Source: Bacteroidota bacterium (GTDB taxonomy: Bacteria > Bacteroidota > Bacteroidia > Chitinophagales > Saprospiraceae). Taken from it: DNA of 64,000 bases. Below are positions 1-64,000 of this stretch, piece by piece. Under the pieces are notes generated by a model that ran no database searches, was not told the DNA's origin, and saw only the letters and a list, made by a program, of their open reading frames with translations. The translations under genes and the position numbers were made by a program. The stretch lies in NCBI GenBank assembly GCA_029781865.1, contig JAKOVW010000081.1, forward strand, positions 186,001-250,000. The letters run 5' to 3'. Every line of letters starts with the position of its first letter. The stretch's first letter is position 1.

Positions 1-614
1 AGGGCTTCATGCGTTTTAATTTTATCGAATTCGCGGAAACCATTGATTACTGCCTGATCCAAATGATAAAATGCTTCATAAGCTTTTTCTTCCAGTGAAT
101 AAGCACAGGCGATATTGAAATGTAAGGCTTTATCCTCTGGTGATATAGCGATGGCTTTCCTGAAATCTTCAATTGCTCCTTTCGTATCGTAATCTCTGAA
201 TTTTTTTATTCCGGATTGCTTGAGCTGTTCTGCTTCTTTGAGCCGGTTAGATGGTTTCAGATAACTTCCTTTTTCATTTTTGAATTCTGTTACGTTCACA
301 GCATCTTCATCTAACATAATATACCGTCCTTTGTTTTTGCGGTCTTTTCTGACATTTTCAAGGCGTCTTCCATAGCGGTCTCTGAAATAATAACTGTTGT
401 ATTTTCGGTCAAACTCGACTTGATCCATGGTCATTAATTTATAGGCATCATACCAGGCGAGAAAAGCCGATATCGGAAAACCAAAAAATCGTCCAAACCA
501 AATAAACAAAGCGATATATCCTATTCCCAATTCCGGCTGTCTTAAATAAAACTTATGCACTCCAAAACTGCCAACAAAAATGGCCAATAAAACCGCTACA
601 AATCTTTTTTTCAT
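1..614 (-). CDS. TM2-domain protein with C-terminal TPR region (3' end beyond window)
   Basis: The ATG lies at 614-612 and the frame is open to the window edge, so the C-terminus is missing. The N-terminus reads MKKRFVAVLLAIFVGSFGVH, followed by a second hydrophobic segment. This is the TM2 pattern (G-x-x-G-x-H-x-F-Y) of two membrane helices joined by a short turn. From about residue 130 the sequence turns into TPR-like helices (GAIEDFRKAIAISPEDKALH). The start overlaps the stop of the upstream phosphatase gene by four bases (ATGA), so the two are probably translationally coupled. The role is unknown; TM2 proteins with TPRs are common uncharacterised membrane proteins. Confidence 0.75.
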   Translation of the reverse strand, partial: MKKRFVAVLLAIFVGSFGVHKFYLRQPELGIGYIALFIWFGRFFGFPISAFLAWYDAYKLMTMDQVEFDRKYNSYYFRDRYGRRLENVRKDRKNKGRYIMLDEDAVNVTEFKNEKGSYLKPSNRLKEAEQLKQSGIKKFRDYDTKGAIEDFRKAIAISPEDKALHFNIACAYSLEEKAYEAFYHLDQAVINGFREFDKIKTHEA

Positions 615-1834
615 GATTCGGAAAATTTAAACGTCATGATGGCAATATCATCCGGAATCTCTTCATTACCCTTAAACTCCATGATATTATTCATAATTGA
701 ATTACACATATCATTTGCTTCAAGTTCTTTATGCTCTAAAATATAGGTTTTCAGCATTCCTTCTGAAAAATTTACGCCAGACTTGTTTTTTAAATCGGTC
801 AATCCATCTGTAAAAGCTACCAATGTAGTTCCATTCTCTAAATTAATAATGCCTTCTTTAATTTCCGGAAGCTGCTCAAAATGTCCAATAATGGTCGTGG
901 TAGCTTTTAATTCGATTATCTTGCCATTCTGATACAGCAATGGTGGAATATGACCGGCATTTACATAGTATAACAGTTTCTTTTGTATATCTGCAACCGC
1001 AATGAAAAAAGTTAAATATTTTTCTCCCTTGGTAATTCGCATCACTGCCTGATTCAATACCATCACCAGGGTTTCCAGATCTTTGTACTGTTGACCCAAA
1101 TTTTGCAGCAATGCCTGAAAATTGGCCATAATCATTGCAGCAGCAATTCCCTTACCGGAAACATCTGCAATGCAAAAGCATATTTTGTTTTCTGTAAACC
1201 AGATGTAATCGATATAATCTCCACCAACTTTATAATAGGGCCTGTAAGCATTGCCCATGGAAAAATTTTTTCCACATGGCATTTGATCCGGAATAAGCAT
1301 CTTCGTCACATCCTTGGCAAGTTCCCATTCTTTCTCCTGAACAATTTGCCGTCTCACCAGACGCTTGTTTTCAATAGCAACAGCAACAATATTAGTAATA
1401 GAGGTAATGAATTGAATGTTGTTGAAAATGTCATCTCCTTTTTTGACTCCGCTGATCAGGGAATAAGCAATCGGATCCGTTTTATGAAATACTGGAATAA
1501 TAAATTCAAAGGCTTGTAACAATTTATGATCTTCCTTCTTTATAGTATGTAATCTGTTGTACTTGATAAAGAGTTGAGGTAGCTTTTCAAGGTCGATTAC
1601 CGGATCCACATTATGACTGATGACCATCTGCCAGGAATCACCATCTCTTACATACAGAATAAGTCTTTCTATACTTAGCTCCCAGGTCAGAAAGCTCTTA
1701 TACATATTAAATAGCTCTTCCTGGGGAAGGTTTTCATTAATTGCCTGGGTAATATTGAGCAAAGAGGTTATTTGAAGTTGCTTCAAACTCAACTCATTTT
1801 GCATTTTCGTCAATATGGCTTGCTCTCTACTCAT
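611..1834 (-). CDS. PP2C-type SpoIIE/RsbU serine phosphatase with N-terminal sensor region
   Basis: This 407-residue protein has a GAF-like N-terminal half (about 1-165). A short coiled linker leads into a SpoIIE/RsbU PP2C phosphatase domain (about 190-405). Metal-binding motifs are visible: GGDYIDYIW, CIADVSGKGIAAAMIMAN, NAGHIPPLL and AFTDGLTD. The family dephosphorylates STAS-type anti-anti-sigma factors or other phosphoserine targets. No partner kinase or STAS gene is seen in the window. It overlaps both neighbours by four bases (ATGA at each end), so it sits inside one minus-strand operon with the permease and the TM2 gene. Its input signal cannot be read from sequence. Confidence 0.85.
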   Translation of the reverse strand: MSREQAILTKMQNELSLKQLQITSLLNITQAINENLPQEELFNMYKSFLTWELSIERLILYVRDGDSWQMVISHNVDPVIDLEKLPQLFIKYNRLHTIKKEDHKLLQAFEFIIPVFHKTDPIAYSLISGVKKGDDIFNNIQFITSITNIVAVAIENKRLVRRQIVQEKEWELAKDVTKMLIPDQMPCGKNFSMGNAYRPYYKVGGDYIDYIWFTENKICFCIADVSGKGIAAAMIMANFQALLQNLGQQYKDLETLVMVLNQAVMRITKGEKYLTFFIAVADIQKKLLYYVNAGHIPPLLYQNGKIIELKATTTIIGHFEQLPEIKEGIINLENGTTLVAFTDGLTDLKNKSGVNFSEGMLKTYILEHKELEANDMCNSIMNNIMEFKGNEEIPDDIAIMTFKFSES

Positions 1835-2793
1835 TTATTAACTGACATTCTTACATCTCCTTTGTCTCTCAAATAACTTGTGATAAGCTGAAATGACAGA
1901 ACGAGCAAAACTACAACAATGGAAGGAATCAAGGCTAACATTGGTTTTCCCGTAACTGCATAGGCATATTGTTCCTGTAGAATATTACCTAAAGTTGGAA
2001 TCGGAGGCTGCAAACCAAAACCCAGAAACGACAAACCGGATTCCAGTAAAACGGCCAGTGCGAAGTTACCGGCTGCGGTTACCCAAACAGGACCCATGAT
2101 ATTAGGTACGATTTGATTAAATAATATTCTGGAATCGGAAAACCCCAGGGCACGTCCTGCTTGCACGAATAATAATTCTTTGGCGGAAAAAACCTGTGCC
2201 CTCACTAGTCTGGCCACATCACCCCACATCGTCAACCCAATTGCAACAAATATCGAACTCATAGAACGTCCAAAGCTTAAAATAACTGCAAAAGCCAGAA
2301 GTATGGTTGGCAATGACCAAAAGACATTTATAAATACTGAAATCAATTGATCTGCCTTTCCTCCAAAATATCCAGCTAAACTTCCAAAAATTAAGCCTAT
2401 GAACAGGGAAAACAATACTGCCGAGAAAGCAATAATTAAGGTATAACGCAATCCAACAAAAATCCTGCTCAGCACATCCCTGCCATACTTATCGGTTCCA
2501 AAATAAAACATGCTGCATTCTTTCGAATCACCGTTGTTATTTCCTATATTAGTAAGATTGTACTTATAAATACTTTTATCGCCATTCCAGAATAAACTCC
2601 AATGACTTTGATTTGATTTTGAAACAAGCGTCTTTATAAAACAGATTTTTGATCCCGGATCTAATAAACTGGCTTCCGGTATCTGGCGGTTTGCATATCT
2701 GCTGTTATCGGGAATCCATATATATGCCACAACTGAGAGTAGAAAACATACAGTTAGAAAACCAAGGGCAGTATAAAAAATTCCTTTTTGCAA
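1831..2793 (-). CDS. ABC transporter permease, OppC/DppC family
   Basis: This 320-residue inner-membrane protein has an N-terminal membrane helix, then a soluble stretch of roughly 80 residues. It resumes at FGTDKYGRDVLSRIFVGLRY, the conserved entry to the OppC/DppC transmembrane domain. Five further hydrophobic segments follow, with the cytoplasmic coupling loop near ARALGFSDSRILFNQIVPN. Family members import di- or oligopeptides, or nickel. The matching DppB-type permease, ATPases and binding protein are not in the window, so substrate and complex are unknown. The gene lies 13 bases after the MazG-like gene and overlaps the phosphatase gene. Confidence 0.85.
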   Translation of the reverse strand: MQKGIFYTALGFLTVCFLLSVVAYIWIPDNSRYANRQIPEASLLDPGSKICFIKTLVSKSNQSHWSLFWNGDKSIYKYNLTNIGNNNGDSKECSMFYFGTDKYGRDVLSRIFVGLRYTLIIAFSAVLFSLFIGLIFGSLAGYFGGKADQLISVFINVFWSLPTILLAFAVILSFGRSMSSIFVAIGLTMWGDVARLVRAQVFSAKELLFVQAGRALGFSDSRILFNQIVPNIMGPVWVTAAGNFALAVLLESGLSFLGFGLQPPIPTLGNILQEQYAYAVTGKPMLALIPSIVVVLLVLSFQLITSYLRDKGDVRMSVNK

Positions 2794-2806
2794 GCTGGCA
2801 GGATGA

Positions 2807-3139
2807 TTAAGTTAATTTTTCATTTGCTATGTGTCGCTCACTATCTCTTTGTGTTTTCTTTTCAATGTTTTCTCTGAATGCTTCATCGAGATCAATATTC
2901 ATTTGATTGGCAAGACAGATAGTGACAAATAAAATATCTGCTAATTCTTCTTTGATTCGCAAATGCGAATTCTCTTTGCTTTCAGTGCCCTTAAATGATT
3001 GCTCGCCATACACTCTTGCCATATATCTCGAAAGCTCGCCAACTTCCTCCATTAATAATACTGTGTTGGTGAGTTCACTAAAATACCTCACCCCGTGTGT
3101 ATGAATCCAATCGTCGACTACTTTTTGTTCAATATTCAT
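2807..3139 (-). CDS. MazG-like nucleotide pyrophosphohydrolase
   Basis: A 110-residue all-alpha MazG-type NTP pyrophosphohydrolase of single-domain length. The metal-binding ExxE...ExxD pattern is visible in LLMEEVGELSRYMARVYGE and KEELADILFVTICLANQMNI. The family hydrolyses nucleoside triphosphates to monophosphates and pyrophosphate in the cytoplasm (house-cleaning). The start codon directly abuts the dtd stop. A GGAG sequence inside the end of dtd sits about six bases upstream of the ATG, a reasonable ribosome site. Pairing with dtd fits a shared quality-control theme, but the exact substrate is not determinable. Confidence 0.85.
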   Translation of the reverse strand: MNIEQKVVDDWIHTHGVRYFSELTNTVLLMEEVGELSRYMARVYGEQSFKGTESKENSHLRIKEELADILFVTICLANQMNIDLDEAFRENIEKKTQRDSERHIANEKLT

Positions 3140-3592
3140 TCACTCCTTATTTTTAGTATCTATAAAAATGGTTACCGGACCATCGTTTATTAATTCAATG
3201 TCCATATCTGCAGCAAATACACCTGTTTTTATTTCTCTTTTTAATCCGTTTTCCAATTCCTTATTAAATAATTCATATAATTTTTTGGCAACGGAAGGTT
3301 CAGCGGCCTGACTAAATCCGGGCCTGTTGCCTTTTTTTGTGCTGGCAAATAAGGTAAACTGACTGACTACCAATATTTCTCCGTTTATTTCTTCTACATT
3401 CAAATTCATTTTTTTTTGTTCATCTGAAAAAATTCTCAATTGCATGATTTTTTTACTCAGCCAGCTGATATCTTCCACGGTATCAGTGTTCTCGACACCA
3501 AGAAAAACGAGCATACCCTTACCTATTCCGGAATACCGGGATTGTTCTATAATAACACTGGCCGATTTTACCCTTTGCAGGAGCGCTCGCAT
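3140..3592 (-). CDS. dtd: D-aminoacyl-tRNA deacylase
   Basis: A 150-residue protein of standard DTD length that hydrolyses D-aminoacyl-tRNAs (and Gly-tRNA-Ala), recycling mischarged tRNA in the cytoplasm. It starts MRALLQRVKSASV, as in the family. The active-site motifs are SQFTLFAST (Ser-Gln-x-x-Thr) and the Gly-cisPro-type loop in DGPVTIFIDT. It is the first gene of the minus-strand operon that runs to the left edge of the window. The AT-rich region to its right separates it from the divergent ctaA. Confidence 0.93.
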   Translation of the reverse strand: MRALLQRVKSASVIIEQSRYSGIGKGMLVFLGVENTDTVEDISWLSKKIMQLRIFSDEQKKMNLNVEEINGEILVVSQFTLFASTKKGNRPGFSQAAEPSVAKKLYELFNKELENGLKREIKTGVFAADMDIELINDGPVTIFIDTKNKE

Positions 3593-4046
3593 ATTTTTTT
3601 AAACATTAGTCTTTTTAATCACGCTTAAAAGTATGAAAATCAAAAGCAATTTAAAAACTATTCCTGTTTAATTACAAGGGTTTATCAACACTTGTCCTGT
3701 TTTTTCAGAATTCATCCAAAATATTCAAATGATTCACCTTCCTTTTAGGGGTTCTGTTTTAAAACTGTGCACTTTTAAACATATAATCAACAATTGAGCA
3801 ATAGCCGTTTTTTAGTTATTAACTTATTCACATACTATAAAAACTACTCTATTAATTTGTCCTGTAATTAATTAAATTATGAAAACCTTGTGGAAAAATT
3901 GTTTATAACCCTCTTTTCCTATGTTTTTAACTTTTCACTATTGCTTAATTAATTCATCTGTTTTTTATATTTTAATAAAGAATATAATAAAGGAGAGAAT
4001 GGAATGTTGAAAAGCAGAATTGAAATTTAATGTTGACTTTTGTGCC
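3593..4046. other. AT-rich divergent intergenic region with DnaA-box-like 9-mers (candidate oriC)
   Basis: This roughly 450-base gene-free region lies between divergent dtd and ctaA. Three DnaA-box-like 9-mers occur within 216 bases: TTATCAACA (3682-3690), TTATTCACA (3824-3832, an exact TTATNCACA match) and TTTTCCACA (minus strand, 3889-3897). The stretch after the last box (about 3900-4000) is extremely AT-rich, as expected of an unwinding element. The 8-mer TTGTCCTG occurs twice (3692-3699, 3857-3864). It may equally be an ordinary divergent promoter region. A parS-type site at 27982 supports proximity to an origin. Calling it oriC is inference. Confidence 0.35.
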
Positions 4047-5111
4047 ATGATTTTTGAGCGGAAAAATAAAATTATTGTGCTTTGGCTTTGGTTGGGATTC
4101 GCGATGATTCTCATTCAAATTTTATTAGGTGGAATAACCAGGTTGACGGGAAGTGGTTTAAGTATAACCAAATGGGATATTGTCACCGGAATTGTATTTC
4201 CGGTTGGTGAGCAAAAGTGGAACTATTATTTTGATCTTTATAAACAAACCCCACAATTTCAGAAAATAAATCAGGACATGAATTTGGAACAATTCAAATT
4301 CATTTTTTTCTGGGAATATTTTCACAGGTTATGGGCAAGACTAATGGGATTGGTTTTTGTCATTCCGTTTCTGTTTTTTCTATTTAAAAAATGGCTTGAC
4401 AAAACAGCAATCAAACGCTTGATTATTGTTGTATTGCTTGCTGCATTTGTCGCGTCCTTAGGCTGGATTATGGTTGCAAGTGGCCTTACGCAAAGGCCAT
4501 GGGTTAATGCGTATAAACTTTCATTTCATCTGCTGGCTGCAGTTCTGTTATTATCCTATTTGTACTATACCATTATAAAAACGCAGGAGGTTTTTTCTAT
4601 AAAAAGCAGACCGAAAGAAATCAATGGCTTACTTCTAATTTTGATTTTCCTTACGGTATTTCAAATCTTTCTTGGTGGAGTAATGGCGGGTATGAAAGCT
4701 GGTTTGGCAGCACCAACATGGCCTAAAATTCAGGGTAATTGGATACCTGATCAGATTTATCAATTGACGTCAATTGATAATTATCTTTTTACGGAATATG
4801 AGATTTCACATACGGGACCAGTTGTCGTGCAGTTCTTTCACCGATCGGTAGCCTACCTGATTTTCGCATTGATCATCTGGTTTTGTTATAGCGTTTTTAA
4901 ATGGAGTAATCGTGTTCAATGGAAAGTACTTGGACTATTGATGATCTGCTTATTTCAGGTATTCATTGGGATATGGACGGTGATTCATTGCATAGGATAT
5001 ATCCCTTTATGGCCAGCAGTGATTCATCAGTTATTTGGAATCTTATTATTAATATATATACTAGGGCTATATTTTAGGTTTGAGCTGGTTAAAACTAATA
5101 ATCAAGGCTAA
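4047..5111 (+). CDS. ctaA: Heme A synthase, COX15/CtaA family
   Basis: This integral membrane enzyme (about 354 residues, eight predicted helices) oxidises the C8 methyl of heme O to give heme A for aa3-type cytochrome oxidase. Hallmarks are GGITRLTGSGLSITKWDIV, EYFHRLWARLMG, FFHRSVAYL and VIHQLFGILLL, including the conserved helix-borne histidines. A TTG in the same frame at 4020 would add nine residues; I prefer ATG 4047, because the first helix then follows at once. Two tiny ORFs precede it (4004-4030 and 4030-4050), the second overlapping this ATG as ATGA. The gene stands alone; no oxidase genes are nearby. Confidence 0.9.
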   Translation: MIFERKNKIIVLWLWLGFAMILIQILLGGITRLTGSGLSITKWDIVTGIVFPVGEQKWNYYFDLYKQTPQFQKINQDMNLEQFKFIFFWEYFHRLWARLMGLVFVIPFLFFLFKKWLDKTAIKRLIIVVLLAAFVASLGWIMVASGLTQRPWVNAYKLSFHLLAAVLLLSYLYYTIIKTQEVFSIKSRPKEINGLLLILIFLTVFQIFLGGVMAGMKAGLAAPTWPKIQGNWIPDQIYQLTSIDNYLFTEYEISHTGPVVVQFFHRSVAYLIFALIIWFCYSVFKWSNRVQWKVLGLLMICLFQVFIGIWTVIHCIGYIPLWPAVIHQLFGILLLIYILGLYFRFELVKTNNQG

Positions 5112-5146
5112 GACCCCGGCCTGTTTAAATATTTTGATAATTAGTT

Positions 5147-5154
5147 TACTTTTG
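5147..5154 (+). promoter_or_regulatory. Bacteroidota -7 promoter element (TACTTTTG)
   Basis: TACTTTTG matches the Bacteroidota TAnnTTTG -7 consensus and lies ten bases before the ATG of the hydrolase gene at 5165. No clear -33 TTG is seen at the usual spacing. Confidence 0.5.
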
Positions 5155-5164
5155 TCTGTATCTT

Positions 5165-5935
5165 ATGCAAAATATGGATTTTCAACTTATTGAGGAGGGA
5201 AAGTACAAGTTTATAGAGACAAAAACTAAGGGACCAAACCTGATGCTTTTGCATGGTTTGTTTGGAGCTTTAAGCAATTTCCAGGGCATTATTCATCACT
5301 TTAGCTCGAAGTTTAACATTATCGTACCTATTTTACCCATCTACGAACTGCCTATTTTTCAGGCTTCAGTATCGGGTTTAGTGGACTATGTTATTGGATT
5401 TGTCAAGCATAAGAATCTAAGCGGGCTGAATCTGGTAGGAAACAGCCTTGGCGGCCATATCGCTTTATTGTTTGCCTTAGCCGAGATGGACCGCATTAAA
5501 ACTATTACCCTTACTGGTAGTTCTGGGCTTTTTGAAAGTGGGATGGGTAGTACCTTTCCAAAACGGGGAGATTACGAATTTATTAAAAAGAAGACCGAGG
5601 AGACATTTTTTAACCCGGAAGTGGCTTCTAAAGAATTGGTAGATGAAGTATATGACATAGTGAATGACAGAGCTAAGGCTATAAGAGTCATAGCAACGGC
5701 AAAATCTGCCTTGCGGCATAATCTCGGAGATAAATTGCAGTTGATATCTGTACCCACTCTGTTAATATGGGGTAAAAATGACAATATTACCCCACCATTC
5801 GTTGCTGAGAAGTTCAAAGAGCTGATTCCCAATGCAAGTCTCTATTTTGTGGAACAGTGCGCTCATGCCCCTATGATGGAGAAACCAGAGGAGTTTAATC
5901 GTATTTTAGAGGAGTTTTTAATAAAAACAGCATGA
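5165..5935 (+). CDS. Alpha/beta-fold hydrolase
   Basis: A 256-residue cytoplasmic alpha/beta hydrolase. The oxyanion region is LLHGLFGALSNF and the nucleophile elbow is GNSLGG (Ser near residue 95). A late Asp sits in LIWGKNDNITPP, and the catalytic His in CAHAPMMEKPEEF. Family members hydrolyse esters or related bonds; the substrate is unknown. A second in-frame ATG nine bases downstream (5174) is possible, but the first lies at the best distance from the promoter element. Its stop codon overlaps the start of a 27-codon ORF, and an ECF sigma factor follows about 90 bases later. Confidence 0.85.
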   Translation: MQNMDFQLIEEGKYKFIETKTKGPNLMLLHGLFGALSNFQGIIHHFSSKFNIIVPILPIYELPIFQASVSGLVDYVIGFVKHKNLSGLNLVGNSLGGHIALLFALAEMDRIKTITLTGSSGLFESGMGSTFPKRGDYEFIKKKTEETFFNPEVASKELVDEVYDIVNDRAKAIRVIATAKSALRHNLGDKLQLISVPTLLIWGKNDNITPPFVAEKFKELIPNASLYFVEQCAHAPMMEKPEEFNRILEEFLIKTA

Positions 5936-6015
5936 AGGATATCAAGGATCGGATATTGGATAACTGGGGGCCGGGCAGCGTTTTAAACATAAAAGGTGTC
6001 ATGTTAAAAAGCTAG
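5932..6015 (+). CDS. Possible 27-residue small ORF coupled to the hydrolase gene
   Basis: An ATG at 5932 overlaps the hydrolase stop as ATGA. It opens a frame of 27 codons beginning MKDIKDRILDNWGPGS and ending TAG at 6013-6015, eight bases before the GTG of the sigma factor gene. The four-base overlap is the coupling geometry used repeatedly elsewhere in this window. No homologue is recognised, and a frame this short can arise by chance. Confidence 0.25.
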   Translation: MKDIKDRILDNWGPGSVLNIKGVMLKS

Positions 6016-6022
6016 TGGTCTG

Positions 6023-6559
6023 GTGGATTTAGACAAGATCATACAAGGAAGTCTTCAGGGAGATCGTATCAGCCAGAAACAACTGTTTGATCGCTTTTCA
6101 GGGAAAATGTTAGCGGTTTGTATGCGCTATGCAAAGCATCAAATGGAGGCTGAGGACTTGCTTCAGGATGGGTTTATAAAAGTATTTACCAACCTTGATC
6201 AATATAAATCAGAAGGTCCATTCGAACAATGGATCCGGAGAATAATGATTAATAATGCCATAAAAAACTGTCACAAGAAGAGTTTTCAAAATGAATATTC
6301 AGCTGGAGATGACATTCCTGAAATGTTTGAAGATCCGGAAGTAATTGAGAGTATGGCAGAAAGGGAGTTAATCAGAATGATAAACGAATTACCTGATGGT
6401 TATAGAATGGTGTTTAACCTGTATGCCATTGAAGGTTATTCACATAAAGAGATTAGTGAAGCTTTGAATATTGAAGAAAGCACCTCTAGGTCTCAGTTAG
6501 TAAAAGCAAGAAAAGTATTACAGGACAAATTGTTAAAACATCAAAAAGAGATTATATGA
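6023..6559 (+). CDS. ECF-type RNA polymerase sigma factor
   Basis: A 178-residue sigma-70 factor of the ECF class. Region 2 is visible in EDLLQDGFIKVFTNLDQY with a following W-I-R-R. Region 4 is in LPDGYRMVFNLYAIEGYSHK and the helix-turn-helix EISEALNIEESTSRSQLVKA. The start is GTG at 6023, because an in-frame stop (TAA at 6005-6007) excludes a longer product. Its 3' end overlaps the next gene by four bases (ATGA). That neighbour has a cytoplasmic tail and one membrane helix, so it is the likely cognate anti-sigma factor. The target regulon is unknown. Confidence 0.9.
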   Translation: MDLDKIIQGSLQGDRISQKQLFDRFSGKMLAVCMRYAKHQMEAEDLLQDGFIKVFTNLDQYKSEGPFEQWIRRIMINNAIKNCHKKSFQNEYSAGDDIPEMFEDPEVIESMAERELIRMINELPDGYRMVFNLYAIEGYSHKEISEALNIEESTSRSQLVKARKVLQDKLLKHQKEII

Positions 6560-7968
6560 ATGTATCTGGACAAGGGAATTGGATGGACAAACTATTTCAC
6601 AAAAAGCTTTCCGGTTTTGAAATAAGTCCTGAAGATCATATTTGGGAAGGTATCGCCAGAAAACTGGATGAATCCCAAAGAAGACCAGGCCTTTTTGGGG
6701 GATGGTGGACAATTCTATTGTCTGTTATTATCACACTTCTAGTAATTGGAGCCGGTGCATTCCTGTTTTACAAAAAGACATTTAAACCAAACCGGGATCT
6801 GAATCCAAACCGGGATTTACCATATACACCAGTGCATACTGATGTTGAAAATACAGTATATGCACCTTCTGAAATGAGATCCATTCTTACTACTCCTCAG
6901 TCTGCATCTAAACGAAGTAAACAAAACGATAATAAATCAGTCCTGATTCCATCAACAGCGAAAGAAGTCAACCAGGTTGTTAGCATGCAGACTCCGGCAC
7001 AATCAAAAATCACAGAATCCGCTACAGAAATTACTGCCCAAAATTCAAGTCTGGCATTAAGCATTCCGGTAATAGCAGATCAATTGAATCCGAATGAATT
7101 GATTGCTTCTTCTGATAAAGATTTTTTTACCAACGCACAAATAACAAATAAAGCATTTTCTTATTCCTACCTTCCTTTGAAAGAAAGTTTTCTGAAAAAA
7201 GACAATCAAAAGTTTTCTTCATCCATGAAGTTTGTCGATGGATGCAACGTATACAGAAATAACAAATCTCATTTTTTTCTTGACATTTATTATGCACCGG
7301 AAATTGCAAGCAGGACTCTTGAATCAAAAGATCCTGCGCTTCAGCAATATGTAGATGAGCGTGCCCATTCTGAAAGACCAATATTGTCCTACAGCATGGG
7401 TGTTAAAGCATCCCTGGTGTTCGGCAATGGATTCACAGTACGTACAGGTTTGAGTTACTCCAATAATTCAGAGCGTTTTGATTACATTAAGGAAACGCAA
7501 ACAATCACTAAAGAAATTAAAGATCAAAACGGAAATGTGATTAAAACAGAAGTTTCCGAATTGATCATCATGGATAAAATATACAATAGCTATAAATATC
7601 TTGATATACCTGTATTGTTGGGTTATGAAGCAGACCTGAAAGATTTTGTGTTGTCACTGAATGGTGGTATTGGAATCAATCTCAGCGCAAGCCAGACTGG
7701 TAAAATTTATAAAGACACTAAAAACCCAAGAAGTTTCTATTTACTGGAATCCAATGGAGAAGCAAACGGACCCATTTTCAGAAAGAATGCCGGAATCAGT
7801 TTAATTAGCAGTATAGGTTTCAATTACAAATACAATGAACGTATTATGTTGCTCTTTGAACCTTCTGCAAGATATTATTTGCACTCGCTTTCCGATCCTT
7901 CAAATCCTATTAGTCAAAATTATTTATTCCTTGGAATGAACGTTGGAATGAGATACAGGATAAAATAA
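6556..7968 (+). CDS. Anti-sigma-like single-pass protein with C-terminal beta-barrel-like domain
   Basis: This 470-residue protein is translationally coupled to the ECF sigma factor. Residues 1-47 are a soluble N-terminus with a helical ISPEDHIWEGIARKLDES motif, typical of Bacteroidota anti-sigma tails. A membrane helix follows (about 48-70, TILLSVIITLLVIGAGAFL), then about 140 residues rich in Ser, Thr, Gln and Pro. The C-terminal ~250 residues have alternating hydrophobic strands and a final aromatic pattern resembling an OMP_b-brl domain. There is no N-terminal signal peptide. It could bridge the inner membrane to the outer membrane, signalling barrel state to the sigma factor. That topology is inference. 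Confidence 0.75.
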   Translation: MNVSGQGNWMDKLFHKKLSGFEISPEDHIWEGIARKLDESQRRPGLFGGWWTILLSVIITLLVIGAGAFLFYKKTFKPNRDLNPNRDLPYTPVHTDVENTVYAPSEMRSILTTPQSASKRSKQNDNKSVLIPSTAKEVNQVVSMQTPAQSKITESATEITAQNSSLALSIPVIADQLNPNELIASSDKDFFTNAQITNKAFSYSYLPLKESFLKKDNQKFSSSMKFVDGCNVYRNNKSHFFLDIYYAPEIASRTLESKDPALQQYVDERAHSERPILSYSMGVKASLVFGNGFTVRTGLSYSNNSERFDYIKETQTITKEIKDQNGNVIKTEVSELIIMDKIYNSYKYLDIPVLLGYEADLKDFVLSLNGGIGINLSASQTGKIYKDTKNPRSFYLLESNGEANGPIFRKNAGISLISSIGFNYKYNERIMLLFEPSARYYLHSLSDPSNPISQNYLFLGMNVGMRYRIK

Positions 7969-7999
7969 TAAATTGATACACTTTAAAAATTATAAAGGG

Positions 8000-8024
8000 A
8001 GATGACATTGCGTCATCTTTTTTT
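8000..8024 (+). terminator. Rho-independent terminator
   Basis: The stem AGATGAC/GTCATCT closes a five-base loop and is followed by a run of T. It lies 32 bases after the barrel gene stop and ends the ctaA-side plus-strand block. Confidence 0.8.
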
Positions 8025-8225
8025 ATTTGTACCAATTCTATCTGATCTGTATTCGAAAAGTATTTCGTGCGTATGGGAATTTATGCTGTACTGCTTTATA
8101 GTAGCAGAACAAGTTTCATAATTTGAAATATCTGGTTTCAATCTTATGTTGAAATAAGCCAATTAGTTAATATGCGGTAGTATACTAATCTGTTTATGGC
8201 GCAGTGATAATAATCATGAAAGCTT

Positions 8226-8834
8226 TTATTGTTTCCATTCGAAGCTATTCAGCATGCCCATCAAATCCTTTTTAACAAATTCATTAACCGGCATTATTGA
8301 ATCCGGTCTGGGTTGCGAATTAAAATAAAGAGAACCTCGAAAAAAATGTTTTAGTGAATCTGTAAGATAAAATTGAAATGGTGAGGCAGATGGTCCTTCT
8401 ATATTGAACAACATTCCTGCAACATGATTGGGTTTTACAATCGGAATTTCGTCGATGTAGTTCGCTTTGATTTGATGTTCTTTGGCTAACTTAAATGCAT
8501 CCTTCAAATATTTTGTCAATTCCTCTTTCGTTGAGACATCATAATATGAACAGTGTATGGTGCCTTTAAATACGGGCATTTCAAAATTAAACCAACACTC
8601 ATTTAGTGGTTTCTCACCGAAAAAAGAAGTGTCTTTAATAAATAGCCAGTAATCGGGATGTTCAAAAGTAAACGGACAATAGCTTTGTTTAAATGGAATC
8701 ATTTTGTAATCCGGATAAATGATTCTGGGATACATTCGTGGTTTAGGGGTATATTCAATATTATTACAGGAATCTAGAAGCAATGTGCTGAATAGAAAGC
8801 AGAAACAATTCGTGAACAAACGATGATTAATCAT
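8226..8834 (-). CDS. gldD: Gliding motility lipoprotein GldD
   Basis: A 202-residue lipoprotein with a short signal peptide ending near LLLDSCNN. The GldD pattern of Pro- and Tyr-rich segments is present (PRMYPRIIYPDYKMIPF, CPFTFEHPDYW, ECWFNFEMPVFKGTIHCSY), as is HFFRGSLYFNSQPRPDS. GldD is required for gliding and for T9SS function in Flavobacterium johnsoniae. It is the last gene of mutY-ssb-gldE-gldD, three bases after gldE, an arrangement conserved across Bacteroidota. Identification rests on both motif and gene order. Confidence 0.9.
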   Translation of the reverse strand: MINHRLFTNCFCFLFSTLLLDSCNNIEYTPKPRMYPRIIYPDYKMIPFKQSYCPFTFEHPDYWLFIKDTSFFGEKPLNECWFNFEMPVFKGTIHCSYYDVSTKEELTKYLKDAFKLAKEHQIKANYIDEIPIVKPNHVAGMLFNIEGPSASPFQFYLTDSLKHFFRGSLYFNSQPRPDSIMPVNEFVKKDLMGMLNSFEWKQ

Positions 8835-8837
8835 TGC

Positions 8838-10241
8838 TTAGATCGTAACTTTTATTTGTTCAATTCTTCTTTTTCCGACAGAAGTTACTCTAAAAGCAAA
8901 TCCCTGGATTTTTAATTCCTGATCCTTCTTCGGCATTTCACCAGAATGTTCAAGAACGAGGCCTGCAATCGAATCTGCATTGCCACGGGCATCATCAAAT
9001 AGGGTTATATCGATACCTAAAACCCTGCACATATCATTAATTAGTGTTTTCCCGTCAAATATATAATTGTGTGCATCGATTTTGGTGAAATTGAGTTCAT
9101 GCTGCTCATCAAATTCGTCTTTTATTTCTCCAACGATTTCTTCCATGATGTCTTCAAGTGTCACAATACCATTTGTTCCACCGTATTCATCTACTACAAA
9201 AGCCATGTGAATGTGTTGTTCGCGGAAGTCATCCAGTAATTCATTTATTTTGCGCGATTCTGGGACATATAATAAATTGGTACGGATCAGTGTCTGCCAT
9301 TCAAACTGTGCGTTTTCATGTAAGTGTCCGATTAAGTCTTTTGCATAAAGGATTCCGGTGATTTGATCAAAATCACCATTATATACGGGCATTCTGGAGA
9401 ATCCACTGTCCTTAACAACTTTAAGGACCTCATCATATGGTTCATTGAAATCAACTCCGTATACTTCGGTCCGGGGCGTCATAACCTGCTTGATGGAAAC
9501 ATCATTGAATTTGATGATTCCTTTAAGTATGTCAACTTGCTTTTCCGATTCCAGATCGTTGCTTATGGCCAGGTCAATGGCGGCATCCAGATCTTCCTTT
9601 GAAGTGGATTGAAGTCCAACTTTCTTTTCGAGTAAGCTTTTTTCTACTCGATAAGTCATTGCAACCATTAATCGGGTGATTGGACTAAATATAAAATCCA
9701 GTACACGCAAAGGAATAGCCATACTTAGAGCAAGACTTTTATTATTCAACCGTCCATAAATTTTAGGCATTACTTCACCGAAGAATAAAATTAAAAATGT
9801 TGCACCAACAACTGCAATTAAAAAGTAGATTAGCTTACCTATTTCAATTGACGTATATTGTTCAATAGCCAACCAGAATTTAAATTGTTCACCCCATTGA
9901 ACATACTTTTCATAGGGCAACCATATTTCAAGAAGTTTTTCAACAATCAATGCAATTCCGATATTGACAAACGTATTGCAGATCAGAATCAATGCCAGTA
10001 AACGTTTTGCATGACTCTTCAGATGTTGTAATGCTTTTGAAGCCGGTGTTTCGTTTTCATTTAATTCTTCCATGTCTTCATGCGTCAATGAAAACATGGC
10101 TATTTCAGAACCGGAAAATAGGCCAGCGCAAAGCAATAATAAAATTAGAGACAGTAGTGTCAGTACAACATTAAAGGAAATAAAAAGGAATACTCCGGAA
10201 TTAAATAATAACAGGGTATTTCGATAAGGGTCGGGGTCCAC
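8838..10241 (-). CDS. gldE: Gliding motility-associated protein GldE (CNNM/CBS/CorC family)
   Basis: This 467-residue membrane protein has an N-terminal CNNM/DUF21 domain with about four membrane segments (about 15-200). Two CBS domains follow (VMTPRTEVYGVDF, MPVYNGDFDQITGILYAKDL, MAFVVDEYGGTNGIVTLEDI). A C-terminal CorC/HlyC domain follows, including ARGNADSIAGLVLEHSGEMP. CNNM proteins bind Mg-ATP and are linked to divalent-cation export; GldE partners GldD genetically. It sits 26 bases after ssb and 3 bases before gldD. Confidence 0.9.
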   Translation of the reverse strand: MDPDPYRNTLLLFNSGVFLFISFNVVLTLLSLILLLLCAGLFSGSEIAMFSLTHEDMEELNENETPASKALQHLKSHAKRLLALILICNTFVNIGIALIVEKLLEIWLPYEKYVQWGEQFKFWLAIEQYTSIEIGKLIYFLIAVVGATFLILFFGEVMPKIYGRLNNKSLALSMAIPLRVLDFIFSPITRLMVAMTYRVEKSLLEKKVGLQSTSKEDLDAAIDLAISNDLESEKQVDILKGIIKFNDVSIKQVMTPRTEVYGVDFNEPYDEVLKVVKDSGFSRMPVYNGDFDQITGILYAKDLIGHLHENAQFEWQTLIRTNLLYVPESRKINELLDDFREQHIHMAFVVDEYGGTNGIVTLEDIMEEIVGEIKDEFDEQHELNFTKIDAHNYIFDGKTLINDMCRVLGIDITLFDDARGNADSIAGLVLEHSGEMPKKDQELKIQGFAFRVTSVGKRRIEQIKVTI

Positions 10242-10267
10242 GAATTATAAGATATGATTGAAGTAGA

Positions 10268-10702
10268 TTAAAATGGAAGATCGTCCTCAGATGTTTCTGA
10301 TCCGATAGCGTCTGTGCCGCTATCTTCATATTTCTTTTCTTCTGAAGGTGCAGATGATGAGGATTGCGGTGTAGTATGTTCTCTTTTTTCCAGGATGCGT
10401 AATACGTCTGCAGTGATTTCTGTTGAATAATGATCTCTGCCTTCTTTATCGGTCCATTTCCTGTGGGTTAGTTTACCTTCAATGTAAACGAGCATTCCCT
10501 TTTTTAATACTTTGGCGCGTTCGGCCATGGAACGCCACATTACGATATCATGCCATTCCGTGCTTTTTTGCCAGTTTCCACTGCGGTCTTTATAACTTTC
10601 GTTAGTAGCCAGGGTAAAATTAGCACGGCTCACGCCACTTTCCAGGGACCGGATTTCCGGGTCTTTTCCAAGATTTCCGATTAACGTTACTTTATTCAGC
10701 AT
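10268..10702 (-). CDS. ssb: Single-stranded DNA-binding protein
   Basis: This 144-residue SSB opens with MLNKVTLIGNLGKDPEIR and has an OB fold to about residue 110. A disordered Ser/Glu-rich tail ends in the acidic tip EDDLPF, which recruits replication and repair partners. It coats single-stranded DNA during replication and repair. The gene lies two bases after mutY and heads the conserved pair with gldE/gldD, so the motility genes are co-transcribed with DNA-repair genes. Confidence 0.95.
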   Translation of the reverse strand: MLNKVTLIGNLGKDPEIRSLESGVSRANFTLATNESYKDRSGNWQKSTEWHDIVMWRSMAERAKVLKKGMLVYIEGKLTHRKWTDKEGRDHYSTEITADVLRILEKREHTTPQSSSSAPSEEKKYEDSGTDAIGSETSEDDLPF

Positions 10703-10704
10703 AC

Positions 10705-11778
10705 CTATTTCTTATTTATAATATTCTCTAAAAATGTACTTAAGATCTTTGGAAAAGCAAAATTGACCAAGTTTTCTGGCTTTACAAAGCAAAACTCAGG
10801 CTTTATTTTGGAATCTATATGCGTGGTTTTCAGGCAGTAATAGCTGGCATGAATCTCCTGGTGACTAAGTTTTTGAACGGTTTTCCCGTAGTTTTCAACT
10901 CTGGAATTTCGGGAAAAACGAAAGAGGTCTGTTGCTTTTTCTATACTGGAAATGCTTTTAAATTCCATTTTTTTTGACGTTTCTATTGCGGGCAATTCGT
11001 AAAGCTTTTGCCATATATCTTTTTTTACTCTTTGGTGAATGGCGATTTCTCCTTTACTGTTTACTAAATAAAAGTAATGAATGTACCTCCGCTTTAGTGT
11101 TATCTTTTTGTTTCTGACCGGTAATTTATCGATGCAATTATTCTGATAAGCAAAACAATTCTGTGAAAAAATACAATTCAAACAATCTGGCTGTCGTGGC
11201 ATACATTGAACTGCTCCGAAATTCATGATAGCTTGATTGTAAGCTCCTGCATTTTCTTTATCCAGATACGAATTGGCTATCTCAATAAATTTTAGTTTAC
11301 CGGCTGACGTATGAAAATCGATTTCCATTCCAAGCATTCTCGATAAAACCCTGACTACGTTTCCATCTACTACAGCTTTCGGTGAATTATAAGCAAAGCT
11401 GCTAATCGCTGCAGCGGAATATTCACCTATACCCTTTAAAGTGAGCAATTCTTCATAGGATTTTGGGAACTTTCCCTGAAATTTTACAAGGATTGTTTTT
11501 GCAGCATGATGTAAGTTTCTGGCTCTTGAATAGTAGCCAAGTCCTTTCCAGCAATGAAGAATCGAGTCTTCGGTTGCATCAGCCAGAGCGCGAACTGTAG
11601 GAAATTTTTTGATGAAGTTTTCATAATAATTCTTGCCCTGCTCAGATCTGGTTTGCTGTAGTATGACTTCAGAAATCCATATTTTATAGGGGTCTTTTTC
11701 TCCAATCCAGGGATAGTCCCTTGGATTGGATTTAGACCATTGCAGTAATTTTTTTGAAAACGTTTTTGGTGTTATCAC
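10705..11778 (-). CDS. mutY: A/G-specific adenine DNA glycosylase
   Basis: This 357-residue base-excision enzyme removes adenine mispaired with 8-oxoguanine. The helix-hairpin-helix is in LLTLKGIGEYSAAAISSFAY and the catalytic Asp in AVVDGNVVRVLSRM. The N-terminal motif is WISEVILQQTR. The iron-sulfur cluster loop has four Cys in CMPRQPDCLNCIFSQNC (C-x6-C-x2-C-x5-C). The C-terminal third is the NUDIX-like 8-oxoG recognition domain. It heads the mutY-ssb-gldE-gldD operon. Confidence 0.94.
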   Translation of the reverse strand: MITPKTFSKKLLQWSKSNPRDYPWIGEKDPYKIWISEVILQQTRSEQGKNYYENFIKKFPTVRALADATEDSILHCWKGLGYYSRARNLHHAAKTILVKFQGKFPKSYEELLTLKGIGEYSAAAISSFAYNSPKAVVDGNVVRVLSRMLGMEIDFHTSAGKLKFIEIANSYLDKENAGAYNQAIMNFGAVQCMPRQPDCLNCIFSQNCFAYQNNCIDKLPVRNKKITLKRRYIHYFYLVNSKGEIAIHQRVKKDIWQKLYELPAIETSKKMEFKSISSIEKATDLFRFSRNSRVENYGKTVQKLSHQEIHASYYCLKTTHIDSKIKPEFCFVKPENLVNFAFPKILSTFLENIINKK

Positions 11779-11859
11779 CGGAGAACAATAAAGGAGTGAT
11801 GAGATGTTTTAAAATTGCAGATTAACCCATTTGATGAATTTAAAATTGCAATTGGTTAA

Positions 11860-13017
11860 TTAGTCTCTGATATTTTTTTTCCAATAAATAATAGCTCCGG
11901 TAATTCCGGTAGCAATTAGAAATAATGCAATAATCTGTGCTTGTGATAAATTGTAACTAAAGAATGGATATCTGGGATTTACTCGTATAAATTCAATAAA
12001 AAATCGTTCTACTCCATTCAGTATGCAATAAATAAAAAACAAGACTCCGGCTCTTGGAATCCAGGTGCGAAGCAACCATAGGATCAAAGTGATCAATCCG
12101 GCTAATAAAACTTCATACAAGGCTGTTGGGAAAACTTTAGGAACGAGTTGATGACAATATTTCCAATGACAACCTTCTATTGCTAATCCTTCATTGAGTA
12201 CATTATGTGGATAAGCATAAGCCCACCAGGAATCCGGAAAAATAAACCATGCGGGTTTGCTGAGTTCATTGACGATTCCCCAATCACCGTCACCAGAAAA
12301 ATGACAACCCATTCTACCGACACAATATCCGATCATCATACAAGGAGCAGCAACATCCATCATATGAATAGGACGAATTCCCTTTTTATCGACATATCGA
12401 TAGACCATAATAAAGGCCAGGATTAAACCGCCATATATTGTTAATCCACTGCCTGAAAATAATTCACCTAATGGATCTTTAATAAACGAACCTAAATTTT
12501 CCAGAATGGAAAATAATTTTGATCCTAAAATTCCATAAAGTGCTGCTACGAGAGTAATATCATAAATTCGCTGATGAGGATAAACAAATACATCTTTCCT
12601 CTTGATTTCTTTGTCTTCCTGTTTGTTCATGTTATAATACAACCAGGCAATGCTGATTACAAAGGCGATAATCCCAAGTGGTAAATGTCCTTTTGTGGAA
12701 AAAACAATGGCAGCAGGGTCAGATTTAAATTCTGCAAAATGAAAAAAGATATAAGCTAACTTGAAGAATAAAATAAAATTGATGAAAGATTGGATCAAGA
12801 TTTCATTCCAATCCAAAGGTTTGTAAATTATGATATGTTCAAGACGGCCTTTAATTTTTCCTTCGGCTTCTTTTCTTTTAAACTCGAGGTACAAAAGACT
12901 GGCGCTTGCCATAAAAGCCAGGACTAGAAAAAATCCAAAAGTCTTAATTATAGAAAAAACATTATCCGGTTCACTACCAAATATGCTATGGAAAATATAA
13001 GAAAGATCTGGCCACAT
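11860..13017 (-). CDS. lgt: Prolipoprotein diacylglyceryl transferase
   Basis: This 385-residue polytopic inner-membrane enzyme transfers diacylglyceryl from phosphatidylglycerol to the lipobox Cys of prolipoproteins, the first step of lipoprotein maturation. The Lgt signature is in IGYCVGRMGCHFSGDGDWGI. A conserved Glu/Arg-rich region follows in FYCILNGVERFFIEFIRVNP (written with F-I-Y-C). It is longer than the E. coli enzyme (about 290 residues), because of an extra N-terminal membrane region, as is usual in Bacteroidota. Several substrates (GldD, the Kazal and DUF4382 proteins) are encoded nearby. It is a single-gene unit. Confidence 0.93.
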   Translation of the reverse strand: MWPDLSYIFHSIFGSEPDNVFSIIKTFGFFLVLAFMASASLLYLEFKRKEAEGKIKGRLEHIIIYKPLDWNEILIQSFINFILFFKLAYIFFHFAEFKSDPAAIVFSTKGHLPLGIIAFVISIAWLYYNMNKQEDKEIKRKDVFVYPHQRIYDITLVAALYGILGSKLFSILENLGSFIKDPLGELFSGSGLTIYGGLILAFIMVYRYVDKKGIRPIHMMDVAAPCMMIGYCVGRMGCHFSGDGDWGIVNELSKPAWFIFPDSWWAYAYPHNVLNEGLAIEGCHWKYCHQLVPKVFPTALYEVLLAGLITLILWLLRTWIPRAGVLFFIYCILNGVERFFIEFIRVNPRYPFFSYNLSQAQIIALFLIATGITGAIIYWKKNIRD

Positions 13018-13074
13018 AAAAATGGAATAGCATTTGAATTAGAAAAAGCGATTTCATTATCGCCGGAATAATTT

Positions 13075-13082
13075 TATCTTTG
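13075..13082 (+). promoter_or_regulatory. Bacteroidota -7 promoter element (TATCTTTG)
   Basis: An exact TAnnTTTG match 37 bases before the ATG at 13120, in the divergent gap between lgt and the barrel gene. Confidence 0.5.
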
Positions 13083-13119
13083 TTAGCATAAAAGTAGGGC
13101 TTTTCTAATTGTTCATCCT

Positions 13120-13686
13120 ATGAAAGTAAGAATTATATTGTTTGTCTTGTTCGCAGGTATTTGCATCGCAGGTTATAGCCAGAGCGGGTTATCCGTTGTT
13201 GGCGGGGTGAGTATGTCGTATACTGACAATCCTACTACGAGCAGTAAAGGAGAAATGATCAATGGATTTCATGCTGGGCTGAATGGCAGAATAGGGCGAA
13301 ATTATTGGTATTTCAAACCGGGTGTGGAATTGCACGTAATGAAGTTTTACCCTGAAAAATTATTAAATCCATTTTCTGACAAACCCGCAATGTACTTGAT
13401 TAAAGTTCCTGCACAAATAGGCGTCAGACTATTTAAAACAGACTTTATGGCGCTCCGGGTTGCCGGTGGTTTACAATTTAGCTTTACAGCCGGATTTGAT
13501 AATAATTCTGATAATTTTAATCATAACACCATTAAAGATACGCAATTAGGAACGCTGATAGGTGCTGGAATTGATTTAGGTCCGATGTGTATTGATGTCA
13601 ATTTTGAGAAAGGTTTAACAGAATTATATACAGGAACTGGTTATAAGGCAGATTATATTTTTATTTCTGCCGGCTTCTTTTTTTAA
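13120..13686 (+). CDS. Outer-membrane beta-barrel protein (PorT-like)
   Basis: A 188-residue protein with a clear signal peptide (MKVRIILFVLFAGICIAGYS, cleavage near residue 21). Amphipathic strands follow, ending in the aromatic YIFISAGFFF, typical of a C-terminal outer-membrane strand. It resembles the small OMP_b-brl/PorT-type barrels abundant in Bacteroidota, whose functions are mostly unknown. It stands alone, divergent from lgt and convergent with mtaB (8-base gap). Confidence 0.75.
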   Translation: MKVRIILFVLFAGICIAGYSQSGLSVVGGVSMSYTDNPTTSSKGEMINGFHAGLNGRIGRNYWYFKPGVELHVMKFYPEKLLNPFSDKPAMYLIKVPAQIGVRLFKTDFMALRVAGGLQFSFTAGFDNNSDNFNHNTIKDTQLGTLIGAGIDLGPMCIDVNFEKGLTELYTGTGYKADYIFISAGFFF

Positions 13687-13694
13687 ACCTGCAT

Positions 13695-15056
13695 TCATTT
13701 GAAAGTTAATTCAGCTCTTGAGCTATTTATTCTTTCACCTGTAAAGGTGATATCTTCATTCATCGCTACAAGTTTTACCGGAATGATCTGATTAATTAAT
13801 TTTAAATCTGCAGGCAGATTGATTCTCAGATAATTCTTGCTAAATCCACCACAATATCCATTTTCGATATTATTTTCTACCAACACTTCCTGAACAGTAT
13901 TGGTAAATTGATGATAGAAATGCATTTTCTTTTTTTCCGATAAATTCCGAAGCAAATGACTTCTTTGATGCCTGATTTCAACAGGCACAATTGAATTCAT
14001 ATGTATTGCAGGAGTGTTATCTCTTTCAGAATAGGTGAACACGTGAAGATAGCTGACATCCAGATCTTCCAAAAAGGTATAGGTGTTATTAAAGTGACTG
14101 TCATTTTCTCCTGGAAATCCGGTAATCACATCGACTCCAATGCAGGCATGAGGCATTTTATTTTTAATATAAGCAACACGCTCCCGGTATAGTTCTCTTT
14201 TATATCTTCTTCTCATCAGTGATAAAATTTCATTATCTCCGGATTGAAGAGGCATGTGAAAATGAGGCATGAAGTGTTTTGAACCTGCAACAAAATCTAT
14301 AATTTCTTCTGTGCATAAATTCGGCTCAATGGATGATATTCTGAATCTGCATTCAGCATTTAGTTGATCCAGTTCGCGGATTAAATCTATAAAAAGGGCT
14401 TCTTTTTTTGGTTTAGTGCCTTCAATGACTTCGGTGCCATTGCCAAAATCACCGATATTTACTCCGGTAAGAACGATTTCTTTTATACCTTTTTCAATTA
14501 ACTCATTACTGCATTTTAAAATAGAATCAATCGTACCACTTCTGGACTTTCCGCGGGCAAGTGGAATCGTACAAAAGCTGCATTTGTAATCGCAGCCATC
14601 CTGAATTTTTAAAAAACTACGGGTACGGCCTTCCACGGAATAACTTGGCACAAATTGTCTGACTTCCGAAATTTCTGAATAATATGCCGATCCATGCGGG
14701 GAATGATGATCTATAGTTTGAATATAATCTATTATTTCAAATTTTTCTGATGCACCAAGGACTATACTCACACCTGGGATGGAAGCAATTTCTTCTGGCT
14801 TTAATTGTGCATAACAACCGACTACTACAATTTTGGCTTGTGCATTTTGTTTGATTGCAGCCCTGACTATTTTTCGGCATTTCCGGTCAGCCTGATCCGT
14901 TACAGAACAAGTATTGATGACATAGACGTCACTGGGCGTATCAAAATCAACTTCCTGATAACCGGCTTTTAGGAATAATTGACCGATAGAGGAAGTCTCA
15001 GAGTAATTCAACTTACAGCCTAATGTGTGAAACGCTACGGTACGAGGTGTGGACAT
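13695..15056 (-). CDS. mtaB: tRNA t6A37 methylthiotransferase MtaB (MiaB-like)
   Basis: A 453-residue radical-SAM methylthiotransferase that converts t6A37 of tRNA to ms2t6A. The N-terminal UPF0004 domain starts FHTLGCKLNYSETSSIG, where the Lys-Leu-Asn after the first cluster Cys favours MtaB over MiaB or RimO. The other cluster ligands are in NTCSVTDQADRK and VVVGCYAQ. The radical SAM cluster is CDYKCSFC, and a TRAM-like C-terminus follows. Single gene with its own promoter (15070-15103). Confidence 0.9.
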   Translation of the reverse strand: MSTPRTVAFHTLGCKLNYSETSSIGQLFLKAGYQEVDFDTPSDVYVINTCSVTDQADRKCRKIVRAAIKQNAQAKIVVVGCYAQLKPEEIASIPGVSIVLGASEKFEIIDYIQTIDHHSPHGSAYYSEISEVRQFVPSYSVEGRTRSFLKIQDGCDYKCSFCTIPLARGKSRSGTIDSILKCSNELIEKGIKEIVLTGVNIGDFGNGTEVIEGTKPKKEALFIDLIRELDQLNAECRFRISSIEPNLCTEEIIDFVAGSKHFMPHFHMPLQSGDNEILSLMRRRYKRELYRERVAYIKNKMPHACIGVDVITGFPGENDSHFNNTYTFLEDLDVSYLHVFTYSERDNTPAIHMNSIVPVEIRHQRSHLLRNLSEKKKMHFYHQFTNTVQEVLVENNIENGYCGGFSKNYLRINLPADLKLINQIIPVKLVAMNEDITFTGERINSSRAELTFK

Positions 15057-15069
15057 AAGATTCAGTTCG

Positions 15070-15103
15070 CAAAGATAAAGTCTGCTATGGTTAATTTATC
15101 AAA
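15070..15103 (-). promoter_or_regulatory. Promoter of mtaB (-7 TATCTTTG, -33 TTTG)
   Basis: On the minus strand TATCTTTG lies at 15077-15070, 13 bases before the ATG. TTTG lies at 15103-15100. The 22-base spacing is slightly longer than the usual 19-21. Confidence 0.5.
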
Positions 15104-15124
15104 CAGAGACCTAATTCGGAGTCA

Positions 15125-16120
15125 TCATCTGGAACGATCATCTTCATACCATGCAGTGATCATATCTCTTCCAATCTGATTCTTGTATTTATTGCCGGAT
15201 GATGTTTTTATTTTTTGCAGCCAATCCAGTTGCCTGGGAGAAAAAACATGTTCACAGGATTTACCATCCGCTAAATAGCTATTAGCCCTCGTGGCCTGTA
15301 AAGGTGTCATAGGAATATATTTAAAATCTGTATGTGATAAATAATATTTGGTTTCTGTATCCATTCGGAACTTACCGGGTTTTTGCGAAGGAATTCCTGC
15401 CTTGAGGTTTGTCGGATTTTCTGTAAATAATATATCTGCTGAATTATTCATTTTACCTGTTTTAACCAGTTCATTCAGATTTGTTTCCTTAGGATTATAA
15501 TAGATGTCAACAACTTCAGATCCATTCATATAACCTGCATTGGTTGCAATTACTCCGTTAATCTGTCCATATGTTTTTTCACCGGCCCAAAAGCAATACA
15601 TGCCAATGGTAGTATGCTCTAATCCGGTTTGATAAGCTTTGAGCTCTTCTTCCAGTAATTTTAAATATTGAGGAACGGTAATTCCCATTTTGATTAAACT
15701 CGCGTTGATTTTGCTGATCAGGCCGTAATCGGAATAGTTTCCATCCAGTCGTTCGACAATGGGTTTTAAATTCGAATCAACTATTCGGACAACCGGATTA
15801 TTCCAACTGGGTTCGAAAAAATAATCAAGTGCTTCGCGATCTGTTCCGCCTTTATTATTGTGTATACAGAGAGGGACGAAGTACGTTTCAATTGCCTCTA
15901 CAATGAGTGGATGACTCAGCACCTTTGAACCGTAATTTTTACAGGTGGAACAACCAGGAACCTCCTGGAATAATATAAGAACAGGTTTATTTAATTTAAT
16001 TGCCGTCGATTGGGCTTCTTTAAGGTTTCTGATCCATTTGACTTTTCCCAATTCAATATCACCTGCTTTGATGATCAGGCATTGAATGAATGATATGCAA
16101 ATAATTAAAATCGTTTTCAT
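15125..16120 (-). CDS. Secreted thioredoxin-like / MsrA-like fusion protein (VPGC-x-x-C type)
   Basis: This 331-residue protein has a signal peptide (about 1-19). A thioredoxin-like domain follows (about 20-130) whose redox site is LFQEVPGCSTCKNYGSKVL, with CxxC in a VPG context. The second half (about 165-270) resembles methionine sulfoxide reductase A: GMYCFWAGEKTYGQINGV aligns with the MsrA GCFWG...GV pattern, and EVVDIYYNPKETNLNELV with its EVVxVxYDP motif. The canonical GCFWG is altered to YCFWAG. It may repair oxidised methionine in the envelope; that is inference. Similar proteins are grouped as VPGUxxT thioredoxin-like (seleno)proteins, here with Cys. No TGA codon lies in the motif. 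Confidence 0.7.
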   Translation of the reverse strand: MKTILIICISFIQCLIIKAGDIELGKVKWIRNLKEAQSTAIKLNKPVLILFQEVPGCSTCKNYGSKVLSHPLIVEAIETYFVPLCIHNNKGGTDREALDYFFEPSWNNPVVRIVDSNLKPIVERLDGNYSDYGLISKINASLIKMGITVPQYLKLLEEELKAYQTGLEHTTIGMYCFWAGEKTYGQINGVIATNAGYMNGSEVVDIYYNPKETNLNELVKTGKMNNSADILFTENPTNLKAGIPSQKPGKFRMDTETKYYLSHTDFKYIPMTPLQATRANSYLADGKSCEHVFSPRQLDWLQKIKTSSGNKYKNQIGRDMITAWYEDDRSR

Positions 16121-16124
16121 AAAT

Positions 16125-16132
16125 CAAAAATA
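16125..16132 (-). promoter_or_regulatory. Bacteroidota -7 promoter element (TATTTTTG)
   Basis: The minus strand reads TATTTTTG only four bases before the ATG of the thioredoxin/MsrA-like gene, implying a very short or leaderless mRNA. Confidence 0.4.
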
Positions 16133-16187
16133 GGGATAAAATGATGGTTGATTATTTAGTTGTTTTTATTTTATTCTAAGGATAACT

Positions 16188-16397
16188 TTACCATATCCGA
16201 TTCAGGATTTGCAGTTTGGCATCGTAAACGAGGCAGGTTGTAGTACTTTTTATTTTATTTGAGTTTGGACTGTATATTTTGTTACAAATAGAACCAGCCT
16301 TACACCCGGAACTGTAGCGGATTGCCGATTTTTCAAGCTTTACAGGGGTGCCCGGATCTCTTGTTTCCAAAAAACTAATTGCTTCATTGATGAACAA
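16188..16397 (-). CDS. Possible small or decayed ORF, unknown
   Basis: A 69-codon frame fills an otherwise empty gap between the thioredoxin/MsrA-like gene and an ECF sigma factor. It has no signal peptide, no known motif and no clear ribosome site. The segment YSSGCKAGSIC with two Cys has a secreted-protein look, so it may be the tail of a decayed gene. It is not recognised and could be non-coding. Confidence 0.2.
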   Translation of the reverse strand: MFINEAISFLETRDPGTPVKLEKSAIRYSSGCKAGSICNKIYSPNSNKIKSTTTCLVYDAKLQILNRIW

Positions 16398-16451
16398 TAT
16401 GCTTCTGAATTACCTTTATAATATCTTTACTTTGCGTATCAATTTCATCCA

Positions 16452-17054
16452 TTGAACAAAAAAAGCGAGATTGCCAAGGATCGGTTTGAAAAGGAGTTTC
16501 TTCCACACGTAGAGGCATTACATAACTTTGCCTTCCATTTGACCTATAATGAAGATGATGCAGATGATCTGGTCCAGGAGACCTTTTTAAAAGCCTTTCG
16601 TTTTATAGATAAGTATGAGGAAGGAACTAATGCCAAGGCATGGTTGTTTAAGATTCTGAAAAATGCGTATATCAACCAGTATCGCAAGGATAGCAAAAAG
16701 CCGGTTCAGGTTGATTACGAAGAATCTGCTGTTTATAAAGAAGAGGATGAAGGTCAGTATAGCAGTTACTTTGACCTGAGAGAGGAGATTTTTGATAATA
16801 TGATGGGGGATGAGGTGTCAACGGCCATGAATTCATTGCCTGAAGACTTCCGGGCTGTCATTTGGCTTTGTGATATTGAAGGATTCAGTTATGAAGAAAT
16901 TGCAAAGATTATTGACATTCCGATTGGTACCGTCAGATCCCGTTTGTTCAGAGCGCGAAATATGCTAAAGGAAAAATTAAAAGCATATGCTTCGTCAATT
17001 GGATATAAAGATGTACGTGGAGAAAAATCTAAACATAAAAGTGAAGAGGAATAA
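16452..17054 (+). CDS. ECF-type RNA polymerase sigma factor (SigR/RpoE-like)
   Basis: A 200-residue ECF sigma factor. Region 2 is NEDDADDLVQETFLKAFRFI with A-K-A-W-L-F-K-I-L. Region 4 is LPEDFRAVIWLCDIEGFSYE followed by EIAKIIDIPIGTVRSRLFRA. The pattern is close to stress-responsive SigR/SigH-type factors (inference). The only plausible start is TTG at 16452, since no in-frame ATG precedes region 2. The next gene, 20 bases downstream, encodes a tiny anti-sigma-like protein. Confidence 0.88.
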   Translation: MNKKSEIAKDRFEKEFLPHVEALHNFAFHLTYNEDDADDLVQETFLKAFRFIDKYEEGTNAKAWLFKILKNAYINQYRKDSKKPVQVDYEESAVYKEEDEGQYSSYFDLREEIFDNMMGDEVSTAMNSLPEDFRAVIWLCDIEGFSYEEIAKIIDIPIGTVRSRLFRARNMLKEKLKAYASSIGYKDVRGEKSKHKSEEE

Positions 17055-17074
17055 AAAAATATAAACGATTGCTT

Positions 17075-17317
17075 ATGATGGATTCTTTATACAATGATCT
17101 TGCGAAAAAAATCATGCAATATTTTGATCGCCAGTTAAATCCTGATGATGAAAAGGAATTTTTAACGCAAATCAAAAAGAATCCGGAAGGGCACGATGCT
17201 TTTATGAAAGAGAAACACATTCGTGAAAAATTAAAGAAGAATGTTCTTAGACCTTCGGGAACTCCTGCTCTCAGGGCGCAGATCAAAGAACAAATCAAAA
17301 AATATCCGGGACAGTAG
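17075..17317 (+). CDS. Small zinc-less anti-sigma-like protein
   Basis: About 80 residues, soluble, starting MMDSLYNDLAKKIMQYFDRQ. The pattern of a short helix, YFDRQLNPDDEKEF, then a helix ending in I-R-E-K-L matches the anti-sigma domain of RsrA/ChrR-type proteins (Y-L-D-x-x-L-x-x-x-E). The His-x3-Cys-x2-Cys zinc ligands are absent; KKNPEGHDAF replaces the H...CxxC segment and there is no Cys at all. No membrane helix follows. Its position next to the sigma factor suggests a sequestering partner not controlled by thiol oxidation (inference). A TTG at 17069 and a second ATG at 17078 are alternative starts. Confidence 0.6.
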   Translation: MMDSLYNDLAKKIMQYFDRQLNPDDEKEFLTQIKKNPEGHDAFMKEKHIREKLKKNVLRPSGTPALRAQIKEQIKKYPGQ

Positions 17318-17477
17318 TCTAAATTGTTCTCTTCAAAATTTCTGTAATTTATAACTAATAATCTTCTTAATAACTGAACAGGAAAGTCAACTTCATTTCA
17401 ATTCAGTTATCATTTTTATATATTCTTGAATACCCGGTAATTCCCTCAATTTTTAATGACAATTTAGCAATAACGCT

Positions 17478-17485
17478 TAGTTTTG
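17478..17485 (+). promoter_or_regulatory. Bacteroidota -7 promoter element (TAGTTTTG)
   Basis: An exact TAnnTTTG match 19 bases before the prfA start codon. The -33 position is T-rich without a clear TTG. Confidence 0.5.
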
Positions 17486-17504
17486 CACTCCTTTATATTT
17501 CCTG

Positions 17505-18569
17505 ATGTTAATCGATAAGTTACAATCTATCTACGAACGCTTTCAATATCTGGAGGAACGGATGTCAGATCCTTCGGTGGTGAATAATATTGAAGAATAC
17601 AGTAAGATCAGTAAGGAATACAAGGATCTTAAAGAAATCACAGACAACTTTTTAATTTATAAAAGCACCCAGGAGGCCTTTAACCAGGCAAAGGAAATGG
17701 TTTCAGATCCCGAATGGAGGGAAATGGCGCAATCAGAAATAGAAAGACTTAAAGGTGAATTGGAATTGCTCGAAGAAAAACTCAAACTGCTGCTCATTCC
17801 TAAAGATCCTGAGGATACCAAAGACGTCATTTTTGAAATAAGGTCGGGTACGGGTGGTGATGAAGCTTCCATATTTGCCGGAGACTTGTACAGGATGTAT
17901 ACCCGCTATTTTGATACGCATAATATGAAGTATGAGGTACTGGATGTCAATGAAGGAAATGTGGGCGGATACAACAAAGTAGTCCTTGATGTAAGTGGTG
18001 AGAATGTATTTGGCAAGCTCAAATATGAATCTGGCGCGCATCGCGTTCAACGGGTTCCTAAAACGGAGGCGCAGGGACGTGTTCATACTTCTGCGGCTAC
18101 GGTTGTCGTCATGCCTAAGATGGAATTAGAGGAAGTAAATATTAATAAATCGGAATTAAGGGTTGATACGTTCAGGTCCAGTGGTGCTGGAGGTCAGCAC
18201 GTAAATAAAACAGAATCCGGCGTACGGTTTACTCATATACCTACCAATATTGTGGCTGAATCTACAGATAGCCGAAGCCAGCATAAAAACAGAGAAATCG
18301 CTTTTAACAGACTCTTACAGAAAATGCAGGAGGCACAGGTTTACAAATACGAAACGGAAGTGGCTTCCAAACGTCGATCCCTCGTCGGCACAGGTGATCG
18401 ATCAGATAAAATCAGAACATATAATTATCCTCAAAACAGAATTACAGATCATCGCATCAATCTTACGCTGTACAATTTGACAGATGTAATGAATGGTAAT
18501 CTGGATGAAATTATTGAAGCATTACAAGTTGCAGATAATGCTGAAAAGTTAAAAGGAGAAATAGAATAA
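17505..18569 (+). CDS. prfA: Peptide chain release factor 1
   Basis: A 354-residue class I release factor that recognises UAA and UAG and triggers peptidyl-tRNA hydrolysis. The catalytic GGQ loop is FRSSGAGGQHVNKTESGVRF. The stop-codon tripeptide region reads RVPKTEAQGRVHTSA, a P-x-T form that indicates RF1 rather than RF2 (SPF). The N-terminal helical domain and length are standard. It has its own promoter, and a hairpin immediately follows the stop. Confidence 0.95.
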   Translation: MLIDKLQSIYERFQYLEERMSDPSVVNNIEEYSKISKEYKDLKEITDNFLIYKSTQEAFNQAKEMVSDPEWREMAQSEIERLKGELELLEEKLKLLLIPKDPEDTKDVIFEIRSGTGGDEASIFAGDLYRMYTRYFDTHNMKYEVLDVNEGNVGGYNKVVLDVSGENVFGKLKYESGAHRVQRVPKTEAQGRVHTSAATVVVMPKMELEEVNINKSELRVDTFRSSGAGGQHVNKTESGVRFTHIPTNIVAESTDSRSQHKNREIAFNRLLQKMQEAQVYKYETEVASKRRSLVGTGDRSDKIRTYNYPQNRITDHRINLTLYNLTDVMNGNLDEIIEALQVADNAEKLKGEIE

Positions 18570-18599
18570 AAAAAAAGTGATGAGTTATACTCACCACTT
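18567..18599 (-). terminator. Rho-independent terminator for the minus-strand repeat protein (shared with prfA)
   Basis: Stem arms AAGTGATGAG (18575-18584) and CTCACCACTT (18590-18599) form a hairpin with one mismatch. On the minus strand it is followed by a run of nine T, so it mainly ends the gene at 18668-20164. It also lies directly after prfA on the plus strand. Confidence 0.7.
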
Positions 18600-18667
18600 C
18601 TTCAATCACCTGATCAGTTATAATCTAAATTGGATACGTCTGATCTTTGTTAATAAGGGTCATCTGA

Positions 18668-20164
18668 TTACCACTTCATAAACTTTATCAATTGTTGCTT
18701 ATCCATATCTTTTACAAGTACAATATATATTCCGGGTAATAAATCGGAGGTATTTAATTCGATGACATTTTCAAATCTGCTTAGTTCCTTATTTTTTAAC
18801 GGAATGCCATAGAGGTTCAACAGCTGAACTTCTGTTTGAGGAAATAAAGTATTGTTGAAACGTATAATTAATTTTTCAGAGGTTTGTTGCAAACCACTAA
18901 TTTCATCTTCAATCTGGTAATCTGGTTTCCAAACATCTTCATTAAACATCACTTTAGGTCCTTCATCTTGTTTTAAATCATTGCCATCATTTTTCTTGAA
19001 CTCACAACACACTTTACCGATATTTTTCGATGCTTTGCAGGATTCCATTTCACAATCGTAAACAATGAATTCATACTGCTTCTTGCAATCTCCTTTCAGA
19101 GGCCCTATCTGAATGGGCAACTGATTATAATTAAAAGTACCGTAGTTAAATCCATTGCCTTTTACTTTAAAACAGGAAGAGGTACCTGAATATTTAAAAT
19201 TAATGGTCACAAAGAAATTATTATCTGAGTTACAATCAGATTTGGTGATTTTTAATTCTTTGATTTCACATTTCTTTTTCTCACAGCATACAATACCCAA
19301 TGATTTGGAAACGGAGCATTCTGCTTTTTCGCAAACGGAAACCGTGAACTCATAATTTGTTTTGCAATCACCTGTAAAAGGACCCAGTTTAACCGGCAGC
19401 TTATAAAATTTAAAATTGCCGTAATTCTTTCCATTGCCTTTTACGTTGAAGCATGCTGCTGTGTCATTGTATTTAAAATTAAGAGTCACATAAAATTGCC
19501 CTGCATCGTTGCAATCCGTTTTAACCAGATTCAGGTCATATAATTTACATGGTTTTTCACAGCAAACAATACCAAGATTTTTTGAAACGCTGCATTCCGA
19601 ATTTTCGCAATCCTTTACAACAAATTCATAATCTGTTTCGCAGTTACCAGCGAGTCCACAGATTTTAATAGGTAATTGCGAGTAACTGTATTTGCCATAT
19701 TCCTTACCATTGCCGGATACTTTGAAACAGGAAGAGTTACCCGAATGAGTAAAATTTAAACTAACGCAAAATGTAGCGTTAGCGTCACATTTTGTTTTCT
19801 CAAGTCTTAAGTCGGAAAGTTCACATGGAGGATTTTCACAGCACACTACCCCATATTGTTCGACTAATTTACAAGCATCGTTTTTACAATCCCGGATGAC
19901 GAATTCATAATTCGTGCTGCAATCGCCGGAAAAGGGTCCTAAGGTTAAGGGTAATTTACTGTAGGCAAATGTTCCATAATTTTTGCCATTTCCTGAAATA
20001 GTAAAGCAGTCGCTATTATCCTTGTGCTTAAAATCAAAAGTCAGATAGAACTTCTTCTCCTTGTTGCAATCTGATTGGGTTATTATAAGGTCAGATAACA
20101 GGCAAGCTGAGGCTGTGCCGGCAAAGAGGTTAATGTAACAAAGTAGTAAAGCTAAGCGTTTCAT
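18668..20164 (-). CDS. Secreted four-repeat Cys-rich protein with T9SS sorting domain
   Basis: This 498-residue protein has a signal peptide (1-20, ending TASA). Four tandem repeats of 92-93 residues start at Cys 21, 114, 206 and 299. Each holds C-x-L-x-D/E-L, a CF-x-V-x-GNG-x-x-YG block, LP-x-x-x-GP/L-x-G-x-C, YEF-x-V-x-x-C and a closing VCCE. There are seven or eight Cys per repeat, suggesting disulfides. A linker (about 390-440) leads to a C-terminal T9SS sorting domain (LLNLYGIPLKNKELSRF, then LLPGIYIVLVKD). It is probably secreted and anchored at the surface; function is unknown. Residue -3 relative to Cys21 is Ala, so a lipoprotein is unlikely. Confidence 0.8.
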   Translation of the reverse strand: MKRLALLLCYINLFAGTASACLLSDLIITQSDCNKEKKFYLTFDFKHKDNSDCFTISGNGKNYGTFAYSKLPLTLGPFSGDCSTNYEFVIRDCKNDACKLVEQYGVVCCENPPCELSDLRLEKTKCDANATFCVSLNFTHSGNSSCFKVSGNGKEYGKYSYSQLPIKICGLAGNCETDYEFVVKDCENSECSVSKNLGIVCCEKPCKLYDLNLVKTDCNDAGQFYVTLNFKYNDTAACFNVKGNGKNYGNFKFYKLPVKLGPFTGDCKTNYEFTVSVCEKAECSVSKSLGIVCCEKKKCEIKELKITKSDCNSDNNFFVTINFKYSGTSSCFKVKGNGFNYGTFNYNQLPIQIGPLKGDCKKQYEFIVYDCEMESCKASKNIGKVCCEFKKNDGNDLKQDEGPKVMFNEDVWKPDYQIEDEISGLQQTSEKLIIRFNNTLFPQTEVQLLNLYGIPLKNKELSRFENVIELNTSDLLPGIYIVLVKDMDKQQLIKFMKW

Positions 20165-20216
20165 TATGATGAGTTTAATAGTTTTTTAAAAGATCCTTTC
20201 TACATAGAATTCGCTG

Positions 20217-20224
20217 CAAAACTA
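20217..20224 (-). promoter_or_regulatory. Bacteroidota -7 promoter element (TAGTTTTG)
   Basis: The minus-strand TAGTTTTG lies 52 bases before the ATG of the repeat-protein gene. No good -33 partner is seen. Confidence 0.4.
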
Positions 20225-20301
20225 ATTCCAAACGAAGCGGATTTTATGGATAAAAGTCTGTATTGTCTGATTTCCTTACCTTTATCAAAACAATGTGATT
20301 A

Positions 20302-22380
20302 ATGAACCGGATATACGTCATTTTAGGAATTTTGGTTGCCTGCTGGGTACTGTTTACTGTTGGTGGATGTAAAGTAGAGGAAGCCGGTTGGGATACCCGG
20401 ATCTTAACACCCCTGGTTAAATCGAGTTTAAAATTGGATAAGCTCCTGGATCAGGAATTGTCTAATTCGGATAGTACTCATTTGATTCAGTTGGTTTACA
20501 GGTCAGGCTTGTATGATTTGGCCATTGATTCTTTCTTTCACTTCAGCGATACAAGTCTTAATAACACCTTTAAAATTCAAAAGCTTTCTCTTTATAGCAC
20601 CACAGTCAATTATCCGATTACCCTGGGTACATTAGCCCGGAATGCAGGTACAATTGGTCAGTTGTTATTGTTTCTGAATGGTACCACACAAATCATCCCG
20701 GCGATACCGGTAGTCAATCCAGGTCCAGTTCTGATTAATGCAGATACCTTGTTTACTTCAATGACATTGGACTCGGGAAACCTTGATCTCGTTTTATATA
20801 ATGGCTTGCCTATTCCAATAACCGATGTAAAGTTTGAATTGCGCAATCAGTCTAATGGAGCTTTGATCGTCACTGGCACCTTTCCATATATCGGAGTTCA
20901 TGCTACAGAAATGCAAACCTATGATCTAAGTGGTAAAACGGTAGAAGCGAAATTGAATGCGCAGCTGATTAGCCTTACATCACCTGGAAGTGGAGGCGTT
21001 CCTGTCCTCATTGATACGTCAAATGCAATTAATGCGAGTCTTAAGGTGTATAATCTTCATCCCTCTACTGCAAATGCTATATGGCCTGCGCAGGATTTGA
21101 TTAACGATGCCTATTATTTTAAAGTGGAAGGCTTGCCAGTTGAATTAAAAGAATCGCGGATACAATCGGGAAAAGCGATTATAACATTGTACAGTACATT
21201 ACAGGATTCTGTGAAATTCACATATCGCTTGCCTAGTGCCAAGAAAAACGGAGTGCCACTGGAAGCATTTAAGATATTGGATCCTGCACCTCCCGGAGGT
21301 TCCTCAAAATACATTAAAGAAGAAGATTTAAGCGGATACATTCTGGATCTTTCCGGTGAAAATGGAGATTCTTTTAATTTGTTGTATAATCAGATCATCG
21401 GATCGGTGGATAGTACTGGCATCATGAAAACATTTTCAAAAACGGATAGTATTTACATTGACCTTTCATTCATCGATTTACAGCCTAGTTATGCAAGAGG
21501 TTATTTAAATGATACCACGTTGTTTGTCGGTCCTGATAAGAGAAACCTGACTGTATTTGATAAAATCAAAAAGGGAAAACTGGAAATAAATAAAGCGAGG
21601 TTAAGTTTAGACATTGAAAATAAAATCGGATTGGATCTTCAATTGAAAGTAAATGAAATGAAGTCATTCAATTCGAAACAGAATAAAGAAGTCAAATTAA
21701 CCGGCACAGATCTTTTTCTCCCAAAAAATATTCCACGAGCTACAGATCAAAATGGTTTTCCACCGATAAACCCTAGTAAAACACATATTGAAATTAATGA
21801 AGGAAATTCCAATATGACTGATTTTATCAATAATCTGCCGGATGAAATTTCCTATGCATTGGAATTGCGATGCAATCCGAATGGAAATGTGAGTAACCAT
21901 CATGATTTTATTTATGGTAATGAATTTCTAAGTATGGATTTAAATCTGGAGATTCCAATGGAAATTAAAGCTGAAGGTCTAACTCTTTGTGATACGATAG
22001 CCATGAATCTCCAGAGCAAGGATATTTCAAATATTAAAAGCGCGACGATTTTTACTTTTTTCAATAATGGCTTCCCTGTTGACGCATCCATTGAATTGTA
22101 TTTAATGAATACTGCCGGGCAAATAACGGATACCCTGATGAATGGAAAAAACACAATCAAGGCCGGAAAAATAGGTTCAGATTATAAAGTGCAGCAAGCT
22201 CTCGAAACTAAAGTCGTCATTGAGCTGGATGAACAGCAGGTGCAACGTTTGTTGAATGCAAATAAGGTTTATGTTGTTGCTACGCTAAATACACCTTCGG
22301 ATCCGTTGCATGTGAAAATTTACGATTACTATTCCATCGATTTTCAAATGACGGCAGATTTTATTTATTCAGTTAAGTAA
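20302..22380 (+). CDS. Large lipoprotein of unknown function
   Basis: This 692-residue protein has an N-terminal hydrophobic segment and a lipobox-like VGGC at about residues 20-23. The mature part begins KVEEAGWDTRILTPLVKSSL and is rich in beta-strand-type sequence with repeated hydrophobic/Asp-Ser patterns. No catalytic motif is recognised. It is followed 10 bases later by a DUF5723-like outer-membrane protein. The two probably form an envelope pair, the lipoprotein facing or decorating the barrel (inference). Confidence 0.75.
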   Translation: MNRIYVILGILVACWVLFTVGGCKVEEAGWDTRILTPLVKSSLKLDKLLDQELSNSDSTHLIQLVYRSGLYDLAIDSFFHFSDTSLNNTFKIQKLSLYSTTVNYPITLGTLARNAGTIGQLLLFLNGTTQIIPAIPVVNPGPVLINADTLFTSMTLDSGNLDLVLYNGLPIPITDVKFELRNQSNGALIVTGTFPYIGVHATEMQTYDLSGKTVEAKLNAQLISLTSPGSGGVPVLIDTSNAINASLKVYNLHPSTANAIWPAQDLINDAYYFKVEGLPVELKESRIQSGKAIITLYSTLQDSVKFTYRLPSAKKNGVPLEAFKILDPAPPGGSSKYIKEEDLSGYILDLSGENGDSFNLLYNQIIGSVDSTGIMKTFSKTDSIYIDLSFIDLQPSYARGYLNDTTLFVGPDKRNLTVFDKIKKGKLEINKARLSLDIENKIGLDLQLKVNEMKSFNSKQNKEVKLTGTDLFLPKNIPRATDQNGFPPINPSKTHIEINEGNSNMTDFINNLPDEISYALELRCNPNGNVSNHHDFIYGNEFLSMDLNLEIPMEIKAEGLTLCDTIAMNLQSKDISNIKSATIFTFFNNGFPVDASIELYLMNTAGQITDTLMNGKNTIKAGKIGSDYKVQQALETKVVIELDEQQVQRLLNANKVYVVATLNTPSDPLHVKIYDYYSIDFQMTADFIYSVK

Positions 22381-22390
22381 TATCACTATA

Positions 22391-23644
22391 ATGAATCAAA
22401 ACTTTTTATTTATATTTATTTACCTTTTTGTACTCGGTTTCAATTTAAACGGGTGTCAACTGAATGCACAGGCGTATCATTATTTCGAAAAAAATCTGTC
22501 TCAAAACAACAGTGTTGGTGGATTTAATTTAACGCAATCTTTTGGTACCAATTCGTTGATCAGTTCATTTGTTCTGGATTTTGTTAATGGCAAGTTCATT
22601 ACCGAGGAACAAAAGGACAGATGCATAGCAAATTTCAAATCAGATAATGTTATTGCCGGCGAACAATTTAATTTGGCATTGAATAACAGTTACAAGTTGG
22701 GTGCTAGTTCGAATTATTTATTTATGGAAGCCGGTGAAACATTTTTTTATGAGACCAAATTGCATCAGGATATTTTTAAACTGATTTTTAAAGGGAATAA
22801 GGATTTTGAAAATAAATCGGCAAGTTTAAACCCATTACAGATTAGGTCGCTGCAATATCTTTATCTGAAGGCAGGTATTCACCGCATGACAGAGAAGTAT
22901 TCATTAAAATTCAACATGGCTTATGTTGGAGGACAAAGATTCCTGGATTTGAATACCAGCAGAGGACAATTATTTACGGGCACTGAGGGACGTTATATTG
23001 ATTTGAATTTAAAATTAAATTCCTGGGATGTAAACCCCGGAAGTCATTCTTTATTTACTATTTCAGGAAATGGTTTTATGACCGATTTGTCTTTTAGTTA
23101 TATGCTTTCAAAGAATACCGAACTTGGATTCGGAATTGAAGGATTGGGTCTTATTAAATGGAATAAGACGGTTACGGCAAGAAGGGTGGACACCTTATAT
23201 CATTTTGAAGGGGAAGAAATATCTAATGTGCTGGATTCTTTTTCCATTGCAATAAAAAATGTCGATGAGTTAAAGAGCAGCTTTATTAAAGAAACGAATG
23301 ATGTTAACCGGACTACGAATTTGCCATACGTGGCATATGTGCAATTGTCACATTTTTTAATTCCCGATTATTTGCAGATTCAATTAAAATATGGGTATAT
23401 AAAATCTGAATTTTCTAGTCCATTTCTGAATTCATCTTTGAATTTATATTTAAGCACGCATCATCTCGTGGGATTAAATGTAGATGCTGGTGCTTATGGA
23501 AAACTAAATATAGGGGGACAGTTGGCCTTTTGCTTTTCGAATAAATCAAGTATTCATTTTTATTTTAATTCGATCAGCAATCTGATTTTACCTTCTAATG
23601 AAATGAATCTTACCGGAGGTTTGATTTATAGAAAAGCGATTTAG
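22391..23644 (+). CDS. Outer-membrane protein, DUF5723-like
   Basis: A 417-residue protein with a signal peptide (about 1-27, ending NAQA). Many amphipathic strands follow, containing NNSVGGFNLTQSFGTNSLIS, a long series of Y/F-rich segments, and a C-terminal strand NLTGGLIYRKAI. The arrangement resembles DUF5723 barrels, widespread in Bacteroidota and without known function. It is in one transcription unit with the preceding lipoprotein gene and converges on the gene at 23663. Confidence 0.65.
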   Translation: MNQNFLFIFIYLFVLGFNLNGCQLNAQAYHYFEKNLSQNNSVGGFNLTQSFGTNSLISSFVLDFVNGKFITEEQKDRCIANFKSDNVIAGEQFNLALNNSYKLGASSNYLFMEAGETFFYETKLHQDIFKLIFKGNKDFENKSASLNPLQIRSLQYLYLKAGIHRMTEKYSLKFNMAYVGGQRFLDLNTSRGQLFTGTEGRYIDLNLKLNSWDVNPGSHSLFTISGNGFMTDLSFSYMLSKNTELGFGIEGLGLIKWNKTVTARRVDTLYHFEGEEISNVLDSFSIAIKNVDELKSSFIKETNDVNRTTNLPYVAYVQLSHFLIPDYLQIQLKYGYIKSEFSSPFLNSSLNLYLSTHHLVGLNVDAGAYGKLNIGGQLAFCFSNKSSIHFYFNSISNLILPSNEMNLTGGLIYRKAI

Positions 23645-23662
23645 TAAGTATAATTGGAATGC

Positions 23663-26600
23663 TTAAAAGTCAAGTCCTAATGAAAAACTGGATTTAGGAT
23701 CTTTTAATCCATTGCTTTCAATTTTCCAGGCGTAGTCAAATCGAATAAAGTATCCGAATAAAGAAGTTCTTAATCCGAATCCGGTACCTGCAATAAATGG
23801 TGTACGGGAATATTGTAAATCGATCAGTACTGCAGGATTCTCTGCATGATAAGTTAAATTGTTTTCCGATTTAAAATCAGGAAAAAATCCGTCCCACACA
23901 TAAGCACCATCGATGAATGATATGATTTGAAAATTTCTAAGAATGCTGTTTTTCCAATTTTGATTTATGATATATTGTAGTATGGGAATTCTCAATTCTG
24001 AGCTGAAACCGAAGACCGAACTTGCTTTTCTGGCGCCATAACCATAGGATCTGACTTCGGTGGCAAGTGCCGAATAGACATATTGACCTGATGTTTGTAT
24101 AGCAGTTTGATCTTCGTATTTTGGAATTAGCCAGTTTTCAGTACCACCGACGTGATAAAGAATTCTATCCCTGCCAAAAGAAGAGTTGACATAACAGCGG
24201 TTTGAAAATACCGATTTTGATAACACCGGTAAATGCAAGCGGGCATCGAATCCTGCAATCATCAGGACACCGGGATAAAATTTTGAAGTGTGCTCCGGAT
24301 TCAACTCGAATCGTTTGGAAATTTCAAAATAGGTTTTTACCTGCCAACCGTTTTTTATGTTCAGTGAAATGTCCAGGGCATTGTCAAAGACGTATTCAAG
24401 ACGCGTGCCTATGCGTTGCTGATAAACTTCAATGCTGTCATATAATGTTGCTTTATTGGTAGCTGAATAAAAGATATGATCATTTCTTATGGTGGAAATA
24501 GCTCTTAAGCTTTTATAATGATCCAGTGCATATTTGAGCTGATGGTTGATTAGAAAAACATTGGTTTGTTTTTTAATGGTGTTGAATGGGGAATTATCAG
24601 TTACATCAGTATTGGTTTTAAAATAAGCAGCGAAACTGTGATCAAATCTTTTTTTTCTGTTTTCAAATAATATGAATGATTCTAGTCCATCAAAGGAAGT
24701 CGGTATTCGAAGACCGGCTTCTATACTATAGTTTTCAAATAACTCAGTTAGTTTGGTTTTGAATAGAATTCCAAATGGCGGAGGTTCATAATCCTTGGAA
24801 GTTCCGCTGAATGTATTTAAGCCGGAAAAAAGCAAGTCATTATTTACCGTGGATGATAAGTCTTCTATCCAAAACCGGTAGCGGTAAGCTATAGCAAGAT
24901 TCGAATTAAATATGGTATTCTTTGGGTAATCATATTTGAGATGACGTGAAAAGGAACTGAATTTTGTTTGTCCGGTCTTATTTGTTTTTTTATCAAATTC
25001 AGATAGTATTTCTAATATATTTCTTGGATTCCCAAATCTGGATTGAAAAAACAAAGTATCATTTAATTCGGGTTTCTGATTTAATATTAATGAATCTTCT
25101 TTGTTGATTTGTGCGGGATGGGTAATAACATAGTTATTTTTAATCGGGTAATTGAGATTTAATTTTCCCAGATAGGTTTTGGATTTATCTGTAACAAGAT
25201 AATATAGTTCATGATTTCTGATTTCTGAAGAGATGATTTCCGGTTGAATATTGCTGAGTATTTCATAGGTGGAATCATTTTTATAAATAAGCCATCTGTT
25301 TCTTTCGCGTTCTTCCATATTCAGAATGAAATCGCTTTGATAGGATGACCAGTTTTTAATCGTTTTATCCTGAAGTTCGAATTCTAATTTATCTGATTGT
25401 TTATTCAGTTTTTGATCCAGTGTGAAGGAGAATATTGAAAATTTACCAAGAGGCAGAACACTATCCAGTTTTGTTGTTTTGTTATTGATGTTTGGCTTGT
25501 TGGAACGGTATGCAAATTTCCGGGTATTTTGATTTTGGATAATTTTAAGATCGAGATCATCCCAAATGTCGTCGGTTAATTTTTTGAATTGTCTGGATTT
25601 GATATTATATTGAATGATGTCGGAGTAACCGTTTGAGTTTCCCGAAAACACGATAATATCTTTAGAGTAAGCAGCGGCAGAATAAACACCCTGTATTTCT
25701 TCCGGAAGCATGTGAGTCGTTTTTATCCGGAAGTCCTGGTTGTAAACATTTAAGTGGACTCTGTTTCGCCGTTCATAAAACACATAATTGGTTTGATTAA
25801 TGGAATCTTCAAAAAAGATAGGATAGGTAAAATCTGTTTTCAATAGTTTTGTTCTGCTTCCTTTTTTGAATAGGACCCGGTTTTCTTTTGTTTCAGGATT
25901 AAATAATCTGACACGTGCTTTGCCATTTTGCTGGCTGGTAAGTATCAGATTTCCGGAAAATGTACTTTGATAAATGCTGGTTATTTTTTCTTCTGATTTC
26001 AGTTTTATTGGAATAAAGTGATTATCCGGATTTTTAATCTGATTGACAGGATCGGCCTGATTGTTATAAAAGTTGAACCATTCATTTTGTAATTCATCAA
26101 ATGTCAATGAAAATACCAACCTGGCTGCAGTCTGAATATCTTTTTGAATTCTTGTCATATACAGCCAGTTTGAAATGGCTTGTTCTCCATAAGTTGATAT
26201 TAGGAAATTCCAAAACGACTGACCGGCAATCTCGGGAAAACGGGAAGATGTTTTTTTGAAATTATTGTGATTCCAGATTTTATAAAATTGAATTTGATCT
26301 TCGAGTTTCCATCCTTTTGATAGATATTGGATAAGACCTTTTTCAAACCAGTCAGGTAAACGGAAAGAAATTACTTTTTGAACTACATCCTGTAATGTGG
26401 TTCCGGAGAACATAGAGTTAAAGTAGAGTTGAGTTATTCCGGCGCGAAGTAAATTACGCAGATGCTCATGATCACCATCGAAATACAACAGGATTTTCTG
26501 ATCCTTAATTTTTGGTTCTAATGCCCAGGTCTTATCATTAATAATTCCATCTAAGTTGATATTCGATTGAGCAAGATCAGATGGATCAGCATATACCACC

Positions 26601-26881
26601 AATTCAATTTTATCTTTCAGATGATATTCAAATAATTTTTGAACCTGGTTATTTTCGGTTTCAGCTATTTCGATGCAAAATTGAGCTGCAGGTCTAGATT
26701 TACCGTACCAGTAAATGACAAAGTCTTTCGTTTCGTAAATCCACCAGTCAAACAAGTCATCGTTATATTGGACTTTGTTTTTTCCAAACACTTCCAAGGC
26801 ATTCTGACCAGGTAATAAATTCGGTAGAGAAAAAATTAGAATTAATATGAACAGCTTGGATATCTTGGATAGCATTTGCAT
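23663..26881 (-). CDS. Giant envelope protein: degenerate peptidase-MA-like domain, beta-propeller-like centre, surface-antigen barrel
   Basis: This 1072-residue protein has a signal peptide (about 1-25). The N-terminal ~270 residues follow a gluzincin layout, with LPDWFEKGLIQYLSKGW near residue 175. At about residue 147, where HExxH is expected, it reads LLRAGITQLYFNSM, so both zinc His and the catalytic Glu are gone. Residues about 280-620 look like TolB/PD40-type blades (strand repeats, SNGYSDIIQYNIKSRQFKKL). The C-terminal ~350 residues resemble a bacterial surface antigen (Omp85/TamA-like) barrel ending SSFSLGLDF. It is probably an outer-membrane pseudoenzyme; its role is unknown. Confidence 0.7.
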   Translation of the reverse strand: MQMLSKISKLFILILIFSLPNLLPGQNALEVFGKNKVQYNDDLFDWWIYETKDFVIYWYGKSRPAAQFCIEIAETENNQVQKLFEYHLKDKIELVVYADPSDLAQSNINLDGIINDKTWALEPKIKDQKILLYFDGDHEHLRNLLRAGITQLYFNSMFSGTTLQDVVQKVISFRLPDWFEKGLIQYLSKGWKLEDQIQFYKIWNHNNFKKTSSRFPEIAGQSFWNFLISTYGEQAISNWLYMTRIQKDIQTAARLVFSLTFDELQNEWFNFYNNQADPVNQIKNPDNHFIPIKLKSEEKITSIYQSTFSGNLILTSQQNGKARVRLFNPETKENRVLFKKGSRTKLLKTDFTYPIFFEDSINQTNYVFYERRNRVHLNVYNQDFRIKTTHMLPEEIQGVYSAAAYSKDIIVFSGNSNGYSDIIQYNIKSRQFKKLTDDIWDDLDLKIIQNQNTRKFAYRSNKPNINNKTTKLDSVLPLGKFSIFSFTLDQKLNKQSDKLEFELQDKTIKNWSSYQSDFILNMEERERNRWLIYKNDSTYEILSNIQPEIISSEIRNHELYYLVTDKSKTYLGKLNLNYPIKNNYVITHPAQINKEDSLILNQKPELNDTLFFQSRFGNPRNILEILSEFDKKTNKTGQTKFSSFSRHLKYDYPKNTIFNSNLAIAYRYRFWIEDLSSTVNNDLLFSGLNTFSGTSKDYEPPPFGILFKTKLTELFENYSIEAGLRIPTSFDGLESFILFENRKKRFDHSFAAYFKTNTDVTDNSPFNTIKKQTNVFLINHQLKYALDHYKSLRAISTIRNDHIFYSATNKATLYDSIEVYQQRIGTRLEYVFDNALDISLNIKNGWQVKTYFEISKRFELNPEHTSKFYPGVLMIAGFDARLHLPVLSKSVFSNRCYVNSSFGRDRILYHVGGTENWLIPKYEDQTAIQTSGQYVYSALATEVRSYGYGARKASSVFGFSSELRIPILQYIINQNWKNSILRNFQIISFIDGAYVWDGFFPDFKSENNLTYHAENPAVLIDLQYSRTPFIAGTGFGLRTSLFGYFIRFDYAWKIESNGLKDPKSSFSLGLDF

Positions 26882-26888
26882 TATTATA

Positions 26889-26896
26889 CAAAATTA
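26889..26896 (-). promoter_or_regulatory. Bacteroidota -7 promoter element (TAATTTTG)
   Basis: The minus-strand TAATTTTG lies seven bases before the ATG of the giant envelope protein, implying a very short leader. Confidence 0.4.
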
Positions 26897-26904
26897 TACG
26901 ATAG

Positions 26905-27540
26905 ATGAATATTAAAGCATTCTGTTTCAATCCATTTTATGAAAATACATATATCCTCTACGAGGATCACGGTGAAGCATGGATTTTTGATCCTGGTTGC
27001 TCCAATCGGCAGGAAGAAAGGGATTTGTCTGCATTTATTAATGATCACAAAATAACCCTGACCCGACTATTGCTGACCCATGCCCATATTGACCATATAT
27101 TGGGCTTGAATTTTATTTTTAAAGAATATTCTTTACTACCGGAACTCCATAATCTGGAAGAACAGGTTTACAATTCTGCAATGCAAGTCGCACAAATTTA
27201 TGGTATTCCCTTTGATGGAACTCCGAAATTAGGATCGTATATTATTGATAATCAAATAATTAAGTTTGGCAATCAAAATGTATTGTGTATTTTAACTCCA
27301 GGACATAGTCCCGGAAGTGTGAGTTTTTTCCTAAAGGAGCAAAAAATATTGATATCTGGTGATGTTTTGTTTGAAGGAAGTATTGGCAGAACTGATCTGC
27401 CTGGAGGGGACTATAATACATTAATTCATAGTATAAAATCAAGATTGTATCCATTGGGAAATGACGTAATCGTTTATCCGGGTCATGGCGGACTGACTAC
27501 AATAGGTCAGGAAAAATTGACCAACCCTTTTTTAAATTAG
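26905..27540 (+). CDS. MBL-fold metallo-hydrolase (glyoxalase II-like)
   Basis: A 211-residue cytoplasmic metallo-beta-lactamase-fold enzyme. Zinc ligands are visible in LLTHAHIDHILG (HxHxDH), LTPGHSPGSVSFF, ISGDVLFEGSIGRTDLPGGD and VYPGHGGLTTIG. The set matches the short glyoxalase II-like hydrolase group (YcbL-type), which hydrolyses thioesters such as S-lactoylglutathione analogues. The true substrate is unknown. It is a single gene, divergent from 23663-26881 (23 bases between starts). Confidence 0.88.
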   Translation: MNIKAFCFNPFYENTYILYEDHGEAWIFDPGCSNRQEERDLSAFINDHKITLTRLLLTHAHIDHILGLNFIFKEYSLLPELHNLEEQVYNSAMQVAQIYGIPFDGTPKLGSYIIDNQIIKFGNQNVLCILTPGHSPGSVSFFLKEQKILISGDVLFEGSIGRTDLPGGDYNTLIHSIKSRLYPLGNDVIVYPGHGGLTTIGQEKLTNPFLN

Positions 27541-28389
27541 TTTTGACCTGACTTATTATTTTAAATTGAGGATTAAAACACAGTTTGAAATCTTTAGATC
27601 TATTAAAATATAGTGTAGTACAACAAGCCTGGATTGGTTACTCCGGGCTTCAAAAGGGATGGTTGACTTAAACTAAAAATACTTAAGCTCTTATTGGGTT
27701 GAGAGTTCTCTAAAATACAATCCCGTCTATGACCGCTTCATTGGGTTGATTAATCTGAATGGTCTTATAAGTTTATTGATTTTTAGATATTTTCTTACGG
27801 TTATCTATAATCATGTTTAATTGAACTCTGTTTAGCGTTACCAATAAAGCGGCATCTATTCATAGACTTATACATTTAAATGGTTGTCAGAATGACTCTT
27901 TTTGCAGTATGGCTACTATTGATAACCCAAATTTTTCCGGGCTCAGAGCAATAATTTAGGAGAAGGCTAATTTTGGGTAATTAAAATAGTTCCACGTGGA
28001 ACTATTTTATAACTTATTGATATTCTATAATTTACATTGTAAAAGCTGATAACCCAGCAAAATCAGATGAAGATGTATTCAAAAAAGGGCGGGATATACA
28101 GTTTAAGAGCAAATACCGTCCAATAAAGGTCTTCTAAACCGTAGAGATTTAAATTCAATGGGATAAACTGATATTTTGCTACCTATAATTATTCATCTGG
28201 TTGGGTAAAATAAAAAGAAATGGAGTTTAAGGAGAGACCAGGTAAAAGAAAGCAGAATCAGAAAGCCATTGCAGGTTATGCAAATACTAAATTTGGGAAT
28301 GAAGTATAAGTCGAAACTTAGAATTATTCCGATATGAATTAAGAAGAAGATTGTAAGGAAAAGTCAAATATGTGAGCCGGGATAAGCAA
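27541..28389. other. Gene-free region carrying a parS-type site
   Basis: About 850 bases without a convincing gene in any frame; the longest frames are short and without motifs. A hairpin-capable pair AAGCCTGGA/TCCGGGCTT lies at 27625-27650 with no T-run. The 10-mer TGATAACCCA occurs at about 27914 and 28047. The outstanding element is the perfect palindrome at 27982-28009. The right end (28220-28309) holds a 29-codon frame of no support. Confidence 0.6.
27982..28009. promoter_or_regulatory. parS: parS-type centromere site (ParB-binding palindrome)
   Basis: This is a perfect 28-base palindrome centred between 27995 and 27996. Its core GTTCCACGTGGAAC (27989-28002) matches the chromosomal parS consensus of many bacteria. 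B. subtilis has the same layout with TTTCACGTGAAA, and several phyla use the TTCCACGTGGAA form. ParB-CTP clamps load at parS and spread to organise and segregate the origin region. Only one copy was noticed in this window, and parA/parB are not here. Intergenic location and perfect symmetry make chance unlikely. Confidence 0.85.
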
Positions 28390-29442
28390 TTAGCTTCTTT
28401 CCATTACCCATTTTGCCACGCTCGGCGCCAGCTCTTTTTGAGATTTAGCACCAACAAAAACACCTATGTGTCCACCTGGAAAAGCATAGAGTTGTTTATC
28501 GGTACTGCCTATATGATCCATAACAGCTTTAGTGGATTCGTTGGGAATGATGTTGTCTTCTGTGGCATAAACATTCAAAAATGGGACTGTCATTTTTTTA
28601 AGGTCTACTTTTTTGCCATCCATTTCAAATGTGCCCTGTATCAGTTTATTATCCCGGAATAAGTCTTTGATATACTTGCGATACATTTCACCGGATAGGT
28701 CTGGACAATCGTTTTTCCATTTCTCCATTCTGAGAAAATTCATCAATTTGTCTTTATCCCCTAACATGTCCATAACTCCAAAATATTTGGCTATGTCCAT
28801 ACTCGGCTTCAACATACTAAATGCTGAGTTCATCATTTCAGCACTGATGACTCCTTTGCTGTCTACCATGGTATCAACATCCACATACTTGGTCCACTTA
28901 TAAAGCATATTGCAATGGGTGTCAGTGAAATCATACGGTGCCACAAAAGTGGTAAGCGTTTTCAGTTTTTCAGGATAGATGGATGCATAAATCATACTGA
29001 ACAAGCCACCCTGGCAAATGCCCATTTTGTGGATCTTATTGACCTGATGTTTTTGTCTGATAAAATCAATGGCATTATTTAGATATCCAAGAATATAATC
29101 TTCCATGGTCAGATATCTGTCTGCCCTGGTTGGATAGCCCCAGTCCATGATATAAATGTCCAGTCCTTCTTCCAATAACTTTTTCATCAGGGAGCGATCG
29201 GGTTGAAGATCCAGGACGTCATGGCGGTTCATGATAGCAAAAGATACCAACACTGGAATTTTACATTTAGGTGGTGTTTCTCTGATGTAATGGTACATTT
29301 TTACTTTATCGCATTCCCAAACCAGTTCTTTGGGTGTGTTTGCAACCACTACTTCTCCGATATCCTTCAATGTTTCATAACCTTTTTGAAGTTTTTCGTT
29401 CGCTGTAAACAGCTCATTGTATATAGACTTGGTATTTATCAT
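28390..29442 (-). CDS. phaC: Class III poly(3-hydroxyalkanoate) synthase, catalytic subunit PhaC
   Basis: This 350-residue enzyme has the length of class III PhaC. It polymerises (R)-3-hydroxyacyl-CoA into storage granules together with PhaE. The lipase-like box with catalytic Cys is KMGICQGGLFSMIY (G-x-C-x-G-G). The catalytic Asp is in NVYATEDNIIPNEST and the His in FPGGHIGVFVG. Upstream on the same strand lies phaE, separated by a terminator-like hairpin and a fresh -7 element at 29462-29469. phaC may therefore be transcribed both by readthrough and from its own promoter. Confidence 0.92.
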   Translation of the reverse strand: MINTKSIYNELFTANEKLQKGYETLKDIGEVVVANTPKELVWECDKVKMYHYIRETPPKCKIPVLVSFAIMNRHDVLDLQPDRSLMKKLLEEGLDIYIMDWGYPTRADRYLTMEDYILGYLNNAIDFIRQKHQVNKIHKMGICQGGLFSMIYASIYPEKLKTLTTFVAPYDFTDTHCNMLYKWTKYVDVDTMVDSKGVISAEMMNSAFSMLKPSMDIAKYFGVMDMLGDKDKLMNFLRMEKWKNDCPDLSGEMYRKYIKDLFRDNKLIQGTFEMDGKKVDLKKMTVPFLNVYATEDNIIPNESTKAVMDHIGSTDKQLYAFPGGHIGVFVGAKSQKELAPSVAKWVMERS

Positions 29443-29461
29443 TTTAATAATTTAGAATTTG

Positions 29462-29469
29462 CAAAAATA
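29462..29469 (-). promoter_or_regulatory. Candidate phaC promoter -7 element (TATTTTTG)
   Basis: The minus strand reads TATTTTTG 19 bases before the phaC ATG, overlapping the T-tract of the preceding hairpin. Confidence 0.4.
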
Positions 29470-29497
29470 AAAAAAGCCCGAAGAAGATTCAGGCTTT
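29467..29497 (-). terminator. Terminator-like hairpin between phaE and phaC
   Basis: On the minus strand AAAGCCTGAA (29497-29488) pairs with TTCGGGCTTT (29482-29473), with one G-T wobble and a five-base loop. A T-rich tract follows. It lies after the phaE stop and before phaC, so it could lower phaC expression relative to phaE. Confidence 0.65.
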
Positions 29498-29531
29498 CTG
29501 CTTTTTATAAAACGTAGTAGATAGATTCTTC

Positions 29532-30989
29532 TCATTTCTTTTTGGAAGTTGCTTTGGTTTCTTCAATTTTTTCAGATGGATTAAGCTTTCTTTCAAGTTG
29601 GCGGTACATTTTCTTTAAATCATAGAGGCTCTTGTAAACTTCATCCATTTCACTACGCGTAGCCACGGGTAGATTTACAAAAAACATTTTTTCCATTTGC
29701 AAATCAACTTCCTGTTTGATTTTTAACTGAAGACTGTTGACTTCAGTCATCAATTTGCTGTATTCATCACTCTGAAATAAAGTACCATAAACTTCATCGC
29801 CCGTCATTAACCAATCCTGAAAAATTTTGATAATGCTTTCAATACTTTCTCCTTTCTGGATTTTAGAGCTTACATTCTGAGCAACATTTTCCATAACCTT
29901 TATTCCATGTTGATACATCATGTATTGCAACTCACTGTTCTTAATATTGAATTGCAGCATATTGTCATAGATTTCATTCCAGATTTTAGCCTGTTTTACA
30001 TTGCTGTTTTCTTCTACAAGCCTTGATAATGGGGACACTGCTTCGTTCATTGCTGTTCTCCAGTTTGAATACATTTCCATCATCTGATTAAATGGATTTG
30101 AATTCATCCACGGATTATTTTGCATTTGTGACTTAAAATTCTGATAATAATTCATGCTCTGCTCACTGAATTGCTTCATGTACTGAATGAAGTTATGGTT
30201 GAATTGTTCCATTGACTTTTTGGACTCATCCGGCATGAAATGAAAAAACTTATCAATGAATTCTTTATATTTTTCAGGATTCAAAAGTTGTCTGAAAATA
30301 TCCAAATTGAAATTTTTGTCTTCAATATTTTTAAACATTGGTACCCATAATTCATAGAACTTGGAAAGGCTTTCGTTCATTTGATTCATTCCTTTAAATG
30401 AATCTGCAGCGGTCAGATTGGAAAATTTTTTCCACCAATCGCCATAACCGGAATTCATCAGATCAAAATATTGCTTTGCATAATGACTCCATTGATTCAT
30501 TCCTTCATGCATTTTATTTTGCATGGTAGCCATTGAATTATTGTTCATCATATTGAATAATGGACTTGTGTTCATGGCATTCATCCATTGACCATTATTC
30601 TTTGACATAAAATTTTGCCAGTTATTCATCCAATCGTTTGGATTTGGCGATATGGACGAATTTGCCATGCTATTATTTGCATTAAACACACTCTTAGCCC
30701 AATGCATTTGGTTGTCAAACCATTGTTCAAAATAGTTTTTGGTATTTTCTGAATTTTGATTCATTTCTTTTGCGGTTTCGTTGATTGTATTGTTTGTTTT
30801 TTCAATAAATTCTGCTGAAGTATGAGCGATTTCTTTGAATAATTTATTCCCCTTATCCAGAGTTTCATTTACAAATGGAAGGTCTTTTGTAAGTTTTTTC
30901 GTCGTTTCAACAACCTGGTCAACAACATTGGACTGGGTTTCTATCATTAAATCTACAAGATTTTTTGAATTGTTGTTATTCGTTTCCAT
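29532..30989 (-). CDS. phaE: PhaE-like subunit of class III PHA synthase
   Basis: A 485-residue hydrophilic protein rich in Asn, Met, Gln, Trp and Phe. It opens with phasin-like amphipathic helices (LVDLMIETQSNVVDQVVETT). A repetitive Asn/Met/Trp central region follows (about 95-200). The C-terminal half resembles PhaE, with EIYDNMLQFNIKNSELQYMM and a closing basic coiled coil EVYKSLYDLKKMYRQLERKL. PhaE activates PhaC and sits on granules. It is longer than usual (about 350), the excess being mainly the phasin-like N-terminal part. Position beside phaC and opposite phaJ supports the call. Confidence 0.8.
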   Translation of the reverse strand: METNNNNSKNLVDLMIETQSNVVDQVVETTKKLTKDLPFVNETLDKGNKLFKEIAHTSAEFIEKTNNTINETAKEMNQNSENTKNYFEQWFDNQMHWAKSVFNANNSMANSSISPNPNDWMNNWQNFMSKNNGQWMNAMNTSPLFNMMNNNSMATMQNKMHEGMNQWSHYAKQYFDLMNSGYGDWWKKFSNLTAADSFKGMNQMNESLSKFYELWVPMFKNIEDKNFNLDIFRQLLNPEKYKEFIDKFFHFMPDESKKSMEQFNHNFIQYMKQFSEQSMNYYQNFKSQMQNNPWMNSNPFNQMMEMYSNWRTAMNEAVSPLSRLVEENSNVKQAKIWNEIYDNMLQFNIKNSELQYMMYQHGIKVMENVAQNVSSKIQKGESIESIIKIFQDWLMTGDEVYGTLFQSDEYSKLMTEVNSLQLKIKQEVDLQMEKMFFVNLPVATRSEMDEVYKSLYDLKKMYRQLERKLNPSEKIEETKATSKKK

Positions 30990-31031
30990 ATGTTTTATTT
31001 AATTGATTAGAGAATTATTAATATTGCACTG

Positions 31032-31039
31032 CAAAATTA
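31032..31039 (-). promoter_or_regulatory. Candidate phaE promoter -7 element (TAATTTTG)
   Basis: The minus-strand TAATTTTG lies 42 bases before the phaE ATG. The operator-like palindrome at 31041-31063 occupies the spacer directly upstream, towards the -33 position. Confidence 0.45.
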
Positions 31040-31040
31040 C

Positions 31041-31063
31041 TACAGGACGGATTACCGCCTGTA
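31041..31063. promoter_or_regulatory. Operator-like palindrome between phaE and phaJ
   Basis: The arms TACAGGACGG (31041-31050) and CCGCCTGTA (31055-31063) are inverted repeats with one extra base in the left arm, around ATTA. It covers the spacer of the candidate phaE promoter and lies 25 bases before the phaJ start. The 12-mer TTATTAATATTG repeats directly on both sides (31015-31026, 31070-31081). A PHA-responsive repressor such as PhaR could bind here (inference). Confidence 0.4.
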
Positions 31064-31087
31064 AAGTATTTATTAATATTGGTTAAG

Positions 31088-31495
31088 ATGATACAAAAAG
31101 GAGATCAGTTCAAACACAGATTCAGTTACACTCAGGAAGATGTCAATCTTTACGCTAAAGTTTCAGGTGATATCAATCCACTTCACATCGATGCAGAAGC
31201 AGGCAAAAACAGTATTTTTGGCAGAAACATTATACATGGCTTTTTAGGTGCAAGTGTTTTTACAAAAATATTTGGTGCATTATGGATGGCCGATGGACAT
31301 GTATATTTAAAACAAACCATGCAATGGTTAAAGCCGATGTTTGTCGATACAAACTATGAAGCAGTCATTACTGTAAAAGAAGTATTTCCAGACAAAAACA
31401 GAGTGCTTTATGATTGTGCGATTTATGATACTACTACCGGCGAACAAACATTTACAGGGGAAGCCTTGCTTATGAATAAAAAGCAATATGTTTGA
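31088..31495 (+). CDS. phaJ: MaoC-like (R)-specific enoyl-CoA hydratase, PhaJ type
   Basis: About 135 residues, a hot-dog fold hydratase that turns trans-2-enoyl-CoA into (R)-3-hydroxyacyl-CoA, the monomer for PhaC. The catalytic Asp-x5-His motif is in SGDINPLHIDAEAGKNSIFG, followed by NIIHGFLGASVF, the MaoC signature. The start is ATG 31088; a TTG at 31079 would add three residues. It is divergent from phaE/phaC across about 100 bases with shared regulatory sites, so it likely links fatty-acid beta-oxidation to PHA synthesis. General MaoC hydratases are the main alternative. Confidence 0.85.
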   Translation: MIQKGDQFKHRFSYTQEDVNLYAKVSGDINPLHIDAEAGKNSIFGRNIIHGFLGASVFTKIFGALWMADGHVYLKQTMQWLKPMFVDTNYEAVITVKEVFPDKNRVLYDCAIYDTTTGEQTFTGEALLMNKKQYV

Positions 31496-31505
31496 TATAT
31501 AAAAA

Positions 31506-31537
31506 AAAATCTGTTCGCCTTTTAACGAACAGATTTT
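31506..31537. terminator. Bidirectional terminator between phaJ and the metalloprotease gene
   Basis: The 12-base arms AAAATCTGTTCG and CGAACAGATTTT are perfectly complementary around an eight-base loop. T-runs follow on both strands, longest on the minus strand. It lies just after the phaJ stop and 40 bases after the minus-strand protease gene. Confidence 0.85.
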
Positions 31538-31576
31538 AAGTAGGAAAATAAATTTAACTCCCTGTCTAAACTCTAA

Positions 31577-34180
31577 TTACTCCAACTTAATTAACTTTCT
31601 TACGAAATTATCGTTTTTAGATTTTATCTGAATTAGATAAGTGTTTGGAATCAATTCGCCTGAATCTATTGCGAATGAGTTATTTCCTGAAAATGCTTTT
31701 ATTGATTTTGACATGATCAAACGTCCCAGTTGATCCATAACAAGAAGTTGAACATCCTGATCCTGATTTGCATAAAAGTCGAGGTGTAAATCATTCGAGA
31801 ACGGATTCGGATGAATGTTTACATAATCGATGTGTTCTTTTTCTGAGTTGGGATTAACCAATCCTCCTGCTGCTTTTATGCTTACCGTATAGTCTTCAAC
31901 TTCTCCATAAGTATAAGTCATACATGAAGTCGAAAATCCATTGTATTTCAATGCCACTCTCATTCTTACATTAGCTGAAGCTGCTCCTGCCGGAACAGTA
32001 AAGCTTGAACTCAATAATGCAGTACTCGCAGAAGCTACAGAGACTACCATTTCACCGGCATCATCAAATGAATTATTATTATTAAAGTCAATCCAAACTC
32101 TCCAGTATAATGTGCCGGAGCTTCCGGTTGTTCCACATTGATAGTTTATTGGATAAGTGGCGCCTTTGGTAACGTTTGCAATTAAACTCGTACCATTGTA
32201 ATAGCCACCATCAGATCCGGAAGTCCTGTCTATATTAGTAAGATTGACTCGTTTGATCCATTCATAACTTGCAATCTGACCTTTAGATACACAATATCCG
32301 GAAAGGGTGGTAAATGTAAGCGCGGATGTAAATGCACCCTGACTGGATCCGCATACAGCCTGTACCCGCACTGAGTATGATGTACCCGGATTCATTCCGG
32401 TTAAATTTACAGTTGTCGTTGAAACATTTACTTGAGTCCAGGTATTTCCTGAAGCCAGTTTGTATTGAAAGTTATAGGATGTAGCACCGCTCACTGCTCC
32501 CCAGGAAATTGTCGCAGAGGATTGCGTAATGTTTGAAGCTGCCAGATTTGTTGGTGTTCCGCAACCACTTCCACTTCCTGTGGTGAAATTAACTGTTGCA
32601 GAATAAGCACTGGATCCGGAAGGACAAACTGCTTTTACTCTTGTGTTATACAAAGTTCCACCGGTAAGTCCTGTCATATTATAGCTAGTAGCAGTAGTAC
32701 TAATAGCAGTCCATGTCGAACCTGAATTGGTTTTATATTCAAAACTATAAGAAGTAGCACCGGATACTGCATTCCAACTTCCGGTTGCTGTTGTTTGTGT
32801 AATGTTACTTATGGCAAGTCCGGTAGGAGTAGTACAACCACCACCGCCGCCGCCGCAACTTGAATTCAAGCAATTAGCAGCAGCAACTCTTGATCTGATT
32901 TTATCACCCGGTTGTGGGCCAAAACCATTATTAAAATTAATTCCATAACTGGTAAGATGGCAATAACTCATAATTGTTCCACCATTGTTTGGAGCAGGTC
33001 CTTTGGCACAACCTCCTTCAGGAGTATAACAGTTGTCAAGAGCACCGCCAACCCATCCACACCAATGCGTATGATTTGATCCAAGATTATGACCCATTTC
33101 ATGTGTCATTACTTCTACAGTCCAGCTATATGTTGGTACACTGGCATATGATGAAGATATATTGCTGTAAGCGTATTTGTAGCTACTGCAAAGCACATCA
33201 ACCCAGGCAACTCCTCCGATATTGTTGCCACCTAAAGCAGCTAAATGTGCAATATCTCCGTTGAATGTCGGCCTTGCAGCTTTAAACTGATTTAATGCAT
33301 CAATTGAACTTGTTTTACTATAGCTGTCTGCTGTTGTCCATACATAGATCTCAGATATGGCAGTATTTATACTTTCATTGGCATACAAGGTGGCCACATT
33401 GTTGAATACTGAAGTGATCCAGTTGATCGTATTTGTGGTACCTCCTTTGTTTTGATAAAGGGCATAATCACATTCAATATAAACTCTTACGCAATCACCA
33501 GCTCCGGTTATGCCTCTTGGTTGAATAGGTTGCTGAACTTTTTCCAACTCATCGGAAAAACATTCGAAAGGAAATTCTGCGGGTATGTCTTTGTCATTAT
33601 AAAGGATCAATTCTCCCAAACCTGAATCTGAAGGTTGGATAATCATATTACCTCCTTCGTATGTGAAGCTTCCGATAATTTCATTTTCAAAAAAACTTAT
33701 GGAAGCAACAGAATTGTTTTCATCTCCTTCCACCACACCGCGGTAATAAACACCGGGAAGGAAGTTATAAGGAGTCTTTTGATTGGAAGAGGTGAAAACA
33801 TTAAAACCATCTGCCAACAGATTGACCTTGATGAGTTGTAAGTTTATTAATTCCCTGTCACTTTTAGGAATGGTAAGTGTAACTTGTTGAGGAGCCTCTT
33901 TTAGTAAAGTTCTCAAAACAGCAGGATTCGCTTCCAAAACCTTAAGTTTATCGTTCATCTTGCTTCGCACAGCTGTTTGTTGATTTTTGCTGACGGTCAG
34001 GGCCTCTATTTTATGAAATAAGACTCCTGATTTCTTAGCATCTTTAACTGCTTGTGCAACCCTCGAAACAGGAGCCAAATCCTGTTCATTTACCTTAATT
34101 TCCGTAATCTGCTGGGAATAAAGGTTGAAAGTAAATAAAAGGCAAATCCATGCCGGGAAATGGGTTTTTAAGTAATTCAT
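31577..34180 (-). CDS. Secreted zincin metalloprotease with FN3, GEVED and T9SS sorting domains
   Basis: This 867-residue multidomain protein has a signal peptide (about 1-22) and a propeptide-like region to about 220. A reprolysin-like zinc protease domain (about 225-440) carries HEMGHNLGSNHTH near residue 357 and the Met-turn-like IMSYCH. A poly-Gly linker leads to two fibronectin type III domains (about 447-535 and 537-625). A GEVED domain follows (about 630-770, with TYGEVEDYTVSI) and a C-terminal T9SS type A sorting domain (VNIHPNPFSNDLHLDFY). It is probably exported through T9SS as an extracellular protease. It is one of three T9SS cargo genes in the window. Confidence 0.9.
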   Translation of the reverse strand: MNYLKTHFPAWICLLFTFNLYSQQITEIKVNEQDLAPVSRVAQAVKDAKKSGVLFHKIEALTVSKNQQTAVRSKMNDKLKVLEANPAVLRTLLKEAPQQVTLTIPKSDRELINLQLIKVNLLADGFNVFTSSNQKTPYNFLPGVYYRGVVEGDENNSVASISFFENEIIGSFTYEGGNMIIQPSDSGLGELILYNDKDIPAEFPFECFSDELEKVQQPIQPRGITGAGDCVRVYIECDYALYQNKGGTTNTINWITSVFNNVATLYANESINTAISEIYVWTTADSYSKTSSIDALNQFKAARPTFNGDIAHLAALGGNNIGGVAWVDVLCSSYKYAYSNISSSYASVPTYSWTVEVMTHEMGHNLGSNHTHWCGWVGGALDNCYTPEGGCAKGPAPNNGGTIMSYCHLTSYGINFNNGFGPQPGDKIRSRVAAANCLNSSCGGGGGGCTTPTGLAISNITQTTATGSWNAVSGATSYSFEYKTNSGSTWTAISTTATSYNMTGLTGGTLYNTRVKAVCPSGSSAYSATVNFTTGSGSGCGTPTNLAASNITQSSATISWGAVSGATSYNFQYKLASGNTWTQVNVSTTTVNLTGMNPGTSYSVRVQAVCGSSQGAFTSALTFTTLSGYCVSKGQIASYEWIKRVNLTNIDRTSGSDGGYYNGTSLIANVTKGATYPINYQCGTTGSSGTLYWRVWIDFNNNNSFDDAGEMVVSVASASTALLSSSFTVPAGAASANVRMRVALKYNGFSTSCMTYTYGEVEDYTVSIKAAGGLVNPNSEKEHIDYVNIHPNPFSNDLHLDFYANQDQDVQLLVMDQLGRLIMSKSIKAFSGNNSFAIDSGELIPNTYLIQIKSKNDNFVRKLIKLE

Positions 34181-34669
34181 TATACTGTTTTTTAAGTAAA
34201 GAAAGCTTACTTTGGCCGAAATGGATATGTAGGGTAAAATTCGAACACAAAAATAAACGAAATATTCACTTATGCAATCAGGGTAAACCCTGAATCAAAA
34301 AAATCAGGGTTTTCACGGATACTGTTAAAATTACGGATCATAAAACGCAAATTTAATAATATAAATAATATCAATGTATAAATCAATTACATCCAGTATA
34401 ATTCAATTGATCGTTTAATCAAATCGTGAAAAATTTAATACATATTGAATACAACTATTAACAAAAAATGAAGTGAAAATATTTTGTAATTCACAATCAA
34501 TATCTATGCAACAAAGAAATAGCTTCAAATCGTATGCATTTCTGTATGTTTAGCTAAGCAGCCAGCTAAAGAACATAATCGAATGAATTATTGAAATTCA
34601 TCTATTTCAATCTACTGAATAATTGACATTGAGTTAGAACGATCGGTGTGCTAATAGTAAAATGTGCAA
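34181..34669. promoter_or_regulatory. Intergenic region: protease promoter and alternating inverted repeats
   Basis: This 489-base AT-rich gap has no gene. A promoter for the protease is visible on the minus strand: TATTTTTG at 34255-34248 and TTG at 34277-34275, spacing 19. Directly upstream of the -33 are CAGGGT (34279-34284), ACCCTGA (34287-34293) and TCAGGGT (34304-34310). These can pair in two mutually exclusive ways and may be an activator or operator site. From 34320 to 34669 nothing recognisable is seen. Confidence 0.45.
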
Positions 34670-36088
34670 TTAGCATTCCACCACATTGACCGGAATGAAT
34701 ATCGCGAGTCCACCGTCGGCCGTTTCTTTGTATTTTGAATTCATATCATCTGCCGTTTCTTTCATGGTTTTGATCACGGCATCCAAACTCACCAGTGCTT
34801 TTTCAGGATCAGAATCCAAAGCAATCTGACATGCAGTTACGGCTTTGATGGCACCCATGGTATTTCGTTCAATGCAAGGTACCTGTACCAATCCTCCGAT
34901 CGGATCGCAGGTCATACCTAAATGATGTTCCATGGCAATTTCAGCTGCCATCATGGCCTGATTAAAATCTCCTCCCAAACATTCAGTCAATGCAGCAGCA
35001 GCCATTGCAGATGAAACTCCGATCTCAGCCTGACAACCGCCCATTGCGGCAGAAATCGTCGCTCCTTTTTTAAATAAGCTGCCTATTTCAGCTGCAGTTA
35101 ACAGAAACCGGATGATATCACCTTCTTTAAAATGTTCAGTGAAGCAAAAATGATACATTAATACAGCAGGAATTACTCCTGCTGCACCATTCGTAGGTGC
35201 CGTAACTATTCTACCAAATGCCGCATTTTCTTCATTGACCGCTAATGCAAAACAACTCAACCATTTTAATGTACTGCGAAAGTCATGCGAACTATTTCGA
35301 ATAGCTGCAATCCAAAGATCAACGTCATCGTATTCCTTATTGGGTAATAAGTTTTTGGCCATACCATGCGCTCTGCGTTGTACATTTAATCCGCCGGGTA
35401 AGGTACCATCTGTATGACAGGCTTTAAAAATGCAGCGCTTCATGACATCCCAGATTTGTGCGATGCCTTCTTTTATTTTTTCTTCAGTGCGGATGGCCAT
35501 TTCATTTTGCATCACAATTGCAGAAATGGGAAGTTGAAGTGAAGTACACCAGTTTTTTAATTCTGAAGCTGTGTCAATTGGATACGGCATATTAATTTCC
35601 ACCGCTTTGTTTTGTTCTCCTTCTTTAACCACAAATCCACCACCCACTGAATAATAGCTTAGACTTTGCGATGTACCATCATTTAGAAAAAGTCGGAATA
35701 GCATTCCATTTGAATGATAGGGTAGCGACTGATTGAATAAAAACAAAATGTCTTCATCGGGATGAAAAGAAATCTCTTTGATATGATTCAAACTTATTTT
35801 TAATTCTTCACGGACTTTATCTACTTTCAGACCTACCTGAGCAACCGGAATTGTTGAAGGGTCTTCACCGGATAGACCAAGTATCAGTGCAATGTCTGTC
35901 CCGTGTCCTTTACCTGTTTTAGCGAGTGAACCATAGAGTTCGATTTGTATTTTCTCTGCTTTATCCAAATAACCATTGCGTTGCATTTCTGCAATAAATT
36001 GCAGAGCTGCTTTCCAGGGTCCCATGGTATGGGAGCTGGAAGGACCAATCCCTATTTTAAATATATCAAATGCACTTATTCTTTCCAT
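34670..36088 (-). CDS. sdaA: L-serine ammonia-lyase (iron-sulfur, single-chain)
   Basis: This 472-residue enzyme deaminates L-serine to pyruvate and ammonia. The N-terminal beta domain carries [16 protein letters not shown]. The C-terminal alpha domain holds the cluster region [20 protein letters not shown] and [16 protein letters not shown], whose Cys residues bind the catalytic [4Fe-4S] cluster. The single-chain layout matches E. coli SdaA/SdaB rather than the split Firmicutes form. It ends at a gene-free gap. The neighbouring small Kazal gene is separated by 75 bases. Confidence 0.94.
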
Positions 36089-36163
36089 GTATTTACAATG
36101 CTATTAAACAATAGCTTCTGGTCTGATTTATTGTATTCAAAAGGATGAGTTCAAACCATTCAT

Positions 36164-36388
36164 TTATTTGCACTCACCTTCGGTATATTTTGTGATTCCT
36201 GCACATTCCGCCATACAGGCATTGCCATATGTTTTATGGTTACATCCGCAAACCGGTTTGTATTCTTTCGTACAAACACAATTTGGCTTGGGCTGTTCAG
36301 TGCATTCTTCAGGGCTATGCATACAGGAAAACAAAAAGATAAATAATGCTAAGACGAAATATGGTTTCATGTTAGTGAATTTATTCAT
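36164..36388 (-). CDS. Small Kazal-type protease-inhibitor lipoprotein
   Basis: A 74-residue protein with a signal peptide ending in the lipobox-like LFSC, followed by one Kazal domain: [20 protein letters not shown] and [17 protein letters not shown], with the Cys spacing and Tyr of the family. Kazal domains inhibit serine proteases. A membrane-anchored copy may protect the cell from exogenous or its own secreted proteases, such as the protease at 31577 (inference). A second ATG at 36370 would give a 68-residue form with a shorter signal peptide. It lies 14 bases after asnB. Confidence 0.8.
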
Positions 36389-36402
36389 AGTGAATTTTCA
36401 AT

Positions 36403-38289
36403 TTAAATTCGTTCTCCTTTCAAAAATATTCTGCACCACCATTCAAAGCACAAAAAACTCCAGATAAGAAGTCTGTGGTTAATCCGTTTATCGCAATGTT
36501 CGTGAATGATATTTTGAATAAAGGATGGATTAATGTATTCATGGCAGGCAATATCTTTACCCAGGAGTAACTCTTTTACATAAGCTGCATTTTCTCCTCT
36601 GTACCAACTTTCATCCGGCGAACTGAATCCTTGTTTTTTGCGGTTTATAATTCGTTCGGGCAAAATATCTTTCATCGCTTTTCGCAAGACGTTTTTACCA
36701 TCGTCGTATTCTCCATATTGCATCCGTTTATTGCCGGCAACGTTTTCATCAATACGCTTCATGTTTTCAAGATTGCCGAGTTTGTATTTAACCGGAATTT
36801 TTTGAGCAAAAGCCACTAAATCATTATCGAGAAATGGAAACCGCTCCTCCAAACCATTTGCCATCGCCAGTTTATCGCCAACGATAAGCAAACCGGGCAA
36901 GAATGTTTTGCTTTCAAAATACAAACTGTTTTGAATGTGTTCTTCCGCAGTGTCATAACGAAGTTGCGGATTGAATTGAAATACGCGTTCGAAAATTTTT
37001 CTTGGAACATTGATATCCATCTCCCTGTAAATCGAAGATGAAAATAAATTTTGTTTATCCTGATCAGCCACCAGTCTTTGCCAGAAGCCATAATAGTTTT
37101 CAAAAAATTCGGTTTGGTCCAGAGATTTAAACACGCGATAATACCTCCATGGATACCCTCCAAATAATTCATCGCCACCGGTACCTTGCAGACATACTTT
37201 CACAAATTTGGAAGCCAGTCTGCTGATGTAATAATTTGGATAGCTCATTCCGACTTTGAGATCTTCGAGATGCCATACTACTTTAGGCAGACTCCATTTA
37301 ATATCGCCTGCATTGAGTACCTGTTCGTAGTGTTCACTTTTAATAAAATTTGCGGTGATTTCAGCATCGAGGCGCTCATCATAGCCGACTTCATTACCAT
37401 AGACTTCACTCATTTCGAATCCTGCAGTAAACGTATAGAGTCTTTGAACTTTTCTGCTTGCTAAAACACTTAAAGAGCCGCTATCCATTCCTCCGCTCAG
37501 ATAAGATCCGACCGGAACATCTGATACCATTTGTTTTTTCACAGCAAGGTCCAATAAGCGTTTCGTTTCTTCAACGCAATCGTTCATGCTGAGCTTTTCA
37601 TCGGGTTCGGTAAAATTATAATCCCACCAGGATTTGTGATGAAGCGGTATAGTCGTATTTACGCAAACTGTATTAGCAGGAGGAAGCATTCCAACTCCAT
37701 CAAATAAGGTTTTGAATGAAAACAAATTCTGAAAAGTGAAATATTCATTCAATGCCTGAGCATTGACCTTCACTTTAAATTCGGGATGAGCTAGAAATGC
37801 TTTTATTTCGGAAGCAAACAATAGGGTACCTTTATACTGGAAGTAATACAAAGGCTTGACTCCAAACCGGTCTCTTGAAAGCCATAGGGTTTTTGTTGGT
37901 TTGTGCCAGGCAGCTATGGCAAACATGCCATCCATTTTTTTAAAAAATTCCGGACCTTCCGAAGCAAGTCCTTCACAAATCACTTCCGTATCGCCGGTAC
38001 TGATAAATTGATGGGATTTTTCCTGTAATTGAAGTTTTAATTGCTGATAATTATATATGCAACCATTGAAAACAATAATCCAGTTACCATCTTTTGAAGA
38101 CATAGGTTGACGGCCATTTTCACTTAAATCAAGAATAGACAATCTTTGATGGCCCAATCCAATGTTTTGTTCGCAATAAATCCCCTGGCCATCGGGTCCC
38201 CTGTGTTTTAACTGATTGGTCATGTTCTTCAGCACAGCTTCAGAAACCGGTTTGCCATCCAAATTGAATATTCCACTTAATCCACACAT
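36403..38289 (-). CDS. asnB: Asparagine synthase (glutamine-hydrolysing)
   Basis: This 628-residue enzyme makes asparagine from aspartate, glutamine and ATP. It starts MCGLSGIFN, where Cys2 is the glutaminase nucleophile. The N-terminal Ntn domain includes LKHRGPDGQGIY, LGHQRLSILDLS and IVFNGCIYNYQQ. The synthetase domain has the PP-loop SYLSGGMDSGSLSVLAS. Its location before a GT87-like membrane protein and an epimerase, with the Kazal gene after, allows a role in surface glycan or peptide amidation, as for many asnB paralogues. The general biosynthetic role is also possible. Confidence 0.9.
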   Translation of the reverse strand: MCGLSGIFNLDGKPVSEAVLKNMTNQLKHRGPDGQGIYCEQNIGLGHQRLSILDLSENGRQPMSSKDGNWIIVFNGCIYNYQQLKLQLQEKSHQFISTGDTEVICEGLASEGPEFFKKMDGMFAIAAWHKPTKTLWLSRDRFGVKPLYYFQYKGTLLFASEIKAFLAHPEFKVKVNAQALNEYFTFQNLFSFKTLFDGVGMLPPANTVCVNTTIPLHHKSWWDYNFTEPDEKLSMNDCVEETKRLLDLAVKKQMVSDVPVGSYLSGGMDSGSLSVLASRKVQRLYTFTAGFEMSEVYGNEVGYDERLDAEITANFIKSEHYEQVLNAGDIKWSLPKVVWHLEDLKVGMSYPNYYISRLASKFVKVCLQGTGGDELFGGYPWRYYRVFKSLDQTEFFENYYGFWQRLVADQDKQNLFSSSIYREMDINVPRKIFERVFQFNPQLRYDTAEEHIQNSLYFESKTFLPGLLIVGDKLAMANGLEERFPFLDNDLVAFAQKIPVKYKLGNLENMKRIDENVAGNKRMQYGEYDDGKNVLRKAMKDILPERIINRKKQGFSSPDESWYRGENAAYVKELLLGKDIACHEYINPSFIQNIIHEHCDKRINHRLLIWSFLCFEWWCRIFLKGERI

Positions 38290-38296
38290 AAGTATG

Positions 38297-38304
38297 CAAA
38301 AGTA
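38297..38304 (-). promoter_or_regulatory. Bacteroidota -7 promoter element (TACTTTTG)
   Basis: The minus-strand TACTTTTG lies seven bases before the asnB ATG, a near-leaderless arrangement. Confidence 0.45.
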
Positions 38305-38425
38305 GAAGTCTTATGATAAATAAAAGAAAGAATAAAAAAGGAGGCATACAAAGTTTAGAATCCGGTCCATCAGAATATTGATCGAAACCGAAATAATTAC
38401 AAGTTATATCTGCACAAGACCCTTC

Positions 38426-39607
38426 TTAACCAATTAAAGCAGATTCACTTTCTAAAGAACCGGGCTTTTTGATCATCATCAGATCATAAATTATTTTCAC
38501 CCAGATAAGTATACAGGGTACTGCTTTTAATACATAAGGCTCGATTAAAAAATAACGGATTCTACCGGGATAAATGTCGGATGAAGAAAAAATAGTGAAA
38601 GCTATGGCAAGATCCAGTAACAATATGTTTACGAGACCAGGCTTTTGACTGACAAACCACAAGGCCATACCGGTAATGGCTATGATGAATGTAGGTGACT
38701 CTGCTTTATGATTAAAGATGACCATCCAGCTTAGAATAGATGCAAGGAACAAGAGTTTAAATTTCAAATCAGAATACAAACTGAATTTAATCAGAGGCAA
38801 ACAAAATACAATGACGCCGATCAAAAGAATAATAGAATTGCTTTCGATATTAAACCAACTGTACAACCAACCAAAAACAGATAAACCATAAGAAACCGAA
38901 TGATCCATTTGGAGTACATTGTACCAACCATGATATAGAAATGTCAACTGGGAAAAGGAAATAAACACCAGTGGCAGGAGCGTAAACAGAATCATCCAGC
39001 AAACAATCCAGCCAATAGATTTTAATTTGTTGGGATACAATACAAATAAACTCAAAGCGACAATTCCAAAGAGCTTAATGAAGATAGTCGACACAATCAA
39101 TAAAGAGGCCCAGGCTATTTTCTTTTGTTCGAGGAAAACGAAACCCAATACAATCAGACCGGTAATTAATCCATTACTTTGCGAGTTGCGTAAACTCGTG
39201 AGCATCTCGATAAAAATTAATGCAAAAACAAATATTTTTTTCTTATCAGAGAGGACGGGTAATTTCCAAATCGCAAACAGCAGAATAAAAACATTGAGCG
39301 AATTCCAGATCAAAAGACCTGCAAAATCAGGCAAGACGGCCATGAACGACATAAATACCGGAAATGTCGGACTATACTTATAAACATCATTGTATTCATA
39401 TGGAAATAATAAATACAGATCCTTATTGTGAATCAAATGAAAAAATGATTGCTTAAAGATCAGGTAATTGTTGTAGTGGGTGTACTTGATTTTTGAATCT
39501 CCGATATAACAAGTTTCAAGAAATATTCCCTGTGCGGTAGTGATGACAATGCCGATCCCAAAAAGAATCAGGACAATATTTAAAGGATTGCTGAAAATTT
39601 TTTTCAA
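38426..39607 (-). CDS. Polytopic membrane glycosyltransferase, GT87-like
   Basis: A 393-residue protein with about ten hydrophobic helices. The first extracytoplasmic loop contains SKIKYTHYNNYLIFKQSFFH and LLFPYEYNDVYKYSPTFPVF, matching the GT87/DUF2029 family (polyprenyl-phosphate-mannose-dependent transferases such as PimE-like enzymes). Later sections include SQSNGLITGLIVLGFVFLEQ. It probably adds sugar from a lipid carrier on the outer face of the inner membrane; acceptor unknown. The epimerase upstream (57-base gap) suggests a small glycan-related unit. Confidence 0.7.
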   Translation of the reverse strand: MKKIFSNPLNIVLILFGIGIVITTAQGIFLETCYIGDSKIKYTHYNNYLIFKQSFFHLIHNKDLYLLFPYEYNDVYKYSPTFPVFMSFMAVLPDFAGLLIWNSLNVFILLFAIWKLPVLSDKKKIFVFALIFIEMLTSLRNSQSNGLITGLIVLGFVFLEQKKIAWASLLIVSTIFIKLFGIVALSLFVLYPNKLKSIGWIVCWMILFTLLPLVFISFSQLTFLYHGWYNVLQMDHSVSYGLSVFGWLYSWFNIESNSIILLIGVIVFCLPLIKFSLYSDLKFKLLFLASILSWMVIFNHKAESPTFIIAITGMALWFVSQKPGLVNILLLDLAIAFTIFSSSDIYPGRIRYFLIEPYVLKAVPCILIWVKIIYDLMMIKKPGSLESESALIG

Positions 39608-39663
39608 ATCAGAAATTATTTAGTGTTGCAATTTGCCATCTGATTTTAAAATTCAGGTTATCA

Positions 39664-40635
39664 CTAAGCATTGCCTGATTTTCTCCAATCAATCAATTTT
39701 AGTAATCCTTCTTCAAGTTCAAACTGGTATTTAAAACCAAGTTCATTTTCTGCTTTTACGCGCGACCCGATTCTGTTCTGAACCAAAGCTCTTGCATCAT
39801 CAGCTGAATAGGGTTTGTACTGCACTACCAAATGTGAATTTTTAAGGCGAAGTATGGTATCGCATAATTCCTTGATACTGGTTTGCACTTCTGTGCCAAC
39901 ATTGTAAAATCCAAAAGCGACATCGCTCGTAAGTGCACATACATTGGCGCGAGCGACATCTTCCACATAAATGAAATCATAAGCTTGCGAACCATCGCCA
40001 TTAATTACAGGCTGTTCATTGGCATCAATTTTATTGAGCATGATGGGAATGACACCGGTATAGGCTGCAGTTTGATCCTGATGTGGTCCATACACATTCA
40101 TATAGCGAAGACCGATCACCTGCAAACCATAGCGGTCATTGTATGCCGTACACATGGCTTCTCCTGCAATCTTTGTAGCGCCATAAAAATTCTTATTGTT
40201 GTAAGGATGGGCTTCAGTCATCGGAATTTCTACAGCATCTCCGTATACGGATGCGGATGATGACCATACCAATTTTTTTATATTGTTTTTCACGCAGGCT
40301 TCCAGAACATTAAAGGTACCGGCGATATTTACTTCGAAAGCCGTTCTCGGATAATCTTTACAATGCAACAGCCACATGGCCGCCAAACAAATCACATAAT
40401 CTTTACCTTTCATGGCTGCATCGAGTATGTCGATATCCCGTATATCACCGCCATGCGAAAAAATGCTGCAACGCGGATCCTTTAATGCATTATTGAGGTA
40501 CTCCTTTTTGCCCCTTGTGAAATTGTCGTAAACCACAACTTCTGCCACAGGATGTTTTAATAATTCTTCCACCACAAAGCTTCCGATAAACCCTGCACCG
40601 CCAATAACTAAAATTTTGCTGTTCTTTATTTCCAT
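39664..40635 (-). CDS. NAD-dependent nucleotide-sugar epimerase/dehydratase
   Basis: An extended short-chain dehydrogenase of about 323 residues. The Rossmann motif is ILVIGGAGFIGSFVVEELL. The catalytic Ser-Tyr-Lys set is in SSSASVYGDAVE and NFYGATKIAGEA (Y-x3-K). Substrate-domain landmarks are RYMNVYGPHQDQ and DFIYVEDVARANV. It resembles UDP-glucose 4-epimerase-like enzymes, but specificity is not readable. The frame opens earlier (ATG 40689); ATG 40635 is chosen because MEIKNSKIL leads directly into the first strand and the extra 18 residues look unrelated. Confidence 0.82.
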   Translation of the reverse strand: MEIKNSKILVIGGAGFIGSFVVEELLKHPVAEVVVYDNFTRGKKEYLNNALKDPRCSIFSHGGDIRDIDILDAAMKGKDYVICLAAMWLLHCKDYPRTAFEVNIAGTFNVLEACVKNNIKKLVWSSSASVYGDAVEIPMTEAHPYNNKNFYGATKIAGEAMCTAYNDRYGLQVIGLRYMNVYGPHQDQTAAYTGVIPIMLNKIDANEQPVINGDGSQAYDFIYVEDVARANVCALTSDVAFGFYNVGTEVQTSIKELCDTILRLKNSHLVVQYKPYSADDARALVQNRIGSRVKAENELGFKYQFELEEGLLKLIDWRKSGNA

Positions 40636-40734
40636 GAATCCGGTTTTGATATAGTTATTTTCCAAATATGAGCTCAAAAGTAAAGACAAAAGGCGTTCGT
40701 GTACATGGATCTTTTGGGCTTATTCGCGGTATTC

Positions 40735-40765
40735 TTTGCTTTTTTATTAAAAAACCATACTTTTG
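40735..40765 (+). promoter_or_regulatory. tRNA promoter (-33 TTTG, 19-base spacer, -7 TACTTTTG)
   Basis: TTTG at 40735-40738 and TACTTTTG at 40758-40765 are separated by exactly 19 bases, an ideal Bacteroidota promoter, 71 bases before the tRNA. Confidence 0.8.
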
Positions 40766-40836
40766 CCTCCCGTTTCTCAGAAAACCGTTTCTGCAGGAAT
40801 TTCACACACACTCACTCCATCACACAATACCCGATT

Positions 40837-40910
40837 GGCGTGGTAGCTCAGCTGGTTAGAGCGTGCGATTCATAATCGCAAGGTCGGGAGTTCAACCCTC
40901 CCCCACGCTA
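40837..40910 (+). tRNA. tRNA with anticodon CAT (elongator Met, or Ile2)
   Basis: A 74-base cloverleaf. The acceptor stem is GGCGTGG/CCACGCT (one G-T pair), the D arm GCTC/GAGC and the anticodon arm TGCGA-TTCATAA-TCGCA. The T arm is GGGAG/CTCCC with TTCAACC, and the discriminator is A. CCA is not encoded. The lack of the C1-A72 mismatch and of three G-C pairs in the anticodon stem excludes the initiator. Elongator Met is most likely; a lysidine-modified Ile2 tRNA cannot be excluded by eye. Confidence 0.95.
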
Positions 40911-40931
40911 CAAAGACAAAAATCGACGATT

Positions 40932-40966
40932 AGAGTCATCATTCATTTTGATGGCTCTTTTTTTTT
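40932..40966 (+). terminator. Rho-independent terminator of the tRNA gene
   Basis: AGAGTCATCA pairs with TGATGGCTCT (one wobble) and is followed by ten T. It lies 22 bases after the tRNA. Confidence 0.9.
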
Positions 40967-40995
40967 GAATATAATGATGTATTTGAAAATATAGA

Positions 40996-41030
40996 TGCCC
41001 CAGAGGCACGAAGGCACAGCGTACGGAATT
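40996..41030. repeat. Possible solo half of the GGCAC repeat family
   Basis: The segment CCCCAGAGGCACGAAGGCAC resembles one arm (CCACAAAGGCACATAAGGCA) of the palindromic repeat at 55511-56180. It is a single degenerate copy, so the relation is tentative. Confidence 0.3.
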
Positions 41031-41153
41031 CAATTCGTTTTGATTGGGCGCAAATGTTTAAACAAAATACATTCGGCAAAGATTGGGATTAAAATACGCA
41101 ACTCATTATTTTACGTATGAAAATCGTCGTAGGTTTATAGTACTAAGAAAAAA

Positions 41154-41531
41154 TCATTTTTTCTTTTTCAACTTTGCTTTCAGTAAATTTTCACTGACCC
41201 GAAACTTAACTATCCTGCTAATCAAATTCAGCGGTAATTTTTGGTCTAATGGAAATTGAACTGAACCTTTGGCATTTTTATATTTTGATATTTCTTTTTT
41301 AAACTGTTCTATACCGGAAGCAGTCGGATAAAAACCAATGTGATTTTTATATCCTGCAAAATAGACCAATACGCCATTAAACTTAAACGCCGGCATACCA
41401 TAACTGATTATTTCTTCTGCTGCTGGTGCAGCCTTGCTTATGGTTTCGCGCATTTCTGATAAAAGCAATTGGGTTTCTTTTGGAAAATCCGAGATGTATT
41501 CGTCTATGTCAAGAGGTTTTTTCATATGCAA
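41154..41531 (-). CDS. DUF1801 (YdhG-like) protein
   Basis: A 125-residue single-domain protein of the DUF1801/YdhG fold. Family motifs are IDEYISDFPKETQLLLSEMR, AEEIISYGMPAFKFNGVLVY and FAGYKNHIGFYPTASGIEQF. A frataxin-like iron-chaperone role has been shown for Bacillus YdhG/Fra; in most Bacteroidota its function is unknown. The basic tail K-A-K-L-K-K-K-K closes the protein. It starts the minus-strand accessory block but is separated by 165 bases from the next gene. ATG 41525 is an alternative start two codons in. Confidence 0.82.
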   Translation of the reverse strand: MHMKKPLDIDEYISDFPKETQLLLSEMRETISKAAPAAEEIISYGMPAFKFNGVLVYFAGYKNHIGFYPTASGIEQFKKEISKYKNAKGSVQFPLDQKLPLNLISRIVKFRVSENLLKAKLKKKK

Positions 41532-41695
41532 GTCAAATCAATAATTAAAAGCTATATTATTCAATGAAGTGCCTGACAAAATTAATAAGTTGTTTTCAGA
41601 TTGATTAGTACTTTAGAAAAGAACTAATGGTTTAAGAAGGAGTCATAAATTACATAAGCAATTAAAATGTATTTCAGCGTATGTAAAATGAAGAA

Positions 41696-42922
41696 TTATT
41701 TACCAGAATTCAGATGGTCAAGTTTTAATTTGGTTTCGGGGAATTCGTGAATTTGCAACGCTTTGTGGTAAAATACTTTTGCCATTTGGGTGTCACCTGC
41801 AGCATCGTAGAAATCGCCCATACTGTCGTAGGTATTAAAGCTTTTAGGATAGTTTTTTATGTTCAACTCAAACATTTGTTTGGCTTTGTCCATGTTCTTT
41901 TGCTGCAAAAAGTAATATCCCAGATTATTCACGACCATTTCCGGAGGAGAAACGCGGTAAGCCATTTTTTCGGATACGATTTTGTAATGTGCAGTCAATG
42001 CCGAGTCGATATCAATTGAATTCAACAGGTCTGGCGTAGGTAATGTAAATTTATAAAATCCGAAAATAAACCGGAATGCATCGTATTCAGCGATGAGTGG
42101 AACAGAACCATGATCGTCATCTTTATAATATTTCCAGTTCCAGCGCAATTCGTTTTGCTTGCTTTTACCTAATGCATCCGCAAGCTGAAGAATAGACCGC
42201 ATGTGAATTGAAGTAGCCGAAGTATCTTTTCTCAACTGACTGGTATCCAAATTGGGTTTCAGGGTATTGGCCATAGCGAGGAATAAACTTTTACCGTTAA
42301 ATTTCTTATTGGATAATTCCTGTTCAGTCTGTTTCAATAGTTTTTTATCATCCCACCACATGCTTGGATCAATGGCGAGATATGCATTGAATAAATCCGG
42401 ATGATGGATCAAAGTGTTGACAGCCATCAGACCACCCAGGGAATGACCGATTAACAAACGGTAGGGGGCTGTCGGGTAAAAGGAATCAATATGTGGAATT
42501 AATTCCTTTTCGATAAATTGTGTAAAGAGTTCGCCACCGCCGCTGGTATTTATGCTTAAGTTGTTTAAGGGAATCCCTGTTTTCGTCGGTGTGGGTGTCA
42601 GGTCACGCATGCGGTCTGTATTCGTAATACCGACTACAATCATCTCGGGTAGTACGCTGTTTCCGTTTGTACTCAATTGTTGAATGATTCCGGTAACGGA
42701 ATGAAAATGAGCATCTCCATCTAAAAGATAAACAACCGGATATTGTTGTTTAAAAAAAATACCGGTATTGCTTTGCGGAACATATACCCAGATTTTTCTT
42801 TGCTCTTTTAGAATGTTGGAATAGATACTGTCATAGTTTCCGATGACAATCGCGTTTCCAGATGATTGTGCAAAGATCGATGAGCAGCTAATGGTAAACA
42901 AGTATAGAAAAACGAGTCTCAT
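41696..42922 (-). CDS. Secreted alpha/beta-fold esterase (IroE/Fes-like) with C-terminal TPR region
   Basis: A 408-residue protein with a signal peptide (1-19, ending IFAQ). A COG2819-type esterase domain (about 20-290) has YPVVYLLDGDAHFHSVTGI, nucleophile GHSLGGLMAVNTL and His in YKDDDHGSVPL. The last ~110 residues contain TPR-like helices (MDKAKQMFELNIKNYPKSFN). Relatives cleave siderophore esters or other acyl esters in the periplasm. A paralogue lies at 46178-47062. It is probably in one unit with the following genes; the gap to the MBL gene is 38 bases. Confidence 0.85.
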   Translation of the reverse strand: MRLVFLYLFTISCSSIFAQSSGNAIVIGNYDSIYSNILKEQRKIWVYVPQSNTGIFFKQQYPVVYLLDGDAHFHSVTGIIQQLSTNGNSVLPEMIVVGITNTDRMRDLTPTPTKTGIPLNNLSINTSGGGELFTQFIEKELIPHIDSFYPTAPYRLLIGHSLGGLMAVNTLIHHPDLFNAYLAIDPSMWWDDKKLLKQTEQELSNKKFNGKSLFLAMANTLKPNLDTSQLRKDTSATSIHMRSILQLADALGKSKQNELRWNWKYYKDDDHGSVPLIAEYDAFRFIFGFYKFTLPTPDLLNSIDIDSALTAHYKIVSEKMAYRVSPPEMVVNNLGYYFLQQKNMDKAKQMFELNIKNYPKSFNTYDSMGDFYDAAGDTQMAKVFYHKALQIHEFPETKLKLDHLNSGK

Positions 42923-42960
42923 ATTATGTGTTTTATGCTTTTATTTTGTTGGTATTCATC

Positions 42961-43710
42961 TTATTTGCGATTGGCCAGTTCAATACAGTGATCGATGAGT
43001 TCTGTTCCACCAAATTCTCCATGTCCCGGAATGACCACTTTAGCATGTGGAAACCTGTTTTTCAACTTTTGTAAAGTGGTTGGATAAGCTAAAATATCTC
43101 CATCACCGGTAAAACCTAAATCCGGCGATTTTAATTCTTTGATCATACAATCTGCAAATAATATATTTTCTGAGGGTATCCATACGACAATGTTATCCAT
43201 CGTATGTGCAGGACCTAAATACAAACATAGAATTTCCAGGTTTCCTAACTTGAGTTGCATAGAGTCTTTAAATCCGATGCGGTGAACCGGTAAGTTTTTT
43301 GATTTAGCAATTTCACGAGTCATTTCATGAGCATACGATGGAATCCCTGATTCATGAATAGCAGCCAGACCGCCCATGCTGTCCCAATGCCAGTCATTGG
43401 AAATAAATCCGGTGACCTTTAGTTTCAGGCTGTCTTTGATATAGCTTAAAAGAATTCGAGTCAATGAATCGTTTATGGGCGTATCAAATAAAAACGCACG
43501 CTCCTGATCGTATAATAACAATCCGTTGCAAGGAATTTTATTATTATTCTCTCCGGGTATATAGGATATGTGAATGAATGCATGATCGGATATTTTGATC
43601 AACTGCAATTCGTCACTGATTCGGATCTTGTCCTGTTTGTTTTGTGAAAATGCAAAATAGGAAAAATGGATAAGACAATAAAGCAAAACGAATTTTGGTA
43701 TGTTATTCAT
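42961..43710 (-). CDS. Subclass B1-like metallo-beta-lactamase with altered zinc site
   Basis: A 249-residue periplasmic MBL with a signal peptide (about 1-22, ending FAFS). B1 landmarks are GFISNDWHWDSMGGLAAIHE, GPAHTMDNIVVW (His196), LFADCMIKEL (Cys221) and VIPGHGEFGG (His263). At the first zinc motif B1 enzymes read HxHxD; here it reads D-W-H-W-D, so the residue at position 116 is Asp instead of His. The Asp120/Cys221/His263 site is intact. The enzyme may hydrolyse beta-lactams, perhaps with one zinc, or have moved to another substrate. Neighbours are possible detoxification or resistance-type enzymes. Confidence 0.8.
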   Translation of the reverse strand: MNNIPKFVLLYCLIHFSYFAFSQNKQDKIRISDELQLIKISDHAFIHISYIPGENNNKIPCNGLLLYDQERAFLFDTPINDSLTRILLSYIKDSLKLKVTGFISNDWHWDSMGGLAAIHESGIPSYAHEMTREIAKSKNLPVHRIGFKDSMQLKLGNLEILCLYLGPAHTMDNIVVWIPSENILFADCMIKELKSPDLGFTGDGDILAYPTTLQKLKNRFPHAKVVIPGHGEFGGTELIDHCIELANRK

Positions 43711-43732
43711 TATTGAAAGTAATTATTATTGA

Positions 43733-44587
43733 TTAAAAGTCCAATCGCATTTCGAACTGTGAGCCCATTTGAACAAAGTCGAGTTTTTCGAGGAAAGCAG
43801 TAATGTAATCCAACTTTGCTTCTGTATTGGTTACCTTATATATTCCATTTGAAGAACAGGATTTCAACTGTTGCATAATGGCACTGCCGATTCCTTTTCT
43901 TCTGTGATTTTTATGTACAGCCAATTGTGGAATATCACCGGTATGTCCTTCAATCATTCCGTAAGCAACGAGTTTATCCTTATGGTATGCTCCGCAGCGG
44001 TATAATTTTTCTTCCGCTCTTAAAACGGATTCCCAATTATTTTGCCAGCTCGGCTCAAAATCCCACATGGATTCCAGTTCCATTTTATTGAAACTTTTCA
44101 ATTCGATAATCTTATAACCTTCAGGTAAATTGATTTCCGGTTTATGATTTTCGTTTTGAACACCAAGAAAATAATGAAGCTCACGATCAGTCGTAAAACC
44201 CAATCCCTGGTAGAGTGAAATGGCAGATGAATTGGTCGATATCACTTCGAGGACATACGATTTAATTCCTTGTTCTTTGAAAAATGGAATGGAGTGATTA
44301 AATATTTTTGTGGAAATACCTTGTTTGCGGTATGCTTTCCGGGTGCCGGTTCCGGTATCGTATGCCGAAAGTATGCCTCTGTAAATTCCGCTTGAATTAA
44401 ATATAAAACTAACCAGGTTATCAGATTTAAATGCGCCAAAAGAAATCGCAGGATCAAAACCTCTTCTCATGAGCATGTCTTCCCATTCACTCCGCGTCCA
44501 GTTTCTGGGATATTCCTGAAAGGCATCATTGAATGCATCATAAAGTGCATCCATAGAAATACCCTGCAAGGATTTAATTGAAATCAT
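43733..44587 (-). CDS. Tandem GNAT-family N-acetyltransferase
   Basis: This 284-residue cytoplasmic protein has two GNAT folds. The first (about 1-140) has an acetyl-CoA loop in RKAYRKQGISTKIFNHSIPF and SAISLYQGLGFTTDRE. The second (about 150-284) has QLAVHKNHRRKGIGSAIMQQ, the R/Q-x-x-G-x-G/A motif. Substrate is unknown; relatives acetylate amines of small molecules, including antibiotics, or proteins. It lies between the MBL and the Nim-like flavoprotein with gaps of 22 and 8 bases, so co-transcription is likely. Confidence 0.85.
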   Translation of the reverse strand: MISIKSLQGISMDALYDAFNDAFQEYPRNWTRSEWEDMLMRRGFDPAISFGAFKSDNLVSFIFNSSGIYRGILSAYDTGTGTRKAYRKQGISTKIFNHSIPFFKEQGIKSYVLEVISTNSSAISLYQGLGFTTDRELHYFLGVQNENHKPEINLPEGYKIIELKSFNKMELESMWDFEPSWQNNWESVLRAEEKLYRCGAYHKDKLVAYGMIEGHTGDIPQLAVHKNHRRKGIGSAIMQQLKSCSSNGIYKVTNTEAKLDYITAFLEKLDFVQMGSQFEMRLDF

Positions 44588-44595
44588 GAATGGTT

Positions 44596-45234
44596 TTATT
44601 TGTGTTGTTCGTAATAATTTTTTACGCTTTCACAAACCGGATACGAGGAACCGAATTTTTCATCCGGCACAGGAGTTAGGGCTTTCATGACCAATGGAAT
44701 ATGTCCTGACCAGACTTCATTTGTTTTTTCTTCATCGCCTTTGGGTCCTTCATTTCTGATTTTTGCCGATGCACGATCAATAGTAAATTTTATGACCATT
44801 GTTGCTTTCAATTCATTTTCCGAACCGACAGGAACTTCATCCCAGCGACCTTTGATGATGTGTTCGGTGATGATTTTCAGGCCGTCCATTCTTTCCTGTT
44901 CGTCTTCCACCATCAACGCTTTGCCAAATAAAACCACGGAGCGATAATTCACAGAGGTGTCAAATAACGTTCTTGCCAAAACGATTCCATCCAGATGTGT
45001 AACAGAGATACAAGCGGTTTGACCACTAACCAGTTGATTCAGCATGAAATTTTTTGTGGAGCCATGCAGATAAAGAGAATTTTCTTTTCGTCCGTACGCT
45101 GTAGGAATCATCATGGTTTGACCTTCGTGTTGAAAAGCCACATGACATAGAAAGCCGGCATCAAGAATTTGATAAACCGATTCTTCTGAATTGGATTCCC
45201 GCTTTGGACCTCTGATTATTTTATTGAACTCCAT
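44596..45234 (-). CDS. Pyridoxamine 5'-phosphate oxidase-family flavoprotein (Nim-like)
   Basis: A 212-residue split-barrel FMN-binding protein. Landmarks are GFLCHVAFQHEGQTMMIPTA, YGRKENSLYLHGSTKNFML and the Y-R-S-V-V-L-F-G-K-A strand. The family includes Bacteroides NimA-type nitroimidazole reductases and F420/FMN-dependent oxidoreductases, so xenobiotic reduction is a reasonable guess. It is the first of three close minus-strand genes (Nim-like, GNAT, MBL). Confidence 0.82.
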   Translation of the reverse strand: MEFNKIIRGPKRESNSEESVYQILDAGFLCHVAFQHEGQTMMIPTAYGRKENSLYLHGSTKNFMLNQLVSGQTACISVTHLDGIVLARTLFDTSVNYRSVVLFGKALMVEDEQERMDGLKIITEHIIKGRWDEVPVGSENELKATMVIKFTIDRASAKIRNEGPKGDEEKTNEVWSGHIPLVMKALTPVPDEKFGSSYPVCESVKNYYEQHK

Positions 45235-45315
45235 ACCTGTACCAAATGAATAAATTTAAAAATCAAAATATGGAGCAAATTATGAATTTTAACGGGCAAG
45301 TTGAAGCCGCAGATG

Positions 45316-46194
45316 TTAATTCTTTGTTTGTGCAAATAACCATTGCGGAATTTGCTCACTAAGGATCAATGGAGAAAATATATTGAGGTGTTCCGTATGA
45401 TCAAAAATCCAGAACCTTATTCTATATGAACTTTGAAGTTCCTTGTAAAACAGTTCATCGCTTGCAATTGGATTTTCCGTATCGGTATTGCCATGTATTA
45501 ACCAGATGGGAATTTGTTTTAAGTTTTGTATTTTATCAAATTGCGGAATACCCGAAATACTTATGCCTGCTGCAAATAAATCCGGACGTTCCGACAATGC
45601 ATTGATGACAGATGAACCACCCATGGAAAAACCGACAGCATAAATGCGATTTGCATCAATGGGCAAAATGGACTTTAAAGAGTCAATCAAGTCAAGTGCA
45701 GACAAAAGACAAGCTTGTGGTTTTGACGTCAAAACATGGCGGGTAGAATCCAGGACATAATTGGACGATCGCGACGAAAACTGTGGTGCCAATACATAAC
45801 AGGAATACTTGGATTTAATGTCCGGCATCGCAAAAAGTTTGGATAACACACCGAGCTGTCTGGTATTATCATTTCCGATGGCTCCTGATCCATGAAACAC
45901 AATGACTAAGGGATGTATATTTGAAGGACTATTGCCTGGAATCGGTTTTAGCAAACGATATTTTAAAATTGAATTTTCTTTTCCGGTGAATGTGCCTGTA
46001 TCAAAAAGAGTATTGCTGACACTTCTGATTTCAGTTATTCTATTTCGGCTTGCAATTGTGTCGGTGTATTGACGAAATGTGTGTTGACCAAATGTGTTTT
46101 TGATTGAATTGCAGGAACTGAAGAGCAGGCAGGCAAGTATGAAAATAGCAAAACAGTTTATTTGCAATTCGACGCGTTTAATTTTTTTGATCAT
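45316..46194 (-). CDS. Alpha/beta hydrolase lipoprotein (PHB-depolymerase/prolyl-oligopeptidase-like)
   Basis: This 292-residue protein has an N-terminal hydrophobic segment and a lipobox-like LLFSSC (about residues 22-27). Its alpha/beta hydrolase domain contains LVIVFHGSGAIGNDNTRQLG (oxyanion region), VGFSMGGSSVINAL (nucleophile Ser) and a terminal His in DHTEHLNIF. The pattern resembles feruloyl-esterase/PHB-depolymerase-like enzymes. It begins inside the last 17 bases of the 46178-47062 gene, so the two hydrolases are translationally linked. Confidence 0.8.
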   Translation of the reverse strand: MIKKIKRVELQINCFAIFILACLLFSSCNSIKNTFGQHTFRQYTDTIASRNRITEIRSVSNTLFDTGTFTGKENSILKYRLLKPIPGNSPSNIHPLVIVFHGSGAIGNDNTRQLGVLSKLFAMPDIKSKYSCYVLAPQFSSRSSNYVLDSTRHVLTSKPQACLLSALDLIDSLKSILPIDANRIYAVGFSMGGSSVINALSERPDLFAAGISISGIPQFDKIQNLKQIPIWLIHGNTDTENPIASDELFYKELQSSYRIRFWIFDHTEHLNIFSPLILSEQIPQWLFAQTKN

Positions 46195-47062
46195 TCAATA
46201 TCCATTGTAATCCTTTGATAAAACCAGGAAGCGGGGTATCCATGTGTCCGAGATTGGAAAAGGTGTCGCATTTAAAGGCAATTGAATTTGAAATATGCCG
46301 GTTAAATTCCGAAGATAACTTCTTGCACAATTCTTTCATGGGAATGAGGTTTGCTTCATCCACATCTTCGCCGTCTTCAAGTCCACCAAAAGCCAGATAA
46401 GCCTTTACTTGTCGTTGCGACGATTTTAATTCCGCAATATTTTTCAACTGATTGAGGAGATAATAATTATTGTAATGTAGCGACGGGCTCGCTGCAAGAT
46501 ATCCATAGAAATTATCATTGTGATTCTGCAGATATTGCAACAAGCTATAGCAGCTAAAGTAGCCGCCCAGAGAATGTCCTGCTAAAATCCGTTTGGAAGG
46601 GTCGGTGTGAAAGTTGTGGTCTATATAGGGAATGCATTCCGTTGTAAGAAATTTAAGAAATGCATTGGCACCACCGCTGATGTTCATTTCGTATACCGGC
46701 AATGCAGCAGGATAGGTGTAATCCCGGTTGCGCAGGGAATCCATGGCCTTAAAATCCTTATAGCCTATTCCCACTAAAATGACCTGCGGTATCAGATCAA
46801 CTTCTGCGTATTTTTTAAGAACGGCAGCAAGCGGATCAAAATAAAAATTGGCATCGAGCAGATAGACGACCGGAAATTTTTTTGTGGAATCCGTAGTATA
46901 ATTATCGGGAACGGCAATGAAAAGCTGAAAGCTGTCGGAAACTGTTTTGGAATAAATGGAATGTATGAGGCATGACGGTGGGGTAACATTTGAATCGCAT
47001 GGATTCAAATTGGAACTGCAGCTGATGGTAATCCCGCAGAAAAGCCAGAGGTATTTTAGCAT
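46178..47062 (-). CDS. Alpha/beta-fold esterase (IroE/Fes-like)
   Basis: A 294-residue esterase with a hydrophobic N-terminus and early Cys (GITISCSSN), possibly a lipoprotein. Motifs are FPVVYLLDANFYFDPLAAVL, nucleophile AGHSLGGYFSCYSLL and His in NLGHMDTPLPGF. It is a clear paralogue of the esterase at 41696-42922, sharing PVVYLLDA/GD, the D-R-L/M-R-D/N region and GHSLGG. It lacks the TPR tail. It is the first gene of the minus-strand block and overlaps the next hydrolase by 17 bases. Substrate unknown. Confidence 0.83.
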   Translation of the reverse strand: MLKYLWLFCGITISCSSNLNPCDSNVTPPSCLIHSIYSKTVSDSFQLFIAVPDNYTTDSTKKFPVVYLLDANFYFDPLAAVLKKYAEVDLIPQVILVGIGYKDFKAMDSLRNRDYTYPAALPVYEMNISGGANAFLKFLTTECIPYIDHNFHTDPSKRILAGHSLGGYFSCYSLLQYLQNHNDNFYGYLAASPSLHYNNYYLLNQLKNIAELKSSQRQVKAYLAFGGLEDGEDVDEANLIPMKELCKKLSSEFNRHISNSIAFKCDTFSNLGHMDTPLPGFIKGLQWILNDQKN

Positions 47063-47797
47063 GTAGTGAAATTCTGTAAGAGCTTGTAATATTATTGATT
47101 TTTTGAGTGAAATTGGTTAAGTTTGATTGCTTAAATTGGATCAGGTAACTTTGTAAATGTTTTGGAATTAAATAAGCTTCCGATTTAATGAAAAAGAGTA
47201 TCGAATTATCATTTAATTTATAGGCCGCAATTGAATCAGGAACAAAATGAAGATTTTGTTCTTTTGCAGTCGCTCAAAAGAACCAAAAAGCTTGTCCGAA
47301 ATAAGATGCTTTAGCTTTTCACAAGCTGCAGTTCGTATTTTTTTATCAGCCGATTTTTGTTTCCATCGTAATTTATTCTATTCCATTCTTCAGAGAAGAA
47401 TCTCCGCAATTGCCTACGGCAAAAAATACTCACCCCGCATTGTATTTCGGACGTTTTTCCTATTATTTATAATTCAGTTAGATACGGCGAATCAGCTAAC
47501 TTCAATTATTTTATAATTGATCAAGTGCTATATTAATTTGGTTAGATTATTATTTCTCAAGCGACTTTCACAAATGATACTACATAAGTTAAACAGAATA
47601 GGTATTACTGAATACCACCTCATCCTTTTCAATATGGCATCAGTGATTAATATAGGATAGTATTATTCAATTAATTTGATATGGCTTTCTAGAGGCTCAG
47701 AATAGTTTATTGACTAACTATTTTATTAGCACTCACCAACTTATTTAGTATGAACTGTAAATTGGAATTGAAAAATTTAACAGGATGTTTATAAAAA
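47063..47797. other. Gene-free region
   Basis: About 735 bases without a supported gene. A plus-strand frame of 89 codons (47247-47516) is Ser/Phe/Arg-rich with no domain or signal peptide, and is probably chance or a degraded remnant. 47530-47790 is AT-rich with nothing recognised. Promoters for the block to the left should lie near 47070-47110 but no exact TAnnTTTG was found. Confidence 0.4.
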
Positions 47798-47833
47798 ATA
47801 CAAATTTGCCTTTCGAAAAAGGCAAATTTGTAT
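47798..47833 (-). terminator. Strong rho-independent terminator of hsp20
   Basis: Sixteen-base perfect arms ATACAAATTTGCCTTT and AAAGGCAAATTTGTAT enclose a CGAA loop. On the minus strand a T-run follows (47797-47792). It lies 17 bases after the hsp20 stop. Confidence 0.9.
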
Positions 47834-47849
47834 TAGTGCAGTAATCAGA

Positions 47850-48302
47850 TTATAAAATCTCAATCATTTTAGGTTGTTTCAACTTAGCACTTTCTTTTTT
47901 AGGAATGTGCAGAAGCAACAAACCATCCTGATAACGCGCCTGGATTTTTTCCAGGTCTACCACATCTTTTTGCAGGGTGAATGTTCTTGAAAAGGACTGA
48001 TAGCTGAATTCGCGGCAGGTGTAGCGTTCGTCTTCCTTGTTTTCAACTTCAGAAGACTTTTCAGAACTGATGGTAAGCACATTGCCTTCCAGTTGCACTT
48101 TAAAATCCTGCTTCCTCATGCCGGGTGCGGCGACTTCCACTTCGTACTGATCTTTGGTTTCTTTGATGTTAACCGCGGGAATTGTCGTATTGGTTGGTGA
48201 AAAATTGGACAAGCCCCAATTAAAAAGGTCACGGGTTAAGAAATCATCAAAAAGTACCGGGAAGTGGGCTGGAAAATTTCCATTTCTTTTAGCGATTGTC
48301 AT
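47850..48302 (-). CDS. hsp20: Hsp20/alpha-crystallin small heat-shock protein
   Basis: This 150-residue ATP-independent holdase has an alpha-crystallin domain (about 40-140). Landmarks are VNIKETKDQYEVEVAAPGMR, the family A-x-x-x-n-GvL-like ARYQDGLLLLHIPKKE and a short C-terminal tail with I-E-I-L (I-x-I/L anchor). An upstream in-frame ATG exists at 48347. The start at 48302 is preferred because GGAGG lies seven bases before it, one of the few strong Shine-Dalgarno sites here, and the protein then begins MTIAKRNG as in relatives. A perfect hairpin lies about 100 bases upstream. Confidence 0.92.
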   Translation of the reverse strand: MTIAKRNGNFPAHFPVLFDDFLTRDLFNWGLSNFSPTNTTIPAVNIKETKDQYEVEVAAPGMRKQDFKVQLEGNVLTISSEKSSEVENKEDERYTCREFSYQSFSRTFTLQKDVVDLEKIQARYQDGLLLLHIPKKESAKLKQPKMIEIL

Positions 48303-48394
48303 AATAAACCTCCATTTTAATTTGGTTAAAAAAAAATAAACTATCAAAAACGCCTGATCAAAAAAAATGCCAACGAAAAAAATTGCAGGATTTT

Positions 48395-48429
48395 CTGAAA
48401 AAATTTCAGTTCGGCTGAAATTTTTTCAG
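48395..48429. promoter_or_regulatory. Perfect inverted repeat upstream of hsp20
   Basis: CTGAAAAAATTTCAG and CTGAAATTTTTTCAG are exact inverted repeats around the five-base loop TTCGG. There is no T-run on the minus strand, so a terminator for the gene at 48735 is less likely. It sits 93 bases upstream of the hsp20 start and is not CIRCE (TTAGCACTC). It may be an operator or mRNA structure for heat-shock control (inference). The remainder of the 48303-48734 gap has only a 17-base direct repeat (48601-48617 and 48620-48636). Confidence 0.45.
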
Positions 48430-48734
48430 TTTGGGGGGAAATGGGAATTGAAGAATTGGCAGAGTTTAGGGATAGGGGTAAAGTTGTTATTGACAAATAT
48501 TGTTTGAGGAAAGAATGTTAAATTGTTATTTTTTAGTTTAATAAATGCTAAGAAATAGATGAATTATGGAATAAGTAGTGATATCGTTTCCGCATACCAG
48601 AAGAACTACAACAATTAAGAAGAACTACAACAATTACAATAATATTCAGCTAAATCGAATCTCCACTCAATCACGAAACGTTCAATGGAATCGCGAGATG
48701 ATCCTTTTTAGTATGCCGTATTAATGGCTACCAT

Positions 48735-49253
48735 TTATTTTTTCCTGGTTTTAATATTGTCTTTCAATGTCACATAAAGTCGTTCGCACGCATTGTCATT
48801 GCACCTTGATATCTGCAGTTGTCCACTTGTGATTGGTTCTCTTATTTTGTGCATTGTCAGGACTTCTCCATCTACTACAAGTGCAACGCGATTCATGACG
48901 TGATTCGTCGTAAAAGACTTTAGCTTTTCAGATGCTTCTTTTGTCAAGGAAAGAAGCAATTTCTTCTTAGCTTCTGTTTGCTGTTCTGTGGTAGGTGCTT
49001 TTGCTAATTCAAGCGGCACATATTCTGTTGTGTCAATGATAATTCTTAAATATTCATCCGAATTGAAGTCCTCAAATAATTTATTGAAGTATATTGAAAT
49101 TTGTTTTGATGATAAAGTATCAACTTGTGCTGCAGCAGTGTCGATCTTAGCTATAAGATATAAACCGTCTGGAATAGTATAAACTGATTGAGTCTGAGCA
49201 AGGCTTCTCAAACTGATACAAATAGTCAAAGCTGCCAAAATAATTCTAAACAT
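48735..49253 (-). CDS. Secreted protein with SecD P1-head-like domain
   Basis: A 172-residue protein with a signal peptide (1-19, ending SLAQ). The region KLLLSLTKEASEKLKSFTTN, then V-M-N-R-V-A-L-V-V-D-G-E-V-L and HKIREPITSGQLQISRCN, matches the periplasmic head subdomain of SecD (hydrophobic strand with DGxV, then x-EPI-x-x-G-x-x-x-I). SecD membrane helices are entirely absent. It is therefore a free-standing SecD-head-like periplasmic protein of unknown role. A -7-like TAAATTTG lies on the minus strand at 49305-49298, about 45 bases upstream. Confidence 0.65.
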   Translation of the reverse strand: MFRIILAALTICISLRSLAQTQSVYTIPDGLYLIAKIDTAAAQVDTLSSKQISIYFNKLFEDFNSDEYLRIIIDTTEYVPLELAKAPTTEQQTEAKKKLLLSLTKEASEKLKSFTTNHVMNRVALVVDGEVLTMHKIREPITSGQLQISRCNDNACERLYVTLKDNIKTRKK

Positions 49254-49500
49254 AGTTATACAGTATTTTGCTTTCTCTTTAGGTTCTGTCTAACGGTCAA
49301 ATTTAAGAACCGATTTTCAATAGTTTAAATTTTTGTCACGTTAGCTCAGTAAGTCAATGTGGAAGCTGGATTAGTTGGTCTGCCGTGAACTATTTCATAT
49401 ACGAACTATAAGTAGTAATTATCTTAAAATTTTTTTTTATCTTTTCAATTAGTTAATTTCTGCATTTATTTAATCATCTTACTAAATTCATTTTCATAAA

Positions 49501-49686
49501 TTACTCCTTCACTAAAGTGATATTTCCCGCTTTTGAAATGGTAAACTGGTACAGCCCATATTGAAGATTTTTAGTGAAAGCAAAAATATATTTATTTTGG
49601 TTAGTTTTAGAATGAAAAGATCAATTCCTGATATTAAATATACTTTAATAGGTAAAGATTGATTGCAGGACTGGGAAAGTGATTTT
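49501..49686 (-). pseudogene. Decayed duplicate of the T9SS-sorted protein at 50490
   Basis: The minus strand ends FAFTKNLQYGLYQFTISKAG followed by NITLVKE and a stop (49503-49501). This aligns with AAHFQYGLYLFTISVPGNTP of the intact gene. Further up, after a frameshift near 49610, NQSLPIKVYLISGIDLF aligns with NQALELKVFTLSGDEVF. Two reading frames are needed and one carries an in-frame TGA, so the copy is broken. Only the C-terminal sorting domain is recognisable; the upstream part is lost or too diverged. Confidence 0.75.
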
Positions 49687-49846
49687 GGTTTATATTAATT
49701 ACTTTACGAACCCGTATATGCGACAGGATCTTACAGTGAAGAATCAGGGGTACTTCATAGGAGTGATCTGTAAGAGCTGTCTACACAATTATCAATCTAA
49801 CAATATTTCTTTGCTGAAATATTACCGGGATTATTTGCTATGGGTT

Positions 49847-50335
49847 TTACTTGTCGATCTGTACTGCGTTCCGGGAACCATAACCAAAAACTTTGAAGAT
49901 CTTTTCTTTATTGGTTGTTGTATTCTTTAGTCTAATTAAAACAGAAGTGTCACTCAGCCAATGGTATGAGGCTTTATTGAAATTGATTTTATCTCCGTAT
50001 TCTGCAGAATGGCAATTAAGGGTATTGTTCTCCATCTGATAATATCGTACCAAAAAATTGGTATCAGGTGTGTTAAAATATGTTCTATACACTACTACGT
50101 CGTATTGTTTATGAGATCCTAAATTCTTATCCGGCAGATCCTTGTTCTTTGTATCGATAATACTTAGTTCTCCTTTAGGCAAAGTAAAATGATTGCAACC
50201 AAATTGAAAAATGCATATGAGTATGGTTGCAATTCTTATTTTATTTTTCCAATAAAAGATCTTCTTAATAGTCAAATTCTGATTTAAGATACGATCTAGT
50301 TTGCTACAAGTAATTAGAGCTAGTAACTTAGTCAT
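49847..50335 (-). CDS. Hypothetical lipoprotein
   Basis: A 162-residue frame with a hydrophobic segment and lipobox-like IFQFGCNHF at about residues 40-48. The N-terminal 25 residues before it look non-coding, so the true start may be a TTG about 20 codons in. The mature part contains YDVVVYRTYFNTPDTNFLVR and SYHWLSDTSVLIRLKNTTTN, beta-rich with no known domain. It lies between the decayed and intact copies of a T9SS-sorted gene. Function unknown. Confidence 0.5.
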   Translation of the reverse strand: MTKLLALITCSKLDRILNQNLTIKKIFYWKNKIRIATILICIFQFGCNHFTLPKGELSIIDTKNKDLPDKNLGSHKQYDVVVYRTYFNTPDTNFLVRYYQMENNTLNCHSAEYGDKINFNKASYHWLSDTSVLIRLKNTTTNKEKIFKVFGYGSRNAVQIDK

Positions 50336-50489
50336 AAGTTCTTAAAGTTTTTTTAATCTAACAAATTAAAGTGCAGTCAATGATTTCAGATTATTAATGC
50401 CTTTTACACACTAAAATAACAAATTTTACGAATTGACAGGTACTTTTTTATAAAGTAAATTTAGCTCAGAATTGAAATAATTAACCCTC

Positions 50490-51092
50490 TCATCTCATCA
50501 CCATAAATTTCCCCTTCACTAATGGTGTATTTCCAGGAACTGAAATAGTGAAAAGGTATAGACCATATTGAAAATGAGCGGCGCCAATGTATACGTAATT
50601 CTGATAAATTGTCGAATGAAAAACTTCGTCACCGCTAAGTGTAAACACCTTAAGTTCTAAGGCTTGATTGGAAGGATTGGAGAAATAAATTCTGGCTTGC
50701 TCAGTTACCGGATTAGGACGGATTTGATATCCGCCGTTTTGTAAATCGATGATTTCGACGGAAACGACTTTAGAATAACCGATTCCGCCTAATTCAAGCC
50801 GGTAATAGTTGATTGCATTTTTTACGGGATTGTCATCAGTAAAGTTATAGGCCTGGGGAGTGTTTATATTTCCGCAGACTCCGCCTATGTCGCCGATCTG
50901 GATAAAGTTGATGCTGTCTGTTGATCGGAATATGCGTATGCCCTGACAGGTGCTGCCGGCCTTAATCAGCCATTCCAGGTAAACTTTAGAATTAACTTCT
51001 GTAGCTGTAAACCGTTCCAGAAATGTTTGCTGGGCAATGGCATTCATTTGCATTGGTGCAACGTAAAAACAAATCAGGAATAAATATTTCAT
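50490..51092 (-). CDS. Small secreted protein with T9SS type A sorting domain
   Basis: A 200-residue protein with a signal peptide (about 1-20, ending AIAQ). A fibronectin-III-like stretch (VYLEWLIKAGSTCQGIRIFR...INYYRLELGG) leads into the sorting domain: IRPNPVTEQARIYF, LKVFTLSGDEVFH and FQYGLYLFTISVPGN. The short N-terminal portion suggests a structural or binding role rather than an enzyme. A broken duplicate of its 3' part lies about 0.8 kb downstream (49501-49686). Confidence 0.8.
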   Translation of the reverse strand: MKYLFLICFYVAPMQMNAIAQQTFLERFTATEVNSKVYLEWLIKAGSTCQGIRIFRSTDSINFIQIGDIGGVCGNINTPQAYNFTDDNPVKNAINYYRLELGGIGYSKVVSVEIIDLQNGGYQIRPNPVTEQARIYFSNPSNQALELKVFTLSGDEVFHSTIYQNYVYIGAAHFQYGLYLFTISVPGNTPLVKGKFMVMR

Positions 51093-51163
51093 ATGGTAAT
51101 TAAACGCATTTTAAATAGATAACAGTTCAATCATTATTTTACTTCATAAATTAGTAGATAAAT

Positions 51164-51346
51164 CTACATCGAAAATTGAATCAGCTCACTATTATAGTCG
51201 ATGCACACTTTCAGGTATTTCAAAGCCGAATCGCCGATGGCACCACGCACTAGTTTGTCCATAGTCGATATTAACTCTTCAGGACACACTTTTTCTTCGA
51301 GGCCGGCAAAAAATATCAGTAAAGCTATTTGAACACCTGGTATCAT
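51164..51346 (-). CDS. Possible small ORF, unknown
   Basis: A 60-codon frame starting ATG, MIPGVQIALLIFFAGLEEKV, with protein-like composition and an amphipathic second half (MDKLVRGAIGDSALKYLKV). It has no homologue I recognise and no strong ribosome site. It is the only candidate in the 51093-51459 gap. It could be a fragment of a lost gene. Confidence 0.3.
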   Translation of the reverse strand: MIPGVQIALLIFFAGLEEKVCPEELISTMDKLVRGAIGDSALKYLKVCIDYNSELIQFSM

Positions 51347-51459
51347 TTTTCAAAAATCAATTACATCATTACGTAGATCATCATTGGGAATCATCATGCA
51401 GATGTTGCTTCACTTTTAAATAATCCCATCAGGATGTATTCTGATCTCATGATCAGCAT

Positions 51460-51936
51460 TTATTTTTTGAGCAAAACCAATTGCCCCAAATGGTATGCGA
51501 GATGATTGGTGCGGCTGATCACCACATTCAGTTTATTGCGATGTGGTTCTTTCAAAAAATTTTCCGCTGAGACGGCGTTGTGTCTTTGAAACCACTCATC
51601 TACCTGCAAGTCGTTGAACCGGCCAGCCAGTGTTGCATTGATATTCATCCAGTACTCCTTTAAGGTATCCGTATTTATGGTTTTGGTCATGGATTTATCC
51701 GGTAAGTTGAGATAGTCCATCAATTCCGGATATAATTGTTCACCAAAATTAAGTAGTGGCAACATGCGGTCATGTACAGCAGCAAGATGGCCTAATAAAT
51801 AGGTACCTCTGTTGCGATCGGGAGAAACCTCTTGCTGTAGTTGATCGTTGCTCAATTGATCAAATAAATTGGTTGCCTCTTTCACCTGCGTAAACCAGGC
51901 ATCGAGCACCATTTTGACGAAAAGCTGATTGGTCAT
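51460..51936 (-). CDS. DinB-family protein
   Basis: A 158-residue four-helix-bundle protein of the DinB/YfiT-like group. Metal-binding His positions are visible in YLLGHLAAVHDRMLPLL and in ISRTNHLAYHLGQLVLLKK (H-x-x-x-H near the C-terminus). Relatives include thiol-dependent transferases such as bacillithiol S-transferase-like enzymes and maleylpyruvate isomerase-like proteins. Actual chemistry unknown. Single gene, 90 bases after the next gene. Confidence 0.82.
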   Translation of the reverse strand: MTNQLFVKMVLDAWFTQVKEATNLFDQLSNDQLQQEVSPDRNRGTYLLGHLAAVHDRMLPLLNFGEQLYPELMDYLNLPDKSMTKTINTDTLKEYWMNINATLAGRFNDLQVDEWFQRHNAVSAENFLKEPHRNKLNVVISRTNHLAYHLGQLVLLKK

Positions 51937-52025
51937 TTGATATAGTTTAGAATTGTTTTAAGAATTTAACGAATGTAAGAAACGAAAAGTCAGGCATTCC
52001 ATCAGAAATGGATTAACGGTTGGTT

Positions 52026-52448
52026 CTATCTTAGTTTTCGTTCTGCTTCTTTTATAGGAAGATCATTGATACTTGCAAAGCGCTTTTGCATGTAACCGTT
52101 TTCATCAAATTCCCATAGTTCATTGCCATAACTCCGGAACCAATTACCCGAGTCATCATGCCATTCGTATTCGAAGCGCACTGCCATCCGGTTTTCGCGA
52201 AAACCCCAGAGTTCTTTTTTTAATTTGTAATCCAGCTCTTTGGCCCATTTGCGTTTCAAAAATTCTTTTACTTCTTCGCGGCCATTAATGAATTCCGTAC
52301 GGTTTCGCCATTCCGTATCGACGGTATAAGCCATACAGACTTTTTCAGGGTCCCTGGTATTCCATGCGTCTTCTGCAGCCTGTACTTTTTGCAATGCGGT
52401 TTCTAAAGTAAATGGAGGTATCGGTTTGCGCTGATTTTCCATATTCAT
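52026..52448 (-). CDS. SnoaL-like / DUF1348 NTF2-fold protein
   Basis: This 140-residue protein matches the DUF1348 branch of the NTF2-like fold. Landmarks are [60 protein letters not shown] and [20 protein letters not shown]. The family is highly conserved but functionally undefined; many bind small hydrophobic ligands. It has no signal peptide and is a single gene. ATG 52442 is an alternative start two codons in. Confidence 0.87.
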
Positions 52449-52537
52449 GAATTTGGGATAAAATTAAGACTTAGAAGTCGAATGTGCGCATTATTCTCAA
52501 TGACTTTCCATTTCAATTAAAATGAAGTCATATGCTA

Positions 52538-53707
52538 TCAATTAGTTTTTATCAAATCCCAAACCTTTTCATTAAAATCAGCTTTCGTAATGCCGGTTAA
52601 CTTCTCCAGTGCTCTGAAATAATTTTCATTACCCTTTTCTTTTTTACCGCAACTGAGCAGTTCGATCACTGCTGAAAATCCTTTTTCGTTTTCGAGATTT
52701 TGAATGACGAGTGCATTGATTATAAAATCGACATTCAAAGGATATTTTCCTTTTTCATCATAATTTTTACTTTCATTATACAAGGCAAGCCAATCCGCAT
52801 TTGGATTTGATGAAGCAAAGATTTTAAATTTCTCCAGGACTTGTTTCCAGCTGTAACCCCAGCTGCCACCATATAGATAGGCTATGCCCTCGTCAACAGG
52901 CCTGTTGAGCAGAGTAGTCGAAATGACCTTGTGTGAACGGCTGTGCCATAAATCATGCGGATCAAAAGATTTAAATTCTGCATTCGTCGAACCGTTTACA
53001 ATTAATACCGTATTGTTTTCAGTGGCAGTTAAGTTATTTTGTACGTAACCATTGTAATCTGATTTGTAGTCTACACCAGCCAGATGTAATGCTTCCTGAA
53101 AATTGTCACAACAATAAAATTCAGTGGGCAACTTGGGTGCTGATAATTTTTTATCAAACCGGTCAATGTACTTAAAATAGTTTTTGGCATTTGCAATGTT
53201 CAGTTTTGTCTTAAAGTACAGCCTGGTATGGTCAATCGTTTCAAATTTCCAGCTGAGGGTATTTTGTTTTAAAGGTGAATTAAAATAAAACTGCGCTCCT
53301 GATTTTTTTGAGATCAAGCTAAAACTGGCTCTTAGCAATGAAGTATCATTATGATTTCCAATATAGGATATTTGTATAAGGTAATTCGAATCCGGCAATT
53401 GAGTCATATTCGTCAGATAAGCTTTGTAAAAGTGATCGTCTTTGTATTTACCACTTTTTTCAATTTCTTTCATTTCATCCAATAAGGCTGAGGTGGCAGG
53501 TAGATCTTCATTCTGGATATATGGATTTGTGGAATTGGGTTTTTCCTTCAAAATGAGAAATTCATTCAAGGAATGAAGTAATTTATTTTTAATAGTAGAG
53601 TCGGAGGGTAAAACGATATTCGGTGGAATGATGAGGGGGTAGGATTGTCCGGATAAACGGATAAATAAAAAGGCGAAAGCGATTAATAAGGTGAGATTTC
53701 GATTCAT
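52538..53707 (-). CDS. Secreted putative gluzincin-like metallopeptidase with HDxxH motif
   Basis: This 389-residue protein has a signal peptide (1-20, ending RLSG). Near residue 249 it reads FKSFDPHDLWHSRSHKVI, and about 18 residues later NRPVDEGIAYLYGGSWGYSW. The layout of H-x-x-x-H followed by E-G-x-A-Y-L matches gluzincin peptidases (HExxH...E), but the catalytic Glu is Asp (HDLWH). The N-terminal half (about 30-200) is unrecognised. Whether it cleaves peptides is uncertain. It is the last gene of the accessory stretch on this strand and stands apart from the AraC gene by 84 bases. Confidence 0.6.
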   Translation of the reverse strand: MNRNLTLLIAFAFLFIRLSGQSYPLIIPPNIVLPSDSTIKNKLLHSLNEFLILKEKPNSTNPYIQNEDLPATSALLDEMKEIEKSGKYKDDHFYKAYLTNMTQLPDSNYLIQISYIGNHNDTSLLRASFSLISKKSGAQFYFNSPLKQNTLSWKFETIDHTRLYFKTKLNIANAKNYFKYIDRFDKKLSAPKLPTEFYCCDNFQEALHLAGVDYKSDYNGYVQNNLTATENNTVLIVNGSTNAEFKSFDPHDLWHSRSHKVISTTLLNRPVDEGIAYLYGGSWGYSWKQVLEKFKIFASSNPNADWLALYNESKNYDEKGKYPLNVDFIINALVIQNLENEKGFSAVIELLSCGKKEKGNENYFRALEKLTGITKADFNEKVWDLIKTN

Positions 53708-53791
53708 AAATTTGGATTTAATATGATGTCCATTGATGCCAATTGATATTGATGAATAATTTATTAAAAAAAATATTGGACAAAGAAACGG

Positions 53792-54622
53792 CTAGTTACA
53801 ATTTTCTGCTTGTATAATATTGCAGCTTCTTTGATATTGCTGGGGGGAAAGGCCGGTATAATATTTAAAAAATTTGCAGTACTGGGCATGGTCGTAAAAA
53901 CCGGCTTCCAGTGCGGCTTGCCCGATGGGAATTCCCTTTAAAACTAATGATTTTGCGTGGTTCATTCTGCAAATAATCATGTAAGTGGCGGGTGTAATAC
54001 CCGTAAGTTTTTTAAAATATCGAATGAATTGGTATTTGCTGAGCTTGCAAGCCGAAGCCATTTTTGAGATATCAATTTTATGGGAAAAGTTGGAACGGGC
54101 ATAGTTCAATGTTTCCAAAAGAGCTGATTGCGCCTGATGGTATTGTTTAACTTCGGTATCCGTTTTTGCCAGATAGTTGTTTAATAATATTTCTATTAAT
54201 ACGCGTAATTTTTGTTCTAATCCATTTTCATTTGACAGATCATTAAAAAAATTCAAAATGGCAATGGAAACGAGTGGATCTGAAATTAATTCATTCGTGA
54301 AAGCGATGTTTTGTCCGGCGGATGCAAAGTATTTTTTTGCAATAAATTTTACGACATCACTATTGACATAGATCATGCGGTACAAACTGGCATCCTGGTC
54401 AAAGTTCTGATCTGAATGGATCTGATAGGGGTTGACAATGCAAGCATGATTGGCAGGTATAATGGAATGATTTCCTTCTACTTTAGTTTGCTTGATGCCC
54501 TGGCTGAGCAGACCGATACAGTAAGTATCGTGGAAGTGATCCGGTAAATTGTATTCTTTAAATAATGATTCTTTTAATTCAATAGAATCAAATCGTTTAT
54601 ACCGGATTGTTTTTAAATACAT
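53792..54622 (-). CDS. AraC-family transcriptional regulator
   Basis: A 276-residue regulator. The N-terminal cupin-like sensing domain (about 1-150) starts with HFHDTYCIGLLSQGIKQTKV and has ANHACIVNPYQIHSD. The C-terminal double helix-turn-helix (about 175-270) contains ISKMASACKLSKYQFIRYFK, ITPATYMIICRMNHAK and AALEAGFYDHAQYCKFFKYY with the closing GLSPQQYQ. Its start directly follows the stop of the dienelactone-hydrolase gene, so the two are one operon and it probably controls that gene. The inducer is unknown. Confidence 0.9.
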   Translation of the reverse strand: MYLKTIRYKRFDSIELKESLFKEYNLPDHFHDTYCIGLLSQGIKQTKVEGNHSIIPANHACIVNPYQIHSDQNFDQDASLYRMIYVNSDVVKFIAKKYFASAGQNIAFTNELISDPLVSIAILNFFNDLSNENGLEQKLRVLIEILLNNYLAKTDTEVKQYHQAQSALLETLNYARSNFSHKIDISKMASACKLSKYQFIRYFKKLTGITPATYMIICRMNHAKSLVLKGIPIGQAALEAGFYDHAQYCKFFKYYTGLSPQQYQRSCNIIQAENCN

Positions 54623-55405
54623 TTAATATTTGCTGAAAAGTTCATTTAGAAATTGCAACATTAACTGCCAGCTTCTCTTTGCTGCTTTTTCATTGTAAGC
54701 AACTCCTTTGGACGGATCGTTGCCTGCGTTTGGATCCGTAAAGGCATGCACGGCATCTGCATAATAAATCATTTGCCAGTCGGCACCTGATTTTCTCATT
54801 TCATTTTGAAACGCGGTGATTTGTTCAGCGGAAACGAAGAAGTCATTGGCACCGTGACAGACCAGGACTTTTGCATGAATAGGAGTTACAGGTACTGTGG
54901 TATCTCGACCTAGGCCACCGTGAAAACTCACCACGCCTTTTACGGGCAGGTTCGCACGAGCTGCATTCAATGCACCTGTACCACCAAAGCAATAACCAAT
55001 AACGGCAATCTGATTCGGATCTGCTCCGCTTTTTACCAATTGATCGAGAGCAAGCTGAATCCTTTTGTCATATTCGTCCACATGGTTTTTATAATAGCCC
55101 GCGCGTTCGCCGGCTTGATTAGGATTGGAAGGATAGTTTCCTTCCCCGTAAATGTCGGCTATGAAAGTATAATAGTCTGATTCATTTAGTTGTGCAGCTG
55201 AATGTTTGGAATGTTCGTCAATGCCCATCCAGGCCGGTAAGATTAATATACCGGGTTTTTTAGTATGGCCACTTTTAGGCAAACCGGAATATCCGATAAG
55301 CTTTTGATTTTTATCCATGTAGCTAATCGTTTTGAGTTGGGCATCGACTAGCGTTTGAAATGAAAGTATGGATAATATAGTGAAGAAGATGTAATTTATT
55401 TTCAT
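54623..55405 (-). CDS. Dienelactone hydrolase-family protein (exported)
   Basis: A 260-residue protein with a signal peptide (about 1-22, ending VDAQ). The DLH domain has a Cys nucleophile in AVIGYCFGGTGALNAARANL (G-Y-C-x-G-G), Asp in CHGANDFFVSAEQI and His in YADAVHAFTDPN. DLHs open lactone rings of chlorocatechol intermediates and related esters. Export to the periplasm is unusual for the classical enzyme but common in Bacteroidota homologues. It is in an operon with the AraC regulator. A minus-strand TATTTTTG at 55461-55454 may be its -7. Confidence 0.86.
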   Translation of the reverse strand: MKINYIFFTILSILSFQTLVDAQLKTISYMDKNQKLIGYSGLPKSGHTKKPGILILPAWMGIDEHSKHSAAQLNESDYYTFIADIYGEGNYPSNPNQAGERAGYYKNHVDEYDKRIQLALDQLVKSGADPNQIAVIGYCFGGTGALNAARANLPVKGVVSFHGGLGRDTTVPVTPIHAKVLVCHGANDFFVSAEQITAFQNEMRKSGADWQMIYYADAVHAFTDPNAGNDPSKGVAYNEKAAKRSWQLMLQFLNELFSKY

Positions 55406-55510
55406 AGAATGGAATTAATCAGTTCGTTAAATGCGGAAAAACATTTGCTGAATCAAAAATAAGTATCCTCAGCATTACCTGTATTTAATGATATGTGAAT
55501 GGACTAATCT

Positions 55511-56180
55511 ATGTATCTAATGTGTCTATGTGTTTCAAAAAAATTTAAAACCACATAGGCACATAAGGCACAATAGGAAAAATTACGGAAATGATATTAT
55601 TAGTTAAATTGAAATAGAAAAATCTATGTATCTGATGTGTCTATGTGTTTCAAAAAAATATTTAAACCACAAAGGCACATAAGGCACAATAGGAAAAATT
55701 CCGGAAATGATATTATTAGTTAAATTGAAATAGAAAAATCTATGTATCTAATGTGTCTATGTGTTTCAAAAAAATATTTAAACCACAAAGGCACATAAGG
55801 CACAATAGGAAAAATTCCGGAAATAGTTTTATTAAATAAGATCAAATTAAAAACCTATGTATCTAATGTGTCTATGTGTTTCAAAAAAAATTTACAACCA
55901 CAAAGGCACATAAGGCACAATAGGAATGATTCCGGAAATAGTTTTATTAAATAAGATCAAATAAAAACCTATGTATCTAATGTGTCTATGTGTTTCAAAA
56001 AAAATTATAACCACATAAGGCACATAAGGTAAGATAAACGAAATGATTTTATTAGTTCAATTGAAATCGAAAAAACCTATGTGTCTAATGTGTCTATGTG
56101 TTTCAAAAAAAATTTACAACCACAAAGGCACATAAGGCACAATAGGAATGATTCCGGAAATGATATTATTAGTTAAATTC
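55511..56180. repeat. Six tandem ~114-bp palindromic repeats
   Basis: Six units begin at 55511, 55625, 55742, 55857, 55971 and 56079, with periods of 114, 117, 115, 114 and 108. Each has a left arm ATGTATCTAATGTGTCTATG, a poly-A spacer after TGTTTC, and a right arm CCACAAAGGCACATAAGGCA that is roughly the inverse complement of the left. Each unit can thus form a long imperfect hairpin. An AT-rich spacer (GAAATGATATTATTAGTTAA or a variant) separates units. Two spacer subtypes alternate among units. There are no frames, so it is not coding. It lies between the DLH gene and the DUF4382 gene. Confidence 0.9.
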
Positions 56181-56241
56181 TTACTGAAAAATAGAAATCT
56201 AGGAGTTTTAAGAATCTTTGTTTCTTAAGTTTCTCTCCTGA

Positions 56242-56760
56242 TCAAATTTCTTTTAAAGAAATCTTCAATGATGCTTTGAGCTTGTAGACATTTCCACTGT
56301 CGTCAATTGATTCTTTTGCCTTGAAATCAATAGTCAGTTTATAGAAGGATCCGGATTTTAGATTATGACTGATTTTTACTTTCAGCTTATCGAGATCTGA
56401 AGCATCTAAAATGATCGGATGGTCAATTCCGGAAACGGTAACCGTATTTTGGCTGCCAATTACCAGTTGCAGATCTGTGATATCCCCTCCATCCAGTTTT
56501 ATTTTGCCAAGGAAGGCCTGGTGAAGACTGTCCAGCGTGAGCAAATCAAAAGTACCATTATTCACGGTCAGAGAAACCCAGGATCCGGATGCCTGCGAAT
56601 ATATCGATACGCCTTTTAATTCAATTTTAATTTTTTCATAGGATGGATCGGGGGCATCTTGCAGGTACACCGAAACATCGGCACCGGTCGTTGTATCATC
56701 TTTACAGGAAGAGAGGAAGGTGATTGCCAGAAAGGCAAAAATCGTCATGAATTTTGTCAT
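56242..56760 (-). CDS. DUF4382-domain lipoprotein
   Basis: This 172-residue protein has a signal peptide and lipobox-like ITFLSSC (about residues 13-19). One DUF4382 domain follows: VSVYLQDAPDPSYEKIKIEL, a W-V-S-L segment, FDLLTLDSLHQAFLG, and DLQLVIGSQNTVTVSGIDHP. The family is widespread among envelope lipoproteins with no assigned role. It has no operon partner; a repeat array lies after its stop. Confidence 0.85.
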   Translation of the reverse strand: MTKFMTIFAFLAITFLSSCKDDTTTGADVSVYLQDAPDPSYEKIKIELKGVSIYSQASGSWVSLTVNNGTFDLLTLDSLHQAFLGKIKLDGGDITDLQLVIGSQNTVTVSGIDHPIILDASDLDKLKVKISHNLKSGSFYKLTIDFKAKESIDDSGNVYKLKASLKISLKEI

Positions 56761-56937
56761 AAAAAGGAAATAAAAGTGAATAAATTTTGGGGGCTAACAA
56801 CGATAATGTAAATATATTGAATTATTATAATTTGTTCGCAAAGTTTTTGGCGATCCAAGATTTAAGCGCAGGCAATTCCTTTGATTTAACCAAATGAATT
56901 TTCATCTTATTAAGCAAAGTTTTTAACTTGCCTCCTA

Positions 56938-57747
56938 ATGAAGTGGAATCTAAAAAATGTACTTTATTTTGGTTCAGCCATCATCATTATCTATATATTA
57001 GGTGTGCTGTCTATTTACATATTTATCAATTCCATATTATTTACCACAAACAGGACGAATAATTATGATTTCGCTTATTCCAACCGGATGAAAGAAGTCA
57101 TGATCCCATTGCCTGAGCATCAGGAAATATATTCGTTGTTATGCACTCCTCCGCAAAAGGAAAAAGCAATTGTTTTGTATTTACATGGAGTGAATGGCAG
57201 TCTGAATTCTTATTTCACCTTTTCCAGCAATTTTACCAGCAGGAATCTTGCAACGCTGATGCCTGACTACAGAGGATTTGGAAAGTCTAAAGGCGATGTA
57301 ATTGAGAATAGTCTGCTGGAAGATGCTTTGGCTTCCATGGACTGGATCCGCAAACGCTACAGGGAAGACAGCGTGGTCATTTATGCACAGGACTTCATGG
57401 CGCCTATAGCATGTACAATTGCAGGGATGATCCCATGCCGGTTAGTCATATTGGAAAACCCGGTTTATTCTTTGCGCAGATGGATGCGCGAAAAATTTCC
57501 TGCTTTAATATTGCCTTACGAACTCAAATACGATTTTGATTGCTCGGAATCCTTACCAAACAGTATCTGCCCGGTTTATATTTTGCAAACCAAGAATAGT
57601 CCGAATTGCAGTCCTTCCGATGCCAGAAAATTGCAAATGTTACTTAAAGATCCGAATGCATTAATCTGGTTGGATAGCACTAAGACGATGCAATTGAGTA
57701 ATCTGGATCAATACCAGCAAACCCTGGATCAATTATTTAGTTTTTAG
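56938..57747 (+). CDS. Membrane-anchored alpha/beta hydrolase with missing nucleophile (pseudoenzyme)
   Basis: This 269-residue protein has one N-terminal membrane helix (about 8-30) and an alpha/beta hydrolase domain related to Bem46/YfhR. The oxyanion region is LYLHGVNGSLNSYFTF, with MPDYRGFGKSKGDV. At the expected G-x-S-x-G elbow (about residue 148) it reads VVIYAQDFMAPIACTIAG, so both Gly and the Ser are replaced (A-Q-D-F-M). The usual terminal His is also not evident. It probably lacks serine hydrolase activity. It lies nine bases before trmB in the same unit. Confidence 0.75.
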   Translation: MKWNLKNVLYFGSAIIIIYILGVLSIYIFINSILFTTNRTNNYDFAYSNRMKEVMIPLPEHQEIYSLLCTPPQKEKAIVLYLHGVNGSLNSYFTFSSNFTSRNLATLMPDYRGFGKSKGDVIENSLLEDALASMDWIRKRYREDSVVIYAQDFMAPIACTIAGMIPCRLVILENPVYSLRRWMREKFPALILPYELKYDFDCSESLPNSICPVYILQTKNSPNCSPSDARKLQMLLKDPNALIWLDSTKTMQLSNLDQYQQTLDQLFSF

Positions 57748-57756
57748 AAATTCGCC

Positions 57757-58452
57757 GTGAGTACGAAGAATAAATTATTGAGATTCGCTGAAAATCTTTC
57801 GCTGCCGAATGTATTTGAAAACTATTCATTCAGCGATCCTGTGCTTTACAAATCACTTCACGATAAAGTAGATTTTAAAGGAAGATGGAATGAATTGTAT
57901 TTTAAAAATGATTTTCCGATTACTCTTGAATTAGCCTGTGGAGGTGGTGAATACAGTTTAGGTTTGTCAGCCTTGTTTCCACAAAAGAATTTAATCGGAG
58001 TAGATATAAAAGGTGCACGAATCTGGAGAGGTGCTAAAAAAGCCTTCGAAGAAAACAATACAAGAATTGCATTTGTAAGGACTAAAATAGAATTGATTCA
58101 TCATTTTTTTGAAAAGAATGAGATCAGCGAAATCTGGATAACCTTTCCCGATCCATTTCTTAAACACAGCAAATCCACAAAGCGTCTGACATCCCCGTTT
58201 TACCTGTCACTTTATAAGAACATTTTAAAGCATGATGCTATAGTGCATTTAAAAACGGATGATACCAATTTATATCAGTTTACCCTGGAGGTCATCCATG
58301 AAGATCCGGATTTTATTTTATTGGAGAGCAATGAGGATATTTACCGCACTGATCTGATTTATCCGGAACTGGAATTGAAAACGTATTATGAGCTCAAACA
58401 TCTCGAACAGGGAAAGCGCATTAAATATATTCGCTTTCAATACAAAGCTTAA
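57757..58452 (+). CDS. trmB: tRNA (guanine-N7-)-methyltransferase
   Basis: A 231-residue SAM-dependent enzyme that methylates G46 in the tRNA variable loop. SAM-binding ITLELACGGGEYSLGLSALF is followed by FIGVDIKGARIWRGAKKAF-type residues (I-G-V-D-I-K-G). The family motif is EIWITFPDPFLKHSKSTKRL. The start is GTG at 57757, nine bases after the hydrolase stop; no better in-frame ATG is available before SAM motif I. It converges on the isoaspartyl peptidase gene with a 4-base gap. Confidence 0.93.
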   Translation: MSTKNKLLRFAENLSLPNVFENYSFSDPVLYKSLHDKVDFKGRWNELYFKNDFPITLELACGGGEYSLGLSALFPQKNLIGVDIKGARIWRGAKKAFEENNTRIAFVRTKIELIHHFFEKNEISEIWITFPDPFLKHSKSTKRLTSPFYLSLYKNILKHDAIVHLKTDDTNLYQFTLEVIHEDPDFILLESNEDIYRTDLIYPELELKTYYELKHLEQGKRIKYIRFQYKA

Positions 58453-58456
58453 TTCG

Positions 58457-59398
58457 CTAGGAATAAATTTTGATGTTTTCTTTTTTTCCGGATGATCTCG
58501 ATGCACGGTACATTCCATCAGTATTAAAAGGCATGCTTATATTACCTGATTTGTCAATGGCAATTAATCCGCCGTCACCACCAATCTTGCTCAATGATTC
58601 ATGAATCACCTGTTTGCAGGCCTGTTCCAGTGTTTTCTTTGCATACAACATCAATGCGGAAACCTGGTAAGCTGCATTGATCCGAATAAAGTATTCTCCT
58701 GAACCGGTACACGAAATTGCACATGATTGATTGTTAGCATAGGTACCGCATCCGACCATCGGGCTATCTCCAATCCGACCAAACTTTTTATTGGTCATTC
58801 CTCCGGTGGAAGTTGCAGCGGCCAGATTACCCAGTTTATCTAATGCGACAGCGCCAACTGTTCCAAATTTTTTATCCGGAGCATCCACTTCGGAATGATC
58901 GAGTATCATGCGATTGGCTTTTTTTGCCTGCAACAATTGGGCATAGCGATGTTTATTGAAAAAGTAATCTGCTTTAACTTTTTCAAATCCGTGTTTCCAT
59001 GCAAATTTTTCTGCACCTTTTCCGGCAAGAAAAACATGTTCGGATTTATCCATGATCATCCGTGCCAATTGCACCGGATTTTTAATCGAGCTCACCATGG
59101 CGACAGCGCCAGCATCGAGATTGATGCCATTCATAATGGATGCATCCATTTCGTGCGTACCCTTCGATGTGAATACAGAACCTTTACCTGCATTAAACAA
59201 ATCGCAATTTTCAAGATAGATGACTGAAGCTTCAACAGCATCAAGAGCTGATCCTCCTTTGGCGAGTATGGAATAACCCTTATCCAACGCTTTGCGCAAT
59301 GCATTTTTGTATTTCAATTCTTTTGCCGGACTCATTTGTGATTTAAGAATGGTTCCGGCCCCACCGTGTATGGCAATTCCAAATTTATGTTTGATCAT
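58457..59398 (-). CDS. Isoaspartyl peptidase / type 2 L-asparaginase (Ntn hydrolase)
   Basis: This 313-residue Ntn-hydrolase removes N-terminal isoaspartyl residues and hydrolyses asparagine. It starts IAIHGGAGTILKSQ. The catalytic Thr becomes N-terminal after autoproteolysis within KKFGTVGAVALDKLGNLAAA (cleavage before Thr). ATSTGGMTNKKFGRIGDSPM is the substrate loop. There is no signal peptide, so it is cytoplasmic. It is divergent from the hydrolase at 59535, with a -7-like TACATTTG on the minus strand at 59426-59419. Confidence 0.92.
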   Translation of the reverse strand: MIKHKFGIAIHGGAGTILKSQMSPAKELKYKNALRKALDKGYSILAKGGSALDAVEASVIYLENCDLFNAGKGSVFTSKGTHEMDASIMNGINLDAGAVAMVSSIKNPVQLARMIMDKSEHVFLAGKGAEKFAWKHGFEKVKADYFFNKHRYAQLLQAKKANRMILDHSEVDAPDKKFGTVGAVALDKLGNLAAATSTGGMTNKKFGRIGDSPMVGCGTYANNQSCAISCTGSGEYFIRINAAYQVSALMLYAKKTLEQACKQVIHESLSKIGGDGGLIAIDKSGNISMPFNTDGMYRASRSSGKKENIKIYS

Positions 59399-59418
59399 GT
59401 TAAGAAAATTCTTTTTTG

Positions 59419-59426
59419 CAAATGTA
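59419..59426 (-). promoter_or_regulatory. Bacteroidota -7 promoter element (TACATTTG)
   Basis: The minus-strand TACATTTG lies 20 bases before the isoaspartyl peptidase ATG. TTG lies at 59451-59449, 22 bases further upstream. Confidence 0.5.
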
Positions 59427-59522
59427 ATTAAAAGAAAGTATGAAGTTGCAATATGGAACTATTTCACTAAGGAATTGGTATGTCGGAAAAAACTGCGGAT
59501 CATAATTTTAAAATTCATCAAT

Positions 59523-59530
59523 TATCTTTG
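59523..59530 (+). promoter_or_regulatory. Bacteroidota -7 promoter element (TATCTTTG)
   Basis: TATCTTTG ends only four bases before the ATG at 59535, which supports that start over an upstream in-frame ATG at 59292. Confidence 0.55.
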
Positions 59531-59534
59531 CCGC

Positions 59535-60212
59535 ATGAAATCCATTATTCTTCTTCACGGTGCGTTGGGTTCAAAACAACAAATGCTGCCATTAGCAAAT
59601 AGGATGTCAGATAATTTTGATGTACATACGTTTGATTTTTCCGGACATGGTGAAAAATCAAGCAGCAATAGCATTTTCAGCATAGAAAAATTTGCGGATG
59701 ATTTAGAAGAATATATCCATGAACACAATCTCAATCATCCTATGGTTTTCGGCTACAGCATGGGAGGATATGTAGCATTATATCATGCTTATTTACATCC
59801 CGGTAAAATTGAAACGATCATCACACTGGCAACTAAAATGGATTGGTCCCCTGAAACTTCCGAAAAAGAAGTGTTACAGCTTAATGTTGAGCGAATGAAA
59901 GCGGCTGTACCTGAATTTGTAGAAATGCTGATCAGTCGTCACGGAGCGTATTGGGAAAATGTAGTGATGAATACAGCGGACATGATGCTCCAACTCGGAA
60001 ATCACAAATTATTGGATGAAAATATGCTGGGTCAAATTCAAACTAAAGTAACTCTTTGTATCGGAGATAAAGACCGGATGGTGAGCATAGCAGAAACAGA
60101 AAATGCAGCGAAGAATTTAGCTATGGGAAATTGCATGGTTATGGAAAATACACCGCATCCGTTTGAAAGAGTCAATTATGAGAAATTAGCTGAGATAATT
60201 GTTTGTTCATAA
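59535..60212 (+). CDS. Alpha/beta-fold hydrolase
   Basis: A 225-residue cytoplasmic alpha/beta hydrolase starting MKSIILLHGALGSKQQ. The nucleophile elbow is FGYSMGGYVALYHA, the Asp is in IGDKDRMVSI and the His in NTPHPFERV. The frame is open back to an ATG at 59292, but those 81 extra codons run antisense over the isoaspartyl peptidase start and through its promoter. ATG 59535 follows TATCTTTG directly. Substrate unknown. Confidence 0.85.
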   Translation: MKSIILLHGALGSKQQMLPLANRMSDNFDVHTFDFSGHGEKSSSNSIFSIEKFADDLEEYIHEHNLNHPMVFGYSMGGYVALYHAYLHPGKIETIITLATKMDWSPETSEKEVLQLNVERMKAAVPEFVEMLISRHGAYWENVVMNTADMMLQLGNHKLLDENMLGQIQTKVTLCIGDKDRMVSIAETENAAKNLAMGNCMVMENTPHPFERVNYEKLAEIIVCS

Positions 60213-60351
60213 ATGATTGGCGCGAAGAATTCAAATTGCCATTCAATTCATTCAATATAGAATCGTTTTTCAAGATCCTTTTCTATTCAAAATTGATTTT
60301 GATTACTGACGACCAAGTTGTTTTGTTGTCTTAAAGTACTTAGGGTATTAC

Positions 60352-61545
60352 TCAAAGAATTTTTTTAAGTTGCTCCCAATAACCGGGAAATGATTTCTGC
60401 ACGACATCGGGATTTTTAATATCGATATTCCGGATGGTATTTAACAGGCTAAACGACATGGCAATCCGATGATCATTATGTGAATCATAAGTATCCGGGA
60501 TTTGATCATTAAATTTGCACATTTCAAATTCAGCTGACAATTCTCCCTGATTTGATTTGAATTCTGTAATATTCACCTGTTGTTGAACCAGGAAATTACT
60601 TATGATGCGCAGCCGGTTAGATTCTTTATGCACCAGGTTTTGCAGACCGGTAAAACCTGCATTCGTTTTGGTGATAGCACAAAAGAGGGCAATGGGTGGA
60701 AACAAATCCGGATAATGCGTAAAGTCAAATTCGATCCGACCAGGTTTAGTGACAGGTTCGTAATGAATCCGTATTCCACCGGATTCAGGCCTGGTGATAA
60801 TTCCGAGCTGTTTATAAAATTCAGCAGTGATCTCATCTCCCTGTAAGCCCGATAATTTTAAATCCGGAAAGTAGTAGCTTCCATTTTTCAAAATGCCCAT
60901 TAGGGAATAGAAAAAAGCGGCATTGCTCCAATCTGATTCAATGGTAAAATTGTGAAATTGATAATAGCAAGGTTTGATATTAATGGAGTGTGATGCTTCT
61001 TCCAATTTGGCTCCAAACTCAAGCATCAGATTTTTAGTCATTTTAAGATATGGTTCAGAGACAATTGAATTTGAATATTCAATTTCCAATCCATTCTTTA
61101 AATATGGTGCTATCAGCAGAATAGCTGATACAAACTGGCTACTGATGTTGGTGTCAATTTGGATTTTGCCGGGATATGTTTCAGAAATGCCCTGCAGAAT
61201 TTCCAGGGGCAATTGGTACTCATTTTCCAAATATGAAAAACGGCAACCAAGTTTCTCTAAAATGATAATCAGTTCTTTCAATGGGCGCTTTTGCAAGGAA
61301 GGACTGCAACGCAGAATTTTAAGTTTATGTGTAACTGCAAAGTAGGCTAATAAAAAGCGGAGAGTGGTGGCTCCTTCTCCAACATCAATCAATTTATCTT
61401 CTGATTGCAAACAGCGAATTAAGTCAAGACTGTCTTTTGCGGAGGAAGAATTGTAAATGTGTGCTGAACTTTGCGTCAATGCCTTAATGATCAATACCCT
61501 GTTGGTAATGCTTTTGGATGCCGGAAGTAAAATCTCTTCATTCAA
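60352..61545 (-). CDS. aroA: 3-phosphoshikimate 1-carboxyvinyltransferase (EPSP synthase)
   Basis: This 397-residue enzyme transfers enolpyruvyl from PEP to shikimate-3-phosphate in chorismate synthesis. It is shorter than the E. coli enzyme (427). It begins ILLPASKSITNRVLIIKALT (PEP/substrate Lys-Ser) and includes DVGEGATTLRFLLAYFAV. QIDTNISSQFVSAILLIAPY and DTYDSHNDHRIAMSFSLLNT follow (C-terminal D-x-R-x-A region). It has no neighbouring aro genes. The gap to osmC-like is 27 bases, so co-transcription is possible. Confidence 0.94.
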   Translation of the reverse strand: MNEEILLPASKSITNRVLIIKALTQSSAHIYNSSSAKDSLDLIRCLQSEDKLIDVGEGATTLRFLLAYFAVTHKLKILRCSPSLQKRPLKELIIILEKLGCRFSYLENEYQLPLEILQGISETYPGKIQIDTNISSQFVSAILLIAPYLKNGLEIEYSNSIVSEPYLKMTKNLMLEFGAKLEEASHSINIKPCYYQFHNFTIESDWSNAAFFYSLMGILKNGSYYFPDLKLSGLQGDEITAEFYKQLGIITRPESGGIRIHYEPVTKPGRIEFDFTHYPDLFPPIALFCAITKTNAGFTGLQNLVHKESNRLRIISNFLVQQQVNITEFKSNQGELSAEFEMCKFNDQIPDTYDSHNDHRIAMSFSLLNTIRNIDIKNPDVVQKSFPGYWEQLKKIL

Positions 61546-61572
61546 AATAATCGGGCGCTGAAAATCATGGAG

Positions 61573-61986
61573 TTAAGCTTTCGTCCAATGAAACCGGACA
61601 ATCTGTTTCAGATCCGGATGCAAACTCCGGGCTACCGGGCAGGTCAGAGCTGCTTTTTCGAGTATCGTTTTTTGTTTATCCGAATAATCGAGATCCTGCA
61701 AATAAAGATCAACTTCAATTGCATCAATCCGGCGTGGGTCATTCGCCATAATTTTCAGGACTTCTGCCGATGATTGTTCAAAGGGAAATTCATGGTTCTG
61801 TGCAGAAATACCCATGGTGGTAATCATACAAGTTCCGAGTGAAGTTGCAGTCAAATCAGTCGGTGAAAATGCTTCTCCTTTTCCTTTATTGTCAACAGGA
61901 GCATCTGTAATAATGCTTTCGCCACTTCGAATATGAGTAGCTTCTGTTCTCAGATTTCCGAGATAAATGATTTCAGCTGTTTTCAT
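61573..61986 (-). CDS. OsmC/Ohr-family peroxidase-like protein
   Basis: About 137 residues with the OsmC fold. The two redox Cys are in TSLGTCMITTMGISAQNH and KAALTCPVARSLHPDL, spaced as in OsmC peroxidases that reduce organic hydroperoxides. An upstream in-frame ATG (62046) exists. ATG 61986 is chosen because MKTAEIIYLGN matches the first strand and a minus-strand TACATTTG sits at 61998-61991. Precise peroxide or thiol partner is unknown. It is 27 bases upstream of aroA. Confidence 0.88.
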   Translation of the reverse strand: MKTAEIIYLGNLRTEATHIRSGESIITDAPVDNKGKGEAFSPTDLTATSLGTCMITTMGISAQNHEFPFEQSSAEVLKIMANDPRRIDAIEVDLYLQDLDYSDKQKTILEKAALTCPVARSLHPDLKQIVRFHWTKA

Positions 61987-61990
61987 ATAG

Positions 61991-61998
61991 CAAATGTA
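61991..61998 (-). promoter_or_regulatory. Bacteroidota -7 promoter element (TACATTTG)
   Basis: The minus-strand TACATTTG lies four bases before the chosen ATG (61986) of the osmC-like gene. Confidence 0.5.
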
Positions 61999-62112
61999 GC
62001 GGAAAGCATTTGAAAAAACCAGTGGGAAGCAATTATTCCCAATCAAAATATAAGGCAGGCGAGTTGGATTCCAGGATTTACTTAAAGCAAAATAAAAAAT
62101 GACATGATCAAC

Positions 62113-62637
62113 TTATATTTTGTACTCCTCCACGTTGATTTCCCATCTCCACACCTTTCCTTCTTCAGGGTCAAAATGGATATCGGTAAATTTCAAGTTG
62201 CACGATTTGAGAATTTTTACGGATGGATTTTCATCCGGAGAGGTATGTGCCCTTACTATTTTGACGAAAGAATTATTAAAAGCATTCATGATGAGCGATG
62301 ATGCGATTTCACGGCCGAAGCCTTTTTGACGAAGGGGATTAATCACTTCATAGGCAATTTCCACCATACCCTGATGATCCGGTTTCCCTTTATACCCGCA
62401 GGTACCAATCAGCAAGTTTGTTTCCATCTGAACAGGTAAATAAGTCCACCATCCGGATTCAGTTGGATCAGTTAATTTTTCCATAGCATACCTTAACGGG
62501 GCGAGACCGTAGTCCGTAAATTTTTCAGGTATTTTAATATTCAGTAATTTTTCAAAAGCGGACTGATCTGAAATTAAGATACGCAGCAGGTCTTCGTCGC
62601 AGGGAATTAATTCAAGTCTTTGAGTACGTAAGCGCAT
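62113..62637 (-). CDS. GNAT-family N-acetyltransferase (RimJ/RimL-like)
   Basis: A 174-residue single GNAT domain. The start LRTQRLELIPCDEDLLRILI is typical of RimJ/RimL-like N-terminal acetyltransferases. The core has LIGTCGYKGKPDHQGMVEIA and the acetyl-CoA loop NPLRQKGFGREIASSLIMNA, then ENPSVKILKSCNLKFTDIHF. Substrate unknown; the relatives acetylate ribosomal proteins or small amines. Single gene. Confidence 0.88.
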   Translation of the reverse strand: MRLRTQRLELIPCDEDLLRILISDQSAFEKLLNIKIPEKFTDYGLAPLRYAMEKLTDPTESGWWTYLPVQMETNLLIGTCGYKGKPDHQGMVEIAYEVINPLRQKGFGREIASSLIMNAFNNSFVKIVRAHTSPDENPSVKILKSCNLKFTDIHFDPEEGKVWRWEINVEEYKI

Positions 62638-62677
62638 TTCGCGGCTAACCGGTTTTTATCAACCGGTTTTAGATTGC

Positions 62678-63076
62678 TTATGATAGTTTCTCCAAAAAAT
62701 CCTTGAGCTCATGCAGAATATTGTCTTCAGCATGATTTACAGATTTGAAAACACTTGCAATGTTGTTGCAGGTGTGCATAATTTTTTCTTTTACCAAAAC
62801 ATCAAACAAGCGTTTGTGTTCTGTTGCATAATCCGTAAATTCTTTATAGGCATCTTTATAGGAATACCGGTTATCTTCCAACCATTCAAATATAGCTTCA
62901 ATTTCAAATGCAAGATCTGTGTTAAATTCATCCTGATCATTATCGATGGACTTCCAGATCGATACCACTTCTTCGTGTAATTTATATAATTCTTTACTGT
63001 TTACATTTCCATCGCAATCTGCAATGGCATAAAACAAGTAGGCTAATTTTTCGTAAAAAGACTCCGGTTTTTTCAT
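62678..63076 (-). CDS. TerB-like helical protein
   Basis: A 132-residue all-helical protein. The N-terminal segment AYLFYAIADCDGNVNSKELY resembles the TerB fold (helix, A-x-A-D-G-x-V-x-x-x-E), whose acidic face is thought to bind metal. No other ter genes are nearby, so tellurite resistance is not implied. It is acidic and without a signal peptide. A minus-strand TATCTTTG at 63110-63103 lies 26 bases upstream. Confidence 0.6.
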   Translation of the reverse strand: MKKPESFYEKLAYLFYAIADCDGNVNSKELYKLHEEVVSIWKSIDNDQDEFNTDLAFEIEAIFEWLEDNRYSYKDAYKEFTDYATEHKRLFDVLVKEKIMHTCNNIASVFKSVNHAEDNILHELKDFLEKLS

Positions 63077-63102
63077 GTCGATTAATGGTTAATACTATAC
63101 GG

Positions 63103-63110
63103 CAAAGATA
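63103..63110 (-). promoter_or_regulatory. Bacteroidota -7 promoter element (TATCTTTG)
   Basis: An exact consensus match on the minus strand, 26 bases before the TerB-like ATG. Confidence 0.5.
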
Positions 63111-63363
63111 ATATACTTATACTACAAGAACTAAGAAGATTGATAGTAAACGGATCGTAAAGAAACCTCAGGGATTCTATTCTATAGAGCGAATGTAAAA
63201 TTACAACTAGCTTGTGATGCGATTGATTTGAAATCAATGGAAATAGAATAAAGCTTGTTTAACTATTTTGTACGCAATGAATCATCTGATTCGCGCTTTA
63301 TTCTCAATGGTTGCATCAAGCTTTATCGATACAAGTTTAATACATCTGGGTTTCAGATCTGTT

Positions 63364-64000
63364 TTAAAAAATCATCAATCCGATTTTCCATGCATTGTAT
63401 TTATACTGGTCATTATCTTTAAACAATGTACTCAGATCGTAATTGAATCCGATGTGAATGTGTTTATATCCTATAGAAGCACTCAGACCGTAGATTGTCT
63501 TTTGAAAATTGTAATTTTTATCCAAAGTAAGTTCAGCCTTTTCATCTAAAGAGGTAGTGTATTCCAGGATTTGTTCATGATTGGTAATAAAACCAACATA
63601 GCCGCCGACATTAATGGCCAGTTTATTTGGTTTGAATTGCAGTCCAACCGGAATTCTGAAATAATGCAGATTTAAAGAAGCTTTATCCACTTTCTCAACC
63701 GTGTAAAATTCGGCTTTATCATTTTTAAGAGTCAGCTGTTGAACATTTTCCTTTTGAGTGAGCTTGCGATAATCCCATCCGATACCGTAATAAAGGGACC
63801 AGGGACCGCGATTACTTTTGCCCAGTCTGGTTTGAAGCAAGATATCAAATTCGCCAAACCAGCAATAGGAACTCCACACTTTGAATTTAGGATAGGTAAT
63901 TCCGGATTGTGTGCTGCTCTGACTAAGACCATTCCAGAACATTCCATAGCGCAGTTTAAATGTGGTTCTTCTTCCGGATCCGGTGATGAGATTTATTGGA
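63364..64000 (-). CDS. Outer-membrane beta-barrel protein (5' end beyond window)
   Basis: The frame stays open to the right edge (PINLITGSGRRTTFKLRYGM leads into the part shown), so the true start is outside. The visible ~212 residues have alternating amphipathic strands: KVWSSYCWFGEFDILLQTRL, RGPWSLYYGIGWDYRKL, YFRIPVGLQFKPNKLAINVG and IGYKHIHIGFNYDLSTLF. They end WKIGLMIF, a typical barrel closing strand. It belongs to the PorT/OMP_b-brl type. Function unknown. Confidence 0.75.
   Translation of the reverse strand, partial: PINLITGSGRRTTFKLRYGMFWNGLSQSSTQSGITYPKFKVWSSYCWFGEFDILLQTRLGKSNRGPWSLYYGIGWDYRKLTQKENVQQLTLKNDKAEFYTVEKVDKASLNLHYFRIPVGLQFKPNKLAINVGGYVGFITNHEQILEYTTSLDEKAELTLDKNYNFQKTIYGLSASIGYKHIHIGFNYDLSTLFKDNDQYKYNAWKIGLMIF

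Follow-up and report, generated by a model that had tools for sequence, protein, structure and literature searches.

A predicted chromosomal parS site within reach of a candidate replication origin in a Saprospiraceae genome

A 28-base palindrome was found in the 64,000-nucleotide stretch of Saprospiraceae DNA analysed here (the window), and its 14-base core, GTTCCACGTGGAAC, is predicted from sequence, with high confidence, to be the chromosomal parS site of the genome's own ParABS system. This prediction is based on the presence of the core as a single conserved copy, its location 24 kb from the GC skew minimum of its contig, and genes encoding a ParB with parS-type residues, a ParA-type protein and ScpA. 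The site resembles chromosomal parS sites in having a palindromic core with a CACGTG centre, few copies, a location near the inferred oriC and ParAB encoded in the same genome. It is a well-supported new example of a well-known device, with the predicted origin in the same window. The features concerned are collected in Table 1.

Table 1. Positions of the parS-related and origin-related features, counted from the first base of the window.
Feature	Position	Strand	Basis
dtd, D-aminoacyl-tRNA deacylase	3140..3592	-	TIGR00256 and PF02580 above cut-off
Predicted oriC, dtd-ctaA divergent gap, 427 bp, 24.8% GC	3593..4019	none	Skew minimum, DnaA boxes, gaps of relatives
ctaA/COX15, heme A synthase	4020..5111	+	PF02628 above cut-off; NCBIfam equivalog below cut-off
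MBL-fold hydrolase gene, left neighbour	26905..27540	+	PF00753 above cut-off; NCBIfam matches all below cut-offs
849-base intergenic region holding the palindrome	27541..28389	none	Gap between convergent genes
28-base palindrome; the 7 bases on each side of the core probably form a terminator-like stem	27982..28009	none	Repeat and fold
Predicted parS core GTTCCACGTGGAAC	27989..28002	none	Exact match, single copy, shared with relatives
Class III PHA synthase subunit PhaC gene, right neighbour	28390..29442	-	TIGR01836 above cut-off

A parS-type core in an intergenic palindrome

The palindrome was reported earlier in a sequence-only reading of this DNA, and the repeat was confirmed as perfect, its arms TAAAATAGTTCCAC and GTGGAACTATTTTA being joined with zero spacer. 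No longer perfect palindrome without a spacer was present in the window or in the whole 351-kb contig from which the window was taken (C60). On the basis of base composition, arms of at least 14 bases are expected by chance 0.0006 times per window and 0.045 times per genome, and the exact 14-base core 0.00008 times per window and 0.006 times per genome. The surrounding gene-free region, previously put at about 850 bases, is the second largest gap in the window when ORFs of at least 60 aa are placed. The flanking MBL-fold hydrolase and PhaC genes are convergent and the palindrome is located downstream of both. The region 28390-30989, adjoining the parS gap, comprises phaC and a probable phaE (class III polyhydroxyalkanoate synthase), the latter with a Pfam score above and an NCBIfam score below the cut-off. 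The Rfam search of positions 27400-28500 (E<=1) yielded two matches, both far below the gathering scores and treated as chance. Elsewhere in the window, a search for a further, degenerate parS revealed only one match with up to 3 mismatches, at position 15938, against 1.25 such matches expected by chance.

The core was said to match known chromosomal parS sites, and the match is exact. With respect to the chromosomal consensus as it appears in an excerpt of PMC7022226, TGTTNCACGTGAAACA, the outermost pair of the published 16 bases is T...A and here it is A...T. The search of the 4.52-Mb genome (93 contigs) for the 14-base core, as had been proposed, gave a single copy and no scatter of many copies; five further sites were found within 2 mismatches, each with exactly 2.

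The exact core was present in 83 of 148 genomes (own included) against 1 of 148 for a reversed-pattern control, and the core with Y/R variants, GTTYCACGTGRAAC, in 122 of 148 (own included) against 7 of 148 for the reversed control. Two copies were found in 84 of the 148 genomes, in contrast to the one copy detected here; 26 genomes had none, 19 had one, 11 had three, 6 had four, and five and six copies were found in one genome each. Among 20 relatives picked for few contigs or long contigs, 17 carried sites, with all copies in each of them located on one contig within a span of at most 5.7 kb. Copies on two contigs were observed, among the matches listed, in G081 and G103.

In the 26 genomes from which the Y/R core was absent, one-mismatch sites occurred in 16, compared with 18 for the reversed control; because the control was at least as frequent, one-mismatch matches alone carry no meaning. 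In the same-genus genome G006, 97% complete and with ParB present, no core was detected, not even with 1 mismatch. Four copies of GTTCCACATGGAAC, with an altered centre, were located on one contig of G053 and may represent drifted parS. Clustered one-mismatch sites with altered centres, possibly drifted parS, were seen in G053 and likewise in G030, G115, G102 and G133, which also lack the standard core. Their clustering is the one feature that suggests drift, the control being frequent as well.

Outer arms of the palindrome and the terminator question

The earlier reading called the 28-base palindrome parS-type. The symmetry is real, but the conserved parS comprises the inner 14 bases only. 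At 79 sites with a symmetric core, the first four flanking pairs matched in 66, 53, 46 and 37% of cases versus a background of 29%, and by the fifth flanking pair the pairing was at background. Sites near locus ends and repeated flanks were left out of the symmetry, ORF-setting and extra-pair counts, and cores that are not self-complementary were additionally left out of the symmetry counts.

Five or more extra pairs were found at 11 of 121 sites, the window's included, versus a mean of 0.76 and a maximum of 6 after re-pairing (5,000 shuffles). These extended sites favoured convergent gene pairs (5 of 24 versus 6 of 97, Fisher p 0.04), and TTTT was observed at the stem end of 8 of the 11 versus 20 of the 110 others, with slightly different windows being measured in the two groups. 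Extended arms are most likely to be terminators built around parS. In the window palindrome, however, the T tract sits inside the stem, and termination at this site is putative. The longest such structures were perfect palindromes of 44 bases (L210:18656) and 40 bases (L144:10035), in which parS forms the tip and which, with their A/T tracts, have the look of two-way terminators.

A bidirectional intrinsic terminator between convergent genes, with the core matching parS by accident, could be considered as the sole function of the palindrome. The convergent flanks would suit such a role, as would the predicted RNA hairpin (-13.5 kcal/mol for either strand, with z values of -4.3 and -5.5) and the location of the G004 site 13 bases from the end of a neighbouring gene. 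It is the core, however, and not the arms, that is conserved across genera and families, and among the 121 distinct sites (own included) 48 are located inside ORFs of at least 60 aa and only 24 between convergent ORFs. Termination also requires no closeness to the origin, and a simple terminator scan did not call the palindrome. A terminator with an accidental core is therefore highly improbable.

Even less probable is that the palindrome serves as an operator for a palindrome-binding transcription regulator controlling the MBL or PhaC gene. The perfect dyad, the large intergenic region and the PHA genes nearby could be expected for an operator, but the palindrome is situated downstream of both flanking genes, and the sites in relatives are found beside other genes or within genes, often near the ctaA region.

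The dtd-ctaA gap as a candidate origin

The cumulative GC skew of C60 had its minimum at 189,958, corresponding to window position ~3,958, and rose thereafter; the gene-strand-corrected third-position skew was lowest at 189,260 (window ~3,260). None of 10,000 gene permutations gave a minimum as deep, and the bootstrap 95% interval was 183,250-194,529. The parS core is located at C60:213,989, and the 24 kb separating it from this point refers to the minimum of one contig in a 93-contig genome, not proven to be the global one. The raw minimum lies inside the divergent gap between dtd and ctaA, which is the candidate oriC. Two exact DnaA boxes only were present in it, TTATTCACA (3824) and TGTGGAAAA (3889), whereas its homologues in many relatives are rich in such boxes. 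Inside the nearby ctaA gene, a 24-base perfect palindrome, TTATCAATTGACGTCAATTGATAA, was noticed at 4757-4780; among the fetched loci, its inner 16 and 12 bases were found in the own genome only.

The sequence-only reading had placed the window near oriC on account of the palindrome. The distance to the contig's skew minimum agrees with this placement, but the site is not near dnaA or parAB, which lie on other contigs. In this respect it is unlike the known chromosomal ParABS systems compared.

The skew of two relatives agreed with this placement. G069 consists of a single 7.5-Mb contig; within a 400-kb stretch of it, the skew was lowest at 2,349,196, a point immediately upstream of ctaA and inside a cluster of five DnaA boxes, and parS was found at 2,363,789, 14.6 kb away. 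Twenty skew samples taken round this chromosome mostly agreed in sign and were noisy, two of them giving no value. The G069 record begins at dnaA (position 427), 2.36 Mb from parS, and parB is located at 5.79 Mb. In G108, the sample up to 1.337 Mb and the one from 1.357 Mb onwards differ in skew sign, and parS (1.347 Mb) falls between them (within ~20 kb); dnaA is located at 0.92 Mb and parB at 2.08 Mb. Both genes are far off in both genomes, and therefore neither of them marks the inferred origin. The location of parS within reach of the inferred origin is thus supported in the own genome and in these two relatives. The sampled skew of G064 had no clear sign change at parS. A very compact origin-centromere layout was seen in this genome (L095:14975-15363), where two parS sites are interspersed among ten DnaA boxes in a stretch of under 600 bases. 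The orientation of rRNA, used as an origin-versus-terminus test, gave a match in only 1 of 5 genomes.

Six clusters of at least 4 DnaA boxes per 600 bp were identified in 2.41 Mb of fetched sequence, from which the window, L072 and loci shorter than 9 kb were left out of the scan. All six were located in parS-bearing or adjoining stretches, which by our tally make up about one fifth of the 2.41 Mb.

Named genomes were also scanned by ctaA alignment and the best 80 of 538 loci were used, 66 not labelled as Flavobacteriaceae or kin and 14 so labelled; this survey is not wholly independent of the genomes used above, as at least 2 records apparently overlap (L188/G007 and L189/G038). Within the fetched flanks of up to 10 kb, parS was detected in 28 of the 66 non-Flavobacteriaceae loci and the control in none of the 66, the 28 being a lower bound with many loci ending early at contig ends. 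Where each of the two flanks was 8 kb or longer, parS was present in only 17 of 35 loci. The own genome's site, 24 kb off, would be outside the reach of such flanks. In the 66 loci, 56 of 57 parS sites were downstream of the ctaA start, DnaA boxes reached 2.99 per kb in the up to 800 bases upstream of ctaA versus 0.20 elsewhere, and dtd, seen in 35, was always upstream of ctaA within 5 kb. In the 14 loci of Flavobacteriaceae or kin, parS was found in 1 and the box densities were 0.27 versus 0.14 per kb.

Within the genus, two positions of parS relative to the dtd-ctaA gap were observed. In the window and in G004, G005 and G007, parS is located between the MBL and phaC genes, ~21-26 kb from the gap. 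In G001 and G002 it lies ~4 kb from the gap, and in G003 ~4 kb from ctaA, dtd not being on that contig; in all three it is found beside a homologue of window 6556-7968. Four species of the genus (own included) are thus in the far state and three in the near state. The near state (up to ~8 kb) is probably ancestral, because it was also found in G033, G040, G051 (by dtd and boxes) and G062.

The placement of the origin assumes a leading-strand G excess for the clade, and most genes to the right of the C60 minimum are on the minus strand, which is opposite to the expected leading direction and unhelpful to the origin reading; the same two points would suit a skew sign change that marks the terminus, with a terminus-linked palindrome, but the DnaA-box clusters of relatives at or near the same place and the parS-type character of the remaining features make this very unlikely.

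ParB, ParA and ScpA, and the proposed segregation system

A ParB gene was expected in the genome and is present. The ParB_N domain was found once, in a 296-residue protein that also possesses HTH and C-terminal dimerisation domains, and its gene, at 91.7 kb on contig C79, adjoins one encoding an AAA_31 ParA-type protein. At E<=1e-20, ParB_N was detected in 136 of 148 genomes. Compared with solved chains, the own ParB matched ParB, Spo0J and Noc, and KorB more weakly. Its top NCBIfam score, 228.7 bits, was obtained with the Noc model, above the general ParB score and below the Noc cut-off of 315; a cut-off was passed only for the general ParB/RepB/Spo0J domain.

According to the excerpt of PMC7383237, Noc shares the fold of ParB, and its NBS site is a related palindrome. 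Four positions defining ParB/Noc specificity were taken from that excerpt and counted by hand on the alignment to Noc. At positions 173, 179, 184 and 201, the own ParB has R-Y-K-G versus Q-K-K-R in Noc. The R and G are described there as absolutely conserved in ParB and the K at 184 as permissive, and the parS-type specificity residues R 173 and G 201 are thus present in the own protein. A Noc/NBS identity was rejected, with Noc-type residues absent (R/G instead of Q/R at 173/201) and the Noc-model cut-off not reached.

A search of 20 genomes detected the ScpA gene in 19 of them, the own genome among these, which makes SMC-ScpAB condensin loading at parS plausible here. By comparison, two gut Bacteroidetes are given as lacking a known condensin in the excerpt of PMC10197239. 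The study concerned dealt with 12 mouse-gut species, these two among them, and likewise used parS clusters and GC skew to place ori; its remark in the same excerpt that ori does not always coincide with dnaA refers to the 12 species jointly.

In the proposed mechanism, a ParB dimer would bind the 14-base core, close as a CTP-bound clamp and spread along the neighbouring DNA. Replication would start at the dtd-ctaA gap, after which ParA would pull the origin region apart, and ParB may additionally load SMC-ScpAB condensin. The AT-rich outer arms are probably without ParB contact and would most likely serve the convergent MBL and PhaC genes as a two-way terminator whose tip carries parS. A broader proposal, put forward tentatively and doubtful as a whole, is that the dtd-ctaA gap is the origin of the family, unlinked from dnaA and parAB, that parS shifted by ~20 kb within one genus, and that it was repeatedly captured at the tips of bidirectional terminators, one palindrome then possibly serving both termination and segregation.

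The native parS sites of Saprospiria had been described as little studied. Among the matches listed in the open-access literature, no study was found on Saprospiraceae parS or on Bacteroidetes parS, most subscription papers being outside the scope of the search; no open-access paper was found on the Saprospiraceae origin of replication with dnaA.

As a sequence-based marker of the origin, parS would serve a large group, for the most part uncultured, where dnaA guides poorly. Now that a site and a ParB can be named and an oriC is predicted, chromosome segregation in Saprospiria becomes testable, and the layout with parS inside a putative terminator poses the question of whether ParB loading disturbs termination or needs it.
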